Source of the DNA: a virus
DNA: 23,520 nt
IMG/VR virus record: IMGVR_UViG_3300037963_001117
Span: 1-23,520 of that record
Direction: 5' to 3' (one strand)
Below the pieces are notes generated by a model that did no database searches, was not told the origin of the DNA, and was given only the letters and a program-made list of their open reading frames with translations. Each line of letters starts with the position of its first letter. Positions within the stretch are counted from its first letter, which is position 1. The position numbers were made by a program, and so were the translations under genes. This document shows, piece by piece, positions 1 through 23,520 of the stretch.

Positions 1-197
1 AATTCGTCATTACTCAGACCAACACGATATGAGAAACGTGCCACCTCAAGGAAGGCACGTTGGAGAGTCTTAAATGGGCGCAGTGCCGAGTTACCTCGGT
101 TGTCAAATGCATCCGATGCATCAAAATCGTCGGGGTTGACGTAGATAATACGTCCCGTCCTCGACGTGATGATATTCTTAAGACGAGTAAGTGCCAT
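1..197 (-). CDS. Virion structural protein, N-terminal fragment
   Basis: This is the first 65 codons of a gene whose 3' end lies beyond the left window edge. It begins MALTRLKNIITSRTGRIIYV and continues with a D/F-rich stretch (YVNPDDFDASDAFDNRG) and LRPFKTLQRAFLEVARFSYR. This opening is familiar to me from large structural proteins of T4-like cyanophages, which carry fibre or beta-helix domains; that is recollection, not a search result. The ATG at 197 is preceded by a purine-rich AAGAAGGA about 10 nt upstream. A late promoter motif lies at 222-229. It is the last visible member of a leftward series of fibre-like genes. The function beyond 'structural' cannot be read from this fragment. Confidence 0.7.
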   Translation of the reverse strand, partial: MALTRLKNIITSRTGRIIYVNPDDFDASDAFDNRGNSALRPFKTLQRAFLEVARFSYRVGLSNDE

Positions 198-221
198 TCT
201 TCAGGAATCCTTCTTCGGTAG

Positions 222-229
222 TATTTATG
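222..229 (-). promoter_or_regulatory. T4-type late promoter CATAAATA
   Basis: CATAAATA on the minus strand matches the NATAAATA late-promoter core of T4-like cyanophages (the single -10-like element read by the gp55-type sigma). It sits in the 37-bp gap between two structural genes, about 25 nt before the start codon at 197. The intergenic position and orientation support it. Confidence 0.7.
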
Positions 230-234
230 GGCGA

Positions 235-2466
235 TTAGGGAGCAGCACCGCCACCACCTGAGGTTGAAATCTTAGTCATGTTGACAACAGGAAGGTCACC
301 AGAAGGAGACTCAAATCCGTTAACAACATAACTCAAATCTCCCGCAGATGAGTAAACGAGCAAGTTTTGACCAGGACCCACAACAATACCAGAGTTTTTC
401 TCAGTATCATTTGCAGCAATAGCATTACCGTAGTAGAGATAATCTTCTGCGCTGTAAAGACCTGTCTGACCTGTTTGCTCAGCAGATGAAATAGTTGCGA
501 CATCAAATGTCAGAGCAGCGCCGCCACCGTTGCCCAGTTGTGCGTCATTGATCTGAATTGTTTCAGCAGCAGCGAAGTCTTCGCCACCATCAACGATAGT
601 AATAGTTGCAGCGCCAGATCCATCAACAACAACAGTGAATCTTGCCTTTGCGATAGCACCAGATGCACCTGTAGCATCAGCAGTCAGGTTTGCATATGTG
701 CCAGCAGCACGAGATCCATCAGCAGCACCAACGTTGTTGATAGTCAGAATCTTACCTGACACTGCCTTAGTCATGGTGCGAGTGCCATTATTAAGTGTAG
801 GAGTGTCATAGAATTCTGTATTGTCTGCAAATGCAGCAGATCCTTCACCCAAAGCAACTTTAAGATGTGCTTTTGCAGGATCCCAATCCATGACGTATCC
901 ATAAGGACCAACTGTAATGCCATTTTGCAGCACAGTTTGGGTCACGTTATTGACAGTGAAGGTGTCACCTGCAACGAGAGCCTCACCACCAACATCGTAG
1001 ATATAGATTTCACTATACACTGGATCAGTTTGAATACTAATAGCAAAACCAATACCAGTTGTTGGAGTTGGGGGATTACCACTCGTGCCATCCGCGTATG
1101 CAAACAACGAGATTGAGGTGTTTTCATCAACAACAATCGAAGTATATGAACCAGCAGTGCCTGCTGTGCCAACTTTACTCACACCCTGAGTGTATTCAGT
1201 ACCTGTGCCACTATCTCCATTAGGACCTTCAGTATCATCGTTAGATAGTTTCAGAGGATAACCAGTATTGGTTGCATCTGACAGATCAAATTTATATGTC
1301 AAGTCAATGTTAAGATTGACCAGACCAAGGTAAACATGGTCTGTAGCACTGGGTCCAGTGGTAGTTACAACATACTTATCTTCAATAACAGCATCGTTAC
1401 TACCAAGGAAATTCAAGACTGCTGATGCGTTAGATGTGCCACCAGTAACTGTCTCACCTTCACTAAAGTAGTTAGCGAGATATACACCGTTATCAGTCAG
1501 CAATGTGACGTTTACACCATCATTGTGGTCAACATCAGAAGTGCCATAAGCACCACGACTCAGAGTAAGATCATTACCATTAACTGCCCCGATTGTAGCG
1601 AGCTCGTTATCAATAATGACAACACCGCCAGACACAAATCCAGTAGAGTCAGTAACAGTGAGGGTTACATCCCCAGCAGCATAAGTTGCACCTTCGTTAA
1701 TAGTTGTAACTGTAGAAGATGCAGACCATGCGTTAGTAGCAATACCAGCAGGAACTGTGCGAGCAGTTGTGCCCAGTGCAGAGCGACTAACTGTAACTAC
1801 GTTAGTTGTGGTGTTAATACCAGATGCATCGATAGTGACAACTTCAGTATCTGCACCATCCGCTTGACCTAGGGTTATATACATCCCATCAGCAAGACCC
1901 GTTGTGCGGGAGAATGCCATGCTAGTGACACCTGTGCCATATGGAGTATATTGCAGGATGGCATTTGTAGCAGCACCACCGCGATAGATAGCAGTAAATC
2001 CAGATGTCGATCCAGTAAGTGTTTCACCACCCAGCAATTCACCTGCAAGAGAGTCTGCCTGGAGAGCAGTGTTGGAGACTGGTCTTACTTGTGTATAGTA
2101 AGTAACCGTGCCAGTTGCCTTGTAGATGTCAAGGATCTTACCAGTAGCAGCGTTGGTAGTTGTAAATTCTGTGCCAGGAATTGCATCACCAAAGGAAAAC
2201 CCAGGATTCAACGTAAGCTTATAAGCACTAATTGGATTACCTTTAGCAAACTTATAAGTAGATGCCGATCCGCCATTTTCGGATTCGGGTCCGTCGAGAT
2301 GCAGCACCTGATCATAGTCTCTCAGTGCCATCCGATAAGATGCGCCGCTACCAGACTGGTTACACACATTAACAACTGTGCTGCCAGTTACAGTAGTCGG
2401 ACACCTATAAAGTACCGTATTTGTCGTTGCTCCTGGTTTAGAAGCTGCGAGTCTTCCTGCTGTCAT
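235..2466 (-). CDS. Fibre-like virion structural protein (743 aa)
   Basis: A long, low-complexity, Gly/Thr/Ala/Asn-rich protein with very few charged clusters, typical of beta-rich phage fibre or baseplate-attached proteins. Degenerate modules of the type GE-T-L/V-TG-TS-A/G recur (around residues 140-160 and 340-355, in segments such as GGETLTGSTSGFTAIY and SEGETVTGGTSNASAVL). These resemble repeats in cyanophage tail-fibre proteins. The C-terminus is Gly-rich (ISTSGGGGAAP). The start at 2466 is an ATG with no clear Shine-Dalgarno, 7 nt after the previous gene's stop, so expression is probably coupled. No enzymatic motif was seen. A structural role is inferred from composition and neighbours; the exact location on the virion is unknown. 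Confidence 0.7.
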   Translation of the reverse strand: MTAGRLAASKPGATTNTVLYRCPTTVTGSTVVNVCNQSGSGASYRMALRDYDQVLHLDGPESENGGSASTYKFAKGNPISAYKLTLNPGFSFGDAIPGTEFTTTNAATGKILDIYKATGTVTYYTQVRPVSNTALQADSLAGELLGGETLTGSTSGFTAIYRGGAATNAILQYTPYGTGVTSMAFSRTTGLADGMYITLGQADGADTEVVTIDASGINTTTNVVTVSRSALGTTARTVPAGIATNAWSASSTVTTINEGATYAAGDVTLTVTDSTGFVSGGVVIIDNELATIGAVNGNDLTLSRGAYGTSDVDHNDGVNVTLLTDNGVYLANYFSEGETVTGGTSNASAVLNFLGSNDAVIEDKYVVTTTGPSATDHVYLGLVNLNIDLTYKFDLSDATNTGYPLKLSNDDTEGPNGDSGTGTEYTQGVSKVGTAGTAGSYTSIVVDENTSISLFAYADGTSGNPPTPTTGIGFAISIQTDPVYSEIYIYDVGGEALVAGDTFTVNNVTQTVLQNGITVGPYGYVMDWDPAKAHLKVALGEGSAAFADNTEFYDTPTLNNGTRTMTKAVSGKILTINNVGAADGSRAAGTYANLTADATGASGAIAKARFTVVVDGSGAATITIVDGGEDFAAAETIQINDAQLGNGGGAALTFDVATISSAEQTGQTGLYSAEDYLYYGNAIAANDTEKNSGIVVGPGQNLLVYSSAGDLSYVVNGFESPSGDLPVVNMTKISTSGGGGAAP

Positions 2467-2473
2467 TTGTTAA

Positions 2474-3811
2474 TTACCAACCTGCTTGGAAAAAGGATTG
2501 TAGTCTTAGTTGTCCACCCAACACAGGAGCGGAGAGTGCGCCACCGAAAGTAATTGCCACTTCACTAATGTTATTAGTAGACAGCAACGTTGCGTCAGCG
2601 TCGGGGAATTGAATGGTGCGAGCACCAGTCAAGTTGGTAGCATCAATGGTGATGATACCGTTAACGTCGTCTGGGTTATTTATCTTCGCCAGCTCTAGCG
2701 TTTTATTGTAGAGAGTCTGTGTTTTTCTCTCAGAGACCAGCATGTTAGATGCCAATCCATTATTCAAAGGTGCTGATGGGTCATCATCAGGGAAACTAAA
2801 CACATAAGTTTGGTTGTCCTCAATGTTGCTGAGATCCAACTGGATCTTTCTGGTTTCATCACCAACGTCAGCAAAAATTGCGCCTTTGTAAATCTTGTTT
2901 GTAAGTGTCTGAGAAGATGCTTCACCAACCACCTTGATATTCATATCAGGGAAAGTAACCGTACGGTTATTGGTCAGCAGTGAAGAATCAAAGATCACAT
3001 ACCTTGTGGGATCATTCTCCTCGTCCGTTGAAGGCGTGTTGGAGAATGTGGGGTTAACCATATTCTTGTTGAAGACATTCTGCTCTGAGATGTCATCCAA
3101 CAATGTAGACTGAGTGTTAGCAGCACCAAAGTCAGGCAGTTTATAAGTGTGTTGACCAGGACTCTCCCAAGCATCACACTCAAACTTTGCGATCTTGTCA
3201 GTTGCAGTAGATCCAGTAATCTGGAGCTCAGCATCCTTGATGATGATCGTCTTATTCGTGATAGTCTGGAATGTGTCATTAGCGACAATAGTTGTGCTAG
3301 TGTTTGTGCCTACATTAGGTAGATCAAAACGACGTGTGCCAGACTGTGTAGAGATTGTATCAACGTTGAATTGCACTCTCTTTGCAGGGTTTTGATCACC
3401 TTGCAAGAAGAATTGTGCGTCGGTCTGGATAATAGGACCATTAACTGTGAAGAAACCACTACCCTGTGGTGTCATCTCCATGCTGGAAGTTGCAGATGCA
3501 CTGTCAACAGCACGAATGACTAGAGTAGAAGATCCGTCAGTATTCTCTCTTCTAGTATTATAAAGAGATGCTGATCCGAATGCAAGACCAATTTCATTGA
3601 TGGCAGATTGATAGATCCCGCTGTCTCGGTCCAAATCAAAAGCCAATCCTGGCGCTGATGCGCTACCTGCGCTCACACCACGAAATAATTGATTGACCTT
3701 TGCCTTACGGTTAGGAATCAGAGGGTCAGAGATAACGATAGGCAGGATTGCTTCGCCAGTAACGAGCGCATCTGCAATCGTATCTAATTGGGATATACGT
3801 TTAGTTGCCAC
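2474..3811 (-). CDS. Fibre-like virion structural protein with internal repeats (445 aa)
   Basis: The protein begins MATKRISQLDTIADALVTGE. The N-terminal region contains SAPGLAFDLDRDSGIYQ, a phrase common in cyanophage fibre proteins. From about residue 150 it is built of imperfect repeats in which a T-L/I-TNK-T/I element is followed by a beta-rich segment ending R-T-V/I-x-FPD (FQTITNKTI, SQTLTNKIY, QTLYNKTLE; RTVTFPDMN, RTIQFPDAD). This repeat style is typical of phage fibre shafts. The start codon is GTG (3809-3811), the only clear non-ATG start among the larger genes here. A perfect late promoter lies 28 nt upstream. A structural role as fibre or baseplate-attached protein is inferred from the repeats; the receptor-binding part, if any, cannot be placed. 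Confidence 0.7.
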   Translation of the reverse strand: MATKRISQLDTIADALVTGEAILPIVISDPLIPNRKAKVNQLFRGVSAGSASAPGLAFDLDRDSGIYQSAINEIGLAFGSASLYNTRRENTDGSSTLVIRAVDSASATSSMEMTPQGSGFFTVNGPIIQTDAQFFLQGDQNPAKRVQFNVDTISTQSGTRRFDLPNVGTNTSTTIVANDTFQTITNKTIIIKDAELQITGSTATDKIAKFECDAWESPGQHTYKLPDFGAANTQSTLLDDISEQNVFNKNMVNPTFSNTPSTDEENDPTRYVIFDSSLLTNNRTVTFPDMNIKVVGEASSQTLTNKIYKGAIFADVGDETRKIQLDLSNIEDNQTYVFSFPDDDPSAPLNNGLASNMLVSERKTQTLYNKTLELAKINNPDDVNGIITIDATNLTGARTIQFPDADATLLSTNNISEVAITFGGALSAPVLGGQLRLQSFFQAGW

Positions 3812-3838
3812 GAAATCTCAACACGATTTGCTACAGTT

Positions 3839-4513
3839 TTATTTATAACCATTCTCCACTAACCATTCGTTAGTCATTGGAGTTGGAGGGTAAATCTCCC
3901 ACATTTTACCAGTTGCACATGCTTCCAGTGCTGCCTGAGTCATACCCTCAGTGCGTCCTGCCCAACCTGCTTCCGCTTCCCACGGCACAGCATTGGCGGG
4001 ATAGGTGCGCTCTGCCATGACTTTCCAGATCATAGGCACATCCTCTTCAGGTTTGATGATAGCAATCATACTATTCTCAATGGTGCCTGCCATGCAATCT
4101 TGAGCAGCGTGCCATCCTTCATGACGCATAAGTTGCATCAGGACAGCAGGATCATGCATATATCTCCTATTAAGATAGAAGTTATTACTAACAGTATGAT
4201 AGACACCACGATGACCAACGGGGAAATACTTTTGATCAGCGAGATATACTTTGACACCAATCTGATGGAGTGTCATTAGCAACCTATTAAACTCTGTCGC
4301 TGCGAATGTATACCTCTCAGGGTTTTTATACTGACTAGAGATATCTAGCAGAGAGAATACCTCTTCCACATTATCTTTGCATTCACGGAGCAGCATACAA
4401 CCCATGGCATCCATGCTGTTGTATCCTTTAGTAATCTTATCCTCTCCTGCCTGCACACCACCATGTGCCAAACTAAACATCAAACCCGCCAAAATAGCAT
4501 TACGCAGTCTCAT
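3839..4513 (-). CDS. Secreted HExxH metallopeptidase-like protein (224 aa)
   Basis: The N-terminus reads as a signal peptide: basic MRLR, a hydrophobic core AILAGLMFSLA, and a likely cleavage after VQA at about residue 22. The mature part has the zinc-binding motif HEGWH at 131-135 (HExxH: two His ligands and the catalytic Glu). Acidic residues E179 and E181 in WEAEAGW, about 45 residues later, could give the third ligand of a gluzincin-like site. Three Cys (39, 45, 140) might form disulfides after export. I recognise no named family. The gene overlaps the upstream gene by 4 bp (ATGA), and its last codons contain the late promoter of the next gene. A periplasmic or envelope-acting peptidase is an inference from the signal peptide and motif. 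Confidence 0.65.
   Translation of the reverse strand: MRLRNAILAGLMFSLAHGGVQAGEDKITKGYNSMDAMGCMLLRECKDNVEEVFSLLDISSQYKNPERYTFAATEFNRLLMTLHQIGVKVYLADQKYFPVGHRGVYHTVSNNFYLNRRYMHDPAVLMQLMRHEGWHAAQDCMAGTIENSMIAIIKPEEDVPMIWKVMAERTYPANAVPWEAEAGWAGRTEGMTQAALEACATGKMWEIYPPTPMTNEWLVENGYK
3840..3847 (-). promoter_or_regulatory. T4-type late promoter TATAAATA
   Basis: This is a perfect TATAAATA on the minus strand, 28 nt before the GTG start at 3811. It lies inside the last codons (Tyr-Lys-stop) of the upstream metallopeptidase-like gene. It is the best late-promoter match among the minus-strand genes and would start the fibre-gene transcript. Confidence 0.8.
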
Positions 4514-4863
4514 AACCTAACCTGTCCTGGAGTACTAACCCTAATCAGTGTGCCTTTGTTAAAAATAAGATTCATCCTTGGAAACGGTGCATAGTGTGCA
4601 TCCCATTTGGATGGATATACTTCTATCTCTTTCGTAGCATAGTATGGTCTTACCTTACCATGCAAACCGTTGGGTACATAACCTCTAGGATCTGTTTCAG
4701 AGAAATCCTGAGTGTCACTATAATCAACTTCAAATAGATGTCCTACTGGGTCTAGAAAAAATGTATTCATCCATCCGTCAAGATCTTTAGTTTGCAGTGA
4801 TCTTTTCCAAAACCCTGCGCCAATATCATAATGACATAAGATGGTGTCGTACATACCTTCCAT
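4510..4863 (-). CDS. Conserved hypothetical protein (117 aa)
   Basis: A soluble, aromatic-rich protein of unrecognised family, starting MEGMYDTILCHYDIGAGFWK. No signal peptide, membrane segment or known catalytic motif is visible. It lies 5 nt after the stop of the cupin-like gene. GAGG sits just before the first ATG; a second in-frame ATG at codon 4 (4854) is an alternative start preceded by GGAAGG. Its 3' end overlaps the metallopeptidase-like gene by 4 bp (ATGA), so the three genes form one translational unit. The function is unknown. Confidence 0.6.
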   Translation of the reverse strand: MEGMYDTILCHYDIGAGFWKRSLQTKDLDGWMNTFFLDPVGHLFEVDYSDTQDFSETDPRGYVPNGLHGKVRPYYATKEIEVYPSKWDAHYAPFPRMNLIFNKGTLIRVSTPGQVRL

Positions 4864-4868
4864 AATCC

Positions 4869-5354
4869 TCAGGAGAAACTTAGTGTAGCTCGGGGTCCGT
4901 AAACTACAGGCTCGTGATACACATACTTAGGTATGTATAGCACATCCCCTGGGTCCATATCTACTTCACCGAGTCCATCTACACGATAACCTATTTTTCC
5001 TATAATTGGCACAATCATTACATCTACGTTATCATTGTGCCTACCAAATGTGCTGGATTCAGCACTAAAGGAAATATATTGATGAAACTCTCTCATACCA
5101 TATCTTGACCACATATAGTCAAAGAGTGGTCTCATTTGAAATGGGACGTATTCACCCTCACATATAATAGTATTCATTGCACCTTGGTGTAACACAATAC
5201 TATCTGTTTCGTTAAGAATTTCTTCAGATTTTACTTTTGGTGAAATTACCGTAAAAGTTTTATTAACTCTGTCGTATTCTAATTTGTCAAATACGTCGGT
5301 CCAAGTAATGTTATCTACTTCAACCTTTCCTTTTGACAGCGTTGCTCGATTCAT
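4869..5354 (-). CDS. Cupin/JmjC-like protein (161 aa)
   Basis: The C-terminal half has the layout of a cupin_8/JmjC-type double-stranded beta helix. A metal-site motif RHNDNVD has H106 and D108 in H-x-D spacing. A turn motif PGDVLYIPKYVYHE (135-148) follows, with H147 as the likely third ligand; PGD-x-LYIP-x4-H is typical of Fe(II)/2-oxoglutarate-type cupins. The protein is short for a full JmjC enzyme, and the N-terminal 100 residues show no recognised domain. The start overlaps the 3' end of the small gene at 5320-5442. It could be an oxygenase or a non-enzymatic binding protein; the substrate is unknown. Confidence 0.6.
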   Translation of the reverse strand: MNRATLSKGKVEVDNITWTDVFDKLEYDRVNKTFTVISPKVKSEEILNETDSIVLHQGAMNTIICEGEYVPFQMRPLFDYMWSRYGMREFHQYISFSAESSTFGRHNDNVDVMIVPIIGKIGYRVDGLGEVDMDPGDVLYIPKYVYHEPVVYGPRATLSFS

Positions 5355-5442
5355 GGAGTTTTTTCAATGCTTTAACAACTTCGGGAGTCTCTTCCCACTC
5401 CCAGGTGTTACCATTCTTGTCGATCATTTGTTTTTTGGGCAT
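5320..5442 (-). CDS. Small hypothetical protein (40 aa)
   Basis: A 40-codon reading frame beginning MPKKQMIDKNGNTWEWEETP and ending in a Lys-rich helix-forming tail. It fills the otherwise empty space between tRNA-Thr and the cupin-like gene, and runs 35 bp into the latter in another frame. The composition (charged, Trp pair, Asn-Gly turn) looks protein-like rather than random, and I recall similar tiny proteins in cyanophages. No Shine-Dalgarno is obvious. It is supported mainly by position, overlap and composition. Confidence 0.5.
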   Translation of the reverse strand: MPKKQMIDKNGNTWEWEETPEVVKALKKLHESSNAVKRKG

Positions 5443-5458
5443 GTCATAATAGCGACAA

Positions 5459-5530
5459 AGCCCCTGACAGGATTTGAACCTGCGACCTGAGCTTTACAAA
5501 AGCCCTGCTCTACCACTGAGCTACGGAGGC
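5459..5530 (-). tRNA. tRNA-Thr (UGU anticodon)
   Basis: The minus strand folds as a 72-nt cloverleaf including the discriminator. The acceptor is GCCTCCG/CAGGGGC, the D arm GCTC/GAGC, the anticodon stem GGGCT/AGCTC with loop TTTGTAA (anticodon TGT), the variable loop 5 nt, and the T arm GCAGG-TTCAAAT-CCTGT. CCA is not encoded; the discriminator is T. The acceptor has one C-A mismatch at pair 6-67 and a T-G at pair 4-69, so it is slightly degenerate but otherwise intact. It decodes ACA. Confidence 0.93.
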
Positions 5531-5588
5531 AAAAATAACCGCCGATGCGTCCATCAACGGTAGCAGTCAAGAGGGATCCCACCTCTCT

Positions 5589-5655
5589 CTCACATGGGTT
5601 GTTGCTCCGATTCTTTTTTCTCTCGGAAATGTGAGCACGGGTGTCGCCATCCCGT
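5589..5655 (-). other. Structured spacer between the two tRNA genes
   Basis: The 128 bp between the tRNAs contains no convincing reading frame but nested inverted repeats. A 7-bp stem CTCACAT/ATGTGAG (5589-5595 with 5629-5635) encloses a smaller CCGA/TCGG stem. A separate hairpin ACGGG/CCCGT (5637-5655, 9-nt loop) lies next to tRNA-Asn. No U-run follows on the minus strand, so this is not a canonical terminator. It may guide processing of the dicistronic tRNA transcript or be a decayed RNA gene; neither is shown. Confidence 0.4.
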
Positions 5656-5658
5656 CTA

Positions 5659-5730
5659 CTCCCTCTCCTGGATTCGAACCAGGGACCAAGCGATTAACAG
5701 TCGCTCGCTCTACCGCTGAGCTAAGAAGGA
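5659..5730 (-). tRNA. tRNA-Asn (GUU anticodon)
   Basis: A 72-nt cloverleaf on the minus strand. The acceptor TCCTTCT/AGAGGGA is fully paired (one T-G). The D arm is GCTC/GAGC, the anticodon stem AGCGA/TCGCT with loop CTGTTAA (anticodon GTT), and the T arm CCTGG-TTCGAAT-CCAGG. The discriminator is G, as expected for Asn. No CCA is encoded. Its 5' end overlaps the last codons of the upstream protein gene. Confidence 0.95.
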
Positions 5731-5927
5731 TTGTTTTCTTTTTTCTTTTGCTTGAAGTAGAGACTATAGTATCTTTTCTTCATTTCGTCAATAGCATCCA
5801 TATCTTCTTTGAATCCCATATATTTGAGATGTTGGTATGTACCCTCCATCTCACTAATAAGGAGAAGAATGTTTATTGCTGTGACAGGTCTACCATTAAA
5901 CTCATACTCACTCAGGGACCTCCTCAT
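5721..5927 (-). CDS. Small hypothetical protein (68 aa)
   Basis: From the ATG at 5927 the protein reads MRRSLSEYEFNGRPVTAINI followed by a predominantly helical, charged stretch ending KKKENNPS. An ATG further upstream (5954) would add nine residues; I chose 5927 because it gives a shorter overlap (20 bp) with the preceding gene. The AGGAGG seen here lies just inside the gene after this ATG, so the true start is uncertain. The stop codon TAG is formed by nucleotides 8-10 of tRNA-Asn, so the gene overlaps the tRNA by 10 nt. Family not recognised. Confidence 0.55.
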   Translation of the reverse strand: MRRSLSEYEFNGRPVTAINILLLISEMEGTYQHLKYMGFKEDMDAIDEMKKRYYSLYFKQKKKENNPS

Positions 5928-6180
5928 AATTTTCAATCCAATCACTAAGGTCAAATAGGATAGGGTGACATCCTTCCATTACGAGATAGTCAGATGCTTT
6001 GTAGAGATCCTCCATAGTATATTCTCGTGCTGTATCTGCGTCTAGTTTAACTTCTTCCATGTCCTTCATCGGAGCAGGTAACTCTTCAAATGTAAATGGT
6101 ATGCCTTGTATGAAATACATCTGGACTATACCTACGTCTTTAAGATTGTGAAACGAGTTAGTGATCCGAATCTTATTCAT
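5908..6180 (-). CDS. Hypothetical acidic protein (90 aa)
   Basis: An acidic protein starting MNKIRITNSFHNLKDVGIVQ with an Asp/Glu-rich second half (YTMEDLYKASDYL, SDWIENYEEVPE). There is no membrane segment and no motif I recognise. It starts 1 nt after the antitoxin-like gene stops, which indicates translational coupling, but it does not resemble a RelE, Doc or other known toxin. A GATAAATA motif lies 90 nt upstream inside the preceding gene. Confidence 0.6.
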   Translation of the reverse strand: MNKIRITNSFHNLKDVGIVQMYFIQGIPFTFEELPAPMKDMEEVKLDADTAREYTMEDLYKASDYLVMEGCHPILFDLSDWIENYEEVPE

Positions 6181-6181
6181 G

Positions 6182-6430
6182 TTAGAAGTTTTGCGTCATT
6201 TCTCCCAGAGACTCTGCAACGTATGCCTGCACCCCAGCGGGATCGGGCACAAATTCTTCAGGGTCTGGGATATTTATCTCAGATCCCCTGTCTTTAGTGA
6301 CGAGTGGGGTCATCATACAAACTCCATTGTCATGGATAATTTTGATGGTGTGCCCTCTCTCCACTAGAGAAAATACGAAGTCAAAGTTTTCTTGGACTTC
6401 TTGACAGGATAGCGTAATAATACTATTCAT
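6182..6430 (-). CDS. Phd/YefM antitoxin-like protein (82 aa)
   Basis: The first 45 residues follow the pattern of the Phd/YefM DNA-binding fold. A short strand (SIITLSC) is followed by a helix (QEVQENFDFVFSLVERG), a beta hairpin (HTIKIIHDNGVCMMTPL) and a polar tail. This mirrors the 'S-x-x-E-x-R-x-N-x-x-x-x-V-x-x-G-x-x-x-x-I-x-x-x-G-x-P' layout of that family. The C-terminal part is acidic and Pro-rich (PDPEEFVPDPAG), as expected for a flexible toxin-binding region. No recognisable toxin gene adjoins it, so if the assignment holds it is an orphan antitoxin or a transcriptional regulator. It overlaps the upstream gene by 4 bp. Confidence 0.5.
   Translation of the reverse strand: MNSIITLSCQEVQENFDFVFSLVERGHTIKIIHDNGVCMMTPLVTKDRGSEINIPDPEEFVPDPAGVQAYVAESLGEMTQNF
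6271..6278 (-). promoter_or_regulatory. Possible late promoter GATAAATA inside a gene
   Basis: GATAAATA matches NATAAATA and lies about 90 nt upstream of the 90-aa gene, inside the antitoxin-like gene. It has one match and no intergenic support, so it is only a candidate. Confidence 0.3.
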
Positions 6431-6618
6431 GCGAGATATGTAATAAATTCTTTAGGGACGTTTTCGTTGAATTGTGCAATGGTCTCATAGAATCCCTCAG
6501 CACCTTCAGCATCAAACTTCCAGTTGATCACCTCGTCATATCCTTCGTTATCAAGGATCTTGACTGTGCGTTGGGGGATGTTGACCCAGATGTGCTCAAG
6601 ATAGGTTTCCGTGGACAT
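6427..6618 (-). CDS. Small hypothetical protein (63 aa)
   Basis: The protein reads MSTETYLEHIWVNIPQRTVK and then an acidic second half with a possible strand-helix pattern. It is the first gene after the host-type promoter at 6642-6670 and overlaps the next gene by 4 bp (ATGA). Its start codon is partly inside a 7-bp hairpin (6617-6641). No known family is recognised. Confidence 0.6.
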   Translation of the reverse strand: MSTETYLEHIWVNIPQRTVKILDNEGYDEVINWKFDAEGAEGFYETIAQFNENVPKEFITYLA

Positions 6619-6641
6619 GGGAGCATGATGAAGACTCCCAT
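6617..6641 (-). promoter_or_regulatory. Hairpin over the start codon of the 63-aa gene
   Basis: ATGGGAG (6641-6635, read on the minus strand) pairs with CTCCCAT (6623-6617) around an 11-nt loop. The 3' arm includes the first two bases of the start codon. The 5' arm lies between the -10 element and the predicted start of transcripts from the promoter at 6642-6670. It would therefore be complete only in read-through transcripts from gp5. No U-run follows, so it does not look like an intrinsic terminator. Confidence 0.4.
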
Positions 6642-6670
6642 ATCATACATCAATTCAGCAGCAATGGCAA
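6642..6670 (-). promoter_or_regulatory. Sigma70-type promoter, TTGCCA-17-TATGAT
   Basis: The -35 box TTGCCA (5/6) is separated by exactly 17 nt from the -10 box TATGAT (5/6). It overlaps the end of gp5, whose stop codon lies in the spacer. Predicted initiation is near 6635, about 17 nt before the ATG at 6618. It would give early, host-polymerase expression of the small-gene and tRNA cluster. Confidence 0.55.
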
Positions 6671-9394
6671 GCCATAAACCTGATGAGGTCCAAGACCGCA
6701 ACCAGTTGCCATGTAACCAGTGCCGACGCCTGTGTGGATCAGACCAGTAGCAACCTGATTCAGCAGGGCACCAGTGGGCACAAACTCAGCAATCACACCA
6801 GTAGGTGTTGCGATGAATGTGGAGTGGACACCTGCGCTAGATCCCATGATGATATCATTCATAGACCCAGGCATCGATGTACCCAGACAGATTCTAGTCT
6901 GTGTGGGAGGTGCAAGACCAGGAATAGGAAGGTCTGTAGTGATATCAACGATAGCACCATTAACAAAGGTGAATTGACCAGACAGTGCCTTCATTGGATT
7001 GAAGATTGCAACCATCTCAAATCTACCACTGTTAAGGAAAGAAGAGATCCAGTTTGCTTCATTAGTGATCTCACCAGAAGCGATGTTTTCAATAGTGTTT
7101 GCCTCAGTCTTAATAGTCTGAGAGTTAAATGCTAGTGAGTTGATTGCAGTGATCTTAACCTTTGCACCCTGAATACTAACGTCACCAGTATATGCAATGT
7201 CATGGTCACCCTCTTTACGAGATCCAGACTTCTGCTCTTTGTCATCTTTCAGGTTACCCTTAAGTTGACTACCCCAAGGAACTCTACCGTGCTCGTCTGC
7301 TTCAGGATGATATGGAATCTCATCAACAGGATAGAAATGACCACCAGGCAATGCCTTAAAGTATTGGTCACGCTCAGTCTGTTTGATGTGGACCATGTTG
7401 ATCATGTCCTGCTTCTTATCGTCTTTCTTTCTAGTAGAAGACTTATCAGCACCACCAACATCAATAGATGAAGTCACATCTGTGCCCACTTTAGAAATCT
7501 TAGTTTTCTTATTGTCAGTCCTATTAACAACTTTCTGACTCTGCTTGTCTAGATCACTCTTAGCATCTACCTTATCAGGTTTCTTAGATGATCCCTCAGA
7601 CTCTGCCTGAGGACCCTGAGAAGCATTATCATTCTTAGCACCTGTCACTTCCTCGTGATAGTTACCCATGACCTTCAGATAGAAGTCACCCTCAACAGTC
7701 AGCACATAGTTACCTTTAATGGTCTCACACTTGTCTCTAGCAATGATCTTAGTTTCATTGTTAGGGACATTCTTATGCTCGTTACCATGACCATCTTGGA
7801 ATGTGCAGACACCACCAGGACCCTGTTTGATTTGTTTCTCAACACCAGGGGTTGCATCATTGATATCCTTAGCACCATTGAGGTGAGTAACAACCTCCAT
7901 GAGGTCTGTATTGATAGCAGTAAACATCTTATCGATGTAACTACCACCGCCACCTGCTCCAGTGACACCATCATCAAAACTAGAGAATGGTGTGCCAACG
8001 ATTGCTTCATTGATACTGCCGCCGCATTCCGTGGTCCCGATCAACGGATACCACGCCTTCGACTTCGGTCGTTTTATCTCCCTCCCGCAATCCTTCTGGA
8101 AGAACATCTTGATGATAGCGAAGATGATTTTAATCAAACCCGCCCAGTTGAGTTGAGTGAAGTCAAACTCAAAGATCATCTTTACAGTCTCACCGATGCT
8201 TCTTGCTGCACCAGCGATACCTTTTGCCATATCAACAGCAGCGATCACGTCGCCAGCAATATCCTTAACACGATTCATTGTGCTAGTGATACCACTAAGG
8301 ATACGGTTAGTAACACCCTTAACAGCAGAGTCAACACCCTTAAGTTTATCAGCAATCTTATCTACAATCTGCGTCGCTATATTATTAGCGAACGCAGAGA
8401 CATCCGATATTGCGGCTTGCACTAGCCCCAACCACATCGGTGTCTTCATACAGAAGATACTAAAGATCATCTCAAGGAACTGCAAGATTGTGGTAATCAC
8501 AACCAAAGGCACGAAACTAGAGATAATTGCAACAATCTTACCAACAATCTCAGCAATGAGTTTAGCAAGCATTTCCTTCAGTGGTGCCAGAATACCAGCA
8601 ATACCACCAGCAAGGAAATTCATGATCTTACCCATGTGCTCCATCACCTTATCACCTGCAATCTTCTTACCAGTTGCAAGAGAGATGAATCCACTAGGAC
8701 CACTAGCAAGAGTCGCTGCCATGTTGCCCAACTCAGTGAGCATACGCTCTAGATCAGTGCCGAAACCTTCGCCAGCAGGACCAGCAACGCCATCACTAAT
8801 TGCCTGCTTCTCGACAGGAGGTTTAGTTGGGTTAGTTACAGCATTACCAGGCAGAGTTTCTTCAGCAGCAGAGATAGCACCACGAGATTCTTCGTTACCA
8901 GATCCAGTAGGATTCGTAGGTGTAGTATTCTGACGCTTAACCATAGGACTGCCGTCCATGCGGTCATTACCAGCAAGGTCTTTCTGACCAGGAGTTTGAG
9001 TCTTCAGTTTATCTGCGACTGTGCCATCTGCCGCAGTTGTCCTCTTCTCAGGATCTTCTTTTACTTGGAAACCACGGAATGCACCCATGACGACAGGCAT
9101 CTGTGCCTCATCACCATCAAGAAAGAATCCCATGACCCAAGATCCAGGCTGCAACTCAGTAGTTGTACCTGTATTCTTTGTCTGTGCCTTATCGCATGGC
9201 AGCAATACTGTTGCCCATGGCAGCACCTCAGTAGGCAACTCCTTAGTATATGCCTGCTTTGCCTTGTGACCTGTATACCAACCAAGGATCCGCACCTGGA
9301 CACGACCCAGTTTGGAGGGGTCTTCGTTGCTCTCAACTTCCCCGATCCACCAAGTGTATCCGTCTCTACCTAAGTAGTCTGTCCGATCCAACAT
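6650..9394 (-). CDS. gp5: Baseplate hub protein gp5, without lysozyme domain (914 aa)
   Basis: The N-terminus (about residues 1-130) is a gp5-type OB fold: YTWWIGEVES, SKLGRVQVRILGW, LPWATVLLP, PGSWVMGFFLDGDEAQMPVVMGAFRG. A Gly/Pro/Thr-rich linker follows. Residues about 250-435 form a very hydrophobic, helix-rich region. From about 530 there is a VgrG-like beta-helix stretch (TIKGNYVLTVEGDFYLKVMGNY, about 558-580) that would form the membrane-piercing spike. T4 gp5 is 575 residues with a lysozyme after the OB fold; here no E-D-T lysozyme motif is present, and a GH24 domain is found instead in the protein at 14600-18211. A late promoter lies in the 21-bp gap upstream. In the virion it would trimerise at the tail tip. 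Confidence 0.85.
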   Translation of the reverse strand: MLDRTDYLGRDGYTWWIGEVESNEDPSKLGRVQVRILGWYTGHKAKQAYTKELPTEVLPWATVLLPCDKAQTKNTGTTTELQPGSWVMGFFLDGDEAQMPVVMGAFRGFQVKEDPEKRTTAADGTVADKLKTQTPGQKDLAGNDRMDGSPMVKRQNTTPTNPTGSGNEESRGAISAAEETLPGNAVTNPTKPPVEKQAISDGVAGPAGEGFGTDLERMLTELGNMAATLASGPSGFISLATGKKIAGDKVMEHMGKIMNFLAGGIAGILAPLKEMLAKLIAEIVGKIVAIISSFVPLVVITTILQFLEMIFSIFCMKTPMWLGLVQAAISDVSAFANNIATQIVDKIADKLKGVDSAVKGVTNRILSGITSTMNRVKDIAGDVIAAVDMAKGIAGAARSIGETVKMIFEFDFTQLNWAGLIKIIFAIIKMFFQKDCGREIKRPKSKAWYPLIGTTECGGSINEAIVGTPFSSFDDGVTGAGGGGSYIDKMFTAINTDLMEVVTHLNGAKDINDATPGVEKQIKQGPGGVCTFQDGHGNEHKNVPNNETKIIARDKCETIKGNYVLTVEGDFYLKVMGNYHEEVTGAKNDNASQGPQAESEGSSKKPDKVDAKSDLDKQSQKVVNRTDNKKTKISKVGTDVTSSIDVGGADKSSTRKKDDKKQDMINMVHIKQTERDQYFKALPGGHFYPVDEIPYHPEADEHGRVPWGSQLKGNLKDDKEQKSGSRKEGDHDIAYTGDVSIQGAKVKITAINSLAFNSQTIKTEANTIENIASGEITNEANWISSFLNSGRFEMVAIFNPMKALSGQFTFVNGAIVDITTDLPIPGLAPPTQTRICLGTSMPGSMNDIIMGSSAGVHSTFIATPTGVIAEFVPTGALLNQVATGLIHTGVGTGYMATGCGLGPHQVYGLPLLLN

Positions 9395-9415
9395 TTGAAT
9401 AATTATATCGTGTGA

Positions 9416-9877
9416 TTATTTATCGAGCAAGGTGAAGAGAAACTCACCCTCTTCTTCAGGTTTACCCCACGCTTGCTTATCTGTTTCAGTATCCCAACCT
9501 TGATCCATGGATCTATAATCCAGTCCGTCGAATCTGATACGAGATTTAATTAGATACTTACCGACTTGACACCAATCAGCGGGGATCCCCGTCCACCATC
9601 TACCGTCCCAAGTCCATACAAAAGGACAACTATCCTCTTGTTTAAGAATATTGAAAATATCTGTCTTTACAGTGGTTTCAGTAGATTCTGTGATCCTATA
9701 CCTTAACCAGTTGTAAGCATTCTTTTCGCCCTGATACTTATACCAGGATTTGGACTCAAATACACCTGACTGTGTTTGCCAAATCCTGATATCTATCTGT
9801 GGCCATTGAGCAGGGTTAGACATTGCCTGCATTTTATTACGATAATGCCCATATAAGAGCTCTTCAAAGTTATTCAT
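9416..9877 (-). CDS. cpeT: CpeT/CpcT-type phycobiliprotein lyase (153 aa)
   Basis: The protein follows the CpeT pattern. An N-terminal LLYGHYRNKMQAMSNPAQWP corresponds to the 'G-x-[YF]-x-N-x-x-Q-A-x-x-xP' opening, followed by a beta-rich middle (ESKSWYKYQ, NWLRYRI). The hallmark C-terminal part has two Cys flanking WDGRWWTG, then SMDQGWDTET, Q-A-WG and EFLF. CpeT/CpcT proteins attach phycoerythrobilin or phycocyanobilin to phycobiliproteins; phage versions are known auxiliary metabolic genes of cyanomyoviruses. The length fits phage CpeT, shorter than the roughly 200-residue host form. AAGGG precedes the ATG at 9877. A perfect sigma70 promoter directly upstream suggests early expression. It sits between gp5 and CP12 within the hub region. 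Confidence 0.8.
   Translation of the reverse strand: MNNFEELLYGHYRNKMQAMSNPAQWPQIDIRIWQTQSGVFESKSWYKYQGEKNAYNWLRYRITESTETTVKTDIFNILKQEDSCPFVWTWDGRWWTGIPADWCQVGKYLIKSRIRFDGLDYRSMDQGWDTETDKQAWGKPEEEGEFLFTLLDK
9417..9424 (-). promoter_or_regulatory. Late promoter GATAAATA before gp5
   Basis: GATAAATA lies about 23 nt before the gp5 start, overlapping the end of cpeT. A TATAAT at 9402-9407 with TTGCTC 17 nt upstream (9425-9430) overlaps it, so a weak sigma70 promoter could coexist. The late motif is the more likely functional element for a virion gene. Confidence 0.65.
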
Positions 9878-9895
9878 CTCAACCCTTACATGGTT

Positions 9896-9924
9896 ATTAT
9901 AATAATTTATTGTAGGTTTGTCAA
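9896..9924 (-). promoter_or_regulatory. Perfect sigma70 consensus promoter before cpeT
   Basis: TTGACA (9919-9924) and TATAAT (9896-9901) are both 6/6 matches to consensus and are separated by exactly 17 nt. The -35 box includes the CP12 stop codon. Initiation is expected near 9889, giving a leader of about 12 nt with AAGGG before the ATG of cpeT. Such a match by chance in one intergenic gap is very unlikely. Confidence 0.85.
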
Positions 9925-10148
9925 TCCTCGTAGACTAGACACTCGGGCTCTGATGGGTTTTGATCACAGTAGAGCTCAAGATATGTAGGATCGTGATGGT
10001 CGCCTGCTTCGATCTCCTTCTTATGGTGATCTGCATACTCTTCTAGGTCATGCAATTCGCCTTCGATGTGACGACGCATTTGGGGATTTGTGTTAGGATT
10101 ATCAAGAATTTCCTTATCCTTCTTGATGTGTGCTTCGATGTTTTCCAT
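9921..10148 (-). CDS. cp12: CP12, Calvin-cycle inhibitor protein (75 aa)
   Basis: The C-terminus ELYCDQNPSEPECLVYED is the signature of CP12: a Cys pair (C61, C70) in YCD-x-NP-x4-EC, ending in VYED. The N-terminal half is helical and charged (ELHDLEEYADHHKKEIE), corresponding to the CP12 core helix region; the N-terminal Cys pair of plant CP12 is absent, as in many bacterial and phage forms. CP12 binds GAPDH and PRK under oxidising conditions and shuts down the Calvin cycle. Phage CP12 is proposed to divert carbon and reductant to the pentose phosphate route. It lies 6 nt downstream of the gp27-like gene and probably shares its transcript. Confidence 0.88.
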   Translation of the reverse strand: MENIEAHIKKDKEILDNPNTNPQMRRHIEGELHDLEEYADHHKKEIEAGDHHDPTYLELYCDQNPSEPECLVYED

Positions 10149-10154
10149 TGTAGT

Positions 10155-11537
10155 TTATTTTTTAGGGATGGAATCGCGGAATAAAGTCAATTCAGATGTA
10201 CAACCTCGCTGGGTGAAAGTAAAAGTATGAGCAGCAATAAGGTATTTACCACTAAACTTTCTATCTTTCATGACACTATCTTGCTGACTGCGTGAAGCAG
10301 GAATATTGAGTTTGATAACGTCACCAGCACAGATTCCAGTATTACCTGGGACTGTGATTGTTAGTTGAATTGCCTTCATTAAATTATATCTAGCAGCAGC
10401 ATATTCTGCAACTGCTAGTGTGTCAGCGGTTTCAGACCCGCTGTCAGGATTTCCTTTTGGTTGACCAGACTTACCCTGCTGATGAATCAACGTAGGAATT
10501 GGTCTGATTTTTTGTCGAGTAGGTGGTGCCCCTTCTCCCGATACCTCTTCAGGCATATTGAATGGGGGTGACTCGTGAAGGGGAGTTGCTCTGGCAAAAA
10601 TTTTATCAAACGCTGTTTCTCTTGCAGCGTAAATTGTCCCTGACGGTGATGATTTACTCTTGTTACTACCACCATTTGCGGTGACATTGTTAGCACCGAC
10701 GTTGGCAAGACTCACACCACTGGTTACAGTTTTATATGTCCCCATCCTCATATGTCTGAGGTGATTTGCTTTGTCTGGATATTGAATAGACTCAATGTTT
10801 AGGTAACCTTCGTCTTCTGTATGTCCCTGCTGTGCATATACAAATTGGAATCCAGATTCTTGCTCACAAAGACCATCAATAGATCTAAACTGAAATCCTC
10901 GTTGATTCTCATAGAAGAGAAAACCAGATTGTTTTTGTGATCCCTTACCCGATGGTTTTGAATTCTTACCAGATGACTTTCTAGTTACCTTGTCAGAAAT
11001 ATACGAGATGAGGTCAACAGGTCTCCAGTTTGGTGATACAACTTGGACCTTTGAGTGTGCCTCAAAGTTTTCTTCCTTGATACGTTTGCCAGGTGCTTTG
11101 AGATACTTCTTGACGATATGCTTAGGGAGGTTTTCTTCATCCTTAGACGCTCCCTCAGCGATTGCACCAAATGCTTTGAAGACCTTATTGATCTCGTTGT
11201 TATACATCTCAGGTGTGCAGCAATAGATGATATACAACTGACCACGCTCAGACTTGATGATCTTACCAATCTTGTAAACTCTAAAATCTAGTTTTAATTT
11301 ACCCTTGCCGTCTGCTGCCTCAGTGACTACATCTATTTGCACCTTCTCACCACCTGTGAGATTCAGGTTGAAGTCAACAGAGTCAACCATTGATAATTCT
11401 AGACGACAGAAGGGTGCCTCAATAGACTCATAGTACTTAAAGTCTGGCACCATCTTCTTAAGATCAAACTCCTTATCACTATTGGTAGTGAGAGTAATCT
11501 TATTAAGCTTAAATTGTCTTGATTTCTGCTCTGCCAT
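10155..11537 (-). CDS. Baseplate hub protein, gp27-like (460 aa)
   Basis: Near the C-terminus it has the gp27/gpD-type hub pattern: AIQLTITVPGNTGICAGD, VIKLNIPA, KFSGKYLIAAHTFTF and a final strand SELTLFRDS. The N-terminal half (YYESIEAPFCRLELSMVDS, TGGEKVQIDV) resembles the hub beta domain that forms the base of the tail tube. It is longer than T4 gp27 (391 aa) because of a Gly/Ser/Lys-rich insert around residues 185-200 and a flexible Pro-rich stretch at about 330-370. The start overlaps the previous stop (TAATG). The position next to gp5, its T4 partner, supports the call; sequence identity to T4 gp27 is not evident by eye. Confidence 0.65.
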   Translation of the reverse strand: MAEQKSRQFKLNKITLTTNSDKEFDLKKMVPDFKYYESIEAPFCRLELSMVDSVDFNLNLTGGEKVQIDVVTEAADGKGKLKLDFRVYKIGKIIKSERGQLYIIYCCTPEMYNNEINKVFKAFGAIAEGASKDEENLPKHIVKKYLKAPGKRIKEENFEAHSKVQVVSPNWRPVDLISYISDKVTRKSSGKNSKPSGKGSQKQSGFLFYENQRGFQFRSIDGLCEQESGFQFVYAQQGHTEDEGYLNIESIQYPDKANHLRHMRMGTYKTVTSGVSLANVGANNVTANGGSNKSKSSPSGTIYAARETAFDKIFARATPLHESPPFNMPEEVSGEGAPPTRQKIRPIPTLIHQQGKSGQPKGNPDSGSETADTLAVAEYAAARYNLMKAIQLTITVPGNTGICAGDVIKLNIPASRSQQDSVMKDRKFSGKYLIAAHTFTFTQRGCTSELTLFRDSIPKK

Positions 11538-14500
11538 TACATGAAGTTAACAAGTGAAGATCGCGCCTCAGCGACAATACCAAATTTACCGAGAAGATAC
11601 TCGTCAGCATCATTCTTGTCAGAAGTTGGGACGATTATCTCTTCGCCACCACCACCTGCCATAATCGGTGCTGCCTGCTGCTCTTGGACGATAGGTTGCA
11701 TTGCGGCATCACGCTCTGCTGTCATTGCTTTCAGACTATCTAGCTTAGATTCAGTCTTCTTCTGCTGAGCAGTCTCCATCTTTTCGCCAGCTGTATTGGT
11801 GGTGCTGCCATACTTTGCCATCTCGGTAAGACCCTTTTGCAGAGCACCATCTTTACCAAAGAGTTTCTGGATCCTCTCATCAATAGTTAATTCTTTTTCG
11901 TCAGTATCCTTTGACTCAGTTTTAGATTTAGACTTCTCCTTTTCTGCCTTGCGATCTGCTTCAGTTACTGTATCATGCTCTGTAGCAGCTTTCTCTGCTG
12001 CTTCCTGATTAGATAGTCCAGAATCCTTGCCTTCTTGGTATGTCTTATTGAATTCGTAGAATTGATTTGCCTTAGGATGAATACTGATCTCAGTGATCTT
12101 AGAAGCTTTAGCACCACGACCTCTAGAATTGCCCTTGGTCTTATGTCTATTAGCAATGTCGGTCTTAAGACCACCAGAATTCATCACTGCCTTAAACTCA
12201 TCACTGCCAGGCTCAACACCAATTCTCTCCTCACCAAAACCAAGAGTGCCTGCCTTTGTCCTCTTGGACATGCTCTTGATTTTGATCTTTGCATCAGAGG
12301 GATCACCTTCATAAGCATAAGTCACATAGTATGACTTATCATTCAATACTACTCGACTTGCTTGATATGAATCTTTAGCGTATGCCTTAGGATCAAACTT
12401 ACCACCAGCAGCAAAACCAGGCATGGAATATCCACCACGCATTGCTTCACCCCATCTCTGAGATGTTAGACCAGGATTCTTTCTAGTTGCGGGTGTGTCA
12501 AATGGCACAACGAATGCACCACCGCCTGCAAATCCCTTCATACCGACCCACTCAGTGCCATGACCAATAAAGGATGTGGTCAACCCACCATCAAGTGACA
12601 CAGGGTAACCAGACTGAGGACCAGAGATCCATCCACCCATCGCTGCCTTTGGTATAACACCACCTTCAGCGAATCCGAAGAAACTACCAACAGCACCTAG
12701 CAGACCTTTTGCAACTGCCTTCACACCCTTAAAGATAGGATGCTCTACGATTGCCTTGAATAGTTTACCAAACAGTGAAATAGTGCCGTTATCACCAGCG
12801 ATTGCCTCTAGAAGTTTTTCCTCCCACGTCATCGCAGGGTCTATACCTTCTGCCTTACCAGCGTCTTCACCCTTCATCTCTTCAGACGAAGCAGCACTTC
12901 CGCCAATGGCAGACATTGGCACACCAAAGATCTTAGCGATAGGTGCAACCATCGACCCCAGCATGTTTCTGATAGGTGCTGGGAGGAATGCACCGAATAC
13001 TTTACCGATACCACCAATGGCAGTCATGATGCCAACACCCAGTGCCTTGAAGGGGAGTTGCATGAGTTGACCAAATGCCTTGGCAACCTTCATGGTGCGT
13101 CTCAGTTGCTTCGCCATCTCATCTTGCAGGTTGAATGTCCCGCCAGATGCCATCTTAGGTTTGACCATCTTAGCAGTCTGGAATCTTCCACCTGCCGCTT
13201 TACCTGACTTACTCTTCTCTTTATCTACCTCGTCTGTCTTAGGTGCAAAGAATTTCAGCACTGCTGTCAGTGCCTTCAGTCCCAGGAAGAATGGGGCAAA
13301 CATGACCTGGATACCAATACCCAGGATCTTACTGATTAGTGGTAGATGTGGCTCAACAAAGTCGAGAATGGCAGTCATTATACCACCAAGTGCCTCAAAG
13401 AATCCACCTATGGACTCCTTGATAGGTGCCATCACATTGTTGAAGACCTCTCCAACCATGCCGAAGAATTTCTGGATGGGCTCAAAGATGGGCTCTAGGA
13501 ATCCACCGATTGCCTTACCTACCTTACCACCAACAAATCCACCAGCAACACCGCCGATCATCCCACCAAGGGGACCACCAATCTTGTTACCGATTGCTTG
13601 ACCAACCAGAGCACCGCCACCAGTACCTATACCAGCACCAACTGCCTCTCCTTGACTATCACCAGCAGCTTTCGCTCCAAGGTATGCACTAAGACCAACG
13701 CCACCAGCAATGGCAACCTTACCAAACCTAGAGCTAGCAAATTTCTTTAACTTGCTACCAATCTTTACTGCTTTACCAATGTTGAGGATACCCTTAACAA
13801 GGTTGGTAACAACCCAGGCAACAGATTTGACTGTTGCGCCAGGTGCCTTCAGGAATGCAATCCCTATGAATATAGGAGCAGCAGATAGCAGAAACTGTCC
13901 AAATCCCAACAATCCCTGTAGGGATATGGGATTCTCCATAAACTTAATCAATCCATCCAACGCCGACCCTACTAGGAATGACGTTATCTTATAGACAAAC
14001 TTACCAACAGCGACGAGTGCTTCTGCAAGTTTCTGGACTTTTTCTGGATTCTTAGAGACCCAATCCAGTGCAGCAAATCCAATGAAGAGCTTAAAGATAC
14101 CGCCAAGGAATCTAGCAATAGCACCAAGGAATCCACCGAAAGCACCTTTCGCTGCCTCCTTGAATTCCTTCATCTTCTCATTCTGAATCTTCTTCGGTTT
14201 CTTCTCGCTCTTCTCCTCTTCTTCAGCTCTCTTTTTCTTTGCTTCTTGTAATCTCTCTGCGGCAGTTTTCCTTTTCTCTCTATCTGCCTCTTGCTTCTCT
14301 TTAGCGTCTTCTTGCTTGTTAACAAGGTTATCACCACGGATCTTAGATCTGACGCGATCCTTCATCGCCTGAGTCATTGCCTCTACTTGGAGAGCAATAC
14401 CATTCATCGATGCACCCAAGGAATTCATACCTGAGGTGATACTCTTAAATGCTTTATCCTGATCTTTAGTGATCTTGCTCAACTCATCAGCAGCACTCAA

Positions 14501-14596
14501 GGCAGTAAACTTCTTGCCACCACCAGTGCCCCTATAAGAAATCATCTTATAGAGTTTTGCCTTCTGTACTTTAATTGCTGGTGCTTTGTTTGCCAT
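11537..14596 (-). CDS. Tape-measure-like tail protein A (1019 aa)
   Basis: The N-terminus is followed by a strongly charged coiled coil at about 86-150 (Lys/Glu/Ala/Arg-rich). Next comes a hydrophobic block FLGGIFKLFIGF through ALDWVSKNPEK to VGSALDGLIKF (163-219), then a long Gly/Ala-rich region (about 300-400) with LEPIFEPIQKFFGMV. The C-terminal half has tape-measure-style motifs such as SGPQSGYPVSLDGG and FIGHGTEWV. The block at 163-219 and the Gly-rich region are closely matched in the neighbouring 1203-aa protein. No enzymatic domain was seen. The size, composition and place after gp26 suggest a T4 gp29-like length-determining or hub role. The last codon overlaps the next start (TAATG). 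Confidence 0.65.
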   Translation of the reverse strand: MANKAPAIKVQKAKLYKMISYRGTGGGKKFTALSAADELSKITKDQDKAFKSITSGMNSLGASMNGIALQVEAMTQAMKDRVRSKIRGDNLVNKQEDAKEKQEADREKRKTAAERLQEAKKKRAEEEEKSEKKPKKIQNEKMKEFKEAAKGAFGGFLGAIARFLGGIFKLFIGFAALDWVSKNPEKVQKLAEALVAVGKFVYKITSFLVGSALDGLIKFMENPISLQGLLGFGQFLLSAAPIFIGIAFLKAPGATVKSVAWVVTNLVKGILNIGKAVKIGSKLKKFASSRFGKVAIAGGVGLSAYLGAKAAGDSQGEAVGAGIGTGGGALVGQAIGNKIGGPLGGMIGGVAGGFVGGKVGKAIGGFLEPIFEPIQKFFGMVGEVFNNVMAPIKESIGGFFEALGGIMTAILDFVEPHLPLISKILGIGIQVMFAPFFLGLKALTAVLKFFAPKTDEVDKEKSKSGKAAGGRFQTAKMVKPKMASGGTFNLQDEMAKQLRRTMKVAKAFGQLMQLPFKALGVGIMTAIGGIGKVFGAFLPAPIRNMLGSMVAPIAKIFGVPMSAIGGSAASSEEMKGEDAGKAEGIDPAMTWEEKLLEAIAGDNGTISLFGKLFKAIVEHPIFKGVKAVAKGLLGAVGSFFGFAEGGVIPKAAMGGWISGPQSGYPVSLDGGLTTSFIGHGTEWVGMKGFAGGGAFVVPFDTPATRKNPGLTSQRWGEAMRGGYSMPGFAAGGKFDPKAYAKDSYQASRVVLNDKSYYVTYAYEGDPSDAKIKIKSMSKRTKAGTLGFGEERIGVEPGSDEFKAVMNSGGLKTDIANRHKTKGNSRGRGAKASKITEISIHPKANQFYEFNKTYQEGKDSGLSNQEAAEKAATEHDTVTEADRKAEKEKSKSKTESKDTDEKELTIDERIQKLFGKDGALQKGLTEMAKYGSTTNTAGEKMETAQQKKTESKLDSLKAMTAERDAAMQPIVQEQQAAPIMAGGGGEEIIVPTSDKNDADEYLLGKFGIVAEARSSLVNFM

Positions 14597-14599
14597 CTA

Positions 14600-17500
14600 T
14601 TACTGAGTGAGAAGAGGCGAAGGTTTGGTATACACAGCTCTAGTGCTACCTGATGTATTTATCTGCTGTGTGACACGTTGTATCACTACACGCTCCTGCA
14701 CGACAGGGTATACCTCTGCAAGACCGTCACGCTCTGACTTCTCCTTGATCGCTTGCAATTTCTTCATTGAATCTTCCTTGACCCTACCAACTGCCATAAT
14801 GTTTGAAGGATCAGTAGTTACTCTCTCTGGTTTTAAGTCTTCGAGAGATTCGCCAGTAGCATTACTCTTAGGGGTAGATGTATCAATACCTGTATCTGGT
14901 CCTAGTTTACTTAATGCCTCAGCAAGACCTGTCTTGAATGCTTCCAGCATCTCTGCAACAGTCTTGGGTTTAGTATCCGCAGCCTGCTCAGTATCACCAC
15001 CACCGTCACCTGTGGTATTTACATTACCTTCAGATGTTGTGGTATCTACATCAGATCCATCACCAATTTTCTTAGATGGTTTGATAGATCTAGGTGCTCT
15101 CCACATCCAGACATCACCATCAGGCAACTGATTCTGGAAGAGATTCTTGTCCATGAAGTAATACTTACCAGGACCACCTGTCTTATCACCAGCACTGTTA
15201 GTCTTCTTCCAAGTGCCACCGAAGTTTAGTTGTCCAAATGGATCATGTACAACGAATCCATTGTTTTTGTATCCAACAACCATACCCCAGTGTCCAGATC
15301 CTTTATATTTGAATCCGACTGGGACAGGATACCCTGCTTGCACCTCTTTACGAAGTGATTCCCAACTCTGACCAGTTTCTAATACAGAATCAATACCAAA
15401 GTCTGCAAGTGCTCTCTTCTGAGGATATGCCTCAGTTGAGATACCATATCCACTACGGACCTTGTTGTAGTCCTCAGCAGTCATGGGTTTACCTGTGAGT
15501 TGTGCTACCCACATTGCCATCGTGGTTGAATAGCACTGAGTATCACCAGGACGACCATACTTGTCTGCCTTGTTTGCTCTCTGGTTGATGTAAGGCACAT
15601 CTTGAATGACCTTACCACCCTCAGCAGCAAACTGAATACCAGCACGCTTACTGCTGCCAGATTCCATCACACCTGCTTCGTCATTACGACGCCAGCTATT
15701 GATACCACCGTTATGCTTAGCTAGCTTATTACGGTATGCAGCAATAACTGGACCGTAATCACCACTCTTCAGTGCCTGTTGCACAGTGCCTCTAATGCCA
15801 GCACCATCTAAAGATCCATAGTTAAAGACTACAGACTCAAGAGCAGCTTTTACTCTATTAGGTGCCTTGTTATAGTCACCACCAACCTCATCAACGAGGC
15901 GTTGACGGTGCTCAATAATATGCTTAGATTTGATCCAATATGCTTCCTCTTCGGTGATCGTGTCACCTTTCTTGACTTTACCCGACTTACGGAATCCAGA
16001 TGGATAATAAGTTGCACCAATACCAATGGTAGGAATTTCCCATCCATAGTTAGCATCGGCATATGCCTCTGTCCTCAGTCCTTCATAGTTGCCTAGAAGT
16101 GCTGCAAACTTCTCATCAAATCCACCAGGAATGTTTTTAACTGGAGTAGTGCCACCAGGACCATTATTGGTGCTTGCTGAAGACCCTGTTACTCCCTGAG
16201 ATCTTTGCTTCTCTATTTGTGCTGCTTGAGCAGGATCAAAGATCTTGATGCCATTGATGAGGAGTTTATTCAACCCATCATGAATAGCACCATAGATATT
16301 CTTTTTATAAGTGAGTTGCTTTGAATTCTCAACCTTCTTCTTCTCAGTCTGTGTTGCTTGGAAGGTGACAGCTGTACTTACACCACCTGCTGCAGCTCCA
16401 CCGCCTGTCCCAACACTGACACCAAATGCAGCGCCAAGTTTTCCAATATCAGGTGCTAAGACAGTTTTTACCTTGTTGCCAACAAATCCAAATGCACCAA
16501 GACTACCTACGATTGCCTTCAGGTAGAGACCACCTGTAGCAGCGAGCATATCTGGATGACTACCAAATTGCAGGGGACCACCTGCTGCCATCTCTACAGG
16601 TCCACCTGCTGCCTTCTTATTCTCTCCGTCGAAGTCAAACAGGTTGAATGTCAACGCATCAGCAATACCACCTGCCACAGAGGCAGGATTCATGAGACGT
16701 TTAGCGTTGTTAACAACAAACTGGACTACACCACCAATAGCATCAAATACAGCACCAAGGATGAAACCAGTAAAGTCCATCAAGACCTTGGCACCATCCA
16801 TCAGGAATTTGCCAAGTTTACCGATCAACTCAAAGATCATGCCCATGGGCTCTTTGACCTGATCGATGATCGGACCTAACGTCATCTTAACGAGGTCGAA
16901 GACCATACCAAAGTATCTCTTGATAGGTCCGAAGATAGGCTCCATGAGTGGACCTAACTCTTTACCTACCCATTCACCCAGGAAACTACCAATAGCATTA
17001 CCAACGATAGGTGCAAAGGGTCCCAGGAAGGGTCCTAGCAGTGCTGTGCCTGCAATACCACCAAGGACACCACCCGCTGCCTGACCCACACCAGCACCGA
17101 TTGCAGAGGATGCCTTCTCGCCAGTAGCGAGACCTCCTGCAATCCTAGAGGCACCACCAAGGAGACCCATCCCGACGTTTACCTTACCGCCGAGTTTACC
17201 AAATACTTTATTTGCTTTGGTGCCGAGTTTACCCTTAAATCCTTTATACTTGTCGCCCATGCCGCGACGCATCTTGGAGAATCGACTCTCTTTGCCGAAT
17301 CTCTCCTCAAATGCCTTCTTAGCACCAGGACGCTTGCGGTCTGCCTTTTCGGCAGCCTTCCGCATTTGTTGTACTTCTTCTTTGGAGTATATAACTCCAG
17401 TCTTTGGATCTCTAAATCCGCTCTTTCTTACTTGTGCGTTTCTTTCTGCTTCAGCAGATGCCTCAGCATTCCCTGAGAAAATCATTCTCAGACGATTAAC

Positions 17501-18211
17501 GTCCTTCATGAGTTTCCAAGGCATGATCATATACTGTGCTGTCCTAAGCACAGCAAGTCCACCCATCAGTTGTACGACACCAAGTATACCTCGGAGTCCA
17601 CGTCTGATAGCACCCTCTTCACTATAGTTGCCGAAGACATTTGTCAGACCATCGAGAATCATCCCGACGCCCATCTTGGTAAGCTTAAAGGCAAACTTAC
17701 CTATGGCAAATAGGACCTTGAATACCTTAACTGCCTTCTCAGCATTCTGTGGGTTACTTAACCAATTCAGTGCCCCAAATATAATAAGATACTTGAATAC
17801 CCTGAAGATTCCATTTAGGAATCTACCAAGCATACTCATCTTGGGTTTTTCTTTCTCGACCGCCTTGCGACCTTCTTCTTTACCTTCCTCTAAGCCCTGT
17901 TCTGCCTGCTCTTCTAAATTCTCACGTTTCTTCTTTGCGAAAGATCTTCGGAATTTCCGCATGGCGTCAGTCCACTTGGTCTTTTCCTTCTTATCTTTCT
18001 TCTTGATGTCCGTGACTTCTGCTTTAGAAGTGTCTGAAAGATACTCTGTTTCAAACTTTAGAAGCTCAGTCGTATCATAAAAACTCTTGGCAATGCCATC
18101 TGTGACCGCTCCCATGCGATTGATGCTCTTACGCACCTGATCCATGTTTTGAGCGATACCTGACTTACCAGTTATCGGTTGAATTTTTACGAAACTACGA
18201 ATTGCTGCCAT
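14600..18211 (-). CDS. Tape-measure-like tail protein B with GH24 lysozyme and C39-like peptidase (1203 aa)
   Basis: The first 550 residues match protein A: a charged coiled coil (about 66-125), a hydrophobic block FLNGIFRVFKYLIIFGALNW (131-150) to ILDGLTNVF (193), a Gly-rich region and EPIFGPIKRYFGMV (about 440). Residues about 695-845 form a GH24 (T4-lysozyme) domain: E710 in NYEGLR, D719 in AYAD, T728 in PTIGIG, equivalent to E11-D20-T26 of T4 lysozyme. Residues about 870-1040 form a C39-like (papain-fold) domain: C893 in DTQCYSTT, H974 in SGHWGMVVGY, D990 in VVHDPFG. A Ser/Thr/Asp-rich linker leads to the C-terminus. Together these indicate a tail protein that cleaves both glycan and peptide bonds of peptidoglycan. 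The start at 18211 overlaps the preceding stop (TAATG). Confidence 0.8.
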   Translation of the reverse strand: MAAIRSFVKIQPITGKSGIAQNMDQVRKSINRMGAVTDGIAKSFYDTTELLKFETEYLSDTSKAEVTDIKKKDKKEKTKWTDAMRKFRRSFAKKKRENLEEQAEQGLEEGKEEGRKAVEKEKPKMSMLGRFLNGIFRVFKYLIIFGALNWLSNPQNAEKAVKVFKVLFAIGKFAFKLTKMGVGMILDGLTNVFGNYSEEGAIRRGLRGILGVVQLMGGLAVLRTAQYMIMPWKLMKDVNRLRMIFSGNAEASAEAERNAQVRKSGFRDPKTGVIYSKEEVQQMRKAAEKADRKRPGAKKAFEERFGKESRFSKMRRGMGDKYKGFKGKLGTKANKVFGKLGGKVNVGMGLLGGASRIAGGLATGEKASSAIGAGVGQAAGGVLGGIAGTALLGPFLGPFAPIVGNAIGSFLGEWVGKELGPLMEPIFGPIKRYFGMVFDLVKMTLGPIIDQVKEPMGMIFELIGKLGKFLMDGAKVLMDFTGFILGAVFDAIGGVVQFVVNNAKRLMNPASVAGGIADALTFNLFDFDGENKKAAGGPVEMAAGGPLQFGSHPDMLAATGGLYLKAIVGSLGAFGFVGNKVKTVLAPDIGKLGAAFGVSVGTGGGAAAGGVSTAVTFQATQTEKKKVENSKQLTYKKNIYGAIHDGLNKLLINGIKIFDPAQAAQIEKQRSQGVTGSSASTNNGPGGTTPVKNIPGGFDEKFAALLGNYEGLRTEAYADANYGWEIPTIGIGATYYPSGFRKSGKVKKGDTITEEEAYWIKSKHIIEHRQRLVDEVGGDYNKAPNRVKAALESVVFNYGSLDGAGIRGTVQQALKSGDYGPVIAAYRNKLAKHNGGINSWRRNDEAGVMESGSSKRAGIQFAAEGGKVIQDVPYINQRANKADKYGRPGDTQCYSTTMAMWVAQLTGKPMTAEDYNKVRSGYGISTEAYPQKRALADFGIDSVLETGQSWESLRKEVQAGYPVPVGFKYKGSGHWGMVVGYKNNGFVVHDPFGQLNFGGTWKKTNSAGDKTGGPGKYYFMDKNLFQNQLPDGDVWMWRAPRSIKPSKKIGDGSDVDTTTSEGNVNTTGDGGGDTEQAADTKPKTVAEMLEAFKTGLAEALSKLGPDTGIDTSTPKSNATGESLEDLKPERVTTDPSNIMAVGRVKEDSMKKLQAIKEKSERDGLAEVYPVVQERVVIQRVTQQINTSGSTRAVYTKPSPLLTQ
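14656..14663 (-). promoter_or_regulatory. Possible late promoter GATAAATA before tape-measure A
   Basis: GATAAATA lies about 60 nt before the start at 14596, inside the 3' end of the upstream gene. The spacing and strand fit a late promoter, but it is within coding sequence. Confidence 0.45.
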
Positions 18212-18408
18212 TAGAGGGACATGCGTGACTGATCTTGGTTTTGCCGTCTTTCTTCCTCAGCAATATGTGCGAGGAGAAGATTCACATATACATCTCTTTC
18301 CCACGGAATCATATTCTCCAACTCGGTTAGTGAATACTTGTGGTGCTGCATCAAGGCAAAGTTTGTTTTGTAGTAGTTTTCAAGACTATCGTGCAATAGG
18401 GCTACGCG
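18211..18408 (-). CDS. -1 frameshift extension of gp26 (65 codons)
   Basis: This frame is open from 18426 to the stop at 18211-18213 and lies in the -1 frame relative to gp26. It has no ATG near its beginning: the first possible initiator is a TTG at 18396 without Shine-Dalgarno, and the first in-frame ATG is some 16 codons further on. Entry by slippage at 18408-18414 appends RVAL and then LHDSLENYYKTN, ending in HKYSLTELENMIPWERDVYV and LLAHIAEEERR. The 'PWE...LL...EEE' pattern resembles the C-terminal domains of frameshifted tail-assembly chaperones. The fusion would be 298 residues. The stop overlaps the next gene's start (TAATG). It may be annotated elsewhere as a free small gene or as gp51. 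Confidence 0.6.
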   Translation of the reverse strand, partial: RVALLHDSLENYYKTNFALMQHHKYSLTELENMIPWERDVYVNLLLAHIAEEERRQNQDQSRMSL

Positions 18409-19106
18409 AAAAAAGCAGCGAGTCCTTCAAGCACAACATCAGATGTAACTCCAGTGTTGGGGTTTGTGACAGGGAGTGTGTATGTCAACTTAGGCATAGT
18501 CTCAAAGAATTTCTGGATCTTAGCAAACTGCTCAGAATTCAGATCTTCAAGGAATTCAAGTGCTTCCTTCTTAGTGAAGTTGTCATAGACTTCTTCGCTG
18601 TCGTAAACACTTTCAATGCAACCTGCTGCCAACTCAAACACATCTTCTAGTCCAGGGTTATCCGACATGTTTTGACTGATGAATACATCAATCGAAGGAT
18701 ATTTCATAACCACACCCACTTCTTTATCAAGGAGAATTTTCTTCTCATGATCAGCAGGGATCTCAACCTGTACTTCATTCAGAGGCACCATCACTTCGAC
18801 CTGGGTCTTTTCATCATCGGGACAAGTGATCTTGAATTCACTTGCTTCACCAACAGCAGTAGCACGAATGCGGAGGAAGATGAATTCAATCTCAAAGGTT
18901 GCGAGATCTTCTACCTTACTCTTCAGGTTGGTGCAATTCTTGATGATGGTCTTGACTGCCTTGATCATCTGCTTGTCGTCTTGCGACTCCATAGCGAGAT
19001 ACAGCAGTTTCTCCTCTTTGACAAGGAATGGTCTATATGTAACTTGAGTGCCTGTAATAGGCAAAGTCAGATCATACTCGGGGATAGCGAGCTTGGGTAA
19101 AGGCAT
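18402..19106 (-). CDS. gp26: Baseplate hub protein gp26 (234 aa)
   Basis: The protein begins MPLPKLAIPEYDLTLPITGT and has the T4 baseplate gp26-family opening Y-RPFLVKEEKLLYLAMESQDDKQM, followed by an all-alpha/beta body (FEIEFIFLRIRATAVGE, CPDDEKTQVEVMVPL) and an acidic helical C-terminus (FTKKEALEFLEDLNSEQFAKIQ). Length is slightly above T4 gp26 (208 aa). GGAG is placed about 6 nt before the ATG. Its position directly upstream of the tape-measure-like genes, with a slippery heptamer at the 3' end, fits a tail-assembly-chaperone role in addition to the hub role assigned in T4. Confidence 0.8.
   Translation of the reverse strand: MPLPKLAIPEYDLTLPITGTQVTYRPFLVKEEKLLYLAMESQDDKQMIKAVKTIIKNCTNLKSKVEDLATFEIEFIFLRIRATAVGEASEFKITCPDDEKTQVEVMVPLNEVQVEIPADHEKKILLDKEVGVVMKYPSIDVFISQNMSDNPGLEDVFELAAGCIESVYDSEEVYDNFTKKEALEFLEDLNSEQFAKIQKFFETMPKLTYTLPVTNPNTGVTSDVVLEGLAAFFA
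18408..18414 (-). promoter_or_regulatory. Programmed -1 frameshift site T TTT TTC
   Basis: The gp26 frame ends GCT GCT TTT TTC GCG TAG, so the last T of GCT plus TTT TTC forms the X XXY YYZ heptamer, two codons before the stop. Slippage by -1 enters a 65-codon open frame. The heptamer lies inside the only window where both frames are open (18402-18426). AAGGA (18423-18427) lies 8 nt upstream as a Shine-Dalgarno-like stimulator, and a weak CTAT/ATAG hairpin begins 8 nt downstream. Confidence 0.65.
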
Positions 19107-19131
19107 AATACTCCATAACTATTAAATTTAT

Positions 19132-19878
19132 TTAGGTGCCAAAGAAGGAGGAATCTTCTTGGGCATCGAGTCCCAATGCTTCCGAAATCCTATCAAAGTT
19201 ACGAATAACCTTGTCCTTAGCATTAGGACTGAAGGAGAGGACATCTTCTCCAACCGTGTCAAATCTAAATCTCTCGTATTTGAAATCAACGTCGATCTTC
19301 ATAATATCAGCAGGACCGTTATTGAGAGTCATTGCTGAGATATCAAAGGGGAATGCACCATACATCTGCCATACAGCAGTAGATCTATTCATCCTCTGCT
19401 CAAAATTAACATGTTTACCATTAAAGTTAGTAGCACCTCTGTAAACAATGTTGGCAGCATTCTCCCATTTCAGGATCTGAATGTCTGCAGTATACTCATC
19501 GTAGAATGTAACTCTGTTTTCAGCATCATTTGCAGTCAGATTCATCCATTTCTCAAATAATTGACGATGATACATGTCCTTTGTCATGATGAAGGACATT
19601 CTGACTTCTTGCTTCTGCTGACCATATGCATAATCATATGGTTGACCAACCATCTTAACTGATTGTGTCTTAATTCTTCTTGCGGGGATAGTTACACTAT
19701 CGGCAAAATAGTTAATTGTCTCATAGTGCTCCCTATAGTTGGGATTCATCCCTTTAGCATATAACATCGGAGGGAGTGTGATCTCCACCGAGAATAGATT
19801 CGACTTTGCAATATCCTTCTCGCCACTCGCGACGAGATCGGCAAAACGAAGAAAACTATTTGGATTTCTGTATCCCAT
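19132..19878 (-). CDS. Tail-tube-family protein, gp54/gp19-like (248 aa)
   Basis: The middle is typical of the T4 tail-tube fold: KSNLFSVEITLPPM near the N-terminus, INYFADSVTIPARRI, then QEVRMSFIMTKDMYHRQLFE, VTFYDEYTADIQILKW and a final strand region VDFKYERFRF. The strand-loop order resembles gp19 and its homologues gp48 and gp54. Because tail tube gp19 is normally encoded elsewhere near gp18, this copy in the hub region is most likely the tube initiator gp54. It is shorter than T4 gp54 (320 aa). The start overlaps the preceding stop (TAATG). A late motif lies 145 nt upstream. Confidence 0.55.
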   Translation of the reverse strand: MGYRNPNSFLRFADLVASGEKDIAKSNLFSVEITLPPMLYAKGMNPNYREHYETINYFADSVTIPARRIKTQSVKMVGQPYDYAYGQQKQEVRMSFIMTKDMYHRQLFEKWMNLTANDAENRVTFYDEYTADIQILKWENAANIVYRGATNFNGKHVNFEQRMNRSTAVWQMYGAFPFDISAMTLNNGPADIMKIDVDFKYERFRFDTVGEDVLSFSPNAKDKVIRNFDRISEALGLDAQEDSSFFGT

Positions 19879-20348
19879 TAAACTCTGCTCCAGATGTGAC
19901 TGCTAGGGACTTCAATCCATCTACCTGCTGCATTAAATAAGAATTGCTCAATAGGCAATGGTGTCATATCCTGCAGATCGATCGGTTTAACAGTATAGAT
20001 GTTAGTAGCGTTTGACATAAAGTATTTATGATGGCAACGGGCAGGATACGCGGGACTACCTACAGACCACTGTGCAGCGATTGTTTTTCTTGCTGTTGGT
20101 CGTAGATAATGTAAGTTACCACCTGAGAATTGCATGTTTGGTGTATCCAGATCGGATATCTGCACCATAGGGAATCTGTCGTAAAACTGAAGTTTCTCAG
20201 TCGCTGCAGAATATGCAAAGAAGATAATATCACCGACATTGAAGTTACCTTCATATGGCTCTAGACCATACTGCAGTTGACTGCGATACCACTCCTTTGA
20301 TTGTGACTTGCCTTCTGCAAGATCCTTGACATCTGTGAAGATGCTCAT
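19878..20348 (-). CDS. Conserved phage protein with YDRFP/NLHYLRP motifs (156 aa)
   Basis: The central part FNVGDIIFFAYSA, LQFYDRFPMVQISDL and GGNLHYLRPTAR looks like a small beta-barrel (SH3-like) with signature motifs I associate, from memory, with a conserved protein found beside gp4 or hub genes in marine myoviruses. No catalytic motif was seen. It overlaps gp4 by 4 bp (ATGA) and the tube-family gene by 1 bp. A virion or assembly role is likely from the context; the function is not established. Confidence 0.6.
   Translation of the reverse strand: MSIFTDVKDLAEGKSQSKEWYRSQLQYGLEPYEGNFNVGDIIFFAYSAATEKLQFYDRFPMVQISDLDTPNMQFSGGNLHYLRPTARKTIAAQWSVGSPAYPARCHHKYFMSNATNIYTVKPIDLQDMTPLPIEQFLFNAAGRWIEVPSSHIWSRV
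20023..20030 (-). promoter_or_regulatory. Possible late promoter CATAAATA inside a gene
   Basis: CATAAATA matches the late core and lies about 145 nt before the tube-family start at 19878, inside the preceding gene. The strand is correct, but there is no intergenic support. Confidence 0.4.
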
Positions 20349-20779
20349 ACGTTTAACTCTTTTTCTGTAAGGATGAGAAATTCCATATTACGGTCTTTAC
20401 AGTATTCTCTCGCTGCCTTCCACTTTGCTTGGTTGACACCAAAAGTCTTCACCTCAGTTATGTACTTTTTAGTTTGCCTCTTTGGGCGTTTAGGGGGCGC
20501 ACACTGTATCTTCGGTTTAACCTCAATAATGAGCTTCGTAGTCCCTCCACTCCTGGTTCGTGCTCTGACGTAGAAATCGGGGAAATAGCGATGAATCCGA
20601 CCGTCAACAGGACTGATGTATGGAATAACGATTTCTTCACTTCCCCACTCCAATACATTTACATTCTTGTCGCACCAGACCATAAACTTTCTTTCCCACA
20701 AACTCCTATAAATAATATTTGTGGGATCTCCCTTATACTTATGTCTATTTGATGGTCTGAATTTGCCAGAATAACTCAT
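20345..20779 (-). CDS. gp4: Head completion protein gp4 (144 aa)
   Basis: Very close to the T4 gp4 pattern: MSYSGKFRPSNRHKYKGDP, NIIYRSLWERKFM, WGSEEIVIPYISPVDGR, HRYFPDFYVR and KLIIEVKPK, ending REYCKDRNMEFLILTEKEL. These contain a PD-(D/E)xK nuclease layout with E29, D68 and E86-V-K88, as in TnsA-like folds. In T4 gp4 is needed to complete DNA-filled heads before tail joining. Length fits (T4 gp4 is about 150 aa). The start codon ATG at 20779 shares the palindrome CATG with the oppositely oriented gp48. Confidence 0.92.
   Translation of the reverse strand: MSYSGKFRPSNRHKYKGDPTNIIYRSLWERKFMVWCDKNVNVLEWGSEEIVIPYISPVDGRIHRYFPDFYVRARTRSGGTTKLIIEVKPKIQCAPPKRPKRQTKKYITEVKTFGVNQAKWKAAREYCKDRNMEFLILTEKELNV
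20707..20714 (+). promoter_or_regulatory. T4-type late promoter TATAAATA for gp48-gp53
   Basis: A perfect TATAAATA on the plus strand, 63 nt before the gp48 start and inside gp4. It is the obvious driver of the plus-strand block and shows that these two genes have their own late transcript, antisense to the 5' part of gp4. Confidence 0.8.
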
Positions 20780-21689
20780 GTCTTCAATGTTAGTATTTCC
20801 AAGGGTTAAACCCCTCGGTTCATCAGGTAGTAGTAGACGGTCTGTAAGGAAGGACGCAACCTTCCCAACGGAAGTGATCGACTACCTTAAATTGAGTATT
20901 TATGAACACCAAAAGGGTAGACAAAACTCTGCTAAGTATGGTGGTAAAGGTAAAGAGACCATATTCCTGTATCTTCCTCCTGGGTTGAATGAGAAGTATA
21001 CAGCAAAGTATGAAGGCAAAAGTCTTGGTAAGGTTGGTGCCGAAGTTATGGATGCTGCTGGTAGTGCTCTTGCTGGCGGTCAAGATATTGGCACCCACAT
21101 CTCAAGAGCAGCAGATGCAGCAAAACCCGCACTTGGATTCAAGGTAGGTGCTGAAGCAATTAACACTTTGGTTGGCACAGTTTCACCATTCGGATCGGGT
21201 CTTGATGCTAATGATATCGCAGGGATAACACGAGGTGAAGTATTCAACCCATATGAAGAGATGCTATTCAAAGGTGTCTCATTCATCAACCATAGTTTCA
21301 AGTTTACTATGGTGCCCAAAAGTGCTGCTGATGTGGAGGTAATCTATAAGATTATCAACACACTTAGAGCATCAATGCACCCTGCCAAAGCTAAAGATAA
21401 TAATTGGTTGACTATTCCTGACAAGTTTAGATGTGAAATTGTCAGATACTCATCTAAAGGTGATGAGGAAGAATTGGGTGAGGGTGAAGCAGCAGGTGGA
21501 TATATGAATTCACTCTTGCGATTCCCTAATACTATGGTCTTACAAGACATGAGTGTTGACTTCGGTGATTCCACTGCAATTCGTACCCAGATTCCTGGTA
21601 TGGAAACTAAGGACTTTGGTTTTGCAGTATATAACATGACACTTTCTTTCCAAGAAATCAAATACCGCACACGCGAAGATTTTGAATAA
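20778..21689 (+). CDS. gp48: Baseplate tail-tube cap gp48 (303 aa)
   Basis: The gp48-type middle FNPYEEMLFKGVSFINHSFKF, then MVPKSAADVEVIYKIINTLRA, corresponds to the 'F-x-W-x-L-x-PRS-x-x-D' segment of T4 gp48. The C-terminus (PNTMVLQDMSVDFGDSTAIR and FGFAVYNMTLSFQEI) is the tube-fold end. A Gly/Ala-rich, probably flexible stretch lies at about 90-140. In T4 gp48 caps the baseplate hub and starts the tail tube with gp54. T4 gp48 is 364 aa. The start ATG lies in CATG shared with gp4; a second ATG at codon 4 (20787) is an alternative. No good Shine-Dalgarno precedes either. The stop overlaps the next start (TAATG). Confidence 0.82.
   Translation: MSSMLVFPRVKPLGSSGSSRRSVRKDATFPTEVIDYLKLSIYEHQKGRQNSAKYGGKGKETIFLYLPPGLNEKYTAKYEGKSLGKVGAEVMDAAGSALAGGQDIGTHISRAADAAKPALGFKVGAEAINTLVGTVSPFGSGLDANDIAGITRGEVFNPYEEMLFKGVSFINHSFKFTMVPKSAADVEVIYKIINTLRASMHPAKAKDNNWLTIPDKFRCEIVRYSSKGDEEELGEGEAAGGYMNSLLRFPNTMVLQDMSVDFGDSTAIRTQIPGMETKDFGFAVYNMTLSFQEIKYRTREDFE
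20897..20904 (-). promoter_or_regulatory. Late promoter CATAAATA for gp4 and leftward genes
   Basis: CATAAATA on the minus strand, about 118 nt upstream of the gp4 start and inside gp48. It faces the plus-strand promoter at 20707-20714, so the two divergent transcripts would overlap by roughly 180 nt. Confidence 0.65.
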
Positions 21690-22657
21690 TGTCAAATTAT
21701 TTTTCTTACATACCAGACGTATTCGTCAGGACAAAGAGTTATCGCACAGGAGTTAACGACCCCTATGTTTTGGCGAAGAATATCTTTCGTCGTATTAAGA
21801 TCAGAGATGATCTGAGTGATGTTATTCTTGGATTTGAGAAGTATACTATCCAAAATAATGAAAGACCTGATCAGGTTGCTGAAAAGGTCTACGGTAATGT
21901 TAACTATGACTGGGTGCTCTTACTGGTCAACAATATCATCAATGTCTATGATGAATGGCCAATGACCGAGCAAGAGCTCTACAATTATATGGTGCGTAAG
22001 TATGGGAAGGATGAAGTAGAGAGCATCCATCACTGGGAAACTCAGGAAATTAGAAGTACTAGGGGTGATATTCAACTAAGAGCAGGTTTTGAAGTCACAG
22101 AAGATTTTCAATATATGAGACCTGACGGCACAATGGTCCCTAAAGCAGAATTGATTAGACCTTTATCTAACTATGACTATGAATCTGGTCTAAATGACTA
22201 TAAGAGAGGTATTCACGTCTTGAAACCTCAATTCTTGAATGCATTCGTTGAAGAGTTTGAAGAGTTGGTTGACTATCTGCCTTCTAATGAAGTTGATCCT
22301 CTGACGGGCATCAAGAGAAGTGTTGCCACAGTTGCAGAAGCATTTACTAGCGTCAAACCCACATATGAGACTCTGGTGGGTCAAACACCTTCTATCCAAT
22401 TCGCTGCTACAGCAGAATACACCTCAAGAAACTTTGGATCTTCCGATCCTACCATTTCTCAAGGTGATGTGCTTGCTGACGGTAGCACTGTTGCAGTTAC
22501 AGTTACAACAGGTAGCACTACCGCTACTACTGAAACCGCTGGCGAGATGACCGAAACAGAGGTTAACCAATATGGATCCGCTGGATCTTCTAGTGGTCAG
22601 ACCTCTGGCGGTGGCACGTCCAGCGGAGGGTCTTATAGTGGTGGTGGAGGATATTAA
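21689..22657 (+). CDS. gp53: Baseplate wedge subunit gp53 with long Gly/Ser/Thr tail (322 aa)
   Basis: Residues about 40-115 match the gp53 family: NNERPDQVAEKVYGNVNYDW followed by VLLLVNNIINVYDEWPMTEQ, as in T4 'RPEELAYAIYGNPQLYWVLL'. The following segment (about 150-220) also has the wedge-like layout. T4 gp53 is 196 residues; this one adds a C-terminal tail from about 240 that is almost entirely Gly, Ser, Thr, Ala and Val (for example GSTTATTETAGEMTETEV and a Gly/Ser run before the final Tyr). The tail may be a flexible linker or a display element. The gene starts within the gp48 stop and ends with a stop overlapping that of the opposing glutaredoxin-like gene. Confidence 0.85.
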   Translation: MSNYFSYIPDVFVRTKSYRTGVNDPYVLAKNIFRRIKIRDDLSDVILGFEKYTIQNNERPDQVAEKVYGNVNYDWVLLLVNNIINVYDEWPMTEQELYNYMVRKYGKDEVESIHHWETQEIRSTRGDIQLRAGFEVTEDFQYMRPDGTMVPKAELIRPLSNYDYESGLNDYKRGIHVLKPQFLNAFVEEFEELVDYLPSNEVDPLTGIKRSVATVAEAFTSVKPTYETLVGQTPSIQFAATAEYTSRNFGSSDPTISQGDVLADGSTVAVTVTTGSTTATTETAGEMTETEVNQYGSAGSSSGQTSGGGTSSGGSYSGGGGY

Positions 22658-22896
22658 ATAAATCCCCTCTCTTTTGCTAGATGTAGCAATTCTTTCAAAT
22701 TACCCACATGTTGCGCTCCTAGCGCGATTTGTGGGTATTCTGCTTCTGGTCCGAATTCGTTTTCAAACGCTCTTTGGTCAAAATGCTGATTTAGGCGATA
22801 TTCGAGAAATTCGCCTTCTAGTGATTTTAAGAGTTGTGCTGCTCTTTCACATTCTTGTGATCCATTGCTATAAATTACTGCTGTCTGTGGAATCAT
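22654..22896 (-). CDS. Glutaredoxin-like protein with degenerate active site (80 aa)
   Basis: A glutaredoxin/NrdC-type thioredoxin fold: first strand TAVIYSN, helix ERAAQLLKSL, second strand EYRLN, the conserved cis-Pro turn YPQIAL (P55) and the C-terminal helix GNLKELLHLAKERG. The active site that is normally C-x-x-C reads SQEC (S13, C16), so the nucleophilic first Cys is replaced by Ser. Length fits phage glutaredoxins (about 80). With one Cys it could not act as a normal dithiol reductant. The gene starts in ATGA overlap with the small gene upstream and ends over the gp53 stop. Confidence 0.75.
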   Translation of the reverse strand: MIPQTAVIYSNGSQECERAAQLLKSLEGEFLEYRLNQHFDQRAFENEFGPEAEYPQIALGAQHVGNLKELLHLAKERGFI

Positions 22897-23027
22897 TTCT
22901 TCTCTGAATGATTGTACTCGATAACAAACTTTTCATGCTCTGTGGTCCTATCGACCACAGTATAATGTCTTACTTCACTGCCAAGCAATTCTGCTGCCTT
23001 CTCTAGAAGGTTTTTGGCGATATTCAT
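22893..23027 (-). CDS. Small hypothetical protein (44 aa)
   Basis: The product is MNIAKNLLEKAAELLGSEVR followed by a beta-like stretch ending in EYNHSEKK. The frame is open upstream to 23093, but ATG 23027 follows the previous stop by 1 nt and avoids a long overlap, so I chose it. It overlaps the glutaredoxin-like gene by 4 bp (ATGA). The family is not recognised. Confidence 0.5.
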   Translation of the reverse strand: MNIAKNLLEKAAELLGSEVRHYTVVDRTTEHEKFVIEYNHSEKK

Positions 23028-23028
23028 A

Positions 23029-23343
23029 TTAGTCACGCTGACGCCAGTCATCTGGTTTGTCCCTCCTAAACCAATCATTGATATCATCTGCACCGTCGAA
23101 TGTAGTCCTATGATTGGATGGATCAGGGTCTCCGAGACCCATCCTATTCATAAAATCATCTAGACTGCCCTCCTCAATGTCTTGAGACGCTTGCCGACGT
23201 GCCTTTTGTAACCAATCTCGGGCGAGTGTGTGCCTTTTGGCAAGTTTCTCTGCCCAGATCATGTCCTCAATAGGGACAGTTTCTTTATTTGCAATACATC
23301 TGCAAATAGACTCCAAACGGAGTCGATAAGCGGTTGAGAGCAT
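23029..23343 (-). CDS. Conserved hypothetical protein (104 aa)
   Basis: A basic, helical N-terminal half (LSTAYRLRLESICRCIA, MIWAEKLAKRHTLARDWLQK) is followed by an acidic, disordered-looking C-terminal half (SLDDFMNRMGLGDPDPSN, ending DKPDDWRQRD). Similar proteins occur, from memory, in cyanomyoviruses as conserved hypotheticals. The size and charge split are reminiscent of small transcription co-activators such as gp33, but I see no motif that supports this. The gene is the third of a tight leftward series. Confidence 0.6.
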   Translation of the reverse strand: MLSTAYRLRLESICRCIANKETVPIEDMIWAEKLAKRHTLARDWLQKARRQASQDIEEGSLDDFMNRMGLGDPDPSNHRTTFDGADDINDWFRRDKPDDWRQRD

Positions 23344-23346
23344 AAA

Positions 23347-23520
23347 TCATTTACGCAGTTTGGACTCTAATTCAGAGACTTTGTTGAAATCGGCATAAGA
23401 TGCCTCAGATCGCTCATTGAGGATACTTTGGATATCTTCAACGATTACGTCATTTTCAACATAGTCGTCCAGATACTGATTTAACGCTTCCGCCAAATAA
23501 CGGTATCTGTGCCATTCAGG
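23347..23520 (-). CDS. C-terminal end of a hypothetical protein (57 residues visible)
   Basis: The frame is open to the right window edge and ends with TGA at 23347-23349. The visible part contains PEWHRYRYLAEALNQYLDDY and a helical, acidic tail ending in FNKVSELESKLRK. The start lies outside the window. It lies directly upstream of the 104-aa gene, separated by only a few bases. The family is not recognised. Confidence 0.6.
   Translation of the reverse strand, partial: PEWHRYRYLAEALNQYLDDYVENDVIVEDIQSILNERSEASYADFNKVSELESKLRK

Follow-up and report, generated by a model that had tools for sequence, protein, structure and literature searches.

In a 23,520-nt stretch of viral DNA (IMG/VR record IMGVR_UViG_3300037963_001117, referred to as the window), originating from a 35.8-kb cyanophage fragment, the cpeT gene was found to be preceded by a sigma70 promoter identical to the consensus, with a 15-bp imperfect dyad, AACCATGTAAGGGTT, located directly 3' of the -10 box. 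The dyad was conserved together with the promoter in related phages and recurred at several other loci. The explanation we consider rather probable is that cpeT has an early promoter of the host sigma70 type, equipped with a phage-specific putative operator for a shared regulator, and that CP12 would be expressed by late read-through. The phage-specific promoter-operator family that appears to link cpeT, gp55 and a few other loci is a more interesting result than the promoter itself. The dyad was missed in an earlier reading made from the sequence alone (the sequence-only reading), whose interval, 9896-10148, began at the -10 box and left out the most conserved part of the region, 9881-9895. 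The features of the region are collected in Table 1.

Table 1. Positions of genes and putative regulatory elements around the cpeT promoter in the window.
Feature	Position	Strand	Remarks
gp5-like baseplate hub / tail lysozyme	6650-9394	-	Pfam PF06714, phrog_694
Late-type box GATAAATA, core	9417-9423	-	over the cpeT stop codon, 23 nt ahead of gp5
cpeT, CpeT/CpcT-family phycobiliprotein lyase-like, 153 aa	9416-9877	-	Pfam PF06206 (E 1.5e-9), phrog_488
Quasi-dyad AACCATGTAAGGGTT (AACC-ATGTAAG-GGTT), 15 bp, putative operator	9881-9895	-	centre 9888, about +2; conserved in relatives and at other loci
Likely Shine-Dalgarno sequence of cpeT, UAAGG	9884-9888	-	direct reading of the window
Predicted transcription start	9889	-	7 nt past the -10 box, 12-nt leader; inferred from promoter geometry
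-10 box TATAAT	9896-9901	-	6/6; TATAAT or TAGAAT in relatives
-35 box TTGACA	9919-9924	-	6/6; on the CP12 stop codon (9921-9923)
CP12, Calvin-cycle inhibitor homologue, 75 aa	9921-10148	-	Pfam PF02672 (E 7e-12), phrog_627
Upstream tail protein (gp27-like position), presumed late	10155-11537	-	phrog_350

The perfect hexamers reported in the sequence-only reading were confirmed directly before cpeT, with a 17-nt spacer and a score of 12/12 for the whole site (9924-9896, minus strand), as was the overlap of the -35 box with the CP12 stop codon. The spacer length falls within the 16-18 nt taken for sigma70 promoters and the ATG of cpeT lies 19 nt past the -10 box. CP12 and cpeT are separated by 43 nt, where the promoter is placed and oriented toward cpeT; a chance expectation of about 1e-5 was calculated for this gap from the base composition. 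It was the sole exact match in the window, and shuffled sequences contained on average 0.06 such sites, with at least one in 6 of 100 shuffles. Consensus-like sigma70 sites overall were hardly commoner in the window than in the shuffles (43 versus 36.5, sd 5.8). Since such weaker sites were about equally common in both, a scan of a single sequence could not separate chance from function. The 35.8-kb contig possesses a second 12/12 sigma70 promoter outside the window (30374-30403, minus strand), with an 18-nt spacer and without the dyad.

The conservation of the promoter was analysed in 77 distinct CP12 loci, collected through protein similarity to CP12 or cpeT or taken from annotated phages, with the promoter playing no part in their choice. 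A promoter of 11-12/12 accompanied by the dyad was present in all 21 loci with a CP12-cpeT gap of 25-100 nt, whereas the module was found in none of the 36 loci where cpeT does not follow CP12. The spacers of 13 distinct gap-type loci had a mean identity of 41%, with a minimum of 18%. Among the relatives of cpeT (80-100% identical, one at 43%), the two hexamers were intact, as was their distance of 17 nt, and the spacer was altered; even the gene only 43% identical to that of the window retained both boxes and the dyad. In S-SM1, S-SSM5 and their relatives, in which CP12 and cpeT overlap or are separated by an intervening gene, the same promoter and dyad were located before CP12. The contrast between 21/21 and 0/36 loci, despite spacer divergence to 18%, indicates that strong selection maintains the promoter boxes and that they are tied to cpeT; the check proposed earlier, conservation of the two boxes in other phages with cpeT at this place, thus gave a clear outcome. 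A consensus match arisen by chance and without function, which the near-equal numbers of consensus-like sites in the window and in the shuffles might favour, is extremely improbable, as it is already contradicted by this comparison: the boxes, the spacing and the dyad are kept across diverged relatives in strict link to cpeT.

The dyad has the imperfect form AACC-N7-GGTT and was kept with the promoter in S-CAM22, S-RIM2, S-RIM12, Syn19 and metagenomic phages. Of the 7 pairs, the 4 outer ones are fixed in the AACC allele, and 3 outer and 2 inner ones in the AACAC allele, with pair 4 failing in the latter, several positions in both counts being set by the search pattern. Only part of the near-consensus promoters of a genome carried the dyad; in the four genomes counted it was about 3 of 9-13. 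When 84,980 species genomes of bacteria and archaea were scanned twice for near-consensus forms of the promoter-dyad module, no copy was found, and a host origin was rejected on this basis. The dyad is phage-specific and suggests that a promoter of host type is controlled by the phage; the 'host-type control' proposed from the sequence alone is in this respect incomplete. The Shine-Dalgarno sequence was rejected as the cause of the conservation of the element because its distance to the start codon is too variable; its position is not kept in relatives and the equivalent in S-RIM2 and S-RIM12 lies much farther from the start codon. A long pattern, AATNAACCATGTNAGNGGTT, was also discarded as uninformative and mis-registered. 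In S-PM2, a possible third allele of the dyad, AACTCTGTC, with one extra base, was noticed at two sites (84,429-84,451, minus strand, and 162,760-162,782, plus strand).

A search for AATAACC-N7-8-GGTT in 17 reference phages revealed about 2-3 sites per positive genome, nearly all at the same three places, and a mismatch-tolerant search gave dyad sites in 15 of 18 records in comparison with few for the reversed control. In the IMG/VR scan, the promoter with the first dyad allele was detected in at least 119 stretches, 117 of those listed belonging to three contexts: divergent from gp55 and antisense to GC139 and uvsW (at least 79), at CP12/cpeT (at least 21) and before small phrog_718 or neighbouring genes (at least 17). 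To at least two stretches no context was assigned. The second allele, AACACTGTNNGGGTT, was detected in at least 120 stretches, with 101 of those listed in the same three contexts (at least 69 at gp55, 10 at CP12/cpeT and 22 at phrog_718) and at least 19 elsewhere, including a fourth context, on the antisense strand at the end of a structural gene (phrog_358). The promoter and dyad in antisense orientation at the 3' end of this structural gene were seen in L391:1176 (plus strand), L395, L526 and L529.

The dyad thus occurs as two alleles. Each of the 14 genomes that have at least two sites used a single allele throughout, a concordance that 200,000 label shuffles never reached. Sites following one trans-acting protein are expected to behave in this way, which would be hard to fit to a passive promoter feature. 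Shared ancestry accounts for part of the concordance. About three allele changes were needed on the gp55 tree, their number being uncertain because of the weak support of this tree. Two phages whose cpeT is distantly related to that of the window had one extra base between the -10 box and the dyad at both of their sites. The location of the dyad at several unlinked genes, one of the sites facing the late-sigma gene gp55, suggests a shared regulator controlling them together.

At the gp55-facing site, a promoter directed toward gp55 (at least 10/12) was positioned head-to-head with the antisense dyad promoter and overlapped it in 87 of 97 distinct sites. Because two polymerases could hardly occupy both promoters, control of the antisense promoter could, judging from this anatomy, extend to gp55. 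Such pairs, with interleaved -35 boxes, were noted in loci L150, L166, L176 and others as well as in Syn9 (123,688-123,710, minus strand), and most of the T4-like cyanophages examined had the head-to-head arrangement. A transcript starting from the antisense promoter would enter GC139 and uvsW.

As to the timing of expression, cyanophage late promoters are characterized by NATAAATA located about 10 nt before the start. The spacer of the window's cpeT promoter contained no exact ATAAATA, and the gp5 gene downstream of cpeT possesses its own GATAAATA late box at the cpeT end. Due to this separate late box of gp5, cpeT may be an early unit within the otherwise late hub cluster. The names CP12 and cpeT, given before any database search, were upheld by Pfam, and CP12 does lie 6 nt behind the gp27-like gene. 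It also lacks a promoter comparable to that of cpeT, as had been stated: no sigma70-like site above 7/12 was found in the 130 nt upstream of CP12 in the window, nor a late box, and the nearest upstream ATAAATA was located about 4.5 kb away (14656-14662). On these grounds, CP12 in the window's lineage is probably transcribed by late read-through. An ATAAATA late box was present about 26-34 nt before CP12 in 36 of the 77 CP12 loci, and in five relatives the dyad promoter preceded CP12 and would drive CP12 and cpeT jointly, so the timing of CP12 probably differs between phages. No terminator was found between CP12 and cpeT in the window, and cpeT may therefore also be read late. The different timing of the two metabolic genes suggested earlier is supported in part: it is in agreement with the cpeT promoter being tied to cpeT and devoid of a conserved late box, and with CP12 here having neither promoter nor late box; against it stand the five relatives with a shared promoter before CP12, the 36 CP12 late boxes and the missing terminator. 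Published data refer to the cp12 gene of P-HM2, placed at another locus beside talC, which is a highly expressed middle gene (PMC5082946). The consulted papers in which cpeT is mentioned contained nothing usable on its timing.

The proposed mechanism assumes that the unmodified host RNA polymerase with a sigma70-type factor would bind TTGACA-N17-TATAAT of the T4-like cyanophage. Transcription would start at about 9889 and give a cpeT mRNA with a short leader early in infection, inside an otherwise late cluster. The 15-bp quasi-dyad at about +2 would serve as the operator of a dimeric sequence-specific regulator, probably phage-encoded and, since the dyad covers the predicted start site, probably a repressor. 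This regulator may act jointly on cpeT/CP12, the small phrog_718 genes, the gp55-facing promoter antisense to GC139-uvsW and the antisense promoter in the structural gene, and CP12 of the window phage would be made mainly via read-through of the late tail operon. The sequence, its conservation, the sharing of the dyad and its allele concordance inside genomes were observed; within this explanation we infer the start site, the early timing, the identity and sign of the regulator and the CP12 read-through. Several of the dyad sites are antisense, and a simple early-gene reading leaves these unexplained. A further-reaching idea, which we regard as tentative, is an undescribed lytic circuit: one phage regulator acting on the +1 dyads would silence early cpeT (or CP12-cpeT) and the antisense promoter overlapping that of gp55, thereby freeing the late sigma factor and uvsW and coupling the metabolic shut-off to the early-late switch.

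The role of the dyad could be understood differently, as an activator site or as a discriminator contacting the polymerase that makes the promoters strong or late-resistant. Its fixed place beside the -10 box, almost always at an equal distance, and its presence on only part of the genome's near-consensus promoters would suit this view; but the dyad would span about -6 to +9, a location typical of repressor sites, most near-consensus promoters of the same genomes do without it, and a discriminator is not expected to switch its allele in concert genome-wide, all of which makes the view rather doubtful. It is decidedly unlikely that the element acts as RNA, i.e., as a hairpin in the 5' leader or as an element affecting translation or stability, rather than as a DNA operator. 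The leader and early cpeT codons of the window (9892-9846, minus strand) can indeed fold into a 13-bp hairpin around the start codon (z -2.97), and this hairpin, shared by L016, L099, L100 and L205, is restricted to the window's closest relatives. It is lost in L081, L101, L103, S-RIM2 and S-CAM22, all of which keep the element, and was rejected as the cause of its conservation. Moreover, most of the left arm AACC is ahead of the predicted start, the element is not at a constant distance from the start codon, and transcription from other dyad sites would be antisense.

According to another interpretation, cpeT has a middle-type dual promoter, with a gp55 late promoter (AATAAATT in the spacer) overlapping the sigma70 one, and is expressed throughout infection, as proposed for psbA of S-PM2. 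The resemblance of AATAAATT to NATAAATA and the overlapping early and late promoters described for cyanomyoviruses (PMC2984593) and for S-PM2 psbA (PMC5931967) speak for it. However, an exact ATAAATA is missing from the window's spacer, the relatives L099-L103, S-CAM22 and S-RIM2 have lost or changed the AT run with the hexamers kept, and late read-through from upstream is possible without such a box. The late box in the cpeT spacer was consequently dismissed as not conserved, and the dual promoter is considered unlikely.

Some boxes of other regulatory systems were sought around the promoter. The T4 middle promoters carry the MotA box TGCTTTA near -30, and no TGCTT was found on the minus strand of 9896-9930; motA itself is missing from cyanomyoviruses (PMC2984593). 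Neither the NtcA consensus GTA-N8-TAC nor the Pho consensus CTTA-N7-CTTA (PMC3037559) was present within 9875-9930. The regulation of the cpeT promoter by NtcA, Pho or MotA was rejected due to the absence of these boxes.

Phages and other mobile elements have early promoters controlled by a repressor, whose operator overlaps the start site. The cpeT promoter is similar to them in having a quasi-dyad over the predicted +1, present at several promoters as genome-specific alleles, but its relatives are lytic phages, some of the dyad sites are antisense and the operator role is putative. The T4 late promoters (TATAAATA, or NATAAATA in cyanophages) are represented at gp5 and before CP12 in many relatives, whereas no conserved form was seen at the cpeT promoter. 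The closest counterparts also include T4-like cyanophage early promoters: early genes of S-PM2 and Syn9 have sigma70-like motifs, likewise TTGACA/TATAAT, read by the host polymerase since homologues of alt, modA, modB, motA and asi are missing from cyanomyoviruses (PMC2984593). Unlike these, the cpeT promoter precedes a metabolic gene within the late baseplate-hub cluster and has the quasi-dyad at the predicted +1. The psbA region of S-PM2 and other cyanomyoviruses is likewise an example of a lytic-cyanophage photosynthesis gene with its own sigma70 motif (PMC5931967), but psbA has a gp55 site and long upstream regions, whereas cpeT follows a short gap, lacks a conserved gp55 site and possesses the dyad as a putative operator. 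No description of the promoter-operator family was found in the literature consulted, which did not include the papers on the Syn9 transcriptome and on the genomes of Syn9 and S-PM2, so that an earlier description is possible.

These results bear on the timing of gene expression in marine T4-like phages, which do without the T4 MotA, AsiA and ADP-ribosylation factors. The putative operator, a conserved site that links an auxiliary metabolic gene to the gene of the late sigma factor, can be mutated to test a control circuit, and its function would show that the phage, not the host alone, decides the time of cpeT expression.

The only regulator candidate examined was phrog_718, the small protein encoded after dyad site C. 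Its structure model had no PDB match with E <= 0.001, and its role as an autoregulated repressor was rejected: the modelled beta-beta-alpha-alpha-beta fold is not HTH-like and no residue tracks the operator allele.

Additional CpeT-like stretches were detected by tblastn. In S-WAM1, the stretch L010:2001-2489 (41% identity) is annotated as 'hypothetical protein' and has a second promoter, TTGACA-N18-TATAAT, just ahead. The other stretch, in S-H38 (43,850-44,236), is unannotated.

Follow-up and report, generated by a model that had tools for sequence, protein, structure and literature searches.

Phage lambda makes a short protein, G, and an extended form, GT, produced by a −1 frameshift between the tube and tape measure genes, and a passage of PMC5009743 describes G–T frameshifting as widely conserved among long-tailed phages "except T4." A section of PMC3004832 counts T4 gp26 and gp51 among the hub assembly chaperones; it states that gp51 is absent from the final particle and cites genetic evidence for gp26 inside the T4 hub. 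For T4-like phages, Vladimirov et al. 2022 is the source given in one passage of PMC12846349 for TAC-N genes with poly-T slippery sequences, and in one of PMC10885494 for a short gene and a long fusion gene in some of these phages; as far as these citing papers show, the genes belong to the same family as the gp26 studied here. A first-pass annotation of our locus had said that it knew of no established description for gp26 of T4-like phages, which does not hold, since, going by the two citing passages, Vladimirov et al. identified such genes. A chaperone frameshift in T4-like phages was therefore already proposed in print in 2022, and the locus described below is a further member of a kind known from that study as cited. 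Our searches of the openly licensed literature listed no experimental report of a cyanophage gp26 frameshift. What is added here is breadth (143 distinct loci), controls, and a correction of the "gp51" annotation, and the chaperone frameshift signal is documented in an uncultivated marine phage.

The window, by which we mean the whole 23,520-nucleotide stretch that was analyzed, comes from a virus record of 35,783 bases, and its best annotated phage-collection matches, in a search that may have lacked near-identical records, are Kyanoviridae, e.g., S-SZBM1 and P-TIM40. All features discussed here lie on the minus strand, in the order tail-tube-like gene, gp26, −1 frame domain, and tape-measure/lysin-like gene. 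The gene directly upstream of gp26 (19132..19878) encodes a tail tube or tube-initiator-like protein (PHROG 45 tail tube, E 2e-43; Phage_TTP_2, E 1.2e-7). gp26 itself (18402..19106; 234 aa), the candidate short tail assembly chaperone (TAC-N, G-like), is 65.8% identical to gp26 of S-SZBM1 and 65.3% identical to that of P-TIM40, and it matches PHROG 150 (E 1.1e-75) and PF12322, T4_baseplate (E 1.8e-69; 234.2 bits, above the Pfam gathering cut-off of 24.5). Its 3′ end reads GCT GCT TTT TTC GCG TAG and holds, as the first-pass annotation had noticed, the slippery heptamer T TTT TTC in gp26 phase (18408..18414), one codon before the TAG stop (18402..18404); the Shine-Dalgarno-like AAGGA reported 8 nt upstream of the heptamer, a possible stimulator, is present at 18423..18427. 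The −1 frame, claimed to be open from 18426 to 18211, is indeed stop-free from 18426 to the TAA at 18213–18211, and the extension that it encodes after the shift (TAC-C, T-like; 18211..18408) is 65 residues long, which would make the joined protein 298 aa. That TAA forms the TAATG overlap in which the next gene had been said to begin, and the ORF does start there, at 18211. Its product (14600..18211; 1203 aa) is tape-measure/lysin-like, with lysozyme and C39-like domains, a match to PHROG 90 endolysin (E 1.9e-38), and a weak one to PHROG 167 tape measure (E 4e-7). The locus thus has the layout of a tail assembly chaperone locus, namely, a short ORF with a −1 extension directly upstream of a tape-measure-like gene.

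Our reading, which we hold with high confidence on comparative grounds, is that a −1 frameshift on T TTT TTC would yield both the short gp26 and a 298-aa long chaperone. The heptamer on its own proves nothing, because bare TTTTTTC occurs in the window at chance frequency (five copies against a chance mean of 4.63), and the case rests on comparison. From IMG/VR, we collected 80 loci matching gp26 and 80 matching the extension, as overlapping sets, and added named phages; these 164 loci and the window gave 162 for analysis once the window's own record (L001), a contig that stops 43 bases past its gp26 match (L082, left out of the heptamer count), and a locus without a gp26 match (L144) had been dropped. 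An in-phase T TTT TTH stood at the gp26 3′ end in 161 of the 162 loci, window included (150 TTTTTTC, 6 TTTTTTA, and 5 TTTTTTT), although these loci are related and the counts are not independent events. The single exception, L140, reads T GTT TTC. Among the 80 loci chosen by gp26 alone, the heptamer was found in all 79 that were analyzable, the remaining one being L082.

For the controls we used 143 distinct loci, drawn from the 161 that bear the heptamer and hence excluding L140. The last base of the heptamer was C in 132 of them, A in 6, and T in 5; the codon before it (AGT, TCT, GCT, GAT, AAT, or GGT) always ended in T, and the encoded residue varied among Ser, Ala, Asp, Asn, and Gly. Another conserved FF pair of gp26, located about 30 codons before the site, was written as T TTT TTN in only 2 of 131 cases, and in-phase T TTT TT occurred elsewhere in gp26 16 times in 32,175 codons of the 143 loci. 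The heptamer is kept across relatives, as the frameshift proposal had predicted. Since the site is a T run, transcriptional slippage giving mRNAs in the shifted frame might be considered as well, but the run is six T in 138 of the 143 loci, seven in 2, and eight in 3, and six is short for efficient transcriptional slippage. Tandem tRNA slippage, moreover, would be expected to act at just such a site, an in-phase heptamer whose last base is free to vary (C, A, or T), and we regard a transcriptional origin of the shift as very improbable.

All 143 distinct loci have the extension in the −1 frame after the site. It is a conserved domain that belongs to PHROG 634, "baseplate hub assembly catalyst" (E 1.1e-30). 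A scan of 50 codons past the site counted no stop in the −1 frame of these loci, against 834 and 734 in the two alternative frames (the contig of one locus, L077, ends after about 44 of the 50 codons scanned). The median dN/dS of the extension was 0.085 across 576 pairs, pairs without a computable value being omitted, with pN at 0.108 and pS, near saturation, at 0.666. Relatives of T4 carry an in-frame long form, and the −1 frame could in principle be the decaying remnant of such an ancestral long chaperone; decay would call for a neutral pattern of substitution in the extension, which these values do not show, and with a frame that is stop-free over 50 codons we find it scarcely credible. The description of the extension as hidden is correct only in part. 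In a hand count of feature names in the 60 records listed, out of 550 matched, 43 had a separate feature over the extension, while 14 had only the hub gene or a neighbor over it and 3 were unannotated.

These separate features raise the question of whether the extension is a small gene (gp51) with its own start, as it is annotated in S-SZBM1, P-TIM40, syn9, HTVC008M, and Syn1. Of these CDSs, that of S-SZBM1 starts at the seventh codon of the conserved domain, and the "gp51"-type CDSs of P-TIM40, syn9, and Syn1 start some 20 codons into it, at about the first ATG. In the window, the first ATG of the frame (18349..18351; codon index 21) likewise lies within the domain, and the first ATG came at extension codon 20 or later in 64 of the 143 loci; sequence conservation reaches up to the heptamer. 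In 75 of 143 loci, some ATG stood in the stretch from the upstream −1 stop to codon 8 of the extension, and a TAATG overlap occurs in Vibrio R10Z, Dickeya phiD3, and Vibrio D507. However, TAATG was found in only 2 of the 143 loci, 57 had no ATG, GTG, or TTG at all between the upstream −1 stop and codon 8, and an SD-like tetramer (AGGA, GGAG, GAGG, or AAGG) preceded an early small-frame start in none of them. The early start candidate in the window, a TTG at 18396, also has no such tetramer before it. The claim that the small frame has no usable start accordingly stood, and an early start with an SD-like tetramer, looked for in relatives as evidence to the contrary, was absent from all 143 loci. 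An independent gene would furthermore leave the conserved heptamer unexplained and would sit poorly with T4-type gp51, which is one continuous protein. We consider a separate gene unlikely, and the data suggest that the cyanophage entries named "gp51 baseplate hub assembly catalyst" describe the C-terminal piece of a fusion and not a free protein. The relevant passage of PMC3037559 fits such entries: it gives cyanophage gp51 as about 20% of the length of other gp51 proteins, lacking the first 200 or so residues, and as resembling their C-terminal region, a homology noted in 2010.

We compared the fusion with single-ORF gp51 using profiles built from the joined proteins of the 143 loci and 11 named phages and from eight T4-type gp51 proteins (E values are per single comparison). 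The joined proteins matched T4-type gp51 end to end and through the junction (E 6e-20, 242 columns), and the extension alone matched the gp51 C terminus (E 7e-8). T4-type gp51 and T4-type gp26 matched each other (E 4e-14), and the extension had no match to T4-type gp26 (E 0.81). In T4 itself, both gp51 (177.5 bits) and gp26 (215.6 bits) score far above the PF12322 cut-off of 24.5, and gp51 residues 147–246 match PHROG 634, to which the extension also belongs.

An AlphaFold2 model of gp26 (63-sequence alignment, mean pLDDT 84.5) was aligned, using VIA-align, with 886 chains that Foldseek had preselected. The first two ranks went to 2ob9, the tail assembly chaperone of HK97 (Z 5.5 over 83 residues, rmsd 3.8), and to YqbN, 3klu, which we take to be a chaperone (Z 5.3 over 85 residues, rmsd 4.0), with the next chain at 3.3. 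By Foldseek alone, the gp26 model had no PDB match below E 0.5, 2ob9 being fourth at E 0.75. Against predicted viral proteins it gave 54 matches at E ≤0.001, the named top ones being mostly baseplate hub proteins. A model of gp51 from a T4-type phage (IMG/VR locus L188; pLDDT 87.4) has helices at 208–223, 228–232, and 236–251 in the extension region and no significant PDB match by Foldseek; its best VIA-align row was C1QBP (Z 5.2), which we leave uninterpreted, and 2ob9 and 3klu were absent among the rows listed. Sequence searches for solved relatives returned none for gp26 and only two chance-level rows for gp51. Because the Z scores are modest, Foldseek alone was not significant, and the gp51 rows lack these chains, the predicted similarity of gp26 to 2ob9 and 3klu supports a chaperone fold without proving it. 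Taking together the conservation of the heptamer (161 of 162 loci), early starts lacking SD-like tetramers, the end-to-end homology to gp51, PF12322 membership, and the VIA-align ranking, we conclude that the two tail assembly chaperones are probably gp26 as the short, G-like form and the fusion as the long, GT-like one, in support of the first-pass reading of this pair as equivalents of G and GT in front of the tape measure gene.

We also looked for elements that might stimulate the shift. An SD-like motif ending 8–10 nt before the heptamer was present in 135 of the 143 distinct loci, 6 having no motif, and predicted anti-SD pairing exceeded that of synonymous resampling by 1.54 (SE 0.19) kcal/mol. 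Downstream, in 72 loci sampled from the 143, the mean MFE z score, computed from codon-permuted controls, was −1.6 to −1.7 just after the heptamer and −0.2 to −0.6 further on. In the window, folding downstream of the site did not exceed control strength (z +0.7 to +1.1), and its one 5-bp hairpin was likewise no stronger than controls. Stems of at least 5 bp were found in 124 of the 143 loci, with 119.3 in synonymous controls, and stems of at least 6 bp in 69, with 72.4 in controls; some stem registers were commoner than in controls (49 vs 25.5 and 21 vs 10.9) and others were not (29 vs 29.7 and 14 vs 22.4). The long hairpin of one locus, L013, placed on 29 close relatives, paired in 77.1% of cells, with 75.1% in shuffled alignments (0 of 500 as high) and 34–38% when slid, and changes on both sides of the stem did not exceed shuffles (76 of 500 as high), nor did pair types (456 of 500). 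A conserved downstream RNA structure was considered and rejected: the RNAalifold consensus was nearly empty (−0.74 kcal/mol), and close relatives had no stem in common. We claim no RNA structure for the window.

On the preferred frameshifting reading, most ribosomes would end at the gp26 TAG, and a minority would slip one base back on T TTT TTC, with the P- and A-site tRNAs re-pairing on TTT TTT. The slip itself and its rate are what we infer, as are the chaperone function and the role of the upstream AAGGA, which probably aids the slip. Shifted ribosomes would then translate the −1 frame, and their 298-aa product would be the long form (TAC-NC). If the pair acts as G and GT do in lambda, many copies of the short form may cover the tape measure protein, with a few of the long form recruiting the tail tube subunit.

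How far does this arrangement extend? In 16 distant relatives, hand-picked and some of them still filed as Kyanoviridae, the heptamer with a −1 extension was found in 12: pf16, R10Z, Ahp1, SRB7757, HTVC008M, ACP17, OLIVR6, BUCT-ZZ01, nACB2, S-CREM2, Mendera, and X1. Vibrio R10Z has both the heptamer and the TAATG overlap. The four without the pattern were SFP10, phiD3, Vibrio D507, and IME-SM1. The T run of IME-SM1 is one base shorter than that of Mendera (five against six); this is likely a sequence error, because 14 other Menderavirus records, Mendera included, align to IME-SM1 gp26 as two pieces over a span one base longer. A scan with the Aeromonas gp26 as query found nothing. The heptamer is missing, but the −1 extension retained, in SFP10, phiD3, another 15 ackermannvirus loci, and Vibrio D507. 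The expectation of an open −1 frame in relatives was upheld in the 143 distinct loci, and that of a retained heptamer in 161 of 162 loci, but the latter fails in ackermannviruses. The TAATG overlap is present in Dickeya phiD3 and Vibrio D507 and in none of the kutterviruses, which also have no ATG, GTG, or TTG at the beginning of the −1 extension. We tentatively suggest, with reservations, that T4-like lineages exchanged three devices for one short/long pair. Cyanophages and many other lineages would use −1 slippage, and T4 and its kin a second gene, an in-frame long duplicate; in ackermannviruses, where the extension is kept in the absence of the T6 heptamer (and, in kutterviruses, of those start codons too), the device would be a third route, by stop-start overlap or non-canonical slip.

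Set beside the known systems, the lambda order V, G, T, and H matches that of the window (tube, gp26, extension, and tape measure). The slippery sequence differs, being GGGAAAG, which we take to be the lambda G/GT frameshift site, and not T TTT TTC; the comparison covers gene order and mechanism. P2 E/E+E′ comes close to our locus in the site itself: immediately ahead of the tape measure gene, where a −1 frameshift is annotated, the sequence reads T TTT TTG in phase, almost this heptamer. gpE is 91 aa, and the comparison covers site and position. Vladimirov and colleagues are said to have found frameshifting kept in several T4-like groups, with T4 using genes 26 and 51. The chaperone locus of Pakpunavirus and Vandenendeviridae, another phage group, has a conserved GTTTTT and an open −1 frame that is usually annotated as a separate gene, according to a passage of PMC12846349. 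In T4, gp26 and gp51 both belong to PF12322, and gp51 corresponds to a gp26 domain plus the extension, but the two are separate, divergently transcribed genes without a frameshift. Because gp51 has this composition, T4 has its short and long forms as two divergent genes, which fits the "except T4" of the PMC5009743 passage.

At the slip site, the run of T residues numbers five in Stenotrophomonas phage IME-SM1 (L172:3700-3830) versus six in Mendera (L193:1500-1640). The five-T run is probably a sequence error, and as such the likely reason why gp26, the predicted short tail assembly chaperone, is wrongly extended in the IME-SM1 record. By eye, a short perfect hairpin could be seen a few bases 3' of the heptamer in several distant loci (L141, L150, L112, and L158; alignment A4 columns 14-31), with apparent compensatory changes and a register that differed from clade to clade. 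In Vibrio phage R10Z (L167:2986-3153), the T TTT TTC heptamer occurs alongside a TAATG restart of the extension. In the window, two very long tape-measure/lysin-like proteins are encoded consecutively on the minus strand (14600-18211, with lysozyme and C39-peptidase-like domains, and 11537-14596).

The Ackermannvirus gp26 relatives (L173:3001-3960, L177:1501-2456, and L195-L209) retain the -1 extension, and their gp26 genes end in ATT TTC ATT TAA, with no canonical slippery heptamer at that end. The kuttervirus extension contains a GTG-ATG pair within the domain and no ATG, GTG, or TTG upstream of it. phiD3 has a TAATG overlap, whereas kutterviruses have ATT in place of its ATG.
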